This document shows positions 1 through 64,000 of a stretch of DNA of 64,000 nucleotides, piece by piece; the first letter of the stretch is position 1, and each line of letters begins with the position of its first letter. Origin of the DNA: Mesorhizobium huakuii (GTDB lineage: Bacteria > Pseudomonadota > Alphaproteobacteria > Rhizobiales > Rhizobiaceae). Where the stretch lies: assembly GCF_014189455.1 (NCBI RefSeq), contig NZ_CP050298.1, forward strand, positions 247,264-311,263, given 5' to 3'. Both the position numbers and the translations under genes were made by a program. The notes beneath the pieces were generated by a model. It searched no databases. It saw only the letters and a list, made by a program, of their open reading frames with translations, and had not been told where the DNA came from.

Positions 1-10
1 TCCTGGATTG

Positions 11-2107
11 ATGGTGCGTGCGCGAATTCTCGCGGGTGTTTTCCTCAGCAGCCTGGGACCGATCGCGGTGCTGCCCGCGGCGGCCGAGATCCTCAATCCA
101 CCTGTGCTGCAGGATGACCGCGCGCCGATTGCCAAGCCTGCCCTGACTGAGCTCGCACCTGCTACGCCACTGCCCGGCAACACGCTGCCGGTGCGCGGCG
201 ACCGCCTGCTCAATCTCAAGCTCGACTACATCGACAACCAGATCTACAACCCGTCCACGGGCGGCTACGACAAGGTCCATCTGCGCGGCTACACCGGCAA
301 GGGCGTCGATCCCAGCGCTCCTTATGTCTCGCCGACGATCGAGGCAATTCCAGGCGACACGGTACGCGTCACCCTCGACAATCAGTTGCCGGCAGGACCG
401 CAGCCCGGCGACCCCGGCTGCATGCCCGACGGCCAGATGCCCGACATCCCCCACTGCTTCAACGGCACCAATCTCCACACCCACGGGCTGTGGGTAAGCC
501 CATCGGGCAACAGCGACAATGTGCTGTTGTCGATCAACCCGCAGACGCGGTTCACCTATGAATACAACATCCCGTCGGACCATCCTTCCGGCACGTTCTG
601 GTATCACACCCATCGCCACGGCTCGACCGCGCTGCAGGTGTCGAGCGGCATGGCCGGGGCGCTGATCATCCGCGGCAACCGCTTGCCGACCCCGACCGCG
701 CATGGCGACATCGACACGCTGATCCCGACCTCGGCGATCCCCGAGCGGGTGCTGGTGATGCAGCAGATCCAGTATGCCTGCCGCGGGCCGGCGGCGAAGC
801 CCGGAGATCTCGGCCCGATCAAGCAGGACATCAACGGCCACTATTTCTGCGATCCGGGCGATGTCGGCGGCATCGAGGGCTATGACCAGTTCGGGCCGGG
901 CACCTGGCCGGCGTCGGGGCGCTATACCTCGCTCAACGGCAAGGTGTTCAATCCCAACGACCCCTTGAAGGCGACGCAGGGCCAGATCGAGCGCTGGCGC
1001 ATGGTCCATGCCGGCGTGCGCGACACGATCAGCCTGCAGTTCTTCAAGGTGCTTGACGGCAAGCCGAAGCCGGGGGTGAAAACGCTGCTCAATGCCGACA
1101 CCACGGCGGCATTCATCAAGGATACGTGCAGCACCACGCCGGTGCCCTATACGCTGATCGCTGCCGACGGGCTGACGATGGCGGCAGCGCAACCGACCAA
1201 GCTTGCAACCTTCCAGCCTGGCTATCGCTTTGACGCGCTGATCGTCTTTCCAGAAGCCGGGCGCTACTGCGTGATCGACTCCTCGGCGCCCAAATCGGGA
1301 GTGGTCAACGGGCTTGACGTCGGACCGCAACTGCTCGCACTGGTCGACGTCGCGGCGGGAACGCCGGTCGATAATGTGGAAACCTACATCAACCGCAAGC
1401 TGGTTGGCCTGGCCGAGGCCAACATGCCCGCGGACGTCAAGCCGGTGGTGGTGGCCGATCTCAAGGCCGGAACGAAATTCACCAGCTTCACGCCGCATCC
1501 CGACATCACCGACGACGAAGTGAAGGGCAACGGCACGCAGGAACTGACCTTCTTCATCGACACGACCGGACCGGACACCAAGTTCGAAGTCGGCAACACG
1601 CTCAACACGGCCGACGCGAAGCCCTACGAGGCGACCCGCATCGACCGCTCGCTGCCGCTGGGCAAGGCGCAGGAATGGACGCTGCAGTCGCACTTCGTCA
1701 GCCATCCGTTCCACATCCACGTCAATCCGTTCCAGATCGTCTCGATCACCGATCCCCTCGGCAAGGACGTCAGCGCGCCGGGTGCGATAGACGACGCCGG
1801 CGGTGCGCCCTACGATCCGCAATATGCCGGGCTAAAGGGCGTGTGGAAGGATACGCTGTGGATCAAGAGCCTGATCCCGCAAAACCTGCCCACGGGTTTT
1901 TCAGGCATCTACACGATCACGCTGCGCACCCGCTACGAGCGCTATATCGGCGAGTACGTGCTGCACTGCCACATCCTCGACCATGAGGATCAGGGCATGA
2001 TGCAGAACGTTGCCGTGGTGCTGCCTGACCAGGTGGGCGACGACGCGCAGAGCGACGCCATGCAGATGGATGGGATGCAGATGGGTGGCCACGATGCCCA
2101 CAAGTAA
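11..2107 (+). CDS. Multicopper oxidase (laccase/CueO-like), exported
   Basis: A 698-residue periplasmic or secreted copper oxidase that should oxidise phenols or metal ions while reducing O2 to water. The N-terminus is a signal peptide (basic start, hydrophobic core, Ala-rich cleavage region near residue 26). All four copper-binding motifs are visible: HTHG near residue 158, WYHTHRHG near 199, HPFHIHVN near 566 and HCHILDHEDQGMM near 655. The tail is Met/His-rich (MQMDGMQMGGHDAHK), as in CueO-like copper-tolerance enzymes. A TTG lies directly before the ATG, and the frame stays open to the window edge, so the true start could be upstream. Its stop overlaps the start of the tyrosinase gene by 14 bases, so the two are probably co-translated. 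Length and motifs fit an intact enzyme; the substrate is not determined. Confidence 0.93.
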   Translation: MVRARILAGVFLSSLGPIAVLPAAAEILNPPVLQDDRAPIAKPALTELAPATPLPGNTLPVRGDRLLNLKLDYIDNQIYNPSTGGYDKVHLRGYTGKGVDPSAPYVSPTIEAIPGDTVRVTLDNQLPAGPQPGDPGCMPDGQMPDIPHCFNGTNLHTHGLWVSPSGNSDNVLLSINPQTRFTYEYNIPSDHPSGTFWYHTHRHGSTALQVSSGMAGALIIRGNRLPTPTAHGDIDTLIPTSAIPERVLVMQQIQYACRGPAAKPGDLGPIKQDINGHYFCDPGDVGGIEGYDQFGPGTWPASGRYTSLNGKVFNPNDPLKATQGQIERWRMVHAGVRDTISLQFFKVLDGKPKPGVKTLLNADTTAAFIKDTCSTTPVPYTLIAADGLTMAAAQPTKLATFQPGYRFDALIVFPEAGRYCVIDSSAPKSGVVNGLDVGPQLLALVDVAAGTPVDNVETYINRKLVGLAEANMPADVKPVVVADLKAGTKFTSFTPHPDITDDEVKGNGTQELTFFIDTTGPDTKFEVGNTLNTADAKPYEATRIDRSLPLGKAQEWTLQSHFVSHPFHIHVNPFQIVSITDPLGKDVSAPGAIDDAGGAPYDPQYAGLKGVWKDTLWIKSLIPQNLPTGFSGIYTITLRTRYERYIGEYVLHCHILDHEDQGMMQNVAVVLPDQVGDDAQSDAMQMDGMQMGGHDAHK

Positions 2108-4094
2108 GGCGCAGGCGCCGGAACCCGATGCGCCGTTTAGATGGAGCGACGTCGAGGCGATCCTAACCGCTGCGGGCGGCAACGATGGACCAGGCAGCCT
2201 GACCGGGTTGACGCTGCCGGATTTCCTGACGCTGCAACTGCAGGGCATGCCGCTGATCGCGCCGCTGACCACAACGTGCTGCGGCACGAGCGACGCCAAG
2301 GGGCGCGGCGCGCGCTCGGTGCTGGTCCGCGGCTTGCGCGGACTGCCGCCCTTCGACGGCAGGCAGTTCCCCCGCCTGCCCTGGGGCGGCAAGCCGGTCG
2401 CCGACGACGACATCGACCGGATCGAGACCTGGATCGAGGAAGGCTGCCCCGGCGAGCTGATCGAGACGGTCGCGCTTGCCGGCGAAGTCAGCGTGACGAC
2501 CGAGGCCCGCGTCGAGGTGAAGGGGCTTCCCGGCCCCATCTTCGGCCCGGCATCCGATCCCGCGGCATGGCGCTACGCCAAGGGCGAATTGCGCCAGCGC
2601 ATGGATGTCGATGTGCTCGACGACGCGCAGAAAGAGCGGCTGCGCCATGCATTTCGCGAGCTCTACAAGCTCAACAAATGGGTCGGCGACAAGCGCAGCT
2701 ACAACAATCTGGCGCTGATCCACCAGAACCATTGCCAGCATGGCTGGGAGCGCTTCCTGCCGTGGCATCGCGTGTATCTCTATGAATTCGAGCAGGCCTT
2801 GCAGGATTTCTGCCCCGACGTGACCATGCCGTGGTGGGATTTCCCGGCCGAGCGTTACAAGCCGGACGATCCGGCCAACGGCGCAATCCTTCCTGATGCC
2901 TTCAAAGGCTTCCTCACCCAGGACTCGGTGCGCTTCCTGCGCGACAAGGGTTTTCCGGCCAAGATCGACACGCTGGTCGGCCAGTTCTGGGCCAATCCGA
3001 CGCAAATCTACGACGCGGTCAGCAAGGCATGCGGCAAGGAGTATGTGGCCGGCGAAAACCGCAAGCGGCTGATCGACGCGGTGCTTGAGGCCAATTCGCT
3101 GTGGTACCCGCTGCGCTACTCCAGCCAGTTCGGCAAAGGCACGATCAACACCGTCATCCATTACCATTACCCGGCACAGGAGGACATCGACGAGATCCTC
3201 AGCCTGCGCACCTTCCGCGACTTCGGCGGCGGCAGCCTCTATGTCGACAGCTTCGGCTTCCTCGACCAGAACCCGCACAACACGATGCACATCTGGACCG
3301 GGGGCATGAACCCTGCGTTCAAGACCAGCGCTCCCCCCGACCGCAACAGCGCGGTGCGCGTTGCCGGGCGCAAATTCCACCAGCGCGACGATCTCTACTC
3401 CGAGCCGCAGTTCGGCGACATGTTCTCGAACCTGACCGCGTCCTACGACCCGATCTTCTGGCCGGTGCACGCCAATATCGACCGGCTCTGGTGGCGCTGG
3501 CAGCAGCACCATCCCGGCGGGCTGCCAGCCGATCTCGATTCCGCACTGACGCCGTGGAGCTACGCGGTGCGCGATACGCTCGACATGAACCGTTTCGGCT
3601 ATGAGTATGTCCGTGGCGGATGCCTGATGCCGGTGGGGCTGACCAATCCGGTCGGACGCTTCGTCTCGGCGCCGATTGCGGTGCCTGAGGCGACCAAGAG
3701 CTTCCGCTCGGTCGAAGTGCGGCTGCACCGCGTGCCTCAGCTGCTGCGCTCCTGCTTCATTCGCGTGTTTCTCAACACGCAGGATGCCGACGCCTCGACG
3801 CCGCTCAACGTGCCGGGCTATGCCGGCTACGCCGCCGTGTTCGGTCATGGCGAATGTTATGGCGGGCCTGGGCATTGCGAGAGTCCGCAAGCGGAGAACC
3901 GCAAATTCGATCTGCGCGAGCGCAGCATGAACACGCCGCGCAACCACCGCATCGATGTGACGCGCGCGGCACGCCGGCTGATCGCGGCCGGCGCCACCAG
4001 CCTCACGGTGAGCCTGGTCGTGATCGGCGCCTCCTATAAGGAAGACCGCGAGCTGCTGCGGCTTGATGGGGTTTCGCTCAACTTTCTCGACTGA
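2094..4094 (+). CDS. Tyrosinase-family copper oxidase with N-terminal extension
   Basis: A 666-residue type-3 copper protein expected to hydroxylate or oxidise phenols to o-quinones. The CuA site is seen as HQNHCQHGWERFLPWHR (about residues 205-221), and the CuB site as NPHNTMHIW plus DPIFWPVHANIDRLWWRW around residues 390-470. No signal peptide is seen. The first ~150 residues are outside the tyrosinase domain; they contain a TTCCGT segment and an IDRIETWIEEGCP stretch that resembles the helix after a cytochrome c fold, but there is no CXXCH. I chose the ATG overlapping the multicopper oxidase stop, not an upstream in-frame codon, because the coding match begins there. A beta-rich C-terminal domain of about 150 residues follows CuB. 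It sits in one transcription unit with the oxidases on both sides. Confidence 0.9.
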   Translation: MPTSKAQAPEPDAPFRWSDVEAILTAAGGNDGPGSLTGLTLPDFLTLQLQGMPLIAPLTTTCCGTSDAKGRGARSVLVRGLRGLPPFDGRQFPRLPWGGKPVADDDIDRIETWIEEGCPGELIETVALAGEVSVTTEARVEVKGLPGPIFGPASDPAAWRYAKGELRQRMDVDVLDDAQKERLRHAFRELYKLNKWVGDKRSYNNLALIHQNHCQHGWERFLPWHRVYLYEFEQALQDFCPDVTMPWWDFPAERYKPDDPANGAILPDAFKGFLTQDSVRFLRDKGFPAKIDTLVGQFWANPTQIYDAVSKACGKEYVAGENRKRLIDAVLEANSLWYPLRYSSQFGKGTINTVIHYHYPAQEDIDEILSLRTFRDFGGGSLYVDSFGFLDQNPHNTMHIWTGGMNPAFKTSAPPDRNSAVRVAGRKFHQRDDLYSEPQFGDMFSNLTASYDPIFWPVHANIDRLWWRWQQHHPGGLPADLDSALTPWSYAVRDTLDMNRFGYEYVRGGCLMPVGLTNPVGRFVSAPIAVPEATKSFRSVEVRLHRVPQLLRSCFIRVFLNTQDADASTPLNVPGYAGYAAVFGHGECYGGPGHCESPQAENRKFDLRERSMNTPRNHRIDVTRAARRLIAAGATSLTVSLVVIGASYKEDRELLRLDGVSLNFLD

Positions 4095-4134
4095 CCAGAA
4101 GACGCGGCCGGCGCAGGCGCTGAGGGGAAATCAA

Positions 4135-5673
4135 ATGGCCGACCCAACAGTCTATCGCATCCACCCCGCCGTCGGCATCGCCCGGCTCGGCGACAGCCCC
4201 GAAGGTTTCTGCATCTCGCCGGAAAAGCCGGCGCAGTTGCCGATCGAATGCGACGCCAACGGCAATGCCGCGAAAGGCGACGCGCCGATCAAAAACTTCA
4301 AGGACAGCGAGGGCCGCATCAAGCGCCAGGCCGCGCGTTTCCAGATCTTCGTCTATGACGCGGCCAATCCACAGGGTAGCCCGCTGAAGATCGGCGACCA
4401 TGTCGAAGGTGGCGGCAATCGCGGCAAGCTGGTCGACATCCAGTGGCGCGTTCAACTCGCCAACAAGAAGGCGGCATGGTTCACGTTCGACGGGCTGCGT
4501 GGCGAGGCAGGCTATGCCGCAGACGCGCCGTTGCGCAACGCCGGCATCACCGATCCGGTCGAAAGGCAGAAGCTGATCATCGACGCCGGCCCGCAAGCCG
4601 TCGACTGCAGCGCGCGGCGCAAGGCGAGCTTCGGGAGAGACACCAACCCGGCCTATGCCGTCACCTTCCCGCCGACGGGGATGGCGCCGAACGACATCGA
4701 CACGCTGGGCGACATTATGACCGACGATGACGGGCGGCTGCTCGTGCTCGGCGGGCACGGCAACAGCGGCTCGTTCCTCTCAGGTTTCGGCCATCCGCGC
4801 ATCGAGACCTACGCCAACAGCGACGGCTGGTTCGATGACATCTCGGACGGGCCGGTGATGGCGCGGCTGGTGATGATGGAGGAGCGCGTCCAGAAGCTGC
4901 GCTACATCGATGTCGAATACCCCGCCTGGGTGCTGGTCGGCTATCCCCGCTACGCGCCGGAAGTCCTCGACATGATCACGCTGGAAGACGTGGTCGAAGA
5001 CATGTCGATCCGCGAATTCGCCTATCGCACCGACATGTATGGCACGGCAGGAACATTCAACGCGCCGCAGAAGATCGACCCGACCGATACGGCGGCCCTG
5101 CTGCACTGGAAGGCCGGACCGGTGGAGTGGAACCCGGCCTATCGGCCGTGGTTCTGGCGCGATATCTGGCCGATCATTTTCCGTGCCGACGAATTCTCCT
5201 ATTTCGCCAACATCCTCCAGCAATCGAACTTTCCGCACAACCAGTCGAGCCGGGGCACGTTCGATCCCTATCGCCTGTGCATCCCGCCGCGGATCGCGCC
5301 CCGTGCGCTGGCGCAAAAGGAAGGCCGCGCGAAGGACGATCATGTCGGCGGGGGGCTGCTCGAGGCAGCGGTGGAACCGAGCCTGATGCTGCTCGATGCA
5401 ACGCAGGCGCCGGGCGCGGCTGACGATGCCGTGGTTGGCGATGCCGCCGCCACGCTCAAGGCGGCAGCGGCGGCTTTCACCGCTGCGGTCTGCCCGCCTG
5501 GCGACGGCGAGGCGCCGCGCAGCTATGCCGCGCGCTGGCAAAAGCTGTTCGCCGACAATGACACGGCGGCCGAGCCCGCCTATGCCGAGGCGCGCAGCGC
5601 TTTCGACGCGGTGGTCGCGAGCGTGATCGAGCGCATCGCCGCGCCGCCGCGCCACCGCGCAAGCGGATGCTGA
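4135..5673 (+). CDS. LodA/GoxA-type quinoprotein oxidase, N-terminal part
   Basis: This 512-residue protein matches the front part of LodA/GoxA amino-acid oxidases, which use a self-derived cysteine tryptophylquinone (CTQ) cofactor. Diagnostic segments are IHPAVGIARLGDS at residues 8-20, a VDIQWRVQLANKKAAWFTFDG stretch near 100 and the GWFDDISDGPVMARLV block near 230. The start is an ATG with GAGGGG eight bases upstream, 40 bases after the tyrosinase stop. It lacks the Cys and Trp that form CTQ; these lie in the next gene, whose ATG overlaps this TGA (ATGCTGA). The family is normally one chain of roughly 670-730 residues, so this is either a natural two-gene version or an ancient frameshift. 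The overlap is clean and translationally coupled. Confidence 0.85.
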   Translation: MADPTVYRIHPAVGIARLGDSPEGFCISPEKPAQLPIECDANGNAAKGDAPIKNFKDSEGRIKRQAARFQIFVYDAANPQGSPLKIGDHVEGGGNRGKLVDIQWRVQLANKKAAWFTFDGLRGEAGYAADAPLRNAGITDPVERQKLIIDAGPQAVDCSARRKASFGRDTNPAYAVTFPPTGMAPNDIDTLGDIMTDDDGRLLVLGGHGNSGSFLSGFGHPRIETYANSDGWFDDISDGPVMARLVMMEERVQKLRYIDVEYPAWVLVGYPRYAPEVLDMITLEDVVEDMSIREFAYRTDMYGTAGTFNAPQKIDPTDTAALLHWKAGPVEWNPAYRPWFWRDIWPIIFRADEFSYFANILQQSNFPHNQSSRGTFDPYRLCIPPRIAPRALAQKEGRAKDDHVGGGLLEAAVEPSLMLLDATQAPGAADDAVVGDAAATLKAAAAAFTAAVCPPGDGEAPRSYAARWQKLFADNDTAAEPAYAEARSAFDAVVASVIERIAAPPRHRASGC

Positions 5674-6779
5674 CGCTTGCCCGGTCCTCGTCGCGGCAGG
5701 AGCCGGGTGAACCGGATCGCACCGCCGATCCGGACGAGCCGATTGAAGCTGCGTTGCGCCGGCTGGCGTTCGAATATCGCTCCGGCCAGTTGCTTGACCG
5801 TGCGCTCACCGCGGCCGCGAAGGACGCAACGACCGATCCCGGCCGTACCGCGCGGCAGTATCTGTTCGATCTGCTGCGCAAGCCGGGCGAGGAGAACCTG
5901 TTCCGGCTCGATGCCAATCCGGCGACCCGAACCTATCACCTGCCGCTGATGCCGTTGCTTGCGGGCGACAATCCGATCACCAACAAGACGGTGAGCAAGT
6001 TCCTTCGGCTGACCGACACGCAACTGTTCCTGCTGCGGCAATGGGCGGCGGGCATCTTCATTGACGAGGTGGATGCAGGCTTCGCCCCAGCGATCGATCC
6101 GTGGCAGCCCTATAAGGACTGGAACGTGCCGGGCGGACGCGGTCTCGATCAGGGTGTGCTGTCGAACGGGCTCGGCGGCGCCTTCTGCCCGGGCGGTGAA
6201 GTGACGTGGATCATCCGCAACCCGGCGATCTGGCGCGAGCCCTATCGGATCAAGGCCGACCCGGAATGGTACGGCTTTGCGCTGACCGCGGCGCAGGAGA
6301 ACGCCAATCGATGGGGAGCGGGCGTCAGCGAGGAAGGCTATATCGCCTATGCCTCCGACCCGCTGTCGCAAGGCAGCGACCTCAATGTCGGATTGCAGCC
6401 CGGCGACCTGACCAAGCTCAGCGGGCTGCCATGGCAGGCCGATTTCAATGAATGCTCCACCCAGACGATCGACGTCACCTACGAAGAATGGAACGTCCTT
6501 TATCCCGACAGTGTCGGCAACACGCTGATGGAGCGCGAGCGGCGCGTGTGGGAGACCTTGTGGTGGCCGGCGCATCGGCCGATGCAGGCCTACTATCCCG
6601 TCGGCACGGACTTCCAGTTCCGCAACTGGGCGCGCGGCATTCCGCAGACGCTTGCCGGCGACCTCAAGATGGTGACCGAATGGTCGAAGCTCGGCTTCAT
6701 CGTCCGTAATCCGGCAGGCGGGCTCGATCAGCCCTCGCCCGGGGTCAAGTACATCTGCGTCGAAGATTCGGGAGAATGA
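5667..6779 (+). CDS. LodA/GoxA-type quinoprotein oxidase, C-terminal cofactor-bearing part
   Basis: A 370-residue protein matching the rear part of LodA/GoxA. The block GLGGAFCPGGEVTWIIRNP around residues 168-186 holds the candidate cofactor Cys174. LPWQADFNECSTQ at 254-266 holds the candidate Trp256. In LodA, by family knowledge, a Cys and a Trp are crosslinked to CTQ with help from the flavoprotein LodB. The first ~80 residues are charged and weakly conserved and may form the interface with the upstream half. The ATG overlaps the stop of the N-terminal half, and the stop overlaps the ATG of the next gene (ATGA), so the three are coupled. No signal peptide is seen, consistent with LodA-type proteins. 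The residue assignment is inferred from motif position. Confidence 0.83.
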   Translation: MLTLARSSSRQEPGEPDRTADPDEPIEAALRRLAFEYRSGQLLDRALTAAAKDATTDPGRTARQYLFDLLRKPGEENLFRLDANPATRTYHLPLMPLLAGDNPITNKTVSKFLRLTDTQLFLLRQWAAGIFIDEVDAGFAPAIDPWQPYKDWNVPGGRGLDQGVLSNGLGGAFCPGGEVTWIIRNPAIWREPYRIKADPEWYGFALTAAQENANRWGAGVSEEGYIAYASDPLSQGSDLNVGLQPGDLTKLSGLPWQADFNECSTQTIDVTYEEWNVLYPDSVGNTLMERERRVWETLWWPAHRPMQAYYPVGTDFQFRNWARGIPQTLAGDLKMVTEWSKLGFIVRNPAGGLDQPSPGVKYICVEDSGE

Positions 6780-7201
6780 GCGTGACCAATCCGTTTGTCG
6801 GCAACTGGACCTATCGCAGCTTCAACAACGACCCTGACCTCGGCAAGGCGGCCAACGACCTCTTGTTCGGCAAAGGCACGCTGGCCATTGCGGAGCAGTC
6901 CGAGACCGAGCTTTCGGGAACGATCGGCGGGCGGGGATGGTCGCTCGATCTGCGCGGCAGCTTCGGCTACGGCTCGCCGATGCAGGTCCGCTTCCAGGGC
7001 AAGGGCGTGGTCGGCGGCGAGCCGTGGATCATCTACGACTATATCGGCTGGCTAGTACCCGTTTGTCCTGATAGCACCGACCCGCTGGAAGTACCCGCGA
7101 TCGTCGGCTCTGTGGTGCGCACCATCCCACATTCGGGTGACGGCGGCAGCACCAATCCGGCAGGGGTGATGGCGTCCTTCTATGCCGTCCGAGCAGGCTG
7201 A
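6776..7201 (+). CDS. Small unknown protein of the LodA/LodB operon
   Basis: A 141-residue protein I do not recognise. It starts FVGNWTYRSF and contains repeating short beta-like segments (GTLAIAEQSETELSGTIGG, SLDLRGSFGYG, VRFQGKGVVGG) resembling a small beta-barrel or lipocalin-like fold. No signal peptide, membrane segment or metal-binding motif is visible. Its ATG overlaps the stop of the quinoprotein C-terminal gene, and its own end overlaps the start of the LodB-like gene by 20 bases. Position alone suggests an accessory or assembly role for the split oxidase; that is inference. Confidence 0.7.
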   Translation: MSVTNPFVGNWTYRSFNNDPDLGKAANDLLFGKGTLAIAEQSETELSGTIGGRGWSLDLRGSFGYGSPMQVRFQGKGVVGGEPWIIYDYIGWLVPVCPDSTDPLEVPAIVGSVVRTIPHSGDGGSTNPAGVMASFYAVRAG

Positions 7202-8292
7202 TTTCGTCGTCATTGGCGGCGGCCCGGCGGGTGCCGCGGCAGCGCTGATAGTTACGCCACCACGCTCCGGGACGGCGCGTGGTGTTGTTCGAGGCGGGGC
7301 GGCACGATCGGCCGAAACCGGGCGAGATGTTGGCGGCGGTGGCGCAGGGGCTGCTGCGCCAGCTCGGCGTCTGGACACCGTTCGTTGCCGCGGCTTTCGT
7401 GGACAACCGGGCAGTCGTTTCGGCCTGGGCTGGCGAGGCGTTCGACGAGCGGCACAGCATATTCTCCGCCCAGGGCGGGGGCTGGCAACTGGACCGGGCA
7501 CGGTTCGATCAGCTCTTGATACAGGCTGCAGCGGCAGCAGGCGCGCAGGTGCGGCTTGGCAGCGAGGTGCGTTCGGCGGTGCGTGAAGGCCAGGGCTGGC
7601 GGCTCAACCTGGCCGATGGGGATATCGTCGCCAGCGCCGTGATCTGGGCGACCGGCCGGAGCTGGAGGCTGGCCCGATCCTTCGGCGCGAAACTCCGGGC
7701 GCACGGTCACCTCGCGGCGTATACCCGCTTCTTCGACCGCGCGCCGGGCAATTGTCGAGTGGTCATCGAGGCGCGCCCCGAGGGCTGGTGGTACAGCGCC
7801 GACTTGCCTGACAGACGCCGGGTGGTGGCGTGCCTGACCGATCCTGACCTCGGCAGCGAACTGCGGGACCCGAAATCCTGGTACCGCGCACTGGCGGCAA
7901 CACAGCTAATCGCACCGCTCCTGCCTCCTGGCGCGCGTGAAACTGCAACGCTGGTGAAATCGGCGGGAACGGCCACAGTCGATCCAGCCGCGGGTGAGCG
8001 CTGGGTGGCAGCGGGCGATAGCCTGTTCGCCGCCGATCCGCTCTCGTCGCGCGGGATCGTGCATGCGCTGCGCTCAGGTATCCTCGCCGCCTATGCGGCC
8101 TCGGACATGGTCGACGGACGTGACGAACTCGCGCGCACGCGCTACGCGATGATCGCCTCGCAGGGCTTTGCCGACTACGCCTCCGCGCTCGCTAATCACT
8201 ATGCCGCCGCCGCACGGTGGGACACAGCTTTCTGGCAGCGGCGTCGGCATCAACCCGAAGAGCGCGCGGCGTATCAAGAGCGCGGCGCATGA
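7182..8292 (+). pseudogene. LodB-like FAD-dependent oxidoreductase, frameshifted
   Basis: The N-terminal FAD-binding signature ADFVVIGGGPAGAAAALI begins at 7197 in one frame. The rest (RVVLFEAGRHDRPKPGEMLAAV onward, ~340 residues) continues in the next frame from about 7276. The second part has the expected flavoprotein landmarks: a DxxDFDQLL-like second-strand region, an IWATGR motif near the middle, and a VAAGDSLFAADPLSSRGIVHAL FAD-binding block near the end. Proteins of this type (LodB, halogenase-like) are needed to mature the CTQ cofactor of LodA-type oxidases. The lesion lies between about 7245 and 7278 and needs a one-base insertion or two-base loss. Whether it is real or a read error cannot be told here; if real, the upstream quinoprotein might remain without cofactor. 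Confidence 0.75.
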
Positions 8293-8679
8293 ATTCACCA
8301 CGCCCGTCGAAGGCCCTGGCTTTCTTGGGTACACGACGGGCATAATGGAAATGCTCGCCGCGCAATCAGGCCTCGGTCACTGCGCTGTCCTTTGCAACAG
8401 CCACGCTCTGCCCTCATGAGCGCGCTTTTCAATGTACGTCATAACCGCCCAGGTCGACACGATCACCGGTGGTGCCGGTAACGACCAGTCGCCGCAAACC
8501 GCTACATCAACATGGACGACCTGCGCGAGCACAAGAAGCTCGCTCTACGCAAGCCGCATGACCAGCACTATGGCCGCCCCCTTTTGCAGAACTTGACGCA
8601 CACAACCTCTGATTTCTCCCAAAAGGAATCCCCAAACCTTAAATCGTCACTACGCCCTAAAATTCCGACGAGACAAAAC
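8293..8679. other. Non-coding stretch between oxidase operon and RiPP locus
   Basis: I see no convincing gene here. A short open stretch from 8512 (MDDLREHKKLALRKPHDQHY) may be debris of a lost gene, but it has no ribosome site and matches nothing I recognise. Base composition becomes less GC-rich toward 8600-8800, typical of a promoter region. Confidence 0.5.
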
Positions 8680-8695
8680 TGTCGGTTATCGGACA
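8680..8695 (+). promoter_or_regulatory. Putative enhancer-binding-protein site (UAS) of the RiPP operon
   Basis: TGTCGGTTATCGGACA is a near-perfect inverted repeat of the form TGTC-N8-GACA, 159 bases upstream of the sigma-54 promoter. The same TGTC-N8-GAC[AG] pattern precedes the sigma-54 promoters at 43750 and 56976. Activators of sigma-54 usually bind such palindromes 80-200 bases upstream; the binding protein is not in this window. Confidence 0.6.
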
Positions 8696-8838
8696 AATCT
8701 TCCTTGACCGAACGCTCCGACTAGATCCGATCATGTGCACTTTGCACCAAGCTGACTCCGACCTCGAAAAACACCAGCAAAAATAGGCATGTATCGATTC
8801 GCCGGATCCACCAGTTGAGATCGGCGGCTACGTCCTCA

Positions 8839-8854
8839 TGGCACGCCAGTTGCA
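8839..8854 (+). promoter_or_regulatory. Sigma-54 (RpoN) promoter of the RiPP operon
   Basis: TGGCACGCCAGTTGCA matches the -24/-12 consensus TGGCACG-N4-TTGCW at every position. The predicted start of transcription is near 8866, about 45 bases before the precursor ATG. No sigma-70-like boxes of comparable quality were seen. Sigma-54 promoters need an activator, so the operon should be inducible. Confidence 0.85.
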
Positions 8855-8910
8855 GGTCATCTCACGCAAGCCCTTGGGAAGGTTTGCGATCAACCAAAGG
8901 AGATTGACCT

Positions 8911-9102
8911 ATGTCGTACGAACAAAAATCAGGATATCTGCATCAACCAGACGTCCTAGTGAGTTTGGCTGCGCAGCTTCGTGCCGAGGCTTCGCGAGCC
9001 GAGGCTCGGGCGCTGCGGTTGAGAGACGGGCTTGAAGTACCCACCTGTGCTCCCGGCTGCTGGAACGCTCTGTCTACCTGCATTCAGGTCCAGCCTCTTT
9101 AA
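8911..9102 (+). CDS. Cys-rich RiPP precursor peptide candidate
   Basis: A 63-residue peptide with an AAAGGAG ribosome site eight bases before its ATG. The first ~43 residues look like a leader: helical, charged, Ala/Arg/Leu/Glu-rich (AAQLRAEASRAEARALRLRDG). The last ~20 residues are different in kind and contain all three cysteines (46, 50, 57), two prolines and a tryptophan in PTCAPGCWNALSTCIQVQPL, the likely core. An 80-base gap separates it from a radical SAM/SPASM enzyme carrying a putative leader-recognition domain, the usual arrangement for sactipeptide, ranthipeptide or other radical-SAM-made peptides. It is driven by the sigma-54 promoter at 8839. I do not recognise the core as a described family; the precursor assignment rests on context and composition. 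Confidence 0.72.
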   Translation: MSYEQKSGYLHQPDVLVSLAAQLRAEASRAEARALRLRDGLEVPTCAPGCWNALSTCIQVQPL

Positions 9103-9182
9103 GCGGTGCAACTGGCCGGCGTTGTTGTCGGCCAGCTACCTTTCTTGCTTGCCTACAAGCGCAGCTGTGCTCCGAAATCCGA

Positions 9183-10565
9183 GTGACCAGGGATCATATC
9201 GAATTGCTACCCCAGCTCAAAAAAGCGGTACGACTTAAGCCAATGCATGGCTATGCCTTGGTTCATGCTCGCCATCCATCACAGATTCGTATGGTCGATC
9301 CCTCTCACGCGTTCTTTCTGTCGCTGTGCGACAGAACACTCCTCACCTCCGAAATCGCCTATATCTATGGGCAGACATTTGGGCTTACGGATGTTGAAGC
9401 AAAGTCACAAGTAGATCAGCTGCTTAGGCTTTATCGGCAGTTTCTCACGTTCGAGGCTAAACCAAATCCAACCGAGCGATTTAGTCCGCAGAAATTCCTC
9501 TACCCGGCCGATACACCCGCCATAGAACGCGCCACCTTTGGAAAGTGGCCCGTTCCTGCGGGAATCAGTTTCACTCTCACTTTCAACTGCAATTTCAGCT
9601 GTTCGTATTGCTACCAGGATCGCCACCAGAGGAGCGACAGACGCTGGAACCTGAACAAGTGCCTTGAACTGCTGGGCGAGGCGGCGGATTGGGGAGTCGT
9701 ATTTGTCGGCTTAACAGGTGGTGAGCCAACGCTTTTCGACGGCTGGCTTCAGGTAGTGGAGCGCACCCTCACGCTGGGTATGATTCCGGCCATGACCAGC
9801 AACGGCACGGTGATAGGGACTTGTCCGGACATTGCCCTTCGGTTAGCAGCTGCGGGCATGGAAGAGATGACGATCAGCCTCGACGTGCCTTCACCCCAGT
9901 TACACGACCAAGTTACGCGGTCACGCGGGCACTTCCCAAAGGTGATCGACGCGATCCGGTTTTTGCGGGCGGCGGGGATTCGGGTGGTGGTCAAGAGTGT
10001 GCTGACACCGACGACCCAACACGCAGTGGAAGAGACTATAGATCTGCTAGTGGATTTGGGTGTCGCGGAAGTCGGCATCTCCTACATGGAGAGTGGAGCC
10101 ATTAAGTCCCCTGCCAATCGCGCTCGCAAGATCTCCTCCAAGGAACTGGCCCGCGTAAGAAATCGGATTGAGCGAAAGCGAGAGCAGTATGCACAAATCT
10201 GTGCTGTGCATTCGCCAAAGGATTCCATCGGAAAGTGGAACGACAGCGAGTGGTATCCCTGCGGCGGCATCAATATGGGGATGTCAATATTTCCGAGCGG
10301 TGACGTCGCAGTTTGTGACAAGATGCATGGGGTGAGGGCCTTTACCTACGGCAACGTGTTCAGCGCGGGACTCAAAGCAATCTGGGACAGTGAAGCGTTT
10401 GCTGTCCTTCGTGCGCGCACCGCGAACCCGAAGGTCGTTGATCCGGACTGCGCCCGCTGCAGCAAGTTGCACCTCTGTCGGACATCCTGCTTTGTTGATT
10501 CATTCAACGTCACGGGAAGCTACTTCTGCAAGGCCCCGTCTTGCGGTGGTCCCTTCTTCAACTAG
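9183..10565 (+). CDS. Radical SAM/SPASM peptide maturase with N-terminal RRE-like domain
   Basis: A 460-residue enzyme expected to install crosslinks or epimerise residues in the peptide encoded just upstream. Residues 15-90 resemble the PqqD-like RiPP recognition element that binds leaders. The radical SAM cluster is CNFSCSYC (Cys136, 140, 143), with the SAM-binding TGGEP at 178-182. The C-terminal SPASM region holds Cys360, 378, 423, 426, 432, 436, 449 and 454, enough for two auxiliary iron-sulfur clusters. The start is a GTG; the next in-frame ATG (MHGYALVHARHP, residue 21) would cut into the RRE-like domain. There is no transporter or protease immediately downstream: an IS5 fragment begins about 125 bases after the stop, so the operon may be truncated. 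Chemistry (thioether, C-C, other) cannot be decided from sequence. Confidence 0.88.
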   Translation: MTRDHIELLPQLKKAVRLKPMHGYALVHARHPSQIRMVDPSHAFFLSLCDRTLLTSEIAYIYGQTFGLTDVEAKSQVDQLLRLYRQFLTFEAKPNPTERFSPQKFLYPADTPAIERATFGKWPVPAGISFTLTFNCNFSCSYCYQDRHQRSDRRWNLNKCLELLGEAADWGVVFVGLTGGEPTLFDGWLQVVERTLTLGMIPAMTSNGTVIGTCPDIALRLAAAGMEEMTISLDVPSPQLHDQVTRSRGHFPKVIDAIRFLRAAGIRVVVKSVLTPTTQHAVEETIDLLVDLGVAEVGISYMESGAIKSPANRARKISSKELARVRNRIERKREQYAQICAVHSPKDSIGKWNDSEWYPCGGINMGMSIFPSGDVAVCDKMHGVRAFTYGNVFSAGLKAIWDSEAFAVLRARTANPKVVDPDCARCSKLHLCRTSCFVDSFNVTGSYFCKAPSCGGPFFN

Positions 10566-10690
10566 CTAGTTTTCGTCCACAAACGCTTCTTTTTGCGAGC
10601 ATTTGCAATGGTTTGTTGGCCGTTGGTGTGCGTTGAGCGGTATGGACAGGATCGAGGGCTGGCGATCGAGCAGAAAGGCGTTGTGGGCGG

Positions 10691-10813
10691 GCGTTGGTGC
10701 GCGGATATGAAATCGAACGCATTTCGATCTTTAATGTAGTTGGTTATGCCTGCGTGACTTGACGCCGGATAGACTCCGGGCGTGCCCATGCCAGCATGCG
10801 GTTGAGAACGATG
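10691..10813 (-). mobile_element. IS5-family fragment (transposase 3' end and terminal repeat)
   Basis: The terminal sequence GCGTTGGTGCGCGGATAT and the following ~100 bases are the same as the 3' end of the complete IS5-type copies at 14208 and 50980. Homology stops after 10813, and a 1.69 kb element begins at 10840. This fragment truncates whatever followed the radical SAM gene. Confidence 0.85.
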
Positions 10814-10839
10814 TGCGACGCGGCAATCAACATGAGAGC

Positions 10840-12525
10840 GCGTATTGCCTCACCCTGGAATGCTCCCGAACGATCTTTCCGTTGCCTCACCATAATGTTC
10901 CCCTGGGCTAGGATTCGATCAATGCGCGATCGGCTCGATTGCCGGCTCCACGTGCATTGGGCCGAACACCATCGCGTGTGCCTTTTCCTTCCGCCAGATC
11001 TTCAAGCGGCGCTGCAGCGTGCGCAGAAGTGGATCAGGATATTGCCCCGGCTGCTCCGCCTGCAGACGCACCAGTAATTCGCGGCTCGTCCGCCAGGGCT
11101 CTTCGTCGAACCACGCGCGCAACTGGCCTGTGACCTTCACGAGCGGATCCGGTCGGCGACGTCCTCGCTTTTGCCTCGGCCTGGCTCTTGCGGTTGGGCG
11201 GACTTCCCCCTCCTTCCAGGCCGTCCGCAAACCCGACAGGAACTGGTCCAGCGCCGGATCGCTCACCACCAGCGCCGGCGTGCAGGATTCATCGGCAATG
11301 TCGACGAGGCGCTGCTGCGCCGATCGCATCTCCTGCAGCAGCTTTACCGGGTCCAGCCTCGCCTGTGTTTGCGCAAGCCTGGCACGAACCGCTTCAGGCG
11401 TGCGTGGATCTGCCAGCAGTCGCTGGCACGGTGTTGCCGCAGGGTGATAGCGCTTGCGCACGCGGGCGCCGTCCCGTTCCTTTCCGGCCAGCTTGAAGGA
11501 GGGTTGGAAGAAGTTCACGAACAGCCGAACCGTCGAATAGAGCTGTGCAAGAGCAGCAGCGGCTTCAAGCCCCTCCAGCCGACGATACCCGACAATGCGT
11601 CGCACCACGGCGCCGTTCTTCTGTTCGACAAAGGCCTGGTCATTTTTGCGGTAAGGACGGCAGCGGGTGAACTCGATGCCGGCATCCAGACAGTAGTCGC
11701 GTATCGTCTCGTTCAGGAACACGCTGTCATTGTCCGTGTCGAATCCGAGAAGCTGAAATGGCAGGAGCTGCCGCAATACCGTCAGCACCTCGCTCAACAG
11801 CTTCTGTTCACGCACCAGCAAGGGCGCGCATTCCGTCCACCCGCTCGCGATGTCGGTAAGACAAAGCGTTTGTATGAAGCTTCCCCGCGTCGTCGGTCCA
11901 CTGTGCGCTACCAGGTCGGCCTCGACGAATCCAGGCGGAGGATCCTGCCAATCGGAGAAGGTCCGGATCGGAATGCTGCGCCGCAGCGCGGTGGACGCTG
12001 TACTGCGACGGCGTCTCGGCCCACCAGCGATGTCTCGAACCTCGCGAAGGGCGCGGTCGATCGTGGCCGCGCTCATCGCCAATAGCCGTGTGCGGATCTC
12101 GGCGGTTAGGTGCAGATGCCCGTGACGCTCCATCGCCTCCACCAGAATCGGAATCAGCATCTTCAGACGCTTGCCACAGATGCGATCCGAAGCTTCCCAG
12201 AGCACGATCAGCGCTTCGCGCACCGCGTCGTCATAAAGCCGGCGCTCCGGTCGCGGGTCCGAACGCTGCGCCTGTGGTCCATTCCGCAGCAACCGCATGG
12301 CATGCTTGCGGTGAACGCCGCTCACCGCCGCGAATTCATCGAGAATGCGCGTCTTCTCTGCCCGATCGCCTCGGGCGTAGCGCTCCGCTACCACCTTCAC
12401 CAGCTCATCCCGCGTCGCCATGCTTATCCGCCTCATATGATTTGCTCCCGCCCCAAAACTGCGGGGAGCAAATCAGATGAGGCAACGACCCAACATCCGG
12501 GAGCAGTTCAGGCGATGCAATGCGC
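10840..12525 (-). mobile_element. 1.69 kb insertion sequence, left copy of an inverted pair
   Basis: The boundaries are the points where this copy and the one at 15435-17119 stop matching. Ends are imperfect inverted repeats beginning GCG(T/C)ATTGC and containing GGGAGCA and TGAGGCAACG blocks. The two copies face away from each other and enclose 12526-15434, so they could move the interior as a composite unit. No target duplication was recognised. Confidence 0.85.
10919..12436 (-). CDS. DDE integrase-core transposase (ISNCY-like), left copy
   Basis: A 505-residue transposase with an N-terminal helix-turn-helix region (DEFAAVSGVHRKHAMRLL near residues 30-50). An rve-type catalytic core follows: VEADLVAH near 180, GFDTDNDSVFLN near 235 and the glutamate in DQAFVEQKNGAVVRR near 265. 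These supply the D, D and E triad. The C-terminal ~150 residues are basic. An alternative start (MATRDELV) lies five codons inside. The protein is identical to the copy at 15524-17041. I assign it to the ISNCY-like group by overall look only. Confidence 0.85.
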   Translation of the reverse strand: MRRISMATRDELVKVVAERYARGDRAEKTRILDEFAAVSGVHRKHAMRLLRNGPQAQRSDPRPERRLYDDAVREALIVLWEASDRICGKRLKMLIPILVEAMERHGHLHLTAEIRTRLLAMSAATIDRALREVRDIAGGPRRRRSTASTALRRSIPIRTFSDWQDPPPGFVEADLVAHSGPTTRGSFIQTLCLTDIASGWTECAPLLVREQKLLSEVLTVLRQLLPFQLLGFDTDNDSVFLNETIRDYCLDAGIEFTRCRPYRKNDQAFVEQKNGAVVRRIVGYRRLEGLEAAAALAQLYSTVRLFVNFFQPSFKLAGKERDGARVRKRYHPAATPCQRLLADPRTPEAVRARLAQTQARLDPVKLLQEMRSAQQRLVDIADESCTPALVVSDPALDQFLSGLRTAWKEGEVRPTARARPRQKRGRRRPDPLVKVTGQLRAWFDEEPWRTSRELLVRLQAEQPGQYPDPLLRTLQRRLKIWRKEKAHAMVFGPMHVEPAIEPIAH

Positions 12526-12595
12526 GATCCGCAGTGATCGGCGGCGACGCGGACCAACGGCTTCCTACTATCTACTATAGAGCACTATTTCGGGA

Positions 12596-12860
12596 AAGGT
12601 GCCTTGGCGCATCGCTTACGTTGCGGATGATCCGCGCAGCCGGGTTCGAGCCGCCGGCCGCGCCGCGGGTGGTCGGCATCGACGACTGGGCCTGGCGCAA
12701 GGGGCAGCGCTACGGAACGATCATCTGCGATCTGGAGCGCAACCGCGTCCTCGATCTGTTGCCCGACCGAAATGCCAACACGGTCGCGTCATGGCTGAAA
12801 CGGGCACCGTAAACTTAACGCTGTGAAGACAAGATCGTAAGCGGTGCGCCAAGGCACCTT
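12596..12860. repeat. 25-bp inverted repeat pair bracketing an ISL3 fragment
   Basis: The arms 12596-12620 and 12836-12860 are reverse complements at 24 of 25 positions and begin AAGGTGCCTTGGCGCA outward. They enclose only ~215 bases, most of it an ISL3 transposase fragment. This looks like a deletion derivative of an element, similar in form to a MITE. Confidence 0.7.
12617..12812 (+). pseudogene. ISL3-family transposase fragment
   Basis: About 65 codons encode RVVGIDDWAWRKGQRYGTII followed by LPDRNANTVASWLK, the conserved segment with the first catalytic Asp of ISL3 transposases. Both ends of the gene are missing. The fragment stops abruptly after KRAP, just before the right arm of the 25-bp inverted repeat. 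Confidence 0.8.
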
Positions 12861-12892
12861 GCAAGAGGCCGATGAACATGGAGGTTTCGGGC

Positions 12893-13032
12893 CATGACAT
12901 TGGAACATGCAAGGGGCGATATGGTCGCCGAGTTAAGCGGCGCCGCGGCGGCCGAAGATCTTACAACGGTGCCCGGGCGCGTGCGGCAACGAAGGCTGTG
13001 GAGTTGCACCGAGAAGCGCGCGTTGGTCGACC
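12893..13032 (+). pseudogene. IS66-type orfA (HTH) fragment, part 1, split by IS630
   Basis: The frame from ATG 12893 reads MTLEHARGDMVAEL... then RQRRLWSCTEKRALVDL, the start of the helix-turn-helix of IS66/IS3-type OrfA proteins. It is interrupted at a TA by an IS630 element. The same frame resumes at 14077 with ASAAGSSVTEVAQAFGVA, which completes the HTH, and is then cut by an IS5 tip at 14131. Confidence 0.7.
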
Positions 13033-14080
13033 TAGAGCACGTCCCGCGATCGATGAATCGATTGTGATGTGACGTCGGGCTGCATGGGTGATTCAACATC
13101 CCCTTTGATGAGGTGGATGATGGCAAGAGCACTGAGCGGCGACCTTCGATCCCGGGTCTTGAAGGCTTCGGACGCGGGCATGTCGGCACGGCAGGCGGCG
13201 GCGCGGTTCGGCGTCGGCATATCGAGTGCGATCCGGTGGATCGCACGGGCGAAGATCGGCGAGCGGATGCCTCGCCCGCAAGGCCGCCGACGCGCGTCCA
13301 GCCTTGATGCCCACGAAGCCTTCATCGTCGGGCTGATCGATGAGCGCAAGGACATCACGCTGAACGAAATGGTGGAACGGCTGGGGGACGAGCGGTCGGT
13401 ACGGATCAGCCGCAGCGCCTTGAGCGCATGGCTTCGCGGCCACGGGTGGACGTTCAAAAAAAGTCCGCACACGCACTGGAGCAGGACCGCCCCGACATCC
13501 TGAAGCGCCGTCGCGCCTGGTTCGACGGCCAGCTCGATCTCGATCCAGCGAAGCTCGTCTTCATTGATGAGACCGGGCTATCGACCAAGATGGCCCGTCT
13601 GCGGGGACGTGCGCCGCGCGGTGAGCGCTGCCGGGCCGGCGTGCCGCACGGCCATTGGAAGACCACCACCTTCACCGGCGCGTTACGGCTGACAGGAATG
13701 ACCGCTCCGTTCGTCTACGACGGCGCCATGAACGGCAACGTGTTCCTGGCTTATGTTGAGCAGGTTCTGGTTCCGACCCTGTCGGAGGGCGACGTCGTCA
13801 TCATGGACAATTTGCCGGCGCACAAGGCGGCCGGCGTGCGCGAGGCGATCGAGACGACCGGCTCGAGGCTCATGTTCCTGCCGCCCTACAGCCCCGACTT
13901 CAATCCGATCGAAAACGCCTTCTCAAAACTCAAGGCTCTTATGCGCGCCAAAGCCGAGAGAACAATCACAGCCCTGTGGAACGCCGTCGGATCGCTCGTT
14001 GACCTCTTCACCCCAGCCGAATGCCAGAACTACTTCAAGGCCGCAGGCTATGACCCGGATTAAACCGGACGTGCTCTAGC
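13031..14080 (+). mobile_element. IS630-family element inserted in an IS66 orfA
   Basis: Ends are inverted repeats TAGAGCACGTCC(C)G at 13031 and CGGACGTGCTCTA ending near 14079. IS630 elements target TA and duplicate it; a TA sits at each boundary, and removing the element rejoins the interrupted HTH reading frame. Confidence 0.85.
13120..14063 (+). CDS. IS630-family transposase, made by -1 frameshifting
   Basis: The first frame (13120-13503) encodes the N-terminal HTH part (ALSGDLRSRVLKASDAGMSARQAAARFGV). The second frame, ending at 14063, encodes the DDE catalytic part: VFIDETGLSTKM, VIMDNLPAHKA and PYSPDFNPIENAFSKLK supply D, D and E. The two overlap at an A7 run at 13457-13463 (TTC AAA AAA AGT). 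Slipping back one base there gives a continuous FKKKSAHALEQ product. A/AAA/AAAG slippery sites are known to control IS630 transposase expression, so this is likely programmed and not a defect. Size and motifs suggest an intact element. Confidence 0.85.
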
Positions 14081-14130
14081 GAGCGCGGCGGGGTCGTCGG
14101 TGACCGAGGTCGCGCAAGCGTTCGGCGTAG
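14077..14130 (+). pseudogene. IS66-type orfA fragment, part 2
   Basis: This continues the reading frame of the fragment at 12893-13032 after the IS630 insertion (ASAAGSSVTEVAQAFGVA, the second half of the HTH). It ends where an IS5 terminal repeat begins. Confidence 0.65.
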
Positions 14131-14207
14131 CGTTGGTGCATGGATCTTTTGTCAACGGTTTGGCGATAGGCAGGCAGGATCGAAATCAGCTTGATTTGAG
14201 AGCCATG
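14131..14207 (+). mobile_element. IS5 left-end tip (77 bp)
   Basis: Starts with the terminal repeat GCGTTGGTGCATGGATC and matches the first ~75 bases of the IS5 copy at 50980, then is replaced by the complete IS5 copy in the opposite orientation. Confidence 0.8.
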
Positions 14208-15321
14208 CGGCGTTGGTGCGCGGATATGAAATCGAACGCATTTCGATCGTCGACGTAGTTGGTTATGCCTGCGTGACTTGACGCCGGATAGACTCCGGGC
14301 GTGCCCATGCCAGCATGCGGTTGAGAACGATGCAACCGATGGCAACCTCGGTCTGTTGAGCCGGAAGAGAGCGTGCTCGCAGGCGCCGTCCGATCAGCCC
14401 CTTGTATCGTCCGATGGCTGTTTCGCTCAGCGCCCGCTTGCCGTAGCCGGTGGCTGCCTGCCATTTCAGCCGACCGTCGCTTGCGATTGCGGCAATGTGC
14501 TTGTCCCTTTGACCAGGCGGTCCGGCATCACGGCTTTCCACCGCCGTGGAACGCGGTGGAATGACGATGTTCGCGGTTGCGCTGTGCTGCAGGATAGACC
14601 GATAGGTTGGCTTGCCGTCATAGGCTCCGTCGGCTGTGAACTGGTCGATCTCGCCGTCGATCTGATCGAGAAGCGGTGCCACCTGGGAAGGATCATCCGT
14701 GTCCTGATCTGTCAGCCTTTGGGCAATGATCGCGCCACTTTTGGCATCCACTGCCAGATGCAGCTTGCGCCAGTTGCGACGTGATCTGGCGCCATGTTTC
14801 TGCTCCAGCCATTGCCCGGCGCCGTAGACTTTCAATCCCGTGCTATCGACAAGCACATGCAGCGGGCCGTCCGGCAGCGGCGGGTTTCGTCGGGCTGATG
14901 GCTCCCACTTCTGTGCCCGACGGCTCAGCGTCGTATGATCTGGAACTGGGACTTTCAGCCCCATGAGATCCAGCAGCGAGTGAAGCAATCCCTCGGTCTG
15001 GCGCAGCCGCATTGCGAAGACGCAACCCAGCGTCAGCGCTGTCTCAATGGCGAGATCGGAATACCGGGCTTGGCCGCCGCGGGTCTTGCGTCGCGGAGCG
15101 CGCCATCCCGCCAGTGCCTCCGGCGTTACCCATAAGGTCAGGCTACCACGCCGGCGCAGACCTGCTTCGTAGTCACGCCAATTCGTCACCCTGAATGTCA
15201 TCTTTCCGACGTGATGACGACGATCTGCGTTGTGTTTGTACGGCATGGCACTCAAATCAAGCTGATTTCGATCCTGCCTGCCTATCGCCAAACCGTTGAC
15301 AAAAGATCCATGCACCAACGC
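14208..15321 (-). mobile_element. IS5-family element, complete copy A
   Basis: About 1.11 kb, bounded by GCGTTGGTGCGCGGAT at the left and the reverse complement of GCGTTGGTGCATGGAT at the right. It is nearly identical to the copy at 50980-52091. Further full or partial copies lie at 10691, 14131, 21128, 23599 and 52108. Confidence 0.9.
14263..15246 (-). CDS. IS5-family transposase (copy A)
   Basis: A 327-residue DDE transposase. The start MPYKHNADRRHH is the first ATG inside the element. An N-terminal DUF4096/DUF772-like region with TNWRDYEAGLRRRGSLTLW leads to VDSTGLKVYGAGQW (first Asp), LHLAVDAKSG, FTADGAYDG (second Asp) and the ETAIGRYKGLIG Glu region. All parts are present and the frame is unbroken, so this copy is likely active. 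It matches the copy at 51055-52038 throughout the regions compared. Confidence 0.9.
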   Translation of the reverse strand: MPYKHNADRRHHVGKMTFRVTNWRDYEAGLRRRGSLTLWVTPEALAGWRAPRRKTRGGQARYSDLAIETALTLGCVFAMRLRQTEGLLHSLLDLMGLKVPVPDHTTLSRRAQKWEPSARRNPPLPDGPLHVLVDSTGLKVYGAGQWLEQKHGARSRRNWRKLHLAVDAKSGAIIAQRLTDQDTDDPSQVAPLLDQIDGEIDQFTADGAYDGKPTYRSILQHSATANIVIPPRSTAVESRDAGPPGQRDKHIAAIASDGRLKWQAATGYGKRALSETAIGRYKGLIGRRLRARSLPAQQTEVAIGCIVLNRMLAWARPESIRRQVTQA

Positions 15322-15434
15322 TCCCATTGATTGCCACCGCACTGGTGGCTCTGGCGCCATCGCCTGAAACCTTCAAACGTGGGCGGGACTTCGCCGCATG
15401 GCTTGGGCTTGTGCCGCGACAACATTCGACAGGC
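15322..15434 (+). pseudogene. IS110-family transposase fragment
   Basis: Encodes PLIATALVALAPSPETFKRG and the following AAWLGLVPRQHSTG, the same segment as in the IS110 transposase at 22491. It lies between an IS5 end and the right 1.69 kb element, each of which cut it. Confidence 0.85.
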
Positions 15435-17119
15435 GCGCATTGCATCGCCTGAACTGCTCCCGGATGTTGGGTCGTTGCCTCATCTGATTTGCTCCCCGCA
15501 GTTTTGGGGCGGGAGCAAATCATATGAGGCGGATAAGCATGGCGACGCGGGATGAGCTGGTGAAGGTGGTAGCGGAGCGCTACGCCCGAGGCGATCGGGC
15601 AGAGAAGACGCGCATTCTCGATGAATTCGCGGCGGTGAGCGGCGTTCACCGCAAGCATGCCATGCGGTTGCTGCGGAATGGACCACAGGCGCAGCGTTCG
15701 GACCCGCGACCGGAGCGCCGGCTTTATGACGACGCGGTGCGCGAAGCGCTGATCGTGCTCTGGGAAGCTTCGGATCGCATCTGTGGCAAGCGTCTGAAGA
15801 TGCTGATTCCGATTCTGGTGGAGGCGATGGAGCGTCACGGGCATCTGCACCTAACCGCCGAGATCCGCACACGGCTATTGGCGATGAGCGCGGCCACGAT
15901 CGACCGCGCCCTTCGCGAGGTTCGAGACATCGCTGGTGGGCCGAGACGCCGTCGCAGTACAGCGTCCACCGCGCTGCGGCGCAGCATTCCGATCCGGACC
16001 TTCTCCGATTGGCAGGATCCTCCGCCTGGATTCGTCGAGGCCGACCTGGTAGCGCACAGTGGACCGACGACGCGGGGAAGCTTCATACAAACGCTTTGTC
16101 TTACCGACATCGCGAGCGGGTGGACGGAATGCGCGCCCTTGCTGGTGCGTGAACAGAAGCTGTTGAGCGAGGTGCTGACGGTATTGCGGCAGCTCCTGCC
16201 ATTTCAGCTTCTCGGATTCGACACGGACAATGACAGCGTGTTCCTGAACGAGACGATACGCGACTACTGTCTGGATGCCGGCATCGAGTTCACCCGCTGC
16301 CGTCCTTACCGCAAAAATGACCAGGCCTTTGTCGAACAGAAGAACGGCGCCGTGGTGCGACGCATTGTCGGGTATCGTCGGCTGGAGGGGCTTGAAGCCG
16401 CTGCTGCTCTTGCACAGCTCTATTCGACGGTTCGGCTGTTCGTGAACTTCTTCCAACCCTCCTTCAAGCTGGCCGGAAAGGAACGGGACGGCGCCCGCGT
16501 GCGCAAGCGCTATCACCCTGCGGCAACACCGTGCCAGCGACTGCTGGCAGATCCACGCACGCCTGAAGCGGTTCGTGCCAGGCTTGCGCAAACACAGGCG
16601 AGGCTGGACCCGGTAAAGCTGCTGCAGGAGATGCGATCGGCGCAGCAGCGCCTCGTCGACATTGCCGATGAATCCTGCACGCCGGCGCTGGTGGTGAGCG
16701 ATCCGGCGCTGGACCAGTTCCTGTCGGGTTTGCGGACGGCCTGGAAGGAGGGGGAAGTCCGCCCAACCGCAAGAGCCAGGCCGAGGCAAAAGCGAGGACG
16801 TCGCCGACCGGATCCGCTCGTGAAGGTCACAGGCCAGTTGCGCGCGTGGTTCGACGAAGAGCCCTGGCGGACGAGCCGCGAATTACTGGTGCGTCTGCAG
16901 GCGGAGCAGCCGGGGCAATATCCTGATCCACTTCTGCGCACGCTGCAGCGCCGCTTGAAGATCTGGCGGAAGGAAAAGGCACACGCGATGGTGTTCGGCC
17001 CAATGCACGTGGAGCCGGCAATCGAGCCGATCGCGCATTGATCGAATCCTAGCCCAGGGGAACATTATGGTGAGGCAACGGAAAGATCGTTCGGGAGCAT
17101 TCCAGGGTGAGGCAATACG
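15435..17119 (+). mobile_element. 1.69 kb insertion sequence, right copy of an inverted pair
   Basis: Same element as 10840-12525 in the opposite orientation; sequence matches throughout, ending at GGCAATACG near 17119. Confidence 0.85.
15524..17041 (+). CDS. DDE integrase-core transposase (ISNCY-like), right copy
   Basis: A 505-residue transposase identical in protein sequence to the left copy at 10919-12436. It has the same HTH, the VEADLVAH / DTDNDSVFLN / EQKNGAVV catalytic core and the same basic C-terminus. Complete identity of two copies in one window implies recent duplication. Confidence 0.85.
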   Translation: MRRISMATRDELVKVVAERYARGDRAEKTRILDEFAAVSGVHRKHAMRLLRNGPQAQRSDPRPERRLYDDAVREALIVLWEASDRICGKRLKMLIPILVEAMERHGHLHLTAEIRTRLLAMSAATIDRALREVRDIAGGPRRRRSTASTALRRSIPIRTFSDWQDPPPGFVEADLVAHSGPTTRGSFIQTLCLTDIASGWTECAPLLVREQKLLSEVLTVLRQLLPFQLLGFDTDNDSVFLNETIRDYCLDAGIEFTRCRPYRKNDQAFVEQKNGAVVRRIVGYRRLEGLEAAAALAQLYSTVRLFVNFFQPSFKLAGKERDGARVRKRYHPAATPCQRLLADPRTPEAVRARLAQTQARLDPVKLLQEMRSAQQRLVDIADESCTPALVVSDPALDQFLSGLRTAWKEGEVRPTARARPRQKRGRRRPDPLVKVTGQLRAWFDEEPWRTSRELLVRLQAEQPGQYPDPLLRTLQRRLKIWRKEKAHAMVFGPMHVEPAIEPIAH

Positions 17120-17179
17120 AGCTCTCACATTGATTGCCGCGCCGCACGCGGGTAAGCGGTGCGGTCAATCGAGGTCATG

Positions 17180-17917
17180 AGATGTCCAGAAAAGGGTCCG
17201 CCGAAGGGGCGACGGAAAGTGTATGAATTGAAGGCGTTAGGACATAGCGATTCGCCGTCCGGAAAGGAAGACATTCTGGGACGCAATCATCGTCACTTCC
17301 ATGCCAAAAACCGCACGGCACTTTACCTGCGCGTCTCCACGCCGGAGCAGAAGCCCGATCTGCAATATGATGGGTTGCATGGCTACGCTGCGCGCGCCGG
17401 ACTGGAGATCGTCGGAGACTACTGCGACATTGCGGTGTCAGGCCGCCGCGAGGGACGCCCCCGGCTCAACGCCTTGATGGCGAGTGTTCGTAACCGTGAG
17501 GTCGATTGTGTCCTGGTCTGGAAATTCGACCGTTTCGCCCGCTCCACACGTCACCTTCTGATCGCCCTCGAGGAATTCGATCACCTCGGCGTGCGCTTTA
17601 TCAGCGTTCAGGATCAGATAGACACCGCAAGCCCCATGGGGCGGGCCATGTTCACCATCATCGCAGCCATGGCAGAATTGGAGTCCTCTTTGATTAGCGA
17701 GCGCGTCACCGCTGGAATGCAGGCGGCGCGATCGCGCGGCAAGCATCTCGGACGGCCAAGTCTCCCAATTCTGTTGGTTGAAGAGATCGAGGTGCTTGCC
17801 GCATCAACCGATCTGAGCATTCGAAAGATTCAAGAGAAAATCGGAGGAAAAGCCAGTCGAGGCCGCGTTGGTGAAATCGTCAAACGCGTCCGATCGGCAA
17901 AAGCGTCGACCGGGTGA
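17180..17917 (+). CDS. Tn3-type resolvase (small serine recombinase)
   Basis: Site-specific recombinase that resolves Tn3-family cointegrates. The catalytic region TALYLRVSTPEQKPDLQ contains the nucleophilic Ser. VDCVLVWKFDRFARSTRHL and ELESSLISERVTAGMQAARSRG are typical of the resolvase/invertase core, and a short C-terminal HTH (TDLSIRKIQEKIGG) binds res. The first ~50 residues before the core are not family-like. An ATG at 17301 would give the usual short N-terminus only if the A5 run at 17306-17310 had one more A, so a one-base loss there is possible. The stop is followed directly by a transposon terminal repeat shared with the Tn3 transposase at 24832. Confidence 0.82.
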   Translation, partial: RCPEKGPPKGRRKVYELKALGHSDSPSGKEDILGRNHRHFHAKNRTALYLRVSTPEQKPDLQYDGLHGYAARAGLEIVGDYCDIAVSGRREGRPRLNALMASVRNREVDCVLVWKFDRFARSTRHLLIALEEFDHLGVRFISVQDQIDTASPMGRAMFTIIAAMAELESSLISERVTAGMQAARSRGKHLGRPSLPILLVEEIEVLAASTDLSIRKIQEKIGGKASRGRVGEIVKRVRSAKASTG

Positions 17918-17949
17918 ACTTTTTACACGTACTTTCAATCTACCCCCGC
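17915..17949 (+). repeat. Tn3-like terminal repeat after resolvase
   Basis: Read from the right it starts GGGGGTAGATTGAAAGTACG and reaches the resolvase stop codon. The same ~32 bases with three mismatches follow the Tn3 transposase at 24830-24862. Tn3-family ends start with GGGG, so the outside of the transposon is to the right in both cases. Confidence 0.65.
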
Positions 17950-17961
17950 AAGGACTCCATC

Positions 17962-18659
17962 ATGCAAATCAAAACCGCAAGCCTTGGCCCTAACGCGCAT
18001 CGCACGACCCGGTTGCGGGCGACGGATCGTCACCCGCCGACCGCAGCATCGAGATCGAAGCGGGACACGGCAGCGGCACTCTGTGGCCCACGGACGGCAC
18101 GCAAGCACGCGCGTGCCCGAGACCGGCTTCGGAAACCACGATGTGCCTCGCGGACCTGCTGTCGATCTCCAGCCAGCGGCCTTCGAGGCCCGAAGTCATA
18201 CCGGCCATTGTGCAAGCCGGGGACGATGAAGGCGTCCCGGATTTGCTTCCGCAACCGGCCCGTTCCGGGGCGAGCCAGCCGCGCCTGGCCAATCCCGGCG
18301 AAGCGAGGGACGTCGAGAGCGGGTTGCTCATGCGCGATTGCTCGTCGCGGATCGCCGCCTTCCTGGGCAACCTGTCGGTCGTCCAGGAGCTTCGGCAGTT
18401 CGATGACAGCGAGTTCGTGGGCAAGCTGCGTAACGAACTGGTCACCGAGCCCGGATGTCGAGAGCCGAAGACGCTGCTGGCCGCCATGGGCGAGAAGGTC
18501 GATGAACTGCGGTCGCACCTGGACAAGCAGGCGTCGACACCAGAGGAGGCGGAGTTCCTGGCAGAGGCCCGGCGCTATCTCGAGCCGGTCATGACCAGCT
18601 TCGAGACCGACATCCACACCTTGCAGCACGACGCGAGTGCCGCGAAGCGGATATACTAG
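17962..18659 (+). pseudogene. Unknown protein, probably frameshifted (effector-like N-terminus)
   Basis: An ATG at 17962 opens MQIKTASLGPNAHRTT. A plausible continuation (PVAGDGSSPADRSIEIEAGH... to a TAG at 18659) runs in the next frame. Adding one C to the CCC at 18008-18010 would join them into ~230 residues. The second part (MRDCSSRIAAFLGNLSVVQEL, ELRSHLDKQASTPEEAEFLAEARRYL) is helical and charged. The N-terminal ~90 residues are Ser/Pro/Ala/Gly-rich and disordered, a composition seen in type III secreted effectors, but I recognise no domain. It sits right outside a Tn3 terminal repeat and just before an unknown membrane-like protein. Confidence 0.4.
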
Positions 18660-18814
18660 GGAGCAGCTTGGCGTCCGTTGTCGGGCGTCGCATAAGCGAG
18701 ACCAGCTGTATCGCCGTATAGGTGTGCAATGTTGAACGCAGCGTAGGTGCCAGTCTTCTGGGTGAACAGCGTGGCGAGCGGCAAGGGGTAGAGCAGAAGC
18801 GTCAGCGGCTGTTC

Positions 18815-20047
18815 ATGAAGCACGCCATCAACCGGCACAGCCTGGTCTTCTTCATCTCGCTGATCTATGCCGTACCCACCTTCTACGCCAAGGCCGCGCC
18901 GCTGCAGCGCAACGCCGGCTTCGTCGCCGGCGCAGCGGCAGCGCAAGGGGCGATGATGTTCGGCCTGCGGCTGGGGCAGGACCTGATGGACTCGATGCGG
19001 CTGCGCTTCAACGGCGCCTTCAACCGCAGGCGTGATCTTCCCGACGGCTTCAGGGACGCCATTGAGGGAGTCGTGGGCGATCTGCGCGCGGGTCTGAGCA
19101 ACGTCAACCGCTCCGTCGGCGAATTCCAGAAGGACCGGCGGATCACGCCGCACATGGATCGGCAGCTCACCTTCTTCAAGCAGGACCTGTCCAGAATCGT
19201 GACGGGCCTTGAGCGGCTCGTAGCGACCGGGACGCGGCAGGAGAGCCCGGTCGCCGCAAGCGATGACCCACCAGGCCCCCTAGAGGCGGTGCGCCGGACC
19301 CTGGACGCATCGTTCGCAAACAACCCCGACCTGAAGGGAAAGCTCGCGCTGGCGACCGTAGCCTTCGCCGTCCTCGGGTCAAACATCGCCCTGATGCGCA
19401 ACAACGGGCTGGCCCTACCTGACTTCATCGCCGATGCGGTCGTCTCGTCGACGTTCCTGCTCCGTGAAGCGCTGAGCCCGCACGTCACGCACGCGGGGAT
19501 GAACGACAGCGTGAGCGACACCGTCGGCGGTATGACGATCGGCCTGCCCTTCTCCGTAGCCGCTGTGATGAGCGGCTACATGGACGACCCCAGGGCCAAC
19601 CCATCGGGCTTCATAGCCGGGACCGTCGGCTACACGGCGGCCTACCTGCTCTTCGGCCGGGTGGCCGGCGACGTCATGTCCAAGGGCCTCATGGCTACGA
19701 GCGGAGCGCTCGGCTGGGGCCAACAGCAGGCGATCCGACTCGGCCGGAGCGCGATGGCCTTGGGTTTCGAGCTGGTCGCCGGGCACCGCTCGCCGGCTGC
19801 AGCGGATGTGCACGACGTAGCCGGGGTCGAGATGGCGGGTGTGCCGCATGAGCCGCTGTTCTTCAGCCCCTCACAGCGGGCGTCCGCCGAACGCACCCTG
19901 GTCGGCACGCTTGAGCAGATCGGCGACGAGTGGTACGAGGCGCGCGACGAATGGGAAGGCGAATCGGAGGGGACGGCGGGTAGGGACGACCCCTGGGTCG
20001 ACGCACCGGCGGAGCTGCCCATGCAGCCGGCGCCTCAGTCGGAATAA
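18815..20047 (+). CDS. Unknown protein with several hydrophobic segments
   Basis: About 410 residues from the ATG at 18815; a GTG at 18722 in the same frame would add 31 residues, and neither start has a good ribosome site. Hydrophobic stretches at about residues 8-30 (SLVFFISLIYAVPTF), 170-190 (LALATVAFAVLGSNIAL), 240-265 and 275-300 (GYTAAYLLFGRVAGDVM) could be membrane helices. Between them lie helical segments such as VVGDLRAGLSNVNRSVGEFQ. The C-terminus is acidic and Pro-rich. No known domain was recognised. With the preceding gene it may form a transposon passenger pair; I suspected an effector or membrane-targeted toxin but cannot support either. Confidence 0.5.
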   Translation: MKHAINRHSLVFFISLIYAVPTFYAKAAPLQRNAGFVAGAAAAQGAMMFGLRLGQDLMDSMRLRFNGAFNRRRDLPDGFRDAIEGVVGDLRAGLSNVNRSVGEFQKDRRITPHMDRQLTFFKQDLSRIVTGLERLVATGTRQESPVAASDDPPGPLEAVRRTLDASFANNPDLKGKLALATVAFAVLGSNIALMRNNGLALPDFIADAVVSSTFLLREALSPHVTHAGMNDSVSDTVGGMTIGLPFSVAAVMSGYMDDPRANPSGFIAGTVGYTAAYLLFGRVAGDVMSKGLMATSGALGWGQQQAIRLGRSAMALGFELVAGHRSPAAADVHDVAGVEMAGVPHEPLFFSPSQRASAERTLVGTLEQIGDEWYEARDEWEGESEGTAGRDDPWVDAPAELPMQPAPQSE

Positions 20048-20099
20048 GCAGCCCTGCACGCGTATGGGGTCGGGCGGGATTCCTGAGCGGGAGGGTCGG

Positions 20100-20172
20100 T
20101 AGGGATTCGTGTAAGAAACCTTTACTGACAGCGAGTTAGCTCACTTTTGGCTGTTTTGTACACAAATCCCTG
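20100..20172. repeat. Inverted repeat AGGGATTYGTGTA
   Basis: AGGGATTCGTGTA at 20101 and TACACAAATCCCT at 20160 are inverted repeats (12 of 13) separated by ~46 bases. The stretch 20048-20229 has no gene. It may be a recombination or insertion end; function unknown. Confidence 0.4.
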
Positions 20173-20229
20173 CCAAGCCTCTATAGAGGCTCGAGAATCC
20201 CGCGCGTCAATGCTTCGTCGTCCCAGCTA

Positions 20230-21109
20230 TGACCCCACTTAAACACCGCCTGTAAGAATATGTTATTATATCAGCACGTTAGGCGCGCGCCGGCGCGTGT
20301 TACCACTACATTTTGGGATGATCTCAGGCGAGTTGTTCGTCGAGGTTGTGTGGCAGAGCGATGCCAGCTGCCTTGAAGACGTTGCCCACTTGGCCCGTAA
20401 CGTGGGTTCTGGTGGTGACGATGCGACCATCCTTTTCGATGGTGGCTTCCTGGAGGCGGTCGAGATCGCGTAGAAGCGGCTGCCATTCGGGCGTCAGGCC
20501 TTTGGCCCGGCAGAGGCGGTACAGTTCCTTGCTGAGTACGAGCCCCAGGAACGAGCAAAACACATGCCCGCGGATGGCGGCATCGGATTGGTGGAAGATC
20601 GGCCGGGTATTGAAGGTTGCCTTGGCGGCGCGGAACAGGCTCTCGACCTCGAGCAAATCGCGATACCGCAGCACGGCCTGGAGCGGGGTCACCTTCGCGT
20701 TGGTCCGCACCACGGTGATGCCGTCGTACCGGGCTTCCTCGGCAAGCTTGCCGACATCGATCTTGAAGTTCTTGCCGCTGGCCTTGAGGTAACGCCGGTA
20801 GGCCGAGTTGCCGACCAGTGCCTTGTCGCCCTTCTTGAGCTGTGCCTCGAGGCCGGCGATGATCGCCTGGCGGCCGGCCTTGTCCTTCTCGGCCTCGGCG
20901 TCATTGCGGCTGACAATATAGCGGTCTTTACCGACCTTGACCTCTTTGACCCACAACTGAGTTTCACCGCGCTGGCGCTCGAGAACGAGCGGAACCATCG
21001 GTGCCGCGTCATTGAGCACGACGTTGTGGATCACGCTGCTCGAGCGTTCGCGGGCCCCCAGAATGTATTCCATGCCCAGCTTTTCGAGCGCGGCGATGGT
21101 ATCGGCGCG
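20230..21109 (-). mobile_element. IS1634-family element, 3' half, truncated by IS5
   Basis: From ATGACCCCACTTAAACACC at 20230 it matches the complete copy beginning at 27121, up to 21109, where an IS5 end repeat replaces the rest. The coding part (20324-21109, ~260 residues from DTIAALEKLGMEYILGARER to NLDEQLA) is the C-terminal half of the transposase and cannot be functional alone. Confidence 0.88.
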
Positions 21110-21143
21110 GCGTTGGTGCGCGGATAGGCGTTGGTGCGCGGAT
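21110..21143. repeat. Tandem duplicate of IS5 terminal repeat
   Basis: GCGTTGGTGCGCGGATA occurs at 21110 and again at 21128, so the IS5 tip was duplicated at the junction with the truncated IS1634 element. Confidence 0.7.
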
Positions 21144-22233
21144 ATGAAATCGAACGCATTTCGATCTTTAATGTAGTTGGTTATGCCTGCGTGACTTGAC
21201 GCGGGATAGACTCCGGGCGTGCCCATGCCAGCATGCGGTTGAGAACGATGCAACCGATGGCAACCTCGGTCTGTTGAGCCGGAAGAGAGCGTGCTCGCAG
21301 GCCCCGTCCGATCAGCCCCTTGTATCGTCCGATGGCTGTTTCGCTCAGCGCCCGCTTGCCGTAGCCGGTGGCTGCCTGCCATTTCAGCCGACCGTCGCTG
21401 CGATTGCGGCAATGTGCTTGTCCCTTTTACCAGGCGGTCCGGTATCACGGCTTTCCACCGCCGTGGAACGCGGTGGAATGACGATGTTCGCGGTTGCGCT
21501 GTGCTGCAGGATAGACCGATAGGTTGGCTTGCCGTCATAGGCTCCGTCGGCTGTGAACTGGTCGATCTCGCCGTCGATCTGATCGAGCAGCGGTGCCACC
21601 TGGGAAGGATCATCCGTGTCCTGATCTGTCAGCCTTTGGGCAATGATCGCGCCACTTTTGGCATCCACTGCCAGATGCAGCTTGCGCCAGTTGCGACGTG
21701 ATCTGGCGCCATGTTTCTGCTCCAGCCATTGCCCGGCGCCGTAGACTTTCAATCCCGTGCTATCGACAAGCACATGCAGCGGGCCGTCCGGCAGCGGCGG
21801 GTTTCGTCGGGCTGATGGCTCCCACTTCTGTGCCCGACGGCTCAGCGTCGTATGATCTGGAACTGGGACTTTCAGCCCCATGAGATCCAGCAGCGAGTGA
21901 AGCAATCCCTCGGTCTGGCGCAGCCGCATTGCGAAGACGCAACCCAGCGTCAGCGCTGTCTCAATGGCGAGATCGGAATACCGGGCTTGGCCGCCGCGGG
22001 TCTTGCGTCGCGGAGCGCGCCATCCCGCCAGTGCCTCCGGCGTTACCCATAAGGTCAGGCTACCACGCCGGCGCAGACCTGCTTCGTAGTCACGCCAATT
22101 CGTCACCCTGAATGTCATCTTTCCGACGTGATGACGACGATCTGCGTTGTGTTTGTACGGCATGGCACTCAAATCAAGCTGATTTCGATCCTGCCTGCCT
22201 ATCGCCAAACCGTTGACAAAGGATCCATGCACC
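21128..22233 (-). pseudogene. IS5-family element, copy B, frameshifted
   Basis: Transposase starts at 22163 (MPYKHN) and matches copy A until about 21403, where GCTGCG replaces GCTTGCG. The one-base loss shifts the frame, so the remaining ~95 residues are read out of frame. The right terminal repeat is interrupted after GCACCA at 22233 by an IS110 element; its last bases reappear at 23592-23598. Confidence 0.85.
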
Positions 22234-23591
22234 ATGTGTAGACGCCCGTTTGGCAAGAGGAATCTTTAGTTGGCATTGCGCGTTGTCGGGTGCTGACATG
22301 TGTCCGGCCTGTGTTGCGGCTTTCACACATGCCGCGGGCCCTTATGGTGTTCGCAGGTCAGGTCCAAATCAACGCCGCGTGCTCTTGAGACACTTTGGTG
22401 CACACTGGTTTTCCTGATCCCGTCTCACGACCGTTGCGCCATACTTCCGATGACCTCTCTCGCTGCGACGTCCCCTCGGTTACGTTGGCTTTAGACCGCA
22501 GCAACCGGAGCTCTGTATATTCCTCCCTTGGCCATGATAGCCCAGATCATTCGCGCCATCTTGTTGGCAAGCGCCACCCTCACCAGCATCGGTGGTTTAT
22601 GCGCCAGCATCTTGGCCAGCCACGTGCCTGGTGTTGCACCCTTGCGGGCGCGCCACACAAGCTCGCTATTGGCCCCTATGATCAGGAGCCGCCGCAGAGA
22701 TCGATCCCCCATCTTCGTCGTGGAGCCGAGACGCTGTTTGCCGCCTGTCGAATGTTGTCGCGGCACAAGCCCAAGCCATGCGGCGAAGTCCCGCCCACGT
22801 TTGAAGGTTTCAGGCGATGGCGCCAGAGCCACCAGTGCGGTGGCAATCAATGGGCCAATTCCGGGAACTGTCATCAACCGGCGTGCGGTCTCATCTTCAC
22901 GAGCCCGGCGCACAATCTGTGCATCCAGCACGCGAATCTGATCATTCAGTTGGGACAAGCTTGCTGTCAGAAACCGCAGAGCAGTCCGCGCAGTTTCTGG
23001 AAGAGCCGTTTGCGGATCCTCAATCATCGCAATCAGTTTCGAAGCGAAGCTTAAACCCTGCGGCACGACTTCACCAAATTCCGCAAGGTGGCCGCGCAGC
23101 GCATTGATGGTCTGCGTGCGCTGCCGGATCAGCAGATCGCGGGTGCGCAACACCACTGCTGCGGCTTGTCTTTCTTCGCTCTTCACGGCAACAAAGCGCA
23201 TCGTTGGTCGTTGCGCCGCCTCGCAGATCGCCTCAGCATCAGCCATGTCGTTCTTCTGCCGCTTCAAAAAGGGCTTCACGTAGGCCGGTGGGATCATACG
23301 GACTTCGTGTCCCAAATGCCCTATCTCACGCGCCCAGAAATGCGAGCTTCCGCAGGCTTCCATCGCAACCAGGCACCGTGGCAGGCCACCAAAGAATTTC
23401 AAAACCCGCCCGCGCCGCAATTGCTTGCGAAACACAACAGCACCTGTTTCGTCAGCCCCGTGGACCTGAAACACGTTCTTGGCTAAATCCAAACCGATCG
23501 TACGAACTTCGCTCATGATGCCCATCTCCAATGGTGGTTTAAACAACTCCACTTTGCCACACACTGCGGTCGTCGCGGGCGTCTACACCAT
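22234..23591 (-). mobile_element. IS110-family element inserted in the IS5 terminal repeat
   Basis: Sub-terminal inverted repeats GTGTAGACGCCC (22235) and GGGCGTCTACAC (23578) mark the ends. This fits the IS1111 subgroup of IS110, which has such repeats. Flanking bases GCACCA and CAACGC rejoin the IS5 tip when the element is removed. Confidence 0.8.
22491..23516 (-). CDS. IS110-family transposase (DEDD)
   Basis: A 341-residue transposase from the ATG of MSEVRTIGLDLAKNVFQVHG, the family's typical start with the first Asp. The RuvC-like N-terminal domain runs through VAMEACGSSHFWA and KNDMADAEAICEA. The C-terminal transposase_20 domain contains LMTVPGIGPLIATALVALAPSPETF and AAWLGLVPRQHSTGGKQRLG with the conserved Ser/Thr-Gly region. 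Unbroken; likely active. A fragment of the same gene lies at 15322-15434. Confidence 0.9.
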   Translation of the reverse strand: MSEVRTIGLDLAKNVFQVHGADETGAVVFRKQLRRGRVLKFFGGLPRCLVAMEACGSSHFWAREIGHLGHEVRMIPPAYVKPFLKRQKNDMADAEAICEAAQRPTMRFVAVKSEERQAAAVVLRTRDLLIRQRTQTINALRGHLAEFGEVVPQGLSFASKLIAMIEDPQTALPETARTALRFLTASLSQLNDQIRVLDAQIVRRAREDETARRLMTVPGIGPLIATALVALAPSPETFKRGRDFAAWLGLVPRQHSTGGKQRLGSTTKMGDRSLRRLLIIGANSELVWRARKGATPGTWLAKMLAHKPPMLVRVALANKMARMIWAIMAKGGIYRAPVAAV

Positions 23592-23854
23592 CAACGCTGG
23601 GCTTGGCCGCCGCGGGTCTTGCGTCGCGGAGCGCGCCATCCCGCCAGTGCCTCCGGCGTTACCCATAAGGTCAGGCTACCACGCCGGCGCAGACCTGCTT
23701 CGTAGTCACGCCAATTCGTCACCCTGAATGTCATCTTTCCGACGTGATGACGACGATCTGCGTTGTGTTTGTACGGCATGGCACTCAAATCAAGCTGATT
23801 TCGATCCTGCCTGCCTATCGCCAAACCGTTGACAAAGGATCCATGCACCAACGC
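23592..23854 (-). mobile_element. IS5 fragment (copy C, transposase start and terminal repeat)
   Basis: After the displaced tip of copy B (CAACGCT) comes ~255 bases equal to the 5' third of the IS5 transposase (MPYKHN... to RAPRRKTRGGQA), ending in a complete GCACCAACGC terminal repeat at 23853. It sits directly against a truncated Tn3 transposase. Confidence 0.82.
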
Positions 23855-24832
23855 TCCTACAATCGCTTCCCCTTGCCGAAAATCTGGGGCGCCGGCCGGG
23901 CGGCGATCGCCGATGGCACGCACGTCCCGCTTCGCGAAAACAACCTCCTGGGTGCTCAGCATATCCGTTACGGTGCCTATGGTGGCATCGCCTATCATCA
24001 CATCGCTGACAACTATATCGCGTTGTTCACCACCTTCATCCCCTGCGGCGTCTGGGAAGCGGTCCATATCCTGGACGGCCTCATGAAGAACCGATCGACA
24101 ATCCAGCCGGACATCCTCCATGCCGACACCCAGGGTCAAAGCGAGCCTGTCTTTGGTCTTTCCCGCTTTCTCGGCATCATGCTGATGCCGCGTATGCGCA
24201 ATTGGGGTGACGCCACCTTCTATCGGCCCGACAAATCGGTGCGCTACCAGCATATTGACAGGCTCTTCACCCGCGAAATCGACTGGAGCTTGATCTCGAC
24301 GCATTGGCAGGACATGATGCAGGTCGTCCTCTCCATTCAGGCCGGCTTGGTCCTACCCTCCATGTTGCTGCGCAAACTCGGATCGCACAACCGGAAAAGT
24401 CGGCTATACCAAGCCTTCCGCGAACTCGGTCGGGTCGAGCGTACGCTGTTCCTGCTGCGTTATATCGCCAATCCCGACATCCGGTGCACCATCTGCGCCG
24501 AAACCACGAAAATCGAATCCTTCAATGATTTCCTCGACTGGATCACATTCGGCGGTCCAATCATCAAGAGCGGGGATCCGGTCGAGCAGGAAAAGCAGGT
24601 CAAATATGCCAGCCTGGTCGCGAACGCTATCATGCTTTCAAATGTCGCCGACTTGACCGAGGCTCTTGCTTCCATGGCCAATGACGGCCTGCACGTCACT
24701 CCGAAGCTTGCTGCTGCCCTCAGTCCCTACACCCGTCGGCACATTCGCCGATTTGGAAAGTACGAACTCGACATGGACGACCGGCCTGCGCCACTCGTGC
24801 CGAAACAATTGCCCTTCGACCTGCCCCTGTGA
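23855..24832 (+). pseudogene. Tn3-family transposase, C-terminal third
   Basis: About 325 residues of a Tn3 TnpA. AIADGTHVPLRENNLLGAQH, GAYGGIAYHHIADNYIALF and the HADTQGQSEPVFGLSRFLGI motif give the catalytic DDE region; RTLFLLRYIANPDIR and the family-typical end follow. The ~650 N-terminal residues are missing, removed at the IS5 junction. The stop is followed by a terminal repeat at 24830, as expected for tnpA. The same repeat follows the resolvase at 17915 in the same orientation, implying rearrangement. Confidence 0.88.
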
Positions 24833-24862
24833 ACTTTTTACATGTACTTTCAATCCACCCCA
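24830..24862 (+). repeat. Tn3-like terminal repeat after transposase
   Basis: Reads GGGGTGGATTGAAAGTACAT from the right; counterpart of the repeat at 17915-17949 with three mismatches. The following 24863-25058 holds no gene that I can see. Confidence 0.65.
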
Positions 24863-25058
24863 AATTCGAACCCATCGACGCCAAGCCATGGCCGCGTGGG
24901 AAGCCGTGAGTGCACGGCCTGCCTGAAAAGCGCGGTGTCGGCCTCACGCGGCCACATTTCAAACAACGTGACAACGCCCACACGGCTATTTAGAGATCCG
25001 ACCGTCCCTACCTTTTTAAGCGAGCCGGCTATAGCTTCCTTCCGCCTTCCGCGCCGGG

Positions 25059-25766
25059 TTAACCTTGTTTATTAAATATATCAACGGCTTCTAGCGCGTA
25101 AATGTTTCCTTCTCGAACCAAATCGGGGATTACATCGTATTTTCTCTGATATTGCTTTTTAAGGTTGCCAATTGCCTTTTCGATTTCACCGACCTCTACG
25201 TATTGGATGAACGATGTCATAGCGGAAATGCTTGCATCGAGACGTCCTTGGTCCTGGAGGTACAGTTGCCGAACAAAACTCGTTCGATCTTTTAACTCCA
25301 GCATTAGCCGCACCATGCGTTCGTTCTCGGTCAATCCGGCCAAACGCTCATAGAGTGCCTCAATTGCAAGTGCGACGATCTGTGCATTATCTTGCGCGGT
25401 TGGATTATCAGGTACTCTCGCATCGACAAAACGTAAACCGGTGGCCACGAAGGGCTTTATCGCGTTTTCGACGCAGTAGCGGGCGATCATGAACGCCGCT
25501 TCGTAGTCGTTCTGGACTTCACGGCTGTTAAGTGCGCGCGTGACATAGCTTCGCGTGCTGTCCTTGGCAATGATGCCCTCGTTGGCGAGCAGTATCAGCG
25601 CCTCTCGCACCGGGGTGATGCTCACGCCGAAACTCTCGGCGATGTTCTTCATCTCAAGCGGTGTGCGTGGAGGAAGTTTCTGGAGCACTATCACCGACTT
25701 GAGGCGATCATATACTTGTCCTGTCTTACTTCCCTGTGTTCTTGGCGTCGCGCGCATCGGGTCCAT
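25059..25766 (-). CDS. GntR-family transcriptional regulator
   Basis: A 235-residue DNA-binding regulator. The winged helix at residues 12-80 has the GntR pattern TGQVYDRLKSVIVLQKLPPRTPLEMKNIAESFGVSITPVREAL followed by LANEGII. The C-terminal ~150 residues are all-helical and FCD-like (ligand binding), though the metal-binding His residues are not obvious. Start M1 or M4 are both possible. It is alone: Tn3 and IS6 debris flank it, so its target genes are not identifiable. Its base composition is lower in GC than its neighbours, which suggests separate origin. Confidence 0.85.
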   Translation of the reverse strand: MDPMRATPRTQGSKTGQVYDRLKSVIVLQKLPPRTPLEMKNIAESFGVSITPVREALILLANEGIIAKDSTRSYVTRALNSREVQNDYEAAFMIARYCVENAIKPFVATGLRFVDARVPDNPTAQDNAQIVALAIEALYERLAGLTENERMVRLMLELKDRTSFVRQLYLQDQGRLDASISAMTSFIQYVEVGEIEKAIGNLKKQYQRKYDVIPDLVREGNIYALEAVDIFNKQG

Positions 25767-26004
25767 CCTCGAGCATACAAATCCTCTCTTCCCAGTGTGC
25801 AGCGCCGCGCCATCGGCCGCAGGGGATGTAAGTTACCACGTCAAACCTGCCAACTTTGAAAAAAGATGCGAAACAACTGTTAATATATGTGAAAATTAAT
25901 TCAATTATTTCGCTTCTGTACATGGCTGGTATCGGATCTCTCAGCCTGTTCTACGTACGGCGAAATTACTATCGGATACTTATGTAAGTATCTTAGACAA
26001 TTAA
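25767..26004. other. AT-rich non-coding stretch upstream of the GntR gene
   Basis: No convincing gene; unusually AT-rich near 25850-25990 and likely to contain the regulator's promoter. No clear boxes could be assigned. Confidence 0.4.
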
Positions 26005-26215
26005 GGGTTTGATCGAGTATCGCTTTGTGATGAGATGTGACAATGCTGAACTCGTCAAAAGTCGAAGCGCAATGGATACCTGTCGCTTGCGCATCATGTG
26101 GGCCATTTCGATGCCAGGCAGGATAGTGTCGGCGCTTGCTGGGATTGAAGCCGAGCATCATTCGGACACGGCGCTTGATACGCCGATGGTCCTGCTCGAT
26201 CTGATTGTCAAATAA
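26005..26215 (-). pseudogene. IS6-family transposase fragment (C-terminal)
   Basis: Reverse strand reads DNQIEQDHRRIKRRVRMMLGF, then after a one-base slip SADTILPGIEMAHMMRKRQ, the conserved end of IS6 transposases. Both ends are lost. Confidence 0.8.
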
Positions 26216-26395
26216 TGACTCCGGCGTATGCGCCGCCTACACATTGATTTCGCTTGTTTCTGAACATTGAGGTTTCTGCCAGAAGGTTTTCGGCAGGAGC
26301 TGGATTTTTGGGATGGCGGATGGCGAGGGATTTGTTCTTTGTTGGGCGATGCGAAGTTGTCGAGCCGCGTCGTGGAAACCGAGGATGGCCCAATG
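26216..26395. other. Degenerate IS debris
   Basis: Between the IS6 and IS66 fragments; contains a possible IS6 terminal region near 26250, no gene. Confidence 0.35.
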
Positions 26396-26647
26396 TCTGA
26401 AGGCGCGGATTGTCGCGGTCCTTTGGCACTGCCTGCGGAACTGATGCCGGCCGTGCCCTTGCGAGAATAGCGGCCCATTCGAACCCGCCTTAGTGCCACT
26501 GGCAATTACGACAGAGCCGAAGACTGCTACCGCTAGTACGCCGATGGTGACAGTAGAAATAGGCGCAGACCTCGGAGTGAGGGTTCCCGGCGATGTGCCG
26601 GTTGACCGGGCTGCGGCCTTGGTGCGCGCGATGCGCGGGACGGCATG
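26396..26647 (+). pseudogene. IS66 orfA (tnpA) C-terminal fragment
   Basis: One frame reads EIGADLGVRVPGDVPVDRAAALVRAMRGT at the end, the usual C-terminus of IS66 TnpA. The preceding part contains stops and shifts. Confidence 0.6.
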
Positions 26648-26842
26648 ATCGTCGCGGGCCAACGATTGCCGATCCTGATCGCGACGCGCCCGGTGGACTT
26701 CCGCTGTGACCATCAGGCGCTGGCATTGATGGTGCAGGCCGAGTTGAAGCTTGATCCGAATTCCGGGGTCACCGTGATCTTCCGTTCGAAGCGCGGGGAT
26801 CGTGTAAAAATCCTGGTGTGGGATGGCACCGGAATGTGCTGA
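26645..26842 (+). pseudogene. IS66 orfB (tnpB), shortened
   Basis: 65 residues matching the core of IS66 TnpB (ATRPVDFRCDHQALALMVQAEL, VIFRSKRGDRVKILVWDGTGMC). Normal TnpB is ~115 residues; this one stops right after the WDGTGMC motif. It directly follows the tnpA fragment, as in intact IS66 elements. Confidence 0.75.
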
Positions 26843-26860
26843 CCTACAAACGACGAGGCG

Positions 26861-27120
26861 TTGTTGCGCATCGCCGCCCTCTACAAGATCGAGGACAGCA
26901 TCATCCGAGGTTGTGACCCCGATCATCGCCGGGCTGTCCGCCAGAACCTGTCCGGCCCGCTGGTGGACGAGTTCTTCACCTGGCTGACAACTCAGACCGC
27001 GCGCGTCTCGCGCAAGTCCGACCTCGGCGAGGCCATGGCTTATATGCTGAAACGCCAAGCCGGTTTCCGGCTGTTCCTGGACGACGGCTGCGTCGACATC
27101 GACTCCAACCTCGTCGAAAA
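26861..27120 (+). pseudogene. IS66 tnpC fragment
   Basis: Encodes AALYKIEDSIIRG, SGPLVDEFFTWLTTQTARVSRKSDLGEAMAYML and LDDGCVDIDSNLVEN, part of the IS66 DDE transposase near its C-terminus. It lacks the large front part and is cut at 27121 by the IS1634 element. Confidence 0.8.
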
Positions 27121-28910
27121 CGATGACCCCACTTAAACACCGCCTGTAAGAATATGTTATTATATCAGCACGTTAGGCGCGCGCCGGCGCGTGTTACCAC
27201 TACATTTTGGGGATGATCTCAGGCGAGTTGTTCGTCGAGGTTGTGTGGCAGAGCGATGCCAGATGCCTTGAAGACGTTGCCCACTTGGCCCGTAACGTGG
27301 GTTCTGGTGGTGACGATGCGACCATCCTTTTCGATGGTGGCTTCCTGGAGGCGGTCGAGATCGCGTAGAAGCGGCTGCCAACCGGGCGTCAGGCCTTTGG
27401 CCCGGCAGAGGCGGTACAGTTCCTTGCTGAGTACGAGCCCCAGGAACGAGCAGAACACATGCCCGCGGATGGCGGCATCGGATTGGTGGAAGATCGGCCG
27501 GGTATTGAAGGTTGCCTTGGCGGCGCGGAACAGGCTCTCGACCTCGAGCAAATCGCGATACCGCAGCACGGCCTGGAGCGGGGTCACCTTCGCGTTGGTC
27601 CGCACCACGGTGATACCGTCGTAGCGGGCTTCCTCGGCAAGCTTGCCGACATCGATCTTGAAGTTCTTGCCGCTGGTCTTGAGGTAACGCCGGTAGGCCG
27701 AGTTGCCGACCAGTGCCTTGTCGCCCTTCTTGAGCTGCGCCTCGAGGCCGGCGATGATCGCCTGGCGGTCGGCCTTGTCCTTCTCGGCCTCGGCGTCATT
27801 GCGGCTGACGATGTAGCGGTCTTTACCGACCTTGACCTCTTTGACCCACAACTGAGTTTCACCGCGCTGGCGCTCGAGAACGAGCGGAACCATCGGTGCC
27901 GCGTCATTGAGCACGACGTTGTGGATCACGCTGATCGAGCGTTCGCGGGCCCCCAGAATGTATTCCATGCCCAGCTTTTCGAGCGCGGCGATGGTATCGG
28001 CGCTGATCATGCCGCGATCGGCGACAACGCAGGCGCGTGTGACGCCGAAGCGCGTTCGCAGCCGATCGACCACCGGCAACAGGACGGTCACGTCAGCGGT
28101 GTTGCCGGGTACCATCTCGGTGCAGATCGGCCGGCCCTCGGCATCAACGACCAGCGCCAGGATCATTTGCGCCAGATCGGGGCGGAAGTCCTTGGAATGC
28201 CCGCGCTTGCCCAGCGTCTCGCCGCCCGCGCCGTAGAAGGATAACGAGGTGGTGTCCATGAACACAAGGCTGAGGTCGGTGAACAGGTCCTGCCGGCGCG
28301 CGAAGAGCTTTTCCTCGATCGCGTCTTTCACGCAGCGCGCCACCAGCGCGCCTTGCGCCTTTTCGCCGAGTTCCTCGCCCAGCCACGCCATTGCCCGGTA
28401 AAAGTGATGGAGCGCCAGACCCTCGGCGCCCTCGATACCATAATCGGCCATCCAGTTCGCGCAGTCGCGGTCCGAGCCCGAGACGAACAGCCGATGCAGC
28501 GTGCCAACGAACACCGCCCGTTCCACCGCAAAGCCGAACTGGCGCCCTTCCAGCACCTCTTCCAGCACCTCGCCGATCCCGAGCCGCTCCCACAGCCGCC
28601 CGAACAACAGCGGACCGCCGATGCGGCGAGAGGCAATTCGCCCCGCGTCAATGTCGGACAGGATGAGGCTGCGTTCGCCATGGCGCGCAATCGAGGCCGC
28701 CAATCTGTCAAGTTCGCCGCTGGCAACCAGCGCATCCTTGCGGCCCAGCGCCTTTATCGTGCGCTGGCGAACGGTTTTGCCGTCGCGGACACTTTCCACG
28801 AGGTAAAGATAGCGGTGGCCGCGCGCGACTCTCTCAACGACAAACATGCCAGCGTTGTTAGCGAATAAATGCCATCACATCCATACAACATACGGCTAGC
28901 AGATCAAATG
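27121..28910 (-). mobile_element. IS1634-family element, complete copy
   Basis: The left boundary is where both IS1634 copies begin to match (ATGACCCCACTTAAACACC). The right boundary is less certain. A GTTACCAC(T)ACATTTT block occurs at both 27191 and 28914, but in the same orientation; the latter may be the end of a second, related element. Confidence 0.7.
27219..28847 (-). CDS. IS1634-family transposase
   Basis: A 542-residue DDE transposase of the IS4 superfamily. It starts MFVVERVARGHRYLYLVESVRDGK, the family's typical opening. The catalytic residues lie in LVFMDTTSLSFYG (first Asp), CVVADRGMISADTI (second Asp) and the C-terminal YRDLLEVESLFRAAK Glu region. The reading frame is intact. 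The truncated copy at 20324-21109 is nearly identical. Confidence 0.9.
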   Translation of the reverse strand: MFVVERVARGHRYLYLVESVRDGKTVRQRTIKALGRKDALVASGELDRLAASIARHGERSLILSDIDAGRIASRRIGGPLLFGRLWERLGIGEVLEEVLEGRQFGFAVERAVFVGTLHRLFVSGSDRDCANWMADYGIEGAEGLALHHFYRAMAWLGEELGEKAQGALVARCVKDAIEEKLFARRQDLFTDLSLVFMDTTSLSFYGAGGETLGKRGHSKDFRPDLAQMILALVVDAEGRPICTEMVPGNTADVTVLLPVVDRLRTRFGVTRACVVADRGMISADTIAALEKLGMEYILGARERSISVIHNVVLNDAAPMVPLVLERQRGETQLWVKEVKVGKDRYIVSRNDAEAEKDKADRQAIIAGLEAQLKKGDKALVGNSAYRRYLKTSGKNFKIDVGKLAEEARYDGITVVRTNAKVTPLQAVLRYRDLLEVESLFRAAKATFNTRPIFHQSDAAIRGHVFCSFLGLVLSKELYRLCRAKGLTPGWQPLLRDLDRLQEATIEKDGRIVTTRTHVTGQVGNVFKASGIALPHNLDEQLA

Positions 28911-29069
28911 TTGTTACCACACATTTTCGCGCCGAAAACTCAAGGCGAGTGAATTCAATAGCTTAACGGACAGCGTTCGCCATCCGTTCACCTCCAACTG
29001 TTCAAGTCGTCGGGCATGACGACGCGCCCAGGCGGGCCGTGACGGTATCTCTACCGCGCCATCGACAGC

Positions 29070-29185
29070 GTCGAATTCTATTTCAGCGCGTAGCGCGACC
29101 TGCCGTCGGCCAAGTGCTTCTCCAGAAAGGCGCTGGAACGCCTTCAATCCCAATCCGTCCCTTGGCCGAACAGTTCGCCTTTCTC
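29070..29185 (+). pseudogene. IS6-family transposase fragment (internal)
   Basis: YLYRAIDSVEFYFSA followed by RDLPSAKCFSRKALERL resembles the central DDE part of IS6 transposases; only ~35 codons survive, with a stop inside. Confidence 0.65.
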
Positions 29186-29246
29186 GCTGCCTGACCAGAA
29201 CGCAACCAATCCTCCCCGTGTCCCAATTCAGCCGTTTTAACGGCCA

Positions 29247-29432
29247 GTTCGCCAGCCTTGCCAATTAGATGGAAGAGCTGGCCGCCGAGAGCGTCACGAT
29301 ACCCGACTCTCTGCGCTACTATGTCAATTGGGAGGCTATGGCGCTATGGCGCGCGACGCCGAAATGAACGGTGAGTTCTTCACGATAGAGTTCGCACGTG
29401 AGTGCACGTCTTTTTCAACAGATGAAAATTGA
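29247..29432 (+). pseudogene. ArdA-type antirestriction protein, C-terminal fragment
   Basis: QFASLAN, a stop, then MEELAAESVTIPDSLRYYVNWEAMA... and DAEMNGEFFTIEFA matches the end of ArdA, a DNA-mimic protein that blocks type I restriction and is common on conjugative plasmids. A tandem duplication of CTATGGCG (29336-29343 and 29344-29351) breaks the frame in the middle of the conserved ARDAEMNG block. The N-terminal two thirds are missing. Confidence 0.65.
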
Positions 29433-29574
29433 TTGGCGTGCGCTGGGGCCACGCTGTCAATGGCGTCGACCAGAAAGCGCCCCCTCAATCGATGCGCTCT
29501 GGACGCTGCCGGAGGGGAACGCTTGAAGGCACCATGAGCAGAAGAGCCGGGTACCGGTTTAAGGCTTACGAAGG
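29433..29574. other. Non-coding spacer
   Basis: No gene or clear signal seen between the ArdA fragment and the convergent GrpB-family gene. Confidence 0.4.
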
Positions 29575-30129
29575 CTAATCATGTGGCGGCTCCGACCAAC
29601 CCGTGCTCTTCGCCCATTCGTTCGCCGCCTCCATAATGATATCAAACACGGGGTCTTTGATTTCGTAATATGCCTCCGCGTTATCGGGGTGTAATTTAGC
29701 GAGACTCTGCTTTATGCGTGCATATGCACTAGCCGCTAATGAATGCGTGCGCAGGTAATCCCGGCAAAGGAGCGAATAGAGCTGATTAAAGCGACCTTTT
29801 TCCCGAATATGCAAGTTTGCTTTCCGGTCAGTGCTTTGAAAAAAGCGCTTAAGCAAATCCTTTTCTGGAAGGTCCAGCCCTGGAGGGCTATGGTCAACTT
29901 TACCTAGTACGCGATTAAATCCCTCTCGCGCAAAGGCAGTATCGTCCACTTGAGACAGGTCACCTACCGTAAGCTGAATATCGATTACATCCTTGGCAGG
30001 AAGACCTCGCACGGCCGTCGAACCAATATGATGGATGTAGGCACCAGAAGGTGCCGCGCGCATAACGGACTGCTTCAAGATTGCAAATTCATTAGGCCAT
30101 TCCTCTCGGGGCATTACAATTTCTATCAA
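29575..30129 (-). CDS. GrpB-family nucleotidyltransferase-fold protein
   Basis: A 184-residue GrpB/UPF0157 protein with the family's YIHHIGSTAVRGLPAKDVIDIQLTV block (residues 34-58; the GS and DxD-type residues of the nucleotidyltransferase fold). The F..D..ANLHI stretch near 120 and the helical C-terminus are also typical. It starts at TTG with GGGGGTAG upstream, or at an ATG five codons in. GrpB proteins sometimes modify antibiotics or sit next to kinases; the substrate is unknown. It lies outside the biosynthetic cluster, separated from it by an IS21 remnant, so membership is doubtful. Confidence 0.82.
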   Translation of the reverse strand: MIEIVMPREEWPNEFAILKQSVMRAAPSGAYIHHIGSTAVRGLPAKDVIDIQLTVGDLSQVDDTAFAREGFNRVLGKVDHSPPGLDLPEKDLLKRFFQSTDRKANLHIREKGRFNQLYSLLCRDYLRTHSLAASAYARIKQSLAKLHPDNAEAYYEIKDPVFDIIMEAANEWAKSTGWSEPPHD

Positions 30130-30144
30130 CTTTTCTACCCCCTA

Positions 30145-30450
30145 TTGCGCATTCCGCCGCATCCGGTCGGCTGTTCCGACAACATCCGGTGAACCATTCC
30201 GGGGTATCCGGTCACTTAGGATCGTTGCCGCGTAGGCATGGTTTTGATGCCAGGCGCGGTGGCCTTCGTCAACTTCTTCGGTGGAGTCACTCGAGCGGCG
30301 CATTGAAGGCCCGTCGAGTTCGAGGCGATAAGCATTGTGAACCAGACGGTCCGGGATGGCATCGGCAAATGTCGGTTCACCAAACATCAGAGGCCGCCGC
30401 CATTCTCGACCGGGGTGGTGTCTCACTTGACGGTGGTCGACCCGCGTCAC
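30145..30450 (-). pseudogene. IS21 remnant: istB 3' end and terminal repeats
   Basis: Reverse strand encodes FGEPTFADAIPDRLVHNAYR then LELDGPSMRR, the C-terminus of the IstB ATPase. Beyond its end, CCGGATACCCCGGAATGG and CCGGATGCGGCGGAATGCGCA-type repeats (30148-30230) are the multiple terminal repeats of IS21. Confidence 0.75.
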
Positions 30451-30813
30451 GGCCTTGCGGGTTAGGGCCTGGAACTCGTGTCGTCCCGTTCTGCGCGCGG
30501 TCGGGCTTCGTTGTAGTCTGCCTCGATGACCGATCTTGCAGCGGCGTCACCGGAAGAAGCGCCGAAACCGCTGGCCCGCATCGACGTACGAACGCTGCTC
30601 ACAGGGCCCCATTTGAACAGCTCCTTGGCCGCCCCCATTGAGGAGGTGATTAGCGATGAACATTTAGTCGAATCTGTGCCGCGTCTCGTCGCAGACCCTC
30701 ACCGAACGGCGTTACTGAGGTGAGGAAGGAGGCCGCATGGTCGTAGTCGCGCCGCAGCTCCGACAAACCGCTGTCTACTGTCCATCTGCGCGCTCGCCGA
30801 TTGTCATGTCATA
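30451..30813. other. Non-coding stretch downstream of the left biosynthetic arm
   Basis: A short open frame at 30526-30723 (MTDLAAASPEEAPKPLARIDVR) has no recognisable match or ribosome site. I see nothing else; likely debris at the edge of the cluster. Confidence 0.4.
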
Positions 30814-31368
30814 TTAGAATGGGCTTGGGGCAGCGAGCCGGCCGGATTGGGCGCTGATGCCGCTGTCGACGACCACAAGCGGGACACCGTGCCGTTTCGC
30901 GGCGCTCAAGATCAACGGTCTAACCTCTTGGCGGTATTTGGCTATTTTGGCCAGCATGCGGGTGAAATCGCCCCTCGCCGTGGGAGTGGGGCGCGAATCT
31001 AGCGGAACCCGTTTCGGCAAAAGGCTCATGTCACCGCCGGCGATGCGCATGACCCTAGCGACAAAGCGCCATTCACAAAGCCAGGCCGGCGCTTCAACCA
31101 AATAGACCAGCTCCGCTCTTTCGATGCGCATGTCGATCGTTTCGACATATCCGCCTTCGACGACGAAGGCCTCGGCAGCAAGCTGCATTCTTAGGGTGTG
31201 GAGCCAATCTTGCTTGTTCGGGCGTTCCCAATTCGGCCCCCAGTAGAGATCATCGAGGGCAAGTAAGGGCAGATCGAGGCTATGAGCGAGCCGCCGTCCA
31301 AAGGTCGATTTTCCGCTACCCGGAGAGCCGAAGACGCTGATCCTGCTGGCACGGGATTTGGACAACAT
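30814..31368 (-). CDS. Adenylate-kinase-like P-loop kinase of the nucleoside cluster
   Basis: A 184-residue small kinase. The Walker A motif GSPGSGKST is at residues 14-22, with LALDDLYWGPNW and FVVEGGYVETIDMRIERAELVYLV forming the substrate and NMP-like region, as in topology-modulation/adenylate-kinase-like proteins. It starts 9 bases after the carbamoyltransferase stop, so it is the last gene of the left arm. A kinase of adenylate-kinase type also occurs in the pseudouridimycin cluster (PumH, as I recall). Here it could phosphorylate a nucleoside or nucleotide intermediate or act in self-protection; that is inference. Confidence 0.8.
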   Translation of the reverse strand: MLSKSRASRISVFGSPGSGKSTFGRRLAHSLDLPLLALDDLYWGPNWERPNKQDWLHTLRMQLAAEAFVVEGGYVETIDMRIERAELVYLVEAPAWLCEWRFVARVMRIAGGDMSLLPKRVPLDSRPTPTARGDFTRMLAKIAKYRQEVRPLILSAAKRHGVPLVVVDSGISAQSGRLAAPSPF

Positions 31369-31377
31369 AAGCGATCT

Positions 31378-32865
31378 CTAGAAAATCTCTATGCCATGCA
31401 ATTCCGAGAAGCGTCGGGCATCCTCGGCGGAGTTCACCAGAGGCTCCCCCTTGATGTTGAGGGAGGTGTTGAGCAGCAACGGGCAGCGTGTCTGTTGGTA
31501 GAATGCGTTTAGAAGTTGATGCACTGAGGCGTTCTGCGCTGCATTTAGGGTCTGGACGCGGCTGGTTCCATCCACATGGCAAACTGCTGGAATCGCTTCC
31601 GGCTTTCGGCACTTGGCGACGAACTGCATATAGGGGACACGCTGCAGAGGCATTTCAAAGTACTCTGGCGCATGTTCCTCCAAAATGATGGGGGCAAAAG
31701 GCCTGAAAAGCTCCCGTTTTTTGATCCGATTGACCTTTTCCTTAGCTCCGGGACCTCGCGGGTCCGAAAGCAGGCTTCGATTGCCCAATGCCCTCGGCCC
31801 GAACTCGGCGCGACCATGCGCAACGCCGATAACCTTACCCTTGACCAGGCTGCGAAGCGCTCCGTCGATATTGAGTCCCCGGCCGATGTCGTGGCCGAGA
31901 TAGGGTCCGCGCCACTGCACCCATTCTCCGCGCTGTGCGAGCGCGGCGCCGAGGCTGCTGCCGGCATCCCCCGGTTCCGGCATGATCCATATGTTGTCGA
32001 ACCAGCCTTCTCGCGCCAACATTCCGTTGAAGACGCAATTGAGCGCAACGCCGCCGGAATAGACCAGATTCTTGCTCGGTAGCTCCGTTCTCACCCATTG
32101 GAACACTTCCCGCAGCAGCCGCTCGGTCACGCTTTGGCAACTCGCTGCAATATTCTCGATATCGGTGAGGTCGGTCCGCCAGTCGCGTATCCCCCGGTGG
32201 AGGTTCCGGCGGAACCGCAAGCGGTCTGGCCGAGGATCGGCGATGAAATCATCGAAAATGTGGTCAACGTATCGATCGTCTCCGAACGCCGCCAGGCCCA
32301 TCATGATGTATTCTTCCTCGTTCGGCCGGAAGCCGCAACGGTCGGTAAAGCCGGAATAGAACAGGCCGATGCTATGCGGATAACGAACAGTCAGCACGCG
32401 TTCGATCGTGCGATCGGATGCACGCCATGCCGTAAGAGTGTCCCATTCGCCTATACCATCTATGACGACGATGCTGGCATCCCGGAAAGTCGAGGTGAAA
32501 TAGCCGCCGCACGCATGGGAGAAATGATGACCATGAGACGCGACAGGCCGTCCTCGCAACAAGGGGAACCGCGCCAGATAGCTGCGAGCGCCGGGGGTCG
32601 TCAGCAGCCGGCGATATTGCCCGGCGAACAGTTCACGGCTGCGCTTAAGGTTCTGGTTCTCATAATAGGCGATCTCGAAGGGGATGCGGACATGGGCTTC
32701 CACATCGTCCAGAAGCCCATCGCAAAGATACCGGTCCATCTTTTGACGGCTGAAACGCTCCGAATGGGCCGCGTAGACAATCTCGTCGTCGCGGACAACC
32801 GCGAGCGCCGCATCATGACTGAGACAGCTCGCGCCGACAATGTCAGGAGCGGTTGGCCTACTCAT
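31378..32865 (-). CDS. NodU/TobZ-family carbamoyltransferase
   Basis: A 495-residue enzyme that transfers a carbamoyl group from carbamoyl phosphate through carbamoyl-AMP to a hydroxyl or amino group. The start is the ATG of MSRPTAPDIVGASCLSHDAA; the open frame upstream is not family-like. Conserved segments are HDAALAVV, SERFSRQK, HGHHFSHACGGYF (metal/Kae1 domain), VYSGGVALNCVFNG, and in the C-terminal YrdC-like domain GRAEFGPRALGNRSLL and NTSLNIKGEPLVNS. It is intact. In antibiotic clusters such enzymes decorate sugars; malayamycin carries a urea-type carbamoyl group, and polyoxin uses a carbamoylated side chain. Acts in the cytoplasm on the nucleoside core (inference). Confidence 0.9.
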   Translation of the reverse strand: MSRPTAPDIVGASCLSHDAALAVVRDDEIVYAAHSERFSRQKMDRYLCDGLLDDVEAHVRIPFEIAYYENQNLKRSRELFAGQYRRLLTTPGARSYLARFPLLRGRPVASHGHHFSHACGGYFTSTFRDASIVVIDGIGEWDTLTAWRASDRTIERVLTVRYPHSIGLFYSGFTDRCGFRPNEEEYIMMGLAAFGDDRYVDHIFDDFIADPRPDRLRFRRNLHRGIRDWRTDLTDIENIAASCQSVTERLLREVFQWVRTELPSKNLVYSGGVALNCVFNGMLAREGWFDNIWIMPEPGDAGSSLGAALAQRGEWVQWRGPYLGHDIGRGLNIDGALRSLVKGKVIGVAHGRAEFGPRALGNRSLLSDPRGPGAKEKVNRIKKRELFRPFAPIILEEHAPEYFEMPLQRVPYMQFVAKCRKPEAIPAVCHVDGTSRVQTLNAAQNASVHQLLNAFYQQTRCPLLLNTSLNIKGEPLVNSAEDARRFSELHGIEIF

Positions 32866-33139
32866 AAATGAATGGATCCCGCCGCCGGCTCGCCAAGATA
32901 CGCTCAACCAGGCCCTTCGGCCGCTCTGGCTCGGGCGGCGCCTTTCTTGCGGCGGCCGCGCCCGGCCGCTTCGGCAGGCCGACCTTCCGATCGAGGATTC
33001 TGGCTTTGGTCGTTCCGGAATAGGCGATCCCCGTGCACCCGACGCTTTTCTGGGCGACCCCCTGCGTCTGGAGATACTCGGCAAGAGCAGCCGCCCATGC
33101 TATGTGGCCCTCACCGTCAGGATGACCCCCCCGAGGCCT

Positions 33140-33796
33140 TTACCGTCGCGGCGGCTTGTATGCGCTCGGGCTCCCCATTTTGCCCGGAGCCAAAAAATGC
33201 CGATCAAGTATCTGGGACATATAGGGCTGCAGGCTGCCGCCCGAATGCTCGTCAATGTCGGCCAGACTCTCAAGCGCATTGAAGAACAGGTAGGGGATGC
33301 TCGCACGCTCGAGCGCCCATTTGAGCGTCAGGACCTGCGTGGCGAACCGTATGGCCGATTCCTCATCGCTCCACGCGATTTCACGATAGGCTCGGTTGAT
33401 CATCGCCGCAGGCGCATCGGTATAGTCATGGTATGGAATGAGCTGGCGCCACTCGCCGGAAATATGGAACTCCCGGCGCATCGGCGATGACCAGCCGATC
33501 ACGACCAGCAATTCCGCGCCGGCCGCTTTCAGCGCAGGGACATCTTCCACCAGCCAGCGAATGGTCGAGCGCAGGATGCGGTCGTTGGAGCTGCCGGGAA
33601 ATCCGTCATTGACGACGCTCGTATAGCCAAGCAGCCGCCCCAGTTGACCCGGCCAGGCGGCCCGCCACCGTGCCTCATTGTCAAAGCAGAACCCGGTATT
33701 CGGATCGTCGAACAGGTCGGTTCCGTAACACATAGAACAGCCGTTCGCGAACAAAACTCTGTCTGTCATTGACGCACCGACGGAACCTTCAGTCAC
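33140..33796 (-). CDS. SGNH-hydrolase-like protein of unknown role
   Basis: A 218-residue protein starting VLFANGCSMCYGTDLFDD, with VVNDGFPGSSNDRILRSTIRWL and LLVVIGWSSPMRREF. This arrangement (G-C-S near the N-terminus, GxSND in the middle) resembles SGNH/GDSL hydrolases or DUF6071-type proteins. The GTG at 33796 overlaps the aminotransferase stop (translational coupling); an ATG at 33769 is the alternative. It is part of the left arm between the aminotransferase and the carbamoyltransferase. A catalytic Ser/Asp/His set is not certain, and I assign no reaction. Confidence 0.6.
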   Translation of the reverse strand: MTEGSVGASMTDRVLFANGCSMCYGTDLFDDPNTGFCFDNEARWRAAWPGQLGRLLGYTSVVNDGFPGSSNDRILRSTIRWLVEDVPALKAAGAELLVVIGWSSPMRREFHISGEWRQLIPYHDYTDAPAAMINRAYREIAWSDEESAIRFATQVLTLKWALERASIPYLFFNALESLADIDEHSGGSLQPYMSQILDRHFLAPGKMGSPSAYKPPRR

Positions 33797-34928
33797 TTGT
33801 TTGAGCAGCAGGCGGCGGAACAGCCGCGATGGCGTCCAGCACGCCCTGCATTAGCGGCCAATGCGCTATCCCGAAGCGGACGCATCCAGCCAGACCAACC
33901 TCCCGGCTAGTGTCGCGGATATAGACCCCACGCGTGTCGAGATGCTTGACGACCTCGGCCGGCTCGTAGCCGCGGACGGCCACATTCACATAGTTGCCGG
34001 CCGACGGGAGCACCCGCCAACCCGGCCGCTGGAGCGCCAATGCTGCCCCGAATTTCTCGCGCGCCAGAATGATGTCCTTCCAGATCGATTTGAGCTCCTC
34101 CGGCCGACCGAGCAGGGCCTCAAGCATATGAAGGGATGCTCCTGAAACAGCGCCGTCCATTCTGTAGGCACCGAGAAGGCGAGCCAGACGGGGTGGCGAC
34201 ATGCCGACGGCGATCCGCGCGCCTGCCAGACCCAAACTCTTTGAGAATGACCGTACCAGGAAGACGTGGTCGTAAGATCCGAGGAGCTCGACGTGGTCCG
34301 TTTCCGCGAAGGCTGCGAAGCATTCGTCTACCACCAGCAGGTGGTGATGTCGCCCGCACGATTCGGCCAGCTCAATCAGTTCACTGCCGGACATTAGGTG
34401 ACCGGTGGGGCTATTGGGGTTGGAAATGACCACCAGCGACGGTGGCTTACTCCGTAATGTATCCAGAAGCGCCTGAAACCCCATCGCCATCGCATCCGGC
34501 ACCCTGATAGACGCGTGGGTTACGTCAAGCTTTCGCAGCGCGGCATAGTGCGCCCAGCCGAAGTAATTGGGCACCTGCAGAATCATGCGCCCGGTGGCCG
34601 ACCCAAAAGCGTCGACAATCGCAGCGATCAGAGCATCGGACCCTGCGGCCAGCGTCAGCCGCTCCGAGGGAACGCCAAGCCGCCGGCCGATCCCTCCTAT
34701 GGCCAAGCTAGCAAAGGGGTAGAACTGGGTATGCGCGGTGTCGGGCGCGACCTCCCGCAAAAGCTCTGTCATCCGGGGATGGTGCAGTTCGCAGCTTCGC
34801 AGATTGATCCCGTGATTGGCGGGAAGGCGGTTGTGGCGTGCGAGATCACCGACTTCCGGCAACGGAAACCGCCAAATATCGCATTCGGCTGCTTGAGATT
34901 GGCGGGGAAATTCCATCCTATGAGTCAT
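33789..34928 (-). CDS. PLP-dependent aminotransferase, class I/II (HisC-like)
   Basis: A 379-residue fold-type I aminotransferase. Visible are AGSDALIAAIVDAF (cofactor phosphate region), VVISNPNSPTGHLMS (NPNxPTG), LLVVDECFAAFAE (the Asp that pairs with the pyridine nitrogen) and VRSFSKSLGLAGARIA (Schiff-base Lys). The start is the ATG of MTHRMEF. The first gene of the left arm, it follows a promoter at 34952-34979. In nikkomycin and polyoxin pathways a HisC-like aminotransferase (NikK/PolI by my recollection) installs the 5'-amino group of aminohexuronic acid; the same role is proposed here. Confidence 0.87.
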   Translation of the reverse strand: MTHRMEFPRQSQAAECDIWRFPLPEVGDLARHNRLPANHGINLRSCELHHPRMTELLREVAPDTAHTQFYPFASLAIGGIGRRLGVPSERLTLAAGSDALIAAIVDAFGSATGRMILQVPNYFGWAHYAALRKLDVTHASIRVPDAMAMGFQALLDTLRSKPPSLVVISNPNSPTGHLMSGSELIELAESCGRHHHLLVVDECFAAFAETDHVELLGSYDHVFLVRSFSKSLGLAGARIAVGMSPPRLARLLGAYRMDGAVSGASLHMLEALLGRPEELKSIWKDIILAREKFGAALALQRPGWRVLPSAGNYVNVAVRGYEPAEVVKHLDTRGVYIRDTSREVGLAGCVRFGIAHWPLMQGVLDAIAAVPPPAAQTSD

Positions 34929-34951
34929 AGCTTGAGTTTCACATGCCGAAT

Positions 34952-34979
34952 TATCTACCTCTACATAAATCAAGGTCAA
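34952..34979 (-). promoter_or_regulatory. Sigma-70-type promoter of the left arm
   Basis: On the reverse strand TTGACC (34979-34974), 16 bases, then TAGATA (34957-34952), about 24 bases before the aminotransferase ATG. The 34929-35075 interval is AT-rich and separates two divergent arms. On the forward strand TTGACA near 35034 with a weak -10 near 35057 could serve the pseudouridine synthase gene. Confidence 0.5.
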
Positions 34980-35075
34980 GCGAAAACAAATAATATCTGA
35001 AAATATATTCGAAGATATCAATGTGTAAGTGGTTGACATCCACTACACGCCAAACGCATACCTAACTGTCACCAA

Positions 35076-36143
35076 GTGATCGCCAATAAAGCTCCGGAGT
35101 TGTTGAACTTGCCTGGGGATGGGTACAATCATCGATTAAAATTTGTGCCAGAGGACTTTTTGGTCCAAGAGGTGTTGATGCCAACTTTGGCTGCGCGTCC
35201 CTCCGAGGTCCATCCGTATTTTTTACTGCGTAAGCGGGGCTTCACGACGTTTCAGGCCGTTCGACGGCTCGCCGAGGCGACTGGAGTGGACGCCAAGGTA
35301 GTCGCCTATGCCGGGCTGAAGGACGAAGACGCCGTCACGGAGCAGCACATTAGCGTCGGTGCTGACCTGCCCGCCGAGAGCGTGCAGAGCTTCAATGCTG
35401 CGTACGAAGGGAAGTCCGAATTTATTCAAGTAGTGAGCCTGGGCCGCGAGGGCGGAGCGATCCGCGTCGGCCACCTGATCGGCAACGCGTTCAGGATCGC
35501 AATCCGGGATTTGGATGAGAAGCTAGTCGCAAGGCTGGCGTCGCGAAGATCGAGCGAACTTGTCTTCATCAACTATTACGACACGCAACGCTTCGGCGTT
35601 CCCGGCGGTCCGAAGACCACTCACCTGATTGGCGACCGGCTGCATGCGGGCGCCTACGACGAAGCGCTGGCGCTGTTGAGGCAGTCACGGGCGGAGGAGG
35701 CGCTGTTGGCGCAATCCTGGTCGGGCCGCGCCGAACAATTCTTTTGCGAATTGGACCCGCGAATTGTGCGTTTATATTACGCGGCTTATTCGTCCTATCA
35801 ATGGAACACCCAGCTGGCAGACAGTATTGCCGGTGAGGCTGGCGTCCAGGAACTGACGCGTCCACCCCTGAAGTGCCTCCTCACTGTAGAGCCTCGACTG
35901 CTGGAGCGCATCCGCCAGCGAGCTCTGACTCATCCGCTCCGACGTTTTTCGTGTGCGCCGGGCTTTCCAGAAGTCGATCCCGAGGTTCGTCCGGGGTTGA
36001 TACAGGCGCGGATCAGGGTCGTCGAACACGGTCTCGACGAGTTTCATCAAGGGCGCAACAAAGTAACCGTAGAGATGTTTCTTCCAAGTGGCTGCTATGC
36101 CACGATGGCTATAAATCAGTTCGTGACATTTTGCAGATATTAG
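35076..36143 (+). CDS. TruD-like pseudouridine synthase in a biosynthetic cluster
   Basis: A 355-residue TruD-family enzyme. The catalytic motif AGLKDEDAVTEQHIS places the nucleophilic Asp at residue 83; NYYDTQRFG (166-174) is the second family signature. Length is close to E. coli TruD (349). TruD normally makes pseudouridine-13 in tRNA(Glu) and stands among housekeeping genes. Here it opens an arm of enzymes for nucleoside modification, as MalD (malayamycin) and PumJ (pseudouridimycin) do, where it supplies pseudouridine monophosphate. It starts with GTG without a strong ribosome site. The gene looks intact. The function as C-nucleoside supplier is inferred from neighbours. Confidence 0.9.
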   Translation: MIANKAPELLNLPGDGYNHRLKFVPEDFLVQEVLMPTLAARPSEVHPYFLLRKRGFTTFQAVRRLAEATGVDAKVVAYAGLKDEDAVTEQHISVGADLPAESVQSFNAAYEGKSEFIQVVSLGREGGAIRVGHLIGNAFRIAIRDLDEKLVARLASRRSSELVFINYYDTQRFGVPGGPKTTHLIGDRLHAGAYDEALALLRQSRAEEALLAQSWSGRAEQFFCELDPRIVRLYYAAYSSYQWNTQLADSIAGEAGVQELTRPPLKCLLTVEPRLLERIRQRALTHPLRRFSCAPGFPEVDPEVRPGLIQARIRVVEHGLDEFHQGRNKVTVEMFLPSGCYATMAINQFVTFCRY

Positions 36144-36156
36144 GCGGATAGATATC

Positions 36157-37440
36157 GTGCGCGTTCTATGCATTATTCCACCATATATCCCTAGTTACTT
36201 CAATGCAGGGCATCATATTCCGATCTTCCAGGTCTCTACTTACCTCAGAAGCCAGAGGCATTCGGACGAAATAGTTGCTCTGGACTGTGCAGCTCTGAAC
36301 TTAACCTGGCGCGATATCGCTGAACTCCTGGTGCAGAAGTTCGACGTCATAGCACTGCTGAACGACTTTGACGGCGTCGACACCTTTCCGCGAATGCTGC
36401 GCTACGTGCGCGAATTTTCTCCCTCAGCCAAGGTGATGACCTTCGGCCGGCTTTCCAATCAGGTTCCGGGCCTCTTTGAGCGCTTCGGATTCCACGGCAT
36501 TGCATCGGCAGGCGACTACGAGGCGTCGGTGGCCGGCTTCATCGACTGGATTGCGGACGGAAAGACGATACCACCGGGCGTCTCGCTCCGGCAGGAAGAC
36601 GGCTACGGGAAACCTGCCCCCGGGATTTTTCTCCATGCCGAGCATTGGGCTTTCCCCGACGTCCGGGATATTCCCTACGGAGCGTATGACCGGCTGTACC
36701 AGCAGGACTCGAACAAATTCTGCGGCATTCCCGAACGCCGTGAGCTTGTTGTGCCCCTGGCGCGGGGGTGCTCAGTCGGCTGCGCTTATTGCGACGTTCC
36801 CACCATGCAGGGATTACGCGAACGACGCGCAGGGGTCGTGCCTACCCTCGACTATATCCAACAATCCTTTGACGAGGGGCCGTTTGAATATGTTTCGTTC
36901 TACGCCCCGACCTTCACACTGAAGAAGGCGTGGGTTCGGGCATTCTGTGCGGAAAAGGAGCGGCGCGGCCTGAGGTTTCCCTGGAAATGCGTCACCACGT
37001 TGTTCCATCTCGATCCCGAGCTTCTGGCCACCATGGCGGGCGCCGGCTGTGTGCGGGTGAGCATAGGCCTCGAGACGCTGGACGTTGGCGCTGCGGGAAG
37101 TTTGCCGAAGATCAAGCAAGATAGCCTAGACGCATTTCGGCGGCTTGCCAGCGCGGGCCGCGCCTCTGGGGTTGAGTTGAACTGCTTTGTCATCGTCGGG
37201 TTGCCGGGCGACAGCATCCAGGGGATCGATCAGACTATTTCGGAGGTCCTTGCACAGGGCAGCCGCGTGCGACCGACCGTCTACACGCCATACGACAGGA
37301 TCGAGGCGGATATGACGCTGGAAGAGGTTGGTGGGTTCAATCGCCAGATGTTCGTCGAGGATATTTACTCGGGTGAGCAGAAAGATCTGCTCTACAAACT
37401 GCTGTTCGGGAACCATGCTGATCGCGCCACAAAGTCATGA
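36157..37440 (+). CDS. NikJ/PolH-like radical SAM enzyme (octosyl-acid type)
   Basis: A 427-residue radical SAM protein. The N-terminal ~140 residues resemble a B12-binding-type Rossmann domain (MRVLCIIPPYIPSYFNAGHH...). The cluster motif is CSVGCAYC (Cys205, 209, 212) followed by DVPTMQGLRERR. The TIM-barrel ends with LNCFVIVGLPGDS. In nikkomycin/polyoxin biosynthesis the radical SAM enzyme closes 3'-enolpyruvyl-UMP to octosyl acid phosphate. Its pairing here with an enolpyruvyltransferase and a phosphatase makes that the likely job, on pseudouridine instead of uridine. GTG start 13 bases after the truD stop. Confidence 0.82.
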   Translation: MRVLCIIPPYIPSYFNAGHHIPIFQVSTYLRSQRHSDEIVALDCAALNLTWRDIAELLVQKFDVIALLNDFDGVDTFPRMLRYVREFSPSAKVMTFGRLSNQVPGLFERFGFHGIASAGDYEASVAGFIDWIADGKTIPPGVSLRQEDGYGKPAPGIFLHAEHWAFPDVRDIPYGAYDRLYQQDSNKFCGIPERRELVVPLARGCSVGCAYCDVPTMQGLRERRAGVVPTLDYIQQSFDEGPFEYVSFYAPTFTLKKAWVRAFCAEKERRGLRFPWKCVTTLFHLDPELLATMAGAGCVRVSIGLETLDVGAAGSLPKIKQDSLDAFRRLASAGRASGVELNCFVIVGLPGDSIQGIDQTISEVLAQGSRVRPTVYTPYDRIEADMTLEEVGGFNRQMFVEDIYSGEQKDLLYKLLFGNHADRATKS

Positions 37441-37475
37441 ATCGAATTGGCATCCGTAGATCTCTGGTGTGAGTC

Positions 37476-38127
37476 ATGAATAGTTATGCGGATATTTCGT
37501 TACGATTTGAAAATTGTTCGTTCCATAGTGAAAAATTCCATTGGGGATGTATTGTAGATTACTTTGAATATGCGACCTATGATCAGTTATTTAATAGCTT
37601 TCCTTGCGATGGTTTCGTCCTGACGGAGAAGGCCGGCGGGCCCTCCGCCAAAAGCTACAAGACATACAACTTGATGGTGATGAAGAATGGGGAGCGGAAA
37701 CCGGAATATTATGGCCTGACTCCACTTTGGCAGGAGGCCGTCAGTGCCTTGGTCGGCGACCACAATATAGCCGGCCTGGAGAAGTTGACCGGCAAGTCCC
37801 TTTGGGGGGACGTTGGCCGAAGTGCGGTTCGTGATTTATTCGGAAGGATGCTGGATTGGCCCGCATCTGGACCGTCCGGACAAACGCCTCACCCAAATCG
37901 TCTATCTGCAGCACCCTCAAGACCGACTGGTCGGGGGGGATCTTCTGATCCTGGGCTCCGACAAGATGGACGATGTGGTGAGGAGCGTTCCTCCCCGTCC
38001 CAACATGTCAGTTGTCCTGCTGCCATCAAGTCAGTCTTGGCATGCAGTGTCTATGCTCGAAAGCGCGTCCAACGCGCCTCGGCGTTGCGTTTTGGTGCAT
38101 TTTTCGGAGGTCAATGATGAGCGCTAG
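37476..38127 (+). pseudogene. 2OG-Fe(II) oxygenase 1, broken by a one-base shift
   Basis: The front (MNSYADISLRFENCSFHSEKF... to LTGKSLWG) and the rear (TLAEVRFVIYSEGCWIGPHLDRPDK... to VHFSEVNDER) are in different frames. They join perfectly if the G6 run at 37804-37809 had five G. The rear holds the iron ligands HLD and SWHAV and the 2OG-binding Arg in APRRCVLVHF. It is clearly paralogous to the next gene (same GPHxDxPDK and LILGSD blocks). Nikkomycin and polyoxin pathways use such dioxygenases to shorten and oxidise octosyl acid. If the shift is a read error the enzyme is intact, ~217 residues. Confidence 0.82.
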
Positions 38128-38755
38128 TTTCAGTGAGCTGGTACACTCCCTGCGAGGGGCACAATGGCGGAACGACCCGTATTTTTGGGCGGTCGTCGAT
38201 GAATTTGTTTCGCCCGGTTTTGCCGAGCGTCTCGCCGCTACCATCCCCGCAGCGGGGTTCAGTGCCAGCGAAAGGCCCAGCGGCGACCCCGGACATAGAA
38301 AACCTTACCGCCTCGAAAGCAAGGCTCTAAATGCTGAAGACGACGACAAATATACGCCGGCCTGGCGGGATTTCCTCCGGGCCTTGAGGTCCAGCGAATA
38401 TCGCACCGCCATGAGCGAAGTGATTGGTATCGACCTGAGCGGTCTCAATCTCGAACTGTCCCTGTGGCACTACCCGCCGGGGGGATGGCTCGGCCCGCAT
38501 ACGGATAAGCCGGACAAGGTCGTCACCCAGGTTTTCAATCTCAATCCGGGCTGGGAGCGCGAATGGGGCGGCTGCCTTCGTATCCTGGGATCAGACCAAG
38601 AGAAGGACGTCGTTGCCGAAATACCGCCAGTCCTGAACTCGTCGGTTATACTTCGGCGAAGCGATAATTCCTGGCACATGGTAACCAGGACGCAGGAGAG
38701 TGAGGGTGCACCTCGCCTTCGACAAGTGCTGACCGCCATGTTCCGCGCTTTGTAA
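38114..38755 (+). CDS. 2OG-Fe(II) oxygenase 2
   Basis: A 213-residue prolyl-hydroxylase-like dioxygenase. Ligand set GPHTDKPDK (His, Asp) and NSWHMV (distal His); the Arg for 2-oxoglutarate is in APRLRQVLTAMF. GGAGG-type ribosome site (GGAGG at 38106) supports start 38114 or 38117, overlapping the end of oxygenase 1. It is a tandem paralogue of oxygenase 1 with about half the residues alike in the C-terminal part. Predicted to hydroxylate or oxidatively cleave the bicyclic sugar in the C-nucleoside route. Confidence 0.85.
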   Translation: MMSASFSELVHSLRGAQWRNDPYFWAVVDEFVSPGFAERLAATIPAAGFSASERPSGDPGHRKPYRLESKALNAEDDDKYTPAWRDFLRALRSSEYRTAMSEVIGIDLSGLNLELSLWHYPPGGWLGPHTDKPDKVVTQVFNLNPGWEREWGGCLRILGSDQEKDVVAEIPPVLNSSVILRRSDNSWHMVTRTQESEGAPRLRQVLTAMFRAL

Positions 38756-39387
38756 TGTCTTCGGTCGACGGCGAGGGCGCGTTTGCAAGCGCAGCCGATG
38801 GGGTTTGTCCATTCCGCCTTAGGGATGGCCTGCCCCCTCTAGGCGAATTCACGATCGGGGCCGATTTTGCGGATCTTCTGGTATCGGAGGCCACAAGTCG
38901 GCGTCCGCGCGCCGTCCTGGAGGCCGGCAGTGGTATCTCTACGGTTTTGCTAGGACACTGCATGCAGCTTTGGGCTGGCCATGTCTATGCGCTGGAGCAC
39001 CTGCCCCAATATGCGCAGCTGACCCGCGAATGGGCTGTTCGGCACGGCGTCCAGAACATCACCGTCATTGATGCTCCGCTACAGACGCACGTGATCGGTG
39101 GCGAGCAGTGGGACTGGTACGACATCTCCAATGTTCCGGCCATCGCATATGACTTTCTTGTCGTCGATGGTCCGCCGCGCAAGACCGGCGCGCTGGCCCG
39201 GTACCCGATGCTTCCGCTTTTTGCCAAACAGCTCGGCCCATCGCCCTGTCTCCTTCTGGACGATGCGGACCGGGCGGACGAAGAGGCCATCGTTCGCCGG
39301 TGGCAAGCCGAATTTCCTCAGTTCCGAACCCAGAGGCATCAAACCCAGAAGGGAGCCGTGCTGATGACAGCGGGCTCTGCATCATGA
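38755..39387 (+). CDS. SAM-dependent methyltransferase-like protein
   Basis: A 210-residue class I methyltransferase fold: RAVLEAGSGISTVLLG (motif I), HVYALEHLPQYAQLTREWA (motif II acidic residue), YDFLVVDGPPRKTG (motif IV) and a closing beta hairpin. Its ATG overlaps the oxygenase stop (TAATG), and its own stop overlaps the next ATG (ATGA), so it is translated with its neighbours. Malayamycin has an O-methyl group, which makes an O-methyl transfer on the sugar plausible; substrate is inferred only. Confidence 0.75.
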   Translation: MSSVDGEGAFASAADGVCPFRLRDGLPPLGEFTIGADFADLLVSEATSRRPRAVLEAGSGISTVLLGHCMQLWAGHVYALEHLPQYAQLTREWAVRHGVQNITVIDAPLQTHVIGGEQWDWYDISNVPAIAYDFLVVDGPPRKTGALARYPMLPLFAKQLGPSPCLLLDDADRADEEAIVRRWQAEFPQFRTQRHQTQKGAVLMTAGSAS

Positions 39388-40714
39388 CATCCTCATGGGT
39401 GGTGAACGGCGGACGGCCCCTCGCTGGGGAGGTACAGATTTCTGGCTTTAAGCATGCCGCGCTGCCTCTCGTGGCGGCCGGGATGTTGGCCAGCGGGCCC
39501 TTCGAACTCGCGAACGTTCCTGACGTCGAAGATGTCAGAGTGATCGCGGAACTGTTAGTGCATGCAGGTGCGTCCGCTCGCCACGATCGCGCAGGTCGCC
39601 GATTGCTGGTCGATCCGACAACAATTTCCAACGGCACGCTTCCAAGTGCTCTGACCCGCCGGGTGCATGGTTCTCTCTACATGGTTCCAGGGCTGCTCGG
39701 CAAGTTAGGGGAGGTCCACGCCGGGCCGTTCGGTGGATGCAGGATCGGGGAGGCGTCAGCGGGGGGAGAGCGTCCCCTCGAGCACATCCGGGAAGTGTTG
39801 CAAAGATTTGGCGCCACTGCGGAAATCCAGGGCGGGATGCTCTCTGCCTCATGCAAGCAATTATGCGGCTGCACCATCAACATGGCTGACTTTGCCAAGG
39901 AACTGTCCAATGGCGGGGGATTGACCGGTCCCCTCTACTCGGGCGCCACCAAAGCCGCGCTCTTGTGTGCTGCAACGGCGGCTGGAGTGACCGAAATCCA
40001 CAGCCCCTATCGCAAGGCGGACGTGGCTGACCTGATTGGCGGAATGATCGCCGCAGGGGTGAGCATAGAGGATCGAGACGACGTTTTGCGTGTTGAGGGG
40101 CGGCCTTGCCTCCAGGCGTTCCAATATGAGGTGTCGTCCGACGCGATCGAAATCGTGACCTTCTTCACGCTCGCCGCCTACCTTCAAGCAGACATCCGGC
40201 TGACCGGGATCGCTGACAAAACATGGGCAGGACTGGCCGCCGAACTTGACTGCTTTGATCGCATGGGCCTGACCGTCGAGCGTTTGAAGCAGTCGAGGTT
40301 GAGCCTACGGGCCGATCATATGAACGGCATAGACATTCGCGTCTCTTCGCATGGAATATTCAGCGACAGTCAACCATTCTTCGCGCTGCTCCTGTCGGGT
40401 ACAGAGAGGGGGGCAAGATAGAAGAGCATGTATGGGTCAACCGCTTCGACTACGCCAGCGGCCTCACGGCTCTGGGAGCCGAAATGCACAGTGATGGACC
40501 TGTCCTACATATCACCCCTGGCCGGGCGGCCCGGCCAGGGCAAACGGTCCGAGGCAATGATCTGCGGGCCGCCGCTACCCTTGTGCTGGCCGCCCTCGGT
40601 ATCGATGGCGAAACAATCATCCAAGGTGTCGAACACCTGGGGCGCGGCTATGCGGATCTTGCCGGGCAGTTGACGAGTCTCGGGGCCAGTATTGATCAGC
40701 GGGCTACATCGTAG
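39384..40714 (+). pseudogene. MurA/NikO-like enolpyruvyltransferase, one-base shift near the end
   Basis: An EPT-fold enzyme: VQISGFKHAALPLVAA (Lys23, equivalent to MurA Lys22) and GPFGGCRIGEASAGGERPLEHI with Cys119 at the MurA Cys115 position. Frame 1 ends GTERGAR-stop at 40421. The remainder (KIEEHVWVNRFDYASGLTALGA... to EHLGRGYADLAGQLTSLGA) is in another frame and is the expected MurA-like end. Seven instead of six G at 40408-40413 would join them into ~443 residues. In nikkomycin, polyoxin and malayamycin clusters such enzymes move enolpyruvate from PEP to the nucleotide 3'-OH. Its position excludes a cell-wall role. Confidence 0.85.
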
Positions 40715-40774
40715 GTCGCGCTTCCTGCATCGTGTTTCGGCATCGTCGGGCCGCTGCGGCAACGATTATTCAGA

Positions 40775-41551
40775 ATGGCACTATTGACGAGTCGATTGAT
40801 CCGCCTGGAAGGCACGCGAAATATGCGTGGGCTCGGTGGGCTACGGGTGGCGGACGGCGGTTTCGTCAACCCAAGGCGCCTTTTGCGTAGTGCGGCCCCG
40901 ATCAACTTGGATGTGCCAACCGCTCGGCATTTAATGGCCGAATATGGGCCACTGCGAATCCTGGATCTGCGCACGACTCGGGAGATCGACAGGGAAGGGA
41001 TGCCCGAGGCGTTGATAGGCCTGGGAGCGGAGTTCTGGCACCGTCCTCTGTCGGACCCGAGCTTTCTCCTCGATGTCGTGCGCCCGACTTGGCAGGATTA
41101 TTTCTCATCCTATGTGCGGCTAATGCCCTCTGCAGATAACGTCATCGTAGACCTAGCGGCCGCGTACGCCGCTCAGACCGCGAAGACGACCATAGTTTGC
41201 TGCACGGCCGGTAAAGACAGGACCGGCGTGGTGGTAGCAATGCTGCTTCGCCTTGTGGGCGTATCAACGTCGGACATCGCCCGAGATTACGCGCTTTCGG
41301 CTCGACAACTTCGGGCTCATCTCGGCTCGTTCAAGGCACATTGGGAGAAGCGAGGCCTATCGCCCCAACAATACGCAATCCGTCTTGAGACCCAAGCGAG
41401 AACAATGACGGCTCTCCTCGCCCATCCTGAGACGCAGTGGCATATTGACAGTGTCGAGCGTGAACTCGGCGGAGAAACAATCCGAAGGCTGAGGGCCACG
41501 ATGATCGATCACCGCCATCAGGGCGAAGCGTCCAGAGGGCGAACTGTGTGA
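40775..41551 (+). CDS. Tyrosine-phosphatase-fold phosphatase (NikL/PolJ-like)
   Basis: A 258-residue Y_phosphatase3-family enzyme. The phosphate loop VCCTAGKDRTGVV (Cys ~148, Arg ~154) is complete; the N-terminal TRNMRGLGGLRVADGGFVNPRRLLRSA stretch is the family's usual opening. Phosphatases of this type (PolJ, NikL) remove the 5'-phosphate of octosyl acid phosphate, so it should act after the enolpyruvyltransferase and the radical SAM enzyme. It begins 60 bases after the EPT stop and is the last gene of the right arm; IS6 material follows after ~190 bases. Confidence 0.85.
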   Translation: MALLTSRLIRLEGTRNMRGLGGLRVADGGFVNPRRLLRSAAPINLDVPTARHLMAEYGPLRILDLRTTREIDREGMPEALIGLGAEFWHRPLSDPSFLLDVVRPTWQDYFSSYVRLMPSADNVIVDLAAAYAAQTAKTTIVCCTAGKDRTGVVVAMLLRLVGVSTSDIARDYALSARQLRAHLGSFKAHWEKRGLSPQQYAIRLETQARTMTALLAHPETQWHIDSVERELGGETIRRLRATMIDHRHQGEASRGRTV

Positions 41552-41738
41552 ATAGGGAGGGAAATTTGGACCAGTAACTGATGAACGAATACGTCGCATT
41601 TCCGACGAGACGCGAGGAACTACTTGCGATGGCCACCAACGTCGCAGCACTCGTGTCGCACTGCGCTTAAATGTAAGATTGCGCCGATTTATCGCGACCG
41701 CTGTATCTAATCATGACATTCAATGCCCCTGATGTGGA

Positions 41739-42036
41739 TGTGTTGCAAAGTCTTTGGTAACGAGGCGCATGGCATTGGGCTCCGGTGTTCCCCGGAGAGT
41801 TGAGATGTTCAAAGGCCGCCATTTCGACCAATCTGTGATCTTGCTTTGCAATCGCTGGTATCTGGCCTACGGACTGAGCCTACGCGATCTTCGAGAAATG
41901 ATGGCGGAGCGTGGCATTAGCGTCGATCATTCAACGATCCATCGCTGGGTCGTTCATTTCGCGCCGCTGCTGATGGAACACTTCAACCGGCGCAAGCGCG
42001 CCGTGACCGGCAAATGGCATGCGGACGAGACCTACA
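41739..42036 (+). pseudogene. IS6-family transposase, N-terminal part
   Basis: Begins with an IS6-like terminal repeat (TGTTGCAAAG) at 41739, then MFKGRHFDQSVILLCNRWYL (from 41805) through FNRRKRAVTGKWHADETY, which includes the first catalytic Asp. It is interrupted at 42037 by a group II intron start; the remainder of the gene is not found downstream. Confidence 0.82.
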
Positions 42037-42735
42037 GTGCGCCTCGCTCCGAACAGGGGGAAGCGTATGACTGGAATGCAAGAGAGAAAGGAGGATTTGA
42101 AGAAGTGCCTTGTCCCCTGCTGTGAGGGGGCATGAGCCCAAGCGGCGGTGACCTGCTGTCAACTGGCAGGGTGACGTAGCCCGCAGGTAAAGGGGATTGA
42201 GGCGAAGTCGTTACGCCGAGATGGTTCCCGAGGCTGAAGTATTGGAAGGTTGAGGAACACGAACCGGTTCATCCGTGTCTGAGGGCTAAATCGTCGCCTC
42301 CGCCTACACGGCTTAACAGGCGGAATGCCGTTGATGGTGCTGGAAATGTATGTCGGCACGCATCCAAACAATAGCGCATACGTAAGGCGCTTATTGGGGA
42401 CCATGGAGAGAACGCAGCCAGACCATGGCATCGGCATCGACTTGCAGAAAGCAAGGGAAAAGACTGCGACCGGCAGCCTCACCAATACGAAGACGTCCAG
42501 CATATGAACGAGGGAAGGCATGATGGAATGACAACGATGTTCTGCATCGCAAGGGAGTTGGCCCTGATGTCCATCATGTTGGCGGAGTTCTCGTAGTAGT
42601 CCGCGGCAGGGAAACCCTGTCACATGGCGAAGGGGAACAGTTCGAACTGGTGCAAAACCGATTGAGGCACTGATGCCGGTTTTGTCGCAAGCTCCTGGAA
42701 GAGCGCACAAACGGCTGTCGCAAAGTCCCCGAGAA
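42037..42735 (+). ncRNA. Group II intron 5' portion (ribozyme domains I-III), truncated
   Basis: Starts GTGCGCC immediately after GAGACCTACA of the IS6 gene, matching the group II 5' consensus GUGYG. The ~700 bases that follow are rich in paired elements such as GGGGGCATGAGCCC, CTGTCAACTGGCAGGGTGACGT and, near 42600, GTCCGCGGCAGGGAAACCC...CACATGGCGAAGGG, which resemble domains I to III of bacterial introns. No reverse transcriptase and no domain V hairpin are seen, so the intron is truncated. Right boundary is approximate. Confidence 0.55.
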
Positions 42736-43094
42736 CGAATCCCCGCTTCGGAATTTTGTGGACACCTATGCCGGTTTGATCGCGCTGCAGAGAGACGCGG
42801 CCCATGGCGAAATGGAAAGCCGTGGCCATGGTCTGCTGACATCAGCGGCCGCCAGGTCTCAACGGGTTCATATGCAGACAGCGTGACATCGCCCTATTTC
42901 ACCTTTTTTACCGCCCCTTAAGTCCCTCGCCCGCATGCTTGTCGATGCCATTGAACTCATAGCCATCGGCCAAGGATTTTGGACAATATGTTTCCTGTCG
43001 CAGCGGAAACCGTGAGAGTCGCTGTAGGCCTAACGTTAAGGGGCTGGGAGGAGAGCGGTTTGATCGGACGAAATGTGTACGGGAGTACCGAGTC
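42736..43094. other. Unassigned stretch after the intron fragment
   Basis: A short frame reads RNFVDTYAGLIALQRDAAHGEMESRGHG near 42750-42840, which I cannot identify. No complete gene; a promoter for fliJ may lie near 43030-43090. Confidence 0.35.
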
Positions 43095-43472
43095 ATGAAG
43101 CCACGAGGTAATCTGGTCCGACTTAAGCAATTTCAGGTGAATGAGAAGCGGCGACAGCTGCAGCAGCTAGACATGATGATTGCCGATTTCGAACGCATGG
43201 CGCGAGAACTGGACTTCCAGATCAACGCCGAGGAAACGAAGGCTGGCATCTCCGATATCAATCATTTCGCTTACCCGACGTTCGCCAAGGCCGCCCGCCT
43301 GCGTCGTGACAACCTCAAGAGTTCGCAATCGGACCTTCTGCGGCAGAGAACCGCAGCCGAGCCATCTCTCGCCGAGGCTGAAGCAGAGCTCTCCAAGGCG
43401 CAAATGCTAGAATCGCGCAGCGGCAGAGGCCACGACCTCGAACCCGGCAACCGAAGCGCCATGATCGGCTGA
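43095..43472 (+). CDS. fliJ: Flagellar export protein FliJ-like
   Basis: A 125-residue coiled-coil protein: RLKQFQVNEKRRQLQQLDMM, then IADFERMARELDFQINAEE, ISDINHFAYPTFAKAARLRRDNLK and a second helix to MLES. This is the pattern of the FliJ version found in Rhizobiales-type alphaproteobacteria, where it helps feed substrates to the flagellar export ATPase FliI. It is alone here: no fliI or other flagellar gene is nearby and IS debris lies on the left. Probably a transferred or displaced copy; whether it is expressed is unknown. Confidence 0.7.
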   Translation: MKPRGNLVRLKQFQVNEKRRQLQQLDMMIADFERMARELDFQINAEETKAGISDINHFAYPTFAKAARLRRDNLKSSQSDLLRQRTAAEPSLAEAEAELSKAQMLESRSGRGHDLEPGNRSAMIG

Positions 43473-43671
43473 GCCGGACGGCTTTAGCGCGCCTCAATTC
43501 GCGACACCAGACTGACCGTTGGCGCACGAGGAGGAGTGCGGGCACTGTAAAATTATCAGCGGCTTGATGCAGCGATAGCTGGCGGGGACGGCTGTCGTGC
43601 CGCGGCGACACACGCGATTTGTTCCAGATTTGCATGGCGGCGTTACGCAGGTGTCGTTTTCCATTTAATTC

Positions 43672-43704
43672 TGTCGGGTTTACGACGATGCGGGAGATCG
43701 GACA
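43672..43704 (+). promoter_or_regulatory. Tandem UAS upstream of the S46 peptidase promoter
   Basis: TGTCGGGTTTACGACG (43672) and TGCGGGAGATCGGACA (43689) are two TGTC-N8-GAC[AG]-like sites offset by 17 bases. The same two sites with the same 17-base offset occur at 56898-56930. The distance from the first site to the sigma-54 box is 78 bases in both places. The region 43473-43671 before it contains no gene. Confidence 0.65.
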
Positions 43705-43749
43705 CAGATGGGGCGGCTCACCACGTTGTAATTGAAGGTTTTATTCCTT

Positions 43750-43765
43750 TGGCACGGTTGGTGCT
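43750..43765 (+). promoter_or_regulatory. Sigma-54 promoter of the S46 peptidase
   Basis: TGGCACGGTTGGTGCT keeps the GG and GC at -24/-12 with correct spacing; preceded by TTATTCCTTTGG, almost the same as at the S9 peptidase promoter. The coding start is 165 bases downstream. Confidence 0.75.
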
Positions 43766-43929
43766 GCGGATGATCCGCAAGCATGCACGCCACCGATACG
43801 ATGAGAGGTGAGCGTCAACGGTCCACTCAGTCGTGACGGAGTGCCAGCCGCGCGGGCGGACGCCGACCATCCCGATAGTCATCGATCCGGTCTGCGTAGA
43901 ACAGTAAGCAGGATGAGAGCGAGATCAGC

Positions 43930-46090
43930 ATGAACTCGAATTTGAAATGTTTGGCCCAAGCAACTGCCATCGCCTTGCTCTGGAAGGTCAGCGCTACGTC
44001 GGCGCACGAAGGTATGTGGATGCCGGGCCAGATTGCGGACGTGGGCGCGGCCATGCGCGCGGATGGGCTCCAGATCGATCCCGCCCTGTTGCGCCGTCTG
44101 GACACTGGCCCGCTCAACGCGATCGTATCACTGGGCGGATGCTCCGCCTCCTTCGTCAGTCCACAAGGGCTGGTCGCAACCAATCATCACTGCGTGTTCG
44201 GATCTATCCAGTACAACAGCAAGGAGGGACAGGACTATCTCACAAACGGCTTTCTGGCGAAGAGCCTGGGTGAAGAATTGCCCGCGGCGCCTGGCAGCCG
44301 CATCTATGTGATCGAGGATATGCGGGATGTGACCGCCGACATGCTCAAGGGCGTTTCGGACAAGCTGAACGGCTTTGCCCGCTATGAGCGGCTCGACACG
44401 AACCGCAAGGCGCTCATCGCTGCATGTGAAGCACAGCCCAATCGCCGCTGCGACGTGGAGGGCTATTATGGCGGCGACTCCTACTATCTCGAGCAGAAGC
44501 TCGAAATTCAGGACGTGCGCCTCGCCTATGCGCCCGCGCTCGGCATCGGTAACTTCGGCGGCGAAACGGACAATTGGATGTGGCCGCGCCACACAGGCGA
44601 CTTCGGCTTTTATCGCGCCTATGTCGCTCCTGATGGTTCCTCCCGGCCTTATGCGCGCGACAATGTGCCCTACCGGCCGAAGAGCTGGCTGCGCATCGCC
44701 CATGAAGGTGTTCAAGAAGGCGATTTCGTGATGGTCGCCGGCTTTCCGGGGACGACCAATCGGTTGCGCACCGCTGGCGAAGTCCAGTTCAACTTCGCGG
44801 ACTACGAACCGCTGCTGCAGCGTTTGTTGTCGGACTATGCCGCCCAGATCAAGCGAGCCACGGCAGGCAATCGTGACGCGCAGATCCGCTACGCCGCCAT
44901 CCTGCAAGGCGCGGAAAACTACGAGAAGAAACTAGCGGGCGATCTCGCCGGCGCCGATGCGATTGGGCTCGATGCTCGCAAGGCCAACGAGGAGAAAGCT
45001 TATCGCGACTGGGTCGCTGACGATCCCCGCGCGGCAGGCGCGCTATGACACAGCAATCCGCGAACTGGACGCCATGGTGGCCGAGAATAGCCGGGCCTCA
45101 CTCAAGGGGCTGCGGCAGGCGCTGCTGGACCGCGCGCAAATCCTCTCATCCGCGCGCACTCTCTATCGCTGGGCGAAGGAGCACGAGAAGCCCGATGAAG
45201 ACCGTGAAAGCGGCTTTCAGGATCGTGACCGTAACGAGACCGTCGATCAACTGACGCAGATAGAACTCCGTTATCTGCCCGACATCGATCGCAAGCTCTT
45301 CGAGGCCGCGCTCGATGAATATCGTCGGCTGGACGCAAAGGATCGCGATACTGCGTTCGAGACCGCTCTGGACCAAATCGGCCTTGACCGACTCTATGCG
45401 GACACCAAACTCGCCGACACGGCCACGCGGCTCGGCTGGCTCGGTAAGCCGGCTACTGCCTTCGAGGCGTCGGATGATCCTTTCATCAAGCTGGCGGTCG
45501 CGCTCTATCCCGGCGACATAGCTGCGGAGGTCGCGAAGAAGGACCGCGCCGGCCGTACGCAGGCGCCCCGCGCGACCTATATGCAGGGTCTGCGTGTCTA
45601 TCGGCAGGCAATCGGCCAGCCAGTGTATCCCGACGCGAATGGATCGCTGCGCATCACTTGGGGCAAGGTGGCAGGGCGAACGCGCGATGGGCAGATCTGG
45701 ACGCCCTTCACCACGGCCGAGGGACTTCTGGCCAAGCACACTGGCAGGGGCGAGTTCGATGCGCCGGATGCCGTGGTTGCCGCGATTCGGGCCAAGGACT
45801 ATGGCCCATATGTCGCGCCGGCGCTGGGCACGTTGCCGGTCGACTTCATGTCCACGGTTGACATCACCAACGGCAACAGTGGCTCGGCGACGCTGAACGG
45901 GCGTGGCGAGTTCGTGGGTCTCGTGTTCGACGGCACGCTCGAGGGCGTGATCTCGGACTGGGCCCCCGACGCGGACCGCAATCGCAGCATCCATGTCGAC
46001 AGTCGCTTCATGATCTGGACCATGGACAAGATCGACGGCGCGGGCCGGTTGCTCAAGGAAATGGGAGTGCGGCCGGCGCCGCGCTCCTGA
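43930..46090 (+). pseudogene. S46-family dipeptidyl-peptidase (DPP7/DPP11-like), one-base shift
   Basis: A periplasmic serine peptidase that removes dipeptides from peptide N-termini. A signal peptide (MNSNLKCLAQATAIALLWKVSATSA) leads to mature HEGMWMPGQ. The catalytic His lies in LVATNHHC (about 82-88), the Asp region in NWMWPRHTGDF, and the Ser in NGNSGSATLNGRGEFVGL. The frame breaks in the C4 run at 45025-45028; with three C the text reads WVADDPARQARYDTAIREL and the protein is ~719 residues, the normal family length. So it may be intact apart from a read error. The sigma-54 promoter and UAS upstream match those of the S9 peptidase and RiPP loci. Confidence 0.87.
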
Positions 46091-46139
46091 GCGGATAGAA
46101 AACGTTGGTAAATGACAGGGTTTTGCTGCAATGGATCCG

Positions 46140-46460
46140 GACTTAAGCGGATGGCGCTCTTTGAAGCGGCAGACTATGCCGTGGCTGCCTTACGCTAAAC
46201 GCACCGCGTCGCCATTTCCAACAATGCCTCGTGGCCATCGAGGATGGCAAAGTCGCCTTCCGCTGGAAGGACTATCGGCACGGCAGTCGGCAGAAGGTCA
46301 TGACCGTCGCGTCTGACGAGTTCATTCGCCGCTTCCTGCTACACGTCCTGCCCGGGGCTTCCATCGCATCCGCTATTACGGATTCCTCGGTAATCGCTAT
46401 CGCGCGCAAAAACTCGCCTGCTGTCGCGACCGGTCCTGTCGCAAACTTGGAAATGGGGTA
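46140..46460 (+). pseudogene. IS91-family transposase fragment
   Basis: Pieces in different frames: THRVAIS, then LVAIEDGKVAFRWKDYRHGSRQK, DEFIRRFLLHVLP and FHRIRYYGFLGNRYR, the conserved C-terminal part of Y2 transposases. Several shifts and no catalytic tyrosines; inactive. Confidence 0.75.
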
Positions 46461-46475
46461 GTGACAGCCTGTCCG

Positions 46476-46946
46476 TCAGGCAGCGAGGATATCGAACTGC
46501 TCGGCGATCGACGGACTGGGATTGTAGGCATACCTCGCCTGTCGCTTGCGCTTCATGTGGATCATCTCGATGCCGGAGAGGATAACCACGGCGCTCGGCT
46601 GCGACTTGAAGCCGAGCATGGATCGAATGCGGCGCTTGATCGCCCCGTGATTGGTCTGGCTGCCGTCGATGACGATGCGCTCCGGTCGGCCATGGCGCGC
46701 CAGCGCCTTGCGGAGGAAGCGTTTGGCCACCACCAGGTCACGGTTTTCGCTGAAGAAGAACTCGACCGTGTCGCCGAGGCTGTCGATAGCACGATAGAGA
46801 TACATCCATTGGCCGCAGACTCTGATGTACGTCTCGTCCATACGCCACTTGCTGCCGACGGTACGCTTGCGCCGGTTGAAGCGCTCCAGCAGCTGTGGCG
46901 AGAAGTGGGCGACCCAGCGATGCACGGTGGAGTGGTCGACCTTCAA
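46476..46946 (-). pseudogene. IS6-family transposase, N-terminally truncated
   Basis: 156 residues from VDHSTVHRWVAHFSPQLLERF to the natural end AEQFDILAA; DETYIRV, VIDGSQTNHGA and the KRRIRSMLGF Glu region keep the catalytic residues. About 80 N-terminal residues are lost where IS21 end repeats begin at 46955. Confidence 0.85.
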
Positions 46947-46954
46947 GCTGCGGA

Positions 46955-47019
46955 TTTCAGAGGATCGTGGGCACCCATTTCAGAGGATCGTGGGCAGTGA
47001 TTTCAGAGGATCGTGGGCA
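46955..47019 (+). repeat. IS21 terminal direct repeats (three)
   Basis: TTTCAGAGGATCGTGGGCA at 46955, 46978 and 47001, spaced 23 bases apart, directly upstream of istA. IS21 elements carry such multiple repeats at their ends as transposase binding sites. Confidence 0.85.
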
Positions 47020-47100
47020 CCTTTAGAGCAAGGGTGAAGGGATCCCGACCGACAGTCTGACTGGGCTATGGACACACTCGTTTTGACACGAGGAATCCAG

Positions 47101-47868
47101 ATGCCGACCGAGAGATTGTCGATGCGCCGCATACGCGAACTATTGCGACTGAAGTACGAGAGCGGGCTTAGCAGCCGGCTGATTGCCAAGTCGTTGGGGA
47201 TCAGCAAAGGGGCCGTGGGAATTTACCTTCACCGGGCCAATGCAGCCAAACTAACCTGGCCGTTGCCCGAGGCGATGACCGACACGAGCCTGGAACGGTT
47301 GCTGTTTCCGGGGCAGGTCTGCGTCAAGACCGACCGCGGCCCCGAGCCTGACTGGGCTCATGTCGATCGGGAACTGCGCCGCCCCGGAGTGACGCGTTCG
47401 CTGCTCTGGGTGGAATATCGCACGGACCGTCCCAACGGCTATGGCTATACCTGGTTCTGCACGAGCTACGAGGCCTGGAAGCAGCGCGTGTCGCCAACGA
47501 TGCGCCAACGCCACGCCGCCGGTGAGAAGGTGTTTGTCGATTACGCCGGCGACACCATCGATATCGTCGACCCGATAACGGGCGAAGCTCAGGCCATGAA
47601 GTTGTTCGTCGGCGCATTGGGAGCCTCCAGCTATGTTTACTGCGAGGCTCGGCCGAGCGAAGGGCTGGGCGACTGGATCGGCTGCCATGTCGGCATGTTC
47701 GCCGCCTTCGGCGGAGTGGCGACCATCACGGTCTGCGACAATCTCAAGGCGGCTGTGACCAACCCCGACCGCTATGATCCCGGCCTCAACCGTACGTACC
47801 AGGATATGGCCCGGCACTATGGCACCACAATCCTGCCAGCCCGGCCGTACAAGGCCCGCGATAAGGGC
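47101..47868 (+). pseudogene. istA: IS21-family transposase istA, C-terminally truncated
   Basis: The start MPTERLSMRRIRELLRLKYE with an HTH (LSSRLIAKSLGISKGAVG) is typical of IstA; the catalytic core has VFVDYAGDTIDIVD and VTVCDNLKAAV-like segments and runs to LPARPYKARDK. The last ~230 residues and istB are missing; homology stops at about 47868, where the recombinase gene on the other strand begins. Confidence 0.87.
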
Positions 47869-47874
47869 TTAGGC

Positions 47875-49956
47875 TCATACTGCACCTCGTCCGCTATGTG
47901 ATGAAGAAGTTACGGGATCGACCTGGTAAACAAGTTTGTGAGCAAACTTCGCCGGCAGGTCCTGCTGCGGGATCTCGTAGAGGAAGTCGCCCCGATCGTT
48001 GACCGGGTGGGCACGCAGCAGGCCCCGCCGACGCCAGAGATGCACGGTGGAGATCACGACACCGTAGCGGGTCGCGACGTCCTCAGGGGTCAGCAGGCCC
48101 TGCGCGAGCAGGCGCGTACGCCGATCGGTAAGCTGATAGATATGGCGAAGCCGCCCTATACGTGCAGCGGTCCACGGGGTCGTCACCACCGTGCGCACCC
48201 CGCGCTCGTTGAGGAGGTCGGCGATCTCTTTGTCGGTATAGGTGTCGATGAGTCGATCGATCTCCTGCACCACGGCGGCATCCGTCGTACGCAACACGAC
48301 GCACGACTTCGGCAGCGGCAGATCGAGCGAACGCGTCGCGCCGCCGACGAAACGGATATCGACATGCACCGTGTCCCCCTTGGTGAGGGTCACGTCATCG
48401 ATCAACAAGCGCAGCATGCGCTTCTTGTCCTTCATCTTCGTGCGCGGATCCCGCCAGAGGCGTGGGAAGTCGCTGGCAAGGGCCATCAATTCCGCCCGCT
48501 CCGTATCGTTGACGACACTGACGTCAGCCGCGGCGGATTTGTCGTATGCTTCCTGCGCGGCGGCAATCGCCCGTAACTTGGCGTTCCAATCCGCTTCCAG
48601 CACGTCAGCGACCAGGCGGTTGTCTGGATCGACCTTGAGGAAGCGACGTTGGGCGAGTTCGGCTTCGTACTTGGCCCGCTCCACATGCTGCCGGCGGAGC
48701 CGGTCGGCCTCCTCCTGGCGGGTTGCGAGTTCCTGCTGCACGCCCAGCGCCACTTCGATCGAGAGCGGCGTCATCGCCTCGATGAGGATTTCTCCGATCG
48801 CCGCATCGAGCGCGCCTCCATGTATCGTTTGGCACAGACCAATCTCGCCTCGGTGCATTGGGCGACGGCCGCACCAGTAGCTCGGTATCTCGGCCTTGCG
48901 ATGAGAGTGATAGCGCACCGACATCCGTTCTCCGCAGGCACCGCAGATCACGAGCCCCTGCAGCAGGGCCGGCCCCTCCCGGGCGGGACCATGGTGCCGC
49001 TCCGAACTCCAGGCGAGCGCGTTGCCCTTCACCCGCTCCAGGTTCGACAGGTAGTCTTCCCAGCTAATGTAGCCCGGATGTGTATCGCGCAATAGGATCC
49101 AATCCTCGCTCGGGACCTGCCGGGAGGAGTATTTGCCATTCGGCAAACGCCGGTTCTTGGTGCGGCCGAAGACGAAGGCGCCGGCATAGCGGGGGTTGTG
49201 GATGATCTGTCGCGCGCGACAATGCAAGAGTTCCGTCCAGACCAGCTCACCCTTGTGGGCGCCGCTTCTCAGGCGGCGCGGGAAGAGCAGATCCTTCGCG
49301 TAGAACTCCTTGACCACAGCCAAACAGGAGCCGGTGCGTCTGAAGGTATCGAAGAACAGTCGCACCGCCGCCTGCACTTGGGCGTCCGGATCCATGATGA
49401 CGCAATCGCGGACGTCATGGACGAAGCCGACCGGGACCATCTGCTTCAGCTCGCCGCGGCGGGCGCGGCTCAAGATCCCGCCACGAAGACGCGCCCTGAG
49501 CACATGCAGTTCGGCCTCACTCATGGTGCCCTTCAGCCCCAACAGCAACCTGTCGTTGAAGTGAGCCGGGTCGTACAGGCCATCCTCGTCCAGGATAAGT
49601 GTGTCGCCGAGCGCGCAAAGCTCGAGCAGCCGATGCCAGTCGGTATTGTTGCGCGCGAGCCGCGACACCTCCAGTCCCAGGACGATCCCAACGCGACCGA
49701 GACTGACCTCGGTCACAAGGCGTTGGAAGCCTTCGCGATCGGCCGCACTGGCGCCAGATTGCCCGAGATCGCTGTCAATGACGACGATCCGATCGAGCGG
49801 CCAACCGAGCGCCACGGCACGGTCGCGCAGCCCATATTGGCGCTTGGTACTCTCGGTGTTCTCGAACACCTGGCGCAGCGTCGACTGGCGGACGTACAGA
49901 TACGCCATGCGCGAAAGGTGCGCCGCTGTGATCTTCTGATGAGCCTCGCTGTTCAT
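47875..49956 (-). CDS. Large serine recombinase
   Basis: About 693 residues from the ATG of MNSEAHQKITAAHLSRMAYLYVRQST, where the Ser of YVRQST is the nucleophile. The catalytic core includes VIDSDLGQSGASAADREGFQRL and GLEVSRLARNNTDWHRLLE. A recombinase domain follows (ARQIIHNPRYAGAFVFGR). Next come a zinc ribbon (CGACGERMSVRYHSH, YWCGRRPMHRGEIGLC) and a coiled coil. The last ~40 residues run into the junction with the IS21 fragment and may be foreign. The frame stays open upstream to 50343, where another conserved segment lies. Confidence 0.87.
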   Translation of the reverse strand: MNSEAHQKITAAHLSRMAYLYVRQSTLRQVFENTESTKRQYGLRDRAVALGWPLDRIVVIDSDLGQSGASAADREGFQRLVTEVSLGRVGIVLGLEVSRLARNNTDWHRLLELCALGDTLILDEDGLYDPAHFNDRLLLGLKGTMSEAELHVLRARLRGGILSRARRGELKQMVPVGFVHDVRDCVIMDPDAQVQAAVRLFFDTFRRTGSCLAVVKEFYAKDLLFPRRLRSGAHKGELVWTELLHCRARQIIHNPRYAGAFVFGRTKNRRLPNGKYSSRQVPSEDWILLRDTHPGYISWEDYLSNLERVKGNALAWSSERHHGPAREGPALLQGLVICGACGERMSVRYHSHRKAEIPSYWCGRRPMHRGEIGLCQTIHGGALDAAIGEILIEAMTPLSIEVALGVQQELATRQEEADRLRRQHVERAKYEAELAQRRFLKVDPDNRLVADVLEADWNAKLRAIAAAQEAYDKSAAADVSVVNDTERAELMALASDFPRLWRDPRTKMKDKKRMLRLLIDDVTLTKGDTVHVDIRFVGGATRSLDLPLPKSCVVLRTTDAAVVQEIDRLIDTYTDKEIADLLNERGVRTVVTTPWTAARIGRLRHIYQLTDRRTRLLAQGLLTPEDVATRYGVVISTVHLWRRRGLLRAHPVNDRGDFLYEIPQQDLPAKFAHKLVYQVDPVTSSSHSGRGAV

Positions 49957-50343
49957 TGGCATGACCGATATCCTTCCGTCGGTGAGGAGGGGGTCAACAA
50001 GACGAGTGGAGAGAACCAGACTCGTCAGAAGGGTCGTAATGTCCTGGCGTTGCACACCGGAGAACCACGGCGACCCGATGCTGCACTCGGCGAGGGGGTC
50101 AGCCGGCTTCGGCAGAGGAGCGTCCATGGTCCGCCGGGACAGTGATGCGCGTATCACGCTGTCGATTGTGCCGAGCCACCCGGGCATCCCTTCTCGCAGC
50201 AGCAAGCCAAGGCCGACACCGCGTGGTTGAGCGCCGAGATCTCTGTGCGGGGCGTCGCGAGCGGCGTTGATGACCTGCGAGCGGATCAGCTCGTATTGCG
50301 CGGTGAACTGCATGGTATCGAGCGGGAGCGCATCGACGGTCAC
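49957..50343 (-). CDS. Small unknown gene of the recombinase module
   Basis: From the GTG at 50343 about 128 codons read MQFTAQYELIRSQVINAARDA then GVGLGLLLREGMPGWLGTI, which I recall as a small protein encoded ahead of such recombinases. There is no stop between it and the recombinase, so the two could be made as an 822-residue fusion. The GTG overlaps the end of the HTH gene, indicating coupling. Confidence 0.5.
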
Positions 50344-50824
50344 AGCAGTTTTTTTCCGGCTGGTTCAGATAGGGAAGCAGTCTTCGCAGGATGCTCCGGG
50401 GGTGGGCACTGATGCCGCATCGTTCGACGAGTAGGGCAGCCAACTCCGCACCGCCTGGCATCTGTTCGCTCTCTCGTATGGCCTGCGCCAGGACAGCAAG
50501 ATTCTCCTCGGTGAGCTTGTGCGGGCGCTTCGGTCCACGCTTGCGGGGCAACAGGCCAGGCAGGCCCTCGCGATTGAACAGCTCTCGCGTCACGTAATAG
50601 ACCGGCCGAGACAACCCAAAGGCTTCTGCCGCCTCCACCACCGCACGCCCGTCCTTTTCCACGCTGCGCAGCATCTCGTATTTGACCTGGACCAGGTCGT
50701 TCGGGTCGAAGAATGCGCTGTCGCGGAAGAGCGGGTCCGCCACTGCCTCGGGATGCGGGTGGGATGCGCCCTGAGCTTCCAGGGCCTGCTGGCGGTGTGC
50801 GCGTTGGCGGGAGCCTATTGCCAT
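50341..50824 (-). CDS. Helix-turn-helix protein of the recombinase module
   Basis: From the ATG of MAIGSRQRAHRQQALEAQ the protein has DLVQVKYEMLRSVEKDGRAVVEAAEAFGLSRPVYY, an HTH, followed by LPRKRGPKRPHKLTEENL and ILRRLLPYLNQPEK. The A7 run at 50349-50355 decides the end. With seven A the frame runs on into unlikely sequence; with eight it would end PEKKLL-stop and overlap the next gene's GTG, the expected design. So a one-base loss is likely here. Probably a regulator or DNA-binding partner of the recombinase. Confidence 0.6.
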
Positions 50825-50979
50825 ACGGTGTCTCCTTAAGGTTGCCTGCGGGAGTGTCTTTATAATTATGTACACAATAAGATGAAAGATCAAGACAATG
50901 GGGACGCTGACTTGCGGAATATCCCGCAATTCCGCCGATCCATCTAGGCATACGGTTACCATAAGGGCGCTGCTTAACA

Positions 50980-52091
50980 GCGTTGGTGCATGGATCTTTT
51001 GTCAACGGTTTGGCGATAGGCAGGCAGGATCGAAATCAGCTTGATGCGAGTGCCATGCCGTACAAACACAACGCAGATCGTCGTCATCACGTCGGAAAGA
51101 TGAAATTCAGGGTGACGAATTGGCGTGACTACGAAGCAGGTCTGCGCCGGCGTGGTAGCCTGACCTTATGGGTAACGCCGGAGGCACTGGCGGGATGGCG
51201 CGCTCCGCGACGCAAGACCCGCGGCGGCCAAGCCCGGTATTCCGATCTCGCCATTGAGACAGCGCTGACGCTGGGTTGCGTCTTCGCAATGCGGCTGCGC
51301 CAGACCGAGGGATTGCTTCACTCGCTGCTGGATCTCATGGGGCTGAAAGTCCCAGTTCCAGATCATACGACGCTGAGCCGTCGGGCACAGAAGTGGGAGC
51401 CATCAGCCCGACGAAACCCGCCGCTGCCGGACGGCCCGCTGCATGTGCTTGTCGATAGCACGGGATTGAAAGTCTACGGCGCCGGGCAATGGCTGGAGCA
51501 GAAACATGGCGCCAGATCACGTCGCAACTGGCGCAAGCTGCATCTGGCAGTGGATGCCAAAAGTGGCGCGATCATTGCCCAAAGGCTGACAGATCAGGAC
51601 ACGGATGATCCTTCCCAGGTGGCACCGCTTCTCGATCAGATCGACGGCGAGATCGACCAGTTCACAGCCGACGGAGCCTATGACGGCAAGCCAACCTATC
51701 GGTCTATCCTGCAGCACAGCGCAACCGCGAACATCGTCATTCCACCGCGTTCCACGGCGGTGGAAAGCCGTGATGCCGGACCGCCTGGTCAAAGGGACAA
51801 GCACATTGCCGCAATCGCAAGCGACGGTCGGCTGAAATGGCAGGCAGCCACCGGCTACGGCAAGCGGGCGCTGAGCGAAACAGCCATCGGACGATACAAG
51901 GGGCTGATCGGACGGCGCCTGCGAGCACGCTCTCTTCCGGCTCAACAGACCGAGGTTGCCATCGGTTGCATCGTTCTCAACCGCATGCTGGCATGGGCAC
52001 GCCCGGAGTCTATCCGGCGTCAAGTCACGCAGGCATAACCAACTACATTAAAGATCGAAATGCGTTCGATTTCATATCCGCGCACCAACGC
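50980..52091 (+). mobile_element. IS5-family element, complete copy D
   Basis: Complete 1.11 kb element with GCGTTGGTGC ends; opposite orientation to copy A. It ends in the 3' part of a FAD oxidase gene. A further stray IS5 tip (CCATGCACCAACGC) lies at 52108-52121. Confidence 0.9.
51055..52038 (+). CDS. IS5-family transposase (copy D)
   Basis: A 327-residue DDE transposase, same sequence as copy A apart from isolated changes; unbroken frame with VDSTGLKVYG, FTADGAYDG and ETAIGRYKG catalytic blocks, so likely active. Confidence 0.9.
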   Translation: MPYKHNADRRHHVGKMKFRVTNWRDYEAGLRRRGSLTLWVTPEALAGWRAPRRKTRGGQARYSDLAIETALTLGCVFAMRLRQTEGLLHSLLDLMGLKVPVPDHTTLSRRAQKWEPSARRNPPLPDGPLHVLVDSTGLKVYGAGQWLEQKHGARSRRNWRKLHLAVDAKSGAIIAQRLTDQDTDDPSQVAPLLDQIDGEIDQFTADGAYDGKPTYRSILQHSATANIVIPPRSTAVESRDAGPPGQRDKHIAAIASDGRLKWQAATGYGKRALSETAIGRYKGLIGRRLRARSLPAQQTEVAIGCIVLNRMLAWARPESIRRQVTQA

Positions 52092-52121
52092 CGCTCAAGT
52101 CCGGACCCATGCACCAACGCC

Positions 52122-53427
52122 AAGCGTGTGAGGATGTCACCGAGCGGCATCGAGCACTTGTGTTGAAGTTCGGTGATTCTCCCGCCACCAACGGTGACAA
52201 GCGCGTACATCCGCAGGCGGAATTCCTCGTCCTTCACGCTCTCGAAGCACTCGCATATGTCGAGAAGCACGGGATCACAGTTTGGAACCAGCCAGTCCGC
52301 AACCGTTGTGAAGTGAGACCCTCCCATTTCCCAACCCACCATAGATTTTTCCCAAAAGCGAAGGGGGTCGATCTTGAAAGTCGTCGCGCGGAGTTCCGAC
52401 AGCATTTCGGGAGTCTTTTTTAGAAAGGCGGAGGCCGGCAGCATTCGGATGTCAACAATTGATCCGGTGCCCCACCCTCAACGTCAGAGAAGGCGTCCAT
52501 AATGCCATTCCCTAAATGCTCCCGCAATATAGATATATTTTCTGAAACTGGCAGTAGACTGAATAGAGAGACATGACAAACCGGCTCTTCTTTCTTCTGA
52601 ACGAATACGACCTTGAAGTAAATTGACAACTCACGCGGGAGGCCAACCGCTTTTGCAACGATGTTGTTTTCGATGCAGACACGCAACTGCCTTAGGTCAA
52701 GAACTGATTCTCGCCAAGTGGCGTATTTTGGCGCATCGACCAATTGAAGGTCCAAGCGAGACACAACGCCCACTTCAGCTGCGGCTCCGCCGCGCATGGC
52801 CCACATCAGATCAGGGTATGACGATTCGTTTACCTCCAAAACCGTTCCATCCCAAAGTACAACGCGGCCACCAAGTAGAGGTTGGCAGCCTAGACCGTAT
52901 TTTCGTGAAAGAATGACGTCCCAACCAGCAGTTGTAAAGTGTCCACCGGCTGCCACCTCATAACAATCACCATGAGGAACAACTTTCTCGGCTTTGTTTA
53001 GATAGTGGATCGTCTGCCCGAGTATTCCGCCAGGATCGAGTATTAGGACGTCATCCTTGATGCACGCCGAGGTCATGTTGGAGAGATTGATCATTACACC
53101 TTCGCACGATGCGCCGTTGAAGTAGCCGTGACCGCCTGCACGAACAGAGACCGCAATATTGTTATAGATCCGATATTGCCGCAGCAATCGCAGGGTCTCG
53201 GAAAGCCCCCATTCGCTAAATGGGCTAATGACAATATAGGGAACCGCCGCATCGTGGTTATGCATCTGCGCGTAGGCCGGGAGCCTGGTATTGCGCACTT
53301 CTTCAAAGTGAATTCCTCGGGCGTGCAGTTCAAGAACTAGAGAGTTATAACTGATAAGGTCTCAAATCTCTGAGCTACGAACAATTGCACGACCCCCATT
53401 AGGATATTCACTCTGATTCATATTCAT
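52122..53427 (-). pseudogene. FAD-linked oxidase (BBE/PCMH type), decayed
   Basis: A flavoprotein oxidase: VPYIVISPFSEWGLSETLRL then VSVRAGGHGYFNGASCEG (flavin-binding GGH), VVPHGDCYEVAAGGHFTTAGW and LWAMRGG-type blocks. Damage: the natural start MNMNQSEYPNGG at 53427 is followed by an in-frame TGA at 53362-53364 (codon 22). A one-base shift near 52444 (GAATG where GAAATG would restore the frame) separates the last ~110 residues (AFLKKTPEMLSELRATT...). IS5 removes the C-terminus at 52121. At least the IS5 truncation is real, so the gene is not functional. Confidence 0.78.
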
Positions 53428-53499
53428 ACTGTCGCCCTCTGCGATCGAATCGCTCACGATTGTCCGTTGTATTGCATAGACCTTATTTGCGGCGTCCGC

Positions 53500-54265
53500 G
53501 ACCTAGCAGTTTCCGCTTAACATGGCGATTCACGTTGTCTGGATATATACGCGTTGAGGCCTGGGGCGGGACGAAGAGATTGCGCAGCGCCGAGACGATC
53601 GAGACGATCGAGACGATCGAGACGATCGAGACGAAGCGTTGCAGTGCTCCTGGTGATCGCAAGCCTTGCATCATCCGCTCCCGTTTTCGCAGCGGCACAT
53701 GTGCATTCTGCGCCCGGTTGTTCAATCCCTTGTGCGATCGATGTTCAACGGCCGGCATCACTTGACGCTTGGCCGCTCCATAGGAGCGCATCTTGTCGGT
53801 GACCATGCGCTTCGGTGCGACGCCTTGCTTCTTCAGCAGCCGCGTCAGCAAGCGCTTGGCCGCCTTGGTGTTGCGGCGGTTCTGGACGATCTCGTCGAGC
53901 CCATAGCCATCCTGGTCGACGGTGCGCCACAACCAGTGTTTCCTGCCGGCGATGGTGATGACGACCTCGTCCAGGTGCTAGACATCGTTTCGGCTGCGCT
54001 GCTTGCGGCGCAAGCGGCGAGCGTCATGCGGACCGAACTTGATGCCCCACCGGCGGATTGTCTCATACGAAACCACGATCCCACGCTCCAGCAGCATTTC
54101 CTCGACCAGACGCCAGGCTCAAGGGGAACCTGTAGGAGAGCCAGACTGCATGGGCGATGATCTGCGGATGATCTGCGCCGGGAAACGATGGCGCTTGTAG
54201 CTGACGGTCGCGGTGTTCATGCCATCGGTTTGCCGCAAATCCCTGAACGCGAGTTAAGGTGATAA
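53500..54265 (-). pseudogene. IS6-family element, frameshifted
   Basis: Reverse strand: a start MNTATVSYKRHRFP near 54220, then RLVEEMLLERGIVVSYETIRRW, LDEVVITIAGRKHWLWRTVDQDG and NRRNTKAAKRLLTRLLKKQG through VEHRSHKGLNNRAQNAH. It is spread over several frames with stops (e.g. at 53978), so it is inactive. Close to its end it carries a 9-base tandem repeat expansion. Its left end recurs inverted at 55068. Confidence 0.82.
53592..53634. repeat. 9-bp tandem repeat GAGACGATC x4.8
   Basis: Four full GAGACGATC units plus seven bases, inside the IS6 transposase gene, adding SIV/VSI triplets (SIVSIVSIVSIVS) where relatives have one. Confidence 0.9.
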
Positions 54266-54386
54266 CGCCGTTGGCTCTGATGCGGTCAGGTCGATTTCCG
54301 ATTGATTTGGCGATGTTCCAGCCGTCTGGCGCGGATACGGTGTGAATCCGGCTGGTCACCCAAAGATGAATAGCCAGCCACAAAAT

Positions 54387-54827
54387 TCACTTCAGCTTCA
54401 CGACAATCCCTCCGACCGACAGATTGAGCTTCAATCCCGCCGTGGTCGAATGGAAATGCACGATGACGCCATTCTGATTTTCGAGCGCCACGACGCTGCC
54501 GCCGCCCGCGAGTGTCGCACCTGCGCCGGCCGCGACATAGGTTCCGGCGACATCTTCGACCTTCTTCAGATTGTAAACGGTTCCGGCGCCGTCAATTCGC
54601 TCGGCTCCGACATCGATGAAGGTCAATCCCGAAACGGTGAAAGGATAGGATTTACCCTCGAAGTTCAGGGCTCCGTTACCCCACGTGTAGCCAAAGCCAG
54701 CAGCCACGCTGCTGCCGGAAAATGTCATGGTTGCATCGACGGGCCCGTGAACTTCTTCTGCTCTCGCAGAGAAGGAAAATCCGATGAGGGAAAGTACGGT
54801 CAGACAGATAAGACCAAGTCGTTTCAT
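54387..54827 (-). CDS. Unknown periplasmic protein
   Basis: A 146-residue exported protein with a good AAAGGAG ribosome site before ATG 54827 and a signal peptide (MKRLGLICLTVLSLIGFSFSARA). The mature part is Gly-rich beta (VAAGFGYTWGNGALNFEGKSY, GLTFIDVGAERIDGAGTVYNLKKVEDVAG, AAGAGATLAGGGSVVALENQNGV) and ends LSVGGIVVKLK. I have seen this pattern in conserved periplasmic proteins of unknown function in proteobacteria. It is flanked on both sides by inverted IS6 ends (54265 and 55068), so it may have moved with them. No function is assigned. Confidence 0.75.
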   Translation of the reverse strand: MKRLGLICLTVLSLIGFSFSARAEEVHGPVDATMTFSGSSVAAGFGYTWGNGALNFEGKSYPFTVSGLTFIDVGAERIDGAGTVYNLKKVEDVAGTYVAAGAGATLAGGGSVVALENQNGVIVHFHSTTAGLKLNLSVGGIVVKLK

Positions 54828-55067
54828 GTGAGTTCTCCTTTTTGGCGGGCGATTGGAATCTGTCATCGGTGACGTCGCCCCTTGTTGATTCACGTCAAGC
54901 AAAGGCGGAATAATTCCTTTTCTATCCTGGCTCCTCTATCCTGGCTCCGAGGAAAGGTACCCGCTTCAGCTCTCGGCACCGGGGTGCTCCGAGGACACGA
55001 CGAGCAATGCAGCAGCGGCGGTGTCGACTTCCCTTGGACGACGGCTCGGACCACGATCTTTGCTGGT

Positions 55068-55176
55068 CGGGCATTATCACCTTAACTCGCGTTCAGGGAT
55101 TTGCGGCATAGACCGATGGCATGAACACCGCGACCGTCAGCTACAAGCGCATCGTTTCCCGCCGCAGATCATCGCC
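55068..55176 (+). mobile_element. IS6 left-end fragment, inverted relative to 54140-54265
   Basis: CTTAACTCGCGTTCAGGGAT and the following MNTATVSYKR start region repeat, in inverted orientation, the end of the IS6 copy at 53500-54265. The two inverted ends enclose the periplasmic protein gene. Confidence 0.8.
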
Positions 55177-55278
55177 CGCTGGTACCGCCATTAGCGCCCC
55201 ACCGCTCACAGAATTGCTAGGCGGCCTGAGTGAGGTCCGCGAGGACTTGGAACGGGTCCTTGACTTTCCACTGCTGCG

Positions 55279-55668
55279 CTACGGAGCCATTGAACGAATG
55301 GGCCCACGCGGGACTCCCGGGCTCAGGCTTCCGATCTCGGTCGTCGGCAACCAGGGAGGGGTCGGCGAGGGAGGTGATGTAACCTGGACGCACGATGGGG
55401 TTCCACTGCTGGGACTTGTCGGCGTGCCCCTATATTCGGAAAGGATAAGCGGAACCTGGTGGGCGATCTCCCCGTCGTTGAAGTCAAGGGCGAGGGTTTT
55501 GCCTCCCGCATCGAGCAGAATGACATTCTTGCTCAGCTCAATATTCCAAACGAGCGTGGCGCTTGATTCGCTGAGGGGCCAATGCCCCACGGGGGCGCCG
55601 ATGATCGGGTCATTCACACCCAAGCCGCAGCGGGTGTCCGCCTGCCACTGAATCACTTTTTCTGACAT
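55279..55668 (-). CDS. Unknown small protein
   Basis: A 129-residue protein I do not recognise, starting MSEKVIQWQADTRCGLGVND with a weak GAAGGGG ribosome site. It has beta-like segments (ATLVWNIELSKNVILLDAGGKTLALDFNDGEIAHQVPLIL) for ~80 residues, followed by a Pro/Ser-rich tail that may be out of frame. Its 3' side approaches the IS6 fragment. No signal peptide or known motif. The region 55669-55875 holds no gene that I can see and is AT-rich at 55740-55830. Confidence 0.5.
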   Translation of the reverse strand: MSEKVIQWQADTRCGLGVNDPIIGAPVGHWPLSESSATLVWNIELSKNVILLDAGGKTLALDFNDGEIAHQVPLILSEYRGTPTSPSSGTPSCVQVTSPPSPTPPWLPTTEIGSLSPGVPRGPIRSMAP

Positions 55669-55875
55669 AACGTTACCCCTTCTGGAGTTGAAAGCCCTAG
55701 ACCTTTAGCATGGAGGAGTCCTATCGTGGATTACGTTTCCGTTAAGGGTTTTGAAGGCTATTTTACCATTGTGTAATAAGCGTAATATTTGACGGGTATT
55801 CTATTCTGGAACACTGAACCATGATCAGAGTGGAATTACCCACCCCTCGCCCCCTCGATGCGGCACGGTGCGTCG

Positions 55876-56306
55876 TCACTCGTCGTCGATGTCCGGGTAC
55901 TGCGGGGGAGCCTTGCCGATCTTGCTGACGATCCTCGGGTAGTTGGCATGGGGCTGCGCCTGCCCGGTTCCAATAACTTCAGCGCGGAAGCGCCACTCGT
56001 CACCGTAGTCGTACAAGAAGGTCATTGCCGAGCCCACCTTCTGGAAGGCTGTGGTGACGCGCGTGCCCTTCACGCTGCGAGAGCTGCTCCCCTCTATGTC
56101 GGCGAAGAGTTCGAACCGCAGGGGCGAGTCGAACAGCTTTCCCGTCAGCTTTGAATAGAATCCGTAGGCGTGGTCCATGTCGAAGCCGAATGCCCTACGA
56201 TGGCTTCGGCCAGATCCGCTAGCGTGCTCGAACTCGACACCTCGATGTCCCGATAAAGCCGCGCCCGAAGAGAGGCTCGGAAGATCAAGGTCGCGGGCTC
56301 AGTCAT
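55876..56306 (-). pseudogene. pRiA4b ORF3-like plasmid protein, one-base shift
   Basis: The N-terminal part MTEPATLIFRASLRARLYRDIEV...LADLAEAIVG and the C-terminal part FGFDMDHAYGFYSKLTGKLF...MTFLYDYGDEWRFRAEV are in different frames. They join if the CCC at 56193-56195 (GGG on the coding strand) had one more base. TFLYDYGDEWRF is the hallmark of the pRiA4b ORF3-like family, found on plasmids and near mobile elements; biochemical role unknown. Confidence 0.8.
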
Positions 56307-56314
56307 AGCGGATT

Positions 56315-56470
56315 TCAGGCGCTGACGGTTTGAAGGATGATTTTGAAGGGGTTCGTGCCTGGCGTGAGACGAGCCGTGTCGACAACGGTTCGAATGTCGG
56401 CTTCGCCCTTTGCGCCCCACATGGCGCGATAGCCGTTGGTGATCTTCCGTTGAACGGCCATCGCAGGGTC
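56315..56470 (-). pseudogene. IS66-type transposase C-terminal fragment
   Basis: VQRKITNGYRAMWGAKGEADIRTVVDTAR resembles the end of IS66 transposases that start this block with a Lys-Ile-Thr/Ser-Gly-Phe motif; only ~50 codons remain. Confidence 0.5.
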
Positions 56471-56490
56471 ATTCTGCCCATGTCGGGCAG

Positions 56491-56645
56491 ATGGTAGAGT
56501 TTCATTATCGCTGGCATCCATATTACGGCGGTCGTTTTCGGCATGAAGGTCGTGAGGACCGGGCCAATGGCGCGATCATCCGGGTAGAGATCAGGCCGGG
56601 TGAGATCATCCAGGTGGCGGAGTGGATGCTGGATCGGGCGTTTAG
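56491..56645 (+). pseudogene. Recombinase-module DUF fragment
   Basis: MVEFHYRWHPYYGGRFRHEG followed by GAIIRVEIRPGEIIQVAEWMLDRA resembles a small DUF5372-like protein often encoded before large serine recombinases. It ends at an IS6-type terminal repeat (56653). Tentative. Confidence 0.35.
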
Positions 56646-56652
56646 CGCCGCT

Positions 56653-56689
56653 GCTACCTCAATTTCCTTACCCCTCAATCAATGTGACA
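56653..56689 (+). repeat. 37-bp inverted repeat (IS6 end), left arm
   Basis: Exact reverse complement of 58244-58280, beginning GCTACCTCAATTTCCTTACC. The pair brackets the sigma-54 promoter and S9 peptidase remnant; the right arm is the left end of the IS6 gene at 58290. Confidence 0.88.
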
Positions 56690-56897
56690 GCACCCTTGCG
56701 ACAGCTTCACACGTTGCAAAAGCGAGTAAGAGAGTGGCGCCGACAAGCCGTGCAGCGGCTTATCGGCGAGGTCAGCGGCCTTGCACCATACGTCGCGCCA
56801 AATCCCGCACGTCTTGCTGCGGGTAACATTCCTGATGAGGCACTCGGTAACAAAATTAGGTGAGGCAACACGACACCCGTGACATGTCGCCTGGCAT

Positions 56898-56930
56898 TGT
56901 CCGATGTACGACGATGTTGGAGATGCGACA
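56898..56930 (+). promoter_or_regulatory. Tandem UAS upstream of the S9 peptidase promoter
   Basis: TGTCCGATGTACGACG (56898) and TGTTGGAGATGCGACA (56915), the counterpart of 43672-43704 with identical internal offset (17) and distance to the promoter (78). The central TACGACGATG is identical in both. Confidence 0.65.
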
Positions 56931-56975
56931 TAGCCGGTTCGATCGATTGCCTTATAATTCAACGAGTTTTTCCTT

Positions 56976-56991
56976 TGGCACGCATATTGCT
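56976..56991 (+). promoter_or_regulatory. Sigma-54 promoter of the S9 peptidase
   Basis: TGGCACGCATATTGCT matches TGGCACG-N4-TTGCW completely, preceded by TTTTTCCT as at 43750. The start codon is ~375 bases downstream. The interval 56992-57364 contains a short possible frame at 57171 (MPTLQSGPPDQFLDVLKERP) without a ribosome site; otherwise leader sequence. Confidence 0.85.
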
Positions 56992-57364
56992 CCCGGTCAT
57001 CAGTAACGCGTCACGGACCGATGATATCGAAAATGTTAGCACAATGATTTCTGCCGGGGCGACATCCGGCCTTACTACAGCAGGACCATCCAGATGCAGA
57101 AAAGGAAGAGGCCGTACTCGCCGAGGAATAGTCGAGTCAGGGCTGCATAGGCAGTTGTTATCGGCGCGGATGCCAACTCTTCAATCTGGTCCACCCGACC
57201 AGTTCCTGGATGTCCTCAAAGAGCGCCCTGTCATGGTGACTGCGGCCCCGGCTGCACCCGCGTGCAGGCTCCTCCGAAGACGCTCGGCGCTCGCTGCTGC
57301 AGACCGGCGATGAGAAGCCAAATCCAAACATGCGTCTTCCGAAAACCCAAAGAGGTGAACAGAT

Positions 57365-58222
57365 ATGTACAAAACCGGCGCTTTGACGCTCGCGCTATTA
57401 ATTCAAGGGGCATCGGGATCGGTAACCGCTCGGGCGCTGGACAATGGTCCGAATGGTGCACCTCCGCCGCTGGCGCTGAGCGATTTTGAGCGGGCACTGA
57501 CGATAAACGATCGCTATGGCGGGCTCACCGTGAATGTCCCCGAGGGGCCGTTCTGGCTGACTCCCGACGCGTTCATATACCGCGCCGGACTAGCCACGGC
57601 GAGCAGCAGTTCATGCGGGTCGATGCTGCCACGGGTGTGAAGCAGCCCGCCTTCGATCAGGCCCGTCTGGCGCCACTCAGCTTCCACGCCAAGGGGCGAG
57701 ACGGCAAGACTGATATCTGGGGCGTGATCCACCTGCCAGCCAATTTCGATCCGACGAAGAAATACCCGGTGATGGAGGATATCTACGCCGGGCCGCATGG
57801 CTCTTTCGTGCCAAAATCCTTCTCAAGGCGGACAGAGCCGCTCACGCAGTTGGGCTTCGTCGTTGTGCAGATCGATGGCATGGGTACCAACACCGCTCGC
57901 GCGCCTTTCATGATGTTGCCTGGAAAAACTGATGGACGCAGGGCCAGTCGGCATTGAATATTCGCAATCCTCCTCCATCGACAATGCTCACAGGCTGCAG
58001 GGCAAGCCGATGATCGTCGTCGGCGAAATGGACCACAATGTCGACCCGACCTCCGCTTTCCAGCTTGCCGACCGGCTCATCAAGGCGGGAAAAGATTGCG
58101 ACATGGTCTACGTGCCTGGCGCCGATCACGGTGCGCCAGGCACCCATCGCCAGTACAAACTCCTGCAGTTCTTCGTTCACAACATCCTCGGGCAGACCCC
58201 ACCCAACTGGAACGCCACATGA
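57365..58222 (+). pseudogene. S9-family prolyl-oligopeptidase-like peptidase, internally deleted
   Basis: Three pieces in succession: signal-peptide-like start MYKTGALTLALLIQG through ALTINDRYGGLTVNVPEG; then RRTSHGEQQFMRVDAATGVKQPAFDQARL after a two-base insertion near 57585; then FHAKGRDGKTDIWGVIHLPANFDPTKKYPVMEDIYAGPHG to the GMGTNTARAPF block. The end SFQLADRLIKAGKDCDMVYVPGADHGAPG...PPNWNAT carries the His region. The segment with the nucleophile GxSxGG is missing, as is most of the beta-propeller, so this copy cannot be active. The promoter and UAS in front are intact. Confidence 0.82.
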
Positions 58223-58243
58223 ATCGAGTTGCAGAAGTGGTGG

Positions 58244-58280
58244 TGTCACATTGATTGAGGGGTAAGGAAATTGAGGTAGC
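58244..58280 (-). repeat. 37-bp inverted repeat (IS6 end), right arm
   Basis: Reverse complement of 56653-56689, immediately before the IS6 transposase start at 58290. Confidence 0.88.
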
Positions 58281-58289
58281 CGCGCGCCC

Positions 58290-58556
58290 ATGACCGTGAG
58301 TGCACCGACCTACAAGAACCACCGCTATCCGATCGAAATCGTGGCGCGTGCTGTCTGGCTCTACTTCGACTTCAATCTGAGCCTGCGCGATGTCGAGGAA
58401 ATGCTGCTCGAACGCGGGATCGTCGTTTCCTACGAGACCATCCGCCGATGGTGCCGAAAGCACGGCCCTGATTATGCGCGCCGCATACGCCGCAAGTCGC
58501 CGACGAAAGACGATGTCTGGCATCTGAATGAAGTCGTGGTTCGCATCAACGGTCAG
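58290..58556 (+). pseudogene. IS6-family transposase, N-terminal fragment
   Basis: MTVSAPTYKNHRYPIEIVARAVWLYFDFNLSLRDVEEMLLERG through RRWCRKHGPDYARRIRRKSPTKDDVWHLNEVVVRING is the first ~89 residues of an IS6 transposase, then fused in frame to AbiEii-like sequence. Confidence 0.85.
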
Positions 58557-58862
58557 ACCCTGATTGAGGCTGTAAGGCGTACGTTCGAACGGCGGGGGAC
58601 GGCACTGCCCGCAGATATTCCGATTGGGCTGAGTGATGAATTCACGGCGGCCTGGAGCGTTCAATGGCAAACCTTTCTCGGCCGCGAGCGCATGGCTGCC
58701 GCGCCGGAGACGTTCGCTGCCGTTATCGTCGATCTCCGTCTGTTTCTGCTTCCGCTTGTTGATGCTGGAAATGACGAACAGAGCTGGTTGCCGGCGGACA
58801 CCGGTCTAAAGAAAAAGAGAATGCTCTGTCAATCCAGGCATTCTATTTTGGGAAGGCAGTAA
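58557..58862 (+). pseudogene. AbiEii/AbiGii-type nucleotidyltransferase toxin, C-terminal remnant
   Basis: TLIEAVRRTFERRGTALPADIPIGLSDEF...VQWQTFLGR and FAAVIVDLRLFLLPLV match the C-terminus of AbiEii toxins, the toxin half of AbiE abortive-infection systems. The nucleotidyltransferase domain with its GS and D motifs is gone, replaced by IS6 sequence in the same frame (chimeric 190-residue frame). It ends four bases before the helicase start, suggesting the two were once one defence operon. Confidence 0.7.
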
Positions 58863-58866
58863 GTTT

Positions 58867-61800
58867 GTGGACGTCTTTTCGCTAAATAATAGTCTATTGG
58901 CTCAATATACCGGATTTGCCAGATCCTTTACACGGATACGTTCGTCAGAAATTCTGGAGAAGGTAACCGATCTCTACGCCGGGCGTCGTTTCTGGCCTGA
59001 ACCCATAATTCAGCTTAATCCGCACTATGAAGGTGGCGGCTCGGTCCAAAGCCTTGTTGGCCCAAAAGGGCTGATCGATGATTGCGCTCAGATATTCCGG
59101 GACTCACGCGCCGCTGCCGGCGCCTCCGACAAGACTCTGAAGTTACGTCGCCATCAGGAGCAGGCAATTGGCCTTGCACTGGACGGAAAGAGCTTCGTCG
59201 TAACGACCGGCACCGGGTCGGGTAAGTCCCTTTGTTTCTTTATTCCGATTGTTGATGCCGTTGTTAAGGCGAAGCGGGCTGGCGAGGATGCGCGGACCCG
59301 AGCGGTAATCATCTATCCGATGAATGCCTTGGCTAATAGCCAGCTTGAGGAATTGAAGAAATTTCTCGCAGATCAAAACCATGCAGTGCCCGTGACCTTC
59401 GCTCGATACACCGGTCAGCAGAATTCGGAGGAACGGGAGCAGATAAAGAACAATCCCCCGGACATTTTGCTCACCAATTTTATGATGCTCGAGCTTCTGA
59501 TGACGCGGCAGTCAGATCTTGACCGACGTGTCGTGGAAAATTGTAGCGGCCTTCGATTTATTGTTCTTGATGAACTACATACGTATCGAGGGCGCCATGG
59601 GGCAGATGTTGCGATGCTGATGCGCCGTCTGCGGGCGCGTGCTGGCGATCCCCGGCATCCGCCGATTTGCATTGGCACCTCGGCAACAATGGCCAGCGAA
59701 GGCGGCGAAGAAGATCGCAATCAGGTTGTTGCTGATGTCGCGTCCCGCTTATTTGGGACGAACATCGGCCGAGACGCGATCGTTACAGAAACCTTGCGCC
59801 GCGCGACGGATCCAGATCAATCCGCTGACAGAGGGCTATCTCGACTGAGTGACGCTGTGGTCAGCGCGGCTTCAGGTACGCCCTATTACGGGAAATCAAA
59901 TGGTGAGATCGCTCGTGATGATCTTGCCATCTGGGTAGAGACTAGGCTCGGCCCTCGAGAGGTAGACCAGAAGCCGCAGCGGGCGCGCTCCCTATCGCTG
60001 AAGACGGCGGCGGTCCTACTATCTAGTGAATCCGGCGAAGCCGTCGAGACATGCGAGCTGGCATTAAAAAACGCGCTACTGGCGTTTAGCTTGCCGGAGA
60101 AACTCCGAGGCCATAGCGGCGGCAGTGACGAGCCTCTTTTCGCGTTTAAGCTACATCAATTTATTTCAGGCGCAGGTCGTCTGTACACGACCCTCGATCC
60201 CTCGGGTTCGCGCTCGGTCACATTTGATGGACAAATCTTCGATCCGGAAAATCCGACAAAAAGACTATATAGCGCTTATTTCTGCCGGCGGTGTGGGCAG
60301 GAAAACCATCCCGTCACGCTGGTCGACGACAATGGCGCAAAATCATTTGAGAAGCGTGAGATCGATGATGTCCCCCTCAATGATGACGAAGAGGCTGAGG
60401 GCATCGTTGAACGCTGGGGCTTCCTTATGCCCGAGCCCGTGGATGGCGAGTTCACGTTCCATGGTCGGGATGAGGACTATCCCGAGGCTTGGCTTGAAGA
60501 AACAAAATCGGGCGAATTGCGGTTAAAAGCGACGTACCGCAAGACGAGGGCTGAGCTTGTATCGGTGCTTCCGGACGGCACCTGCGGCAATGACGGCCAA
60601 CGAGCCTGGTTCATGCCGGGTAAGTTCAAATTCTGCCCGGCATGCGGGGAGCACCACAGCGATTCAACTCGTGACATTAACCGGCTCGCCGCCTTGGGCG
60701 CCGAGGGGCGCAGTTCGGCGACGACGATTATTATTGCGGCCATCCTGCGTTGGATGAACGATACGGAAAACTCCATCCCGGCGACGAGACGCAAGCTCTT
60801 GGCCTTCACTGACAACCGACAGGATGCCGCCCTGCAGGCCGGGCATTTCAACGACTTTCTATTCGTCACGCTGCTACGCGGCGCGATTCTGGCAGCCGTT
60901 TCCCAGGCCGGTGATGAAGGGTTGCAAGAGGATGAGGTCGGCAAGGCGATCCAGCGAATGCTGGGCTTTGTGGTATCCAATGTATCTCGGCGAACCGAAT
61001 GGTTGGTAGAGCCGGATCTTAGGGGGGCCAAGCTGCTGGCCGTTGAAAAGGTGATCCGCGAATCGCTGACGCATCGATTCTGGATCGAGCAACGGCGGGG
61101 GTGGCGTTACACGAATCCCAATCTCGAGCAGCTTGGGTTGATCGAGGCGCGCTACATTTCCCTCGATGACCTCGCACACGACGACAAGGAATTTGAAACC
61201 TACCCTTTGTTGCGAGCGGCTTCAGCTCTCGAACGTCAGGCGGCGCTTCGGGTGTTGTTGGACGTGATGCGCAAGGGCTTAGCAGTCGAATGTGATGCCC
61301 TGGATCGACTGAAGATCGAAAGCCTCGCCAGTCGAATGCGGAGCGCAATCAAGGCCCCATGGATACTGGATGAGGAGCGCTTCTTGGCAGCCCCGGTATT
61401 CATGCCGAAGCCGCCAACCCGCCGTGAGATGTCGCCGAAAGACGAAGAGTTGATTCTTCGGGGCAGTCCGACCAGCACGATCGGCCGGCAATTTCGGTCG
61501 ATGACCTTCGGTGGCAGACGGGCAACCGGTAAGCAGATCACGGAAATTGTCGAAGGCTTGTTGAAAGCAGCAGGTCGTTACGGGCTGGCGACACAGGTCG
61601 TCTCCCCTGTTGGCGGAGATGGTTGGCGTCTGGTGCCGTCATCGATCACTTTTGCGCTTTCAGCAAATCAAGCTCCGGATCGGGACAATCCTTTTTTCCG
61701 TGGTCTGTATGCACATATCGCGACGCTTCTGGCCGACGGCGGCGAGGCAATCTTCGGCTTCGAAGGCCGAGAGCATACGGCGCAGGTTGAGGGTGATCTA

Positions 61801-63856
61801 CGAGAGATCCGCGAGGCTCGCTTTCGTTATGGCATAGACGACCGGCAACTTCTGATCGACCAGGCCGAACGATTGAAGGAGCTTCGAGAAGATAGCCGTT
61901 TCCTACCAACCTTGTTTTGCTCGCCAACCATGGAACTCGGCGTCGATATCTCCGCGATGAACGTCGTCTACATGCGAAATGTGCCCCCAACGCCAGCGAA
62001 CTACGCTCAGCGCGGTGGGCGTGCGGGCCGCAGCGGTCAGGCAGCCTTAATTGTCACCTATTGCGCGGCACAAAGCCCGCATGACCAATACTTCTTCGAG
62101 CGTCCAAGCGCGATGGTCGATGGCGTGGTGCTCCCGCCATCTATTGATCTGAAAAATCACGAACTTGTCGAAAGCCATCTTCACGCAGAGTGGCTGGCTG
62201 CCAGTGGAGCGGCATTGTCGGCGTCGATCGCCGATAACCTCGACATGACAGTTTCCGGCAAGCCTCTCTTGCCGCATCACTGGAACCGGGTGTCTGCTGA
62301 CGAGGCAAAGAGTGCCGGTGCAAAGCGCGTTGCGGCCGTTCTGTCAGCTGTCGCTGATGACTTTGGCGCCACGCCACCGGAGTGGTTTGTTGGTGTTGAT
62401 GCCAATACAAACCGGGTCGTTGCTGCCGCGCCTCAACGCCTTGCCGATACCTTTGACCGGTGGAGGGATTTGTGGGCTGCGGCCGAACGGCAGGTAGAAG
62501 ACGCGGCACATACTCTAAAAAGATTATTCGATCTCACCGCAGGAACGCCTTGCCGCAGAAACACGGCAAGCGGCTGGAAACACCCAGATAAAGCTTTTGC
62601 TACGGGGGGCCGAGGGCCAAGGCTCCGATTTCTACGTGTACCGGTATCTGGCAACGGAAGGGTTCCTGCCTGGCTATAACTTCCCACGTCTCCCTATTAT
62701 GGCGTTCGTGCCAGGTGATCAGGGCGGAAAAGGACAGCGGTATATTCAGCGTGCACGCTTTCTGGCGATCGCCGAGTTCGGGCCAGGCAGCCTTGTCTAT
62801 CACGAGGGGCGTGCCTATCGGGTCGATCGCGCCCTGTTAAAGGAGGTTGGTGGCGAGCAAGATGGATTGCTCCCGACATTCAGCACGGCAATTTGCCCAG
62901 CCTGCGGTGCCGCCCATGACGGAGAGCCGCCAGAACGCTGCCACGTATGTAACAGCGCTCTGAACAAATCGAACATAACGAAGCAGCTTCATCGGATCGA
63001 GAATGTTGGTACGCGCCAAGTGGAGCGGATAACCGCCAACGACGAAGAGCGTCGTCGCCAAGGCTATGAACTCCAGACGACCTTCTCGTTTCGAGACCCG
63101 AGCGACGTCAGATCCCGAGTGTTTGAAGATTCAGAGGGGCAAATATTCTCCGCGGAATTTACGCCTGCCGCACAGGCGCGTCGTATCAACCGGGGACTCC
63201 GCCGCCGCAAGGACATCAGTAAGATCGGGTTTTTGATCGATCCGAAAAGCGGCTATTGGGCAAGTGACAACCGAGCGCAGGACGCGGAAGAAGGATCACC
63301 GATCAATAGTCGGCAACCCATCACCCCGGTTGTAGAGGACCGGAAAAACGCGCTGCTCATCCGGTTTCCTGCTGCTTGGTTGGCTGCTGCTGGAGACGAG
63401 GCGGAGGCAATAGTTGCTACGATCCAGCATGCTTTTGCGCGTGGCATCGAGGCCATTTACCAAGTGGAAGAAGGCGAAATCCAGGGACAGCCGACGCCCT
63501 CAAGAAAGGATCGCCGAGCACTGTTGTTTTACGAGGCCGCGGAGGGTGGCGCCGGGGTCTTGTCCAGGTTGGTCGAGGATGGCAGTGCCTTTCGCGCCGT
63601 TGCGAAGAAGGCGCTGGAGATAATGCACTATGCTCCGGGAAGCCTCTCAGCGGCTGCGGTTAGTGGACCGAAGGCACTGGAAAATGTTGAGGACTCTCAC
63701 TGCGTAGCGGGCTGCTATCGCTGCCTGTTGTCCTATTTCAATCAGCCCGATCACGAATTGATCGATCGTCGGCGTGAACCTGTGCTGCAGATGCTCATCC
63801 GACTTTCTTTCGCAGAAATGCGCCATTCCGCCCCCACATCACAGTTTCAAACGTAA
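58867..63856 (+). CDS. Large DEAD/DEAH helicase with DUF1998 (COG1205-type), one-base shift
   Basis: About 1,660 residues if joined. Front: Walker A VVTTGTGSGKS (about 111-121), DELHTYRGRHGAD (DExH box), GTSATMAS (motif III), two zinc-ribbon-like pairs (FCRRCGQE, FCPACGEHH). Then comes FTDNRQDAALQAGHFNDF, and motifs V/VI in SPTMELGVDIS and YAQRGGRAGRSG. Rear: CPACGAAHDGEPPERCHVC and the DUF1998 end SHCVAGCYRCLLSYFNQPDHE. Frames change at an A5 run (62517-62521); four A gives HTLKDYSISPQERLAAETRQ, continuous. Such helicases are core to defence systems (Druantia DruE, DISARM-like, Dpd) and to MrfA repair. Next to AbiEii remains, defence is likelier. Confidence 0.85.
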
Positions 63857-64000
63857 GCGTCATCAACTGCCCACCTCGTATGATCGGGGAGTGACGGATA
63901 CTCTTGTCGATGCTTCACTCTCCGCTGTCCAGTTGGTCATGGCGCGCTTCCCTGACCACGAAACAGCACGCTAACAAATCCGCGACCAGCGCGAATCCCC
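63857..64000 (+). other. Start of a possible next gene at the window edge
   Basis: A GTG at 63892 opens VTDTLVDASLSAVQLVMARFPDHETAR and stops at a TAA at 63972-63974, though the same frame stays sensible after it (QIRDQRES). It could be a truncated or misread downstream defence gene; too short to identify. Confidence 0.3.

What the first reader, a model, noticed from the sequence alone, without database searches (positions are those of the whole stretch)
30814..41551. Putative C-nucleoside antibiotic cluster (malayamycin/ezomycin-like) outside actinomycetes
Seen: TruD-like synthase, radical SAM enzyme, two 2OG-Fe(II) oxygenases, methyltransferase, EPT-fold enzyme, PTP-fold phosphatase, HisC-like aminotransferase, NodU-type carbamoyltransferase, kinase and SGNH-like protein in two compact divergent arms. 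Known: in nikkomycin/polyoxin, EPT (NikO/PolA), radical SAM (NikJ/PolH), phosphatase (NikL/PolJ), dioxygenases and an aminotransferase build aminohexuronic acid from UMP. Malayamycin adds a TruD-like enzyme to use pseudouridine monophosphate, and its product carries O-methyl and carbamoyl groups. Inference: this alphaproteobacterial cluster makes a related carbamoylated, methylated high-carbon-sugar C-nucleoside. I know of no such cluster described from this group.
Basis: partly seen in the sequence, partly recalled or inferred. Interest (0 to 1): 0.95.

Follow-up and report, generated by a model that had tools for sequence, protein, structure and literature searches.

The report
Malayamycin-type nucleoside cluster in nodule bacteria
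A DNA stretch shared with a plasmid of the legume-nodule bacterium Mesorhizobium loti carries counterparts of ten genes from what is likely the malayamycin cluster of Streptomyces malaysiensis, so it is predicted to make a related carbamoyl-bearing, probably antifungal-type C-nucleoside; whether it is active is untested.

Summary
In detail: all the enzymes named lie at 30814-41551 in two divergent arms. The EPT is NikO-type, not MurA (188.7 against at most 104.8 bits). Ten of the eleven genes have homologues in one locus of Streptomyces malaysiensis subsp. samsunensis, same species as the malayamycin producer. Most telling are the carbamoyltransferase (58%) and a DUF6071 protein, which occur together with TruD in 1 of 26 related loci. 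The eleventh gene, a methyltransferase, was found in none of the 26. The region matches M. loti 582 plasmid p_2 at 99.9% over 14.6 kb. Core order TruD-rSAM-OX1-OX2-EPT is that of Xenorhabdus, and the EPT groups there. So EPT/rSAM/TruD sets outside actinomycetes are not new; I found no description of this combination in rhizobia. It is rare: rSAM in 2 of 146 genomes of the genus and 1 of 385 of the class. New here: the five DUF6071 loci examined outside Mesorhizobium (about three lineages) also hold this carbamoyltransferase clade, four with no nucleoside gene found, suggesting a carbamoylation pair. Caveat: several reading frames break at homopolymers, mostly where two assemblies disagree; one break is shared. 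The product is untested.

The parts
30814..31368 (-). P-loop kinase, predicted counterpart of MalE/PolQ2/PumH (cryptic phosphorylation)
   Evidence: 40% over 80 aa to a kinase in L023 and matched in 23 of 26 loci; the MalE/PolQ2/PumH kinship is from a passage of PMC7955054, orthology here inferred
31378..32868 (-). NodU/TobZ-type carbamoyltransferase, predicted MalD counterpart (the longer ORF start at 33084 is unlikely)
   Evidence: Pfam Carbam_trans_N/C; 58% over 487 aa to L023; 49-54% to DUF6071-linked Streptomyces copies; start as in M. loti 582
33140..33796 (-). DUF6071 (SGNH-like by motif) protein, tail frame-broken here, open in M. loti 582 (298 aa)
   Evidence: PF19547 1.9e-28; groups with the L023 copy 100/100 in a six-row tree
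33789..35039 (-). PLP aminotransferase, HisC-like (true start probably downstream, as annotated in M. loti 582)
   Evidence: 35% to L023, up to 48% elsewhere
35076..36143 (+). TruD-like pseudouridine synthase, predicted C-nucleoside-forming step
   Evidence: PF01142 1.7e-42; aligned with TruD structure 1z2z incl. GxKD motif; 38% to L023, 39-40% to Xenorhabdus
36157..37440 (+). Radical SAM enzyme with PSYFNAGHH and CxxxCxxC, predicted octosyl C-C bond former (PolH/NikJ/MalJ role)
   Evidence: 46% to the L023 rSAM; nearest solved structure AprD4
37476..38117 (+). 2OG-Fe(II) oxygenase 1, frame-broken; the HxD-bearing half lies in another frame, about 37816-38127
   Evidence: C-terminal piece 52-54% to the Xenorhabdus oxygenase at the same syntenic place; the break is shared with M. 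loti 582 and lies near a G run
38012..38755 (+). 2OG-Fe(II) oxygenase 2
   Evidence: PF13640 8.9e-10; 46-48% to Xenorhabdus, 41% to L023
38755..39387 (+). SAM methyltransferase (weak Methyltransf_24 match, below the family cut-off), not found in any of 26 related loci
39384..40421 (+). NikO-type enolpyruvyltransferase, N-terminal ~80%
   Evidence: NikO 4fqd 1.6e-54 against best MurA 5.5e-29; tree
40397..40714 (+). C-terminal piece of the same EPT in another frame (continuous with part of the gene in M. loti 582)
   Evidence: 47-51% to Xenorhabdus EPT C-termini
40775..41551 (+). PTP-fold phosphatase (Y_phosphatase3), predicted MalL/PolJ/NikL role
   Evidence: PF13350 7.3e-33; 37% to L023

Best explanation
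This eleven-gene stretch, also present on a Mesorhizobium loti plasmid, is predicted to be a biosynthetic cluster that would turn a uridine nucleotide into a carbamoylated and probably methylated octosyl-type C-nucleoside of the malayamycin class. Proposed order, all inferred from homology. The TruD-like enzyme would make the pseudouridine nucleotide. The NikO-type EPT would add enolpyruvate to it. The radical SAM enzyme would close the C-C bond to give an octosyl skeleton. The kinase would add, and the PTP-fold phosphatase remove, protecting phosphates. The two 2OG oxygenases and the aminotransferase would oxidise and aminate the bicycle. The carbamoyltransferase, probably together with DUF6071, would carbamoylate it (a urea, if as in malayamycin; the urea is recalled). 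The methyltransferase would methylate it.
For: Domain content. NikO against MurA scores and EPT/rSAM/TruD trees. 10 of 11 genes matched in L023 of S. malaysiensis subsp. samsunensis. Carbamoyltransferase 58% over 487 aa, and DUF6071 grouping 100/100 with L023. Published roles of the Mal enzymes (TruD, EPT, rSAM, phosphatase, two 2OG oxygenases, aminotransferase, carbamoyltransferase, O-methyltransferase) from passages of the review PMC8724604; PolH/PolJ from two sections of PMC5365060; kinase MalE/PolQ2/PumH from a passage of PMC7955054 and cryptic phosphorylation from a passage of PMC10127198. Core gene order kept in Xenorhabdus. A second strain carries the same region at 99.9%.
Against: No product is known. 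Oxygenase 1 is frame-broken in both assemblies, and the EPT is broken in each at a different place, so a dead cluster is not excluded. The methyltransferase has no match in the S. malaysiensis genome at E <= 0.1 (no positive control). No transporter or regulator was recognised among the genes annotated at 28.9-43.5 kb. L023 is assigned to malayamycin by species and gene content, not by comparison with the deposited mal sequence, and its contig (16.3 kb) ends beside the kinase gene. The core genes do not tree with L023. The rSAM family also occurs without TruD (12 of 26 loci), and in three loci without any EPT match.
Confidence: 0.75

Rival explanations
1. The cluster is a decaying, non-functional remnant acquired by transfer: a malayamycin-type pathway once complete, now frame-broken amid insertion sequences.
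For: Frame breaks in oxygenase 1, EPT and DUF6071 as assembled; the oxygenase 1 break is shared by both assemblies; transposase genes or remnants on both sides.
Against: In the aligned 14.6 kb the six single-base length differences between the two assemblies all lie in runs of 6-8 equal bases (two in EPT, one each in oxygenase 1 and DUF6071, two outside genes of the cluster). Similar gaps and a split S46 peptidase that is a single gene in M. loti 582 lie outside the cluster. Both point to sequencing error. Kinase, carbamoyltransferase, aminotransferase, TruD, oxygenase 2, methyltransferase and phosphatase are open in both.
Confidence: 0.15
2. A nikkomycin/polyoxin-like or ezomycin-like product: the octosyl core is further built into a peptidyl or disaccharide nucleoside by genes elsewhere, the malayamycin resemblance being only in shared steps.
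For: The octosyl core steps are shared by these pathways (PMC5365060 introduction); ezomycins too are carbamoylated and partly C-nucleosides (recalled).
Against: No peptide ligase or glycosyltransferase among the eleven genes; TruD plus the specific carbamoyltransferase and DUF6071 point to malayamycin.
Confidence: 0.1

Closest known systems
Malayamycin A cluster (Streptomyces malaysiensis), here represented by L023
   Same: TruD, NikO-type EPT, rSAM, two 2OG oxygenases, PTP-fold phosphatase, aminotransferase, carbamoyltransferase (58%), DUF6071 (46% over the aligned part; 38% over 255 aa with the 582 copy) and kinase
   Different: Gene order differs; L023 has an MFS transporter and none was recognised here; the window methyltransferase has no match in that genome; EPT and rSAM tree elsewhere
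Xenorhabdus TruD-EPT-rSAM clusters (L004-L006, L010, L011), for which I found no description
   Same: Same core order TruD-rSAM-OX1-OX2-EPT; EPT groups with the window 98/99; TruD 39-40%, rSAM 49-50%, EPT 41-43%, OX2 46-48%
   Different: No carbamoyltransferase, DUF6071 or this methyltransferase found in the loci
Nikkomycin/polyoxin clusters (NikO/PolA, NikJ/PolH, NikL/PolJ)
   Same: NikO is the nearest solved EPT; same octosyl chemistry predicted
   Different: Those are N-nucleosides joined to amino acids; no ligase here, and a TruD-like enzyme is present
Pseudouridimycin (PumJ TruD-like)
   Same: TruD-like C-nucleoside formation, PumH-like kinase predicted
   Different: No amide-forming or oxidoreductase genes of that pathway among the eleven; EPT and rSAM added

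Membership tests
Malayamycin-type octosyl C-nucleoside cluster | TruD-like pseudouridine synthase | tested here: met
Malayamycin-type octosyl C-nucleoside cluster | NikO/MalO-type enolpyruvyltransferase, not MurA | tested here: met
   4fqd 188.7 bits against best MurA 104.8; tree, outgroup row P0322 checked as MurA
Malayamycin-type octosyl C-nucleoside cluster | MalJ/PolH-type radical SAM enzyme | tested here: met
   46% to the L023 rSAM over the whole length; motifs invariant in 19 rows. No PolH or NikJ sequence was held for direct comparison
Malayamycin-type octosyl C-nucleoside cluster | Phosphatase, aminotransferase, kinase and two 2OG oxygenases | tested here: met
   (oxygenase 1 frame-broken)
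Malayamycin-type octosyl C-nucleoside cluster | MalD-type carbamoyltransferase | tested here: met
   58% over 487 aa; the other four carbamoyltransferases in the 26 loci 32-37%
Malayamycin-type octosyl C-nucleoside cluster | MalF-type O-methyltransferase | tested here: inconclusive
   A methyltransferase is present, but no match in the genome of L023 at E <= 0.1, without a positive control; 0 of 26 loci
Malayamycin-type octosyl C-nucleoside cluster | Intact reading frames of all genes | tested here: inconclusive
   Breaks mostly at homopolymers where two assemblies differ; one shared
Malayamycin-type octosyl C-nucleoside cluster | Produces a bicyclic carbamoylated C-nucleoside | not testable with these tools
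   needs expression and mass spectrometry
Nikkomycin/polyoxin peptidyl nucleoside | Ligase joining an amino acid to the nucleoside | tested here: not met
   none of the eleven ORFs matches a ligase family; genes elsewhere in the genome were not searched
Pseudouridimycin | Amide-forming and oxidoreductase genes beside the TruD-like gene | tested here: not met
   none among the eleven ORFs
Ezomycin | Homology to an ezomycin cluster | not testable with these tools
   no ezomycin cluster sequence at hand; the paper search listed 4 papers, none announcing one in title or abstract opening

The most novel reading that the evidence does not exclude
A legume-nodule symbiont makes its own malayamycin-class antifungal C-nucleoside from a plasmid island, with its methyl group set by an unrelated methyltransferase, and the carbamoyl group is installed by a two-protein module (carbamoyltransferase plus SGNH-like DUF6071) that also occurs alone and was recruited into C-nucleoside pathways in both Streptomyces and Mesorhizobium.
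Probability: 0.3. Interest if true: 0.75.

Novelty: new variant of a known kind. Interest (0 to 1): 0.58.

Why it matters
If active, it would place an antifungal-type nucleoside pathway in a nitrogen-fixing nodule symbiont, relevant to nodule ecology and biocontrol. It would widen a compound class that has been reviewed from actinobacteria (PMC8724604) to rhizobia, and it gives DUF6071 a testable role as the partner of a carbamoyltransferase clade. The Xenorhabdus, Legionella and Magnetococcales relatives mark a reservoir for which I found no description.

Tried and rejected
Rejected: EPT as MurA. The 4'-thiothymidine cluster of Photorhabdus asymbiotica DSM 15149 as a relative: section 7 and passages of PMC12691670 describe rSAM-kinase-triphosphatase genes thmA-C, with no EPT term in the main text, whereas in the locus L014 of that strain the rSAM is followed directly by an EPT and an oxygenase; whether thmA is a distant member of the same rSAM family was not tested. 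Structure of DUF6071: mean pLDDT 47.8 with two sequences, Foldseek best E 0.1 (two GDSL-type hydrolases on top, not significant), so the SGNH label rests on motifs (recalled) only. Methyltransferase against solved structures: no match at E <= 0.1. Papers that could not be read: Hong 2019, two Draelos papers and Sosio 2018. Paper searches, judged by titles and abstract openings: Mesorhizobium with 'nucleoside antibiotic' (1 paper, a review of N-N bond enzymes), Oxytropis kamtschatica (0), agrocin 434 (0), (25 papers, 20 listed; 8,310 papers, 20 listed, uninformative).

Results against the reading: core genes do not tree with S. malaysiensis; TruD is present in only 14 and carbamoyltransferase in only 5 of 26 loci, so the rSAM family serves other products too; 3 of 26 loci showed no EPT; the oxygenase 1 frame break is shared; the CARB-DUF6071 pairing rests on about three lineages outside Mesorhizobium, and one of the five loci was found through the carbamoyltransferase, not through DUF6071.
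Full report
Observation. ORF and family scans confirm the gene set at 30814-41551: on the minus arm a kinase, a NodU/TobZ-type carbamoyltransferase, a DUF6071 protein and a HisC-like aminotransferase; on the plus arm a TruD-like enzyme, a radical SAM enzyme, two 2OG-Fe(II) oxygenases (the first frame-broken, recognised from its pieces), a methyltransferase, an EPSP-synthase-fold enzyme and a PTP-fold phosphatase.

Where it is. The window lies at C3:247264-311263 of an 8.45-Mb genome in 4 contigs. The 14.6 kb around the cluster match Mesorhizobium loti 582 plasmid p_2 (CP050294.1, from an Oxytropis kamtschatica nodule) at 99.9% over their whole length. Part of the window to the right of about 51 kb matches that plasmid at a distant place, so the two replicons are probably rearranged relative to each other. 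An IS1634-type transposase gene lies to the left (27219-28847); to the right lie an IS66-like stretch (just under the Pfam cut-off), a stretch matching rhizobial plasmids where some records annotate an IS3 transposase, and an S46 peptidase.

Distribution. A profile of the rSAM (19 rows) found 2 of 146 genomes in the genus (the window's own, and G324, whose coordinates agree with the 582 plasmid), 1 of 297 in the family, 1 of 385 in the class and 4 of 398 in the phylum, the own genome counted each time. In named genomes 26 loci were returned, among them Xenorhabdus, Legionella, Pantoea, Photorhabdus, Pseudoalteromonas, Magnetococcales, a Caulobacteraceae MAG (also Alphaproteobacteria), Staphylococcus and actinomycetes. 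By tblastn at E <= 1e-4 with window proteins, of these 26: EPT in 22 (a 23rd, L008, by its C-terminal piece), kinase 23, TruD 14, carbamoyltransferase 5 (L008, L009, L017, L023, L024), DUF6071 1 (L023), methyltransferase 0. Loci differ in length and some end early, so the counts are lower bounds. Closer unnamed metagenome relatives exist (rSAM 71%, EPT 56%, TruD 51%), hosts unknown. A TruD relative (37%) is also listed for the alphaproteobacterium Hoeflea sp. TYP-13.

Closest match. L023 is S. malaysiensis subsp. samsunensis, the species of the malayamycin producer. It holds TruD 38%, EPT 35%, rSAM 46%, aminotransferase 35%, OX2 41%, phosphatase 37%, kinase 40% (80 aa), DUF6071 46% and carbamoyltransferase 58% over 487 aa, with two 2OG oxygenases and an MFS transporter. 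The review of C-nucleosides gives the Mal roles: TruD, MalO, MalJ, MalL, MalM/MalI, MalK, MalD, MalF (passages of PMC8724604). That L023 is the mal cluster is inferred from species and content.

Enzyme identity. The EPT's best solved relative is NikO (1.6e-54, 188.7 bits), ahead of the best MurA (5.5e-29, 104.8 bits), with the GGC loop aligned. In the EPT tree it joins an unnamed relative (P0242, 56%) and Xenorhabdus EPTs (98/99), apart from seven low-scoring rows used as outgroup, of which P0322 was checked: MurA 408 bits, NikO 128. The rSAM has PSYFNAGHH and CxxxCxxC, invariant in the 19 aligned rows; its nearest solved structure is AprD4. TruD aligns with solved TruD including the GxKD motif; that this Asp is catalytic is recalled. 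The phosphatase keeps a CX5R motif and OX2 an HxD motif (read; the meaning of these motifs is recalled).

Mosaic ancestry. Gene order TruD-rSAM-OX1-OX2-EPT matches Xenorhabdus; the OX1 C-terminal piece is 52-54% and the EPT C-terminal piece 47-51% identical there. Carbamoyltransferase and DUF6071 point instead to Streptomyces.

A possible carbamoylation pair. All five hold a carbamoyltransferase of the same clade (49-58% to the window's), adjacent to DUF6071 in four, and in those four no other window-cluster homologue was found within the fetched stretch at E <= 1e-3. Three of the five (L036, L043, L044) are very close kin, so these are about three lineages. DUF6071 of the window groups with L023 (100/100), apart from the stand-alone pairs; the carbamoyltransferase tree does not resolve window plus L023 as a pair. 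Most plasmid records with a carbamoyltransferase match (308) were not examined for DUF6071; the window's DUF6071 itself matched 1 plasmid record, 582's. DUF6071 was found in 1 of 289 genomes of the class, the own one. DUF6071 as a carbamoylation partner is inference.

Reading frames. As assembled, oxygenase 1, the EPT and the tail of DUF6071 are broken, and the rSAM tail is shorter than in relatives. The window and M. loti 582 differ in the aligned 14.6 kb by 8 substitutions and 9 gap columns: six single-base differences, all in runs of 6-8 equal bases, and one three-base gap. The N-terminal part of the EPT is open in the window and the C-terminal part in 582; DUF6071 is open in 582. A split S46 peptidase outside the cluster, a single gene in 582, and gaps elsewhere in the window suggest sequencing error rather than decay. 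The oxygenase 1 break is shared, beside a G run, and stays open as a doubt; so does the rSAM tail, where no homopolymer was seen.

Mechanism and status. Shown: gene content, kinship, order, conserved motifs, rarity in the samples searched. Inferred: every catalytic step, product class, carbamoyl and methyl groups, antifungal action. Prior print: PumJ-type TruD enzymes were already said to occur in taxonomically unrelated microbes (PMC7955054 passage), and PolH/PolJ were proposed as genome-mining probes (PMC5365060 section 10). So the kind is known; the rhizobial, malayamycin-type combination did not show in the listings of my paper searches, which cover open-licence papers only.

Noticed in passing
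L036 9487-11651; L042, L043, L044: Stand-alone carbamoyltransferase-DUF6071 pairs in Streptomyces (one on a plasmid of S. goshikiensis) without nucleoside genes found nearby: a two-gene module of unknown substrate.
   Followed up: partly
L035 14962-20084 (Rhizobium rhizogenes K84 pAtK84c): A gene annotated NikO protein (32-33% to the window EPT) beside a multidrug efflux gene, asnB, a Cof hydrolase and an ATP-binding protein, with no TruD or rSAM match: another rhizobial EPT-type nucleoside-like locus, perhaps agrocin 434 (recalled, untested).
   Followed up: partly
L008, L009 (Legionella MAGs): TruD, rSAM, phosphatase, kinase, oxygenase and a distant carbamoyltransferase (32%) together: a second proteobacterial carbamoylated C-nucleoside-like cluster.
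   Followed up: partly
L037 (Gloeothece verrucosa PCC 7822 plasmid Cy782202): A TruD-like gene (30%) in a plasmid island with ABC transporter, glycosyltransferase, sulfotransferase and pyruvyl transferase genes.
   Followed up: no
43930-46090: S46 peptidase split into two overlapping ORFs in the window but a single gene in M. loti 582, a sign of frame errors in this assembly.
   Followed up: partly
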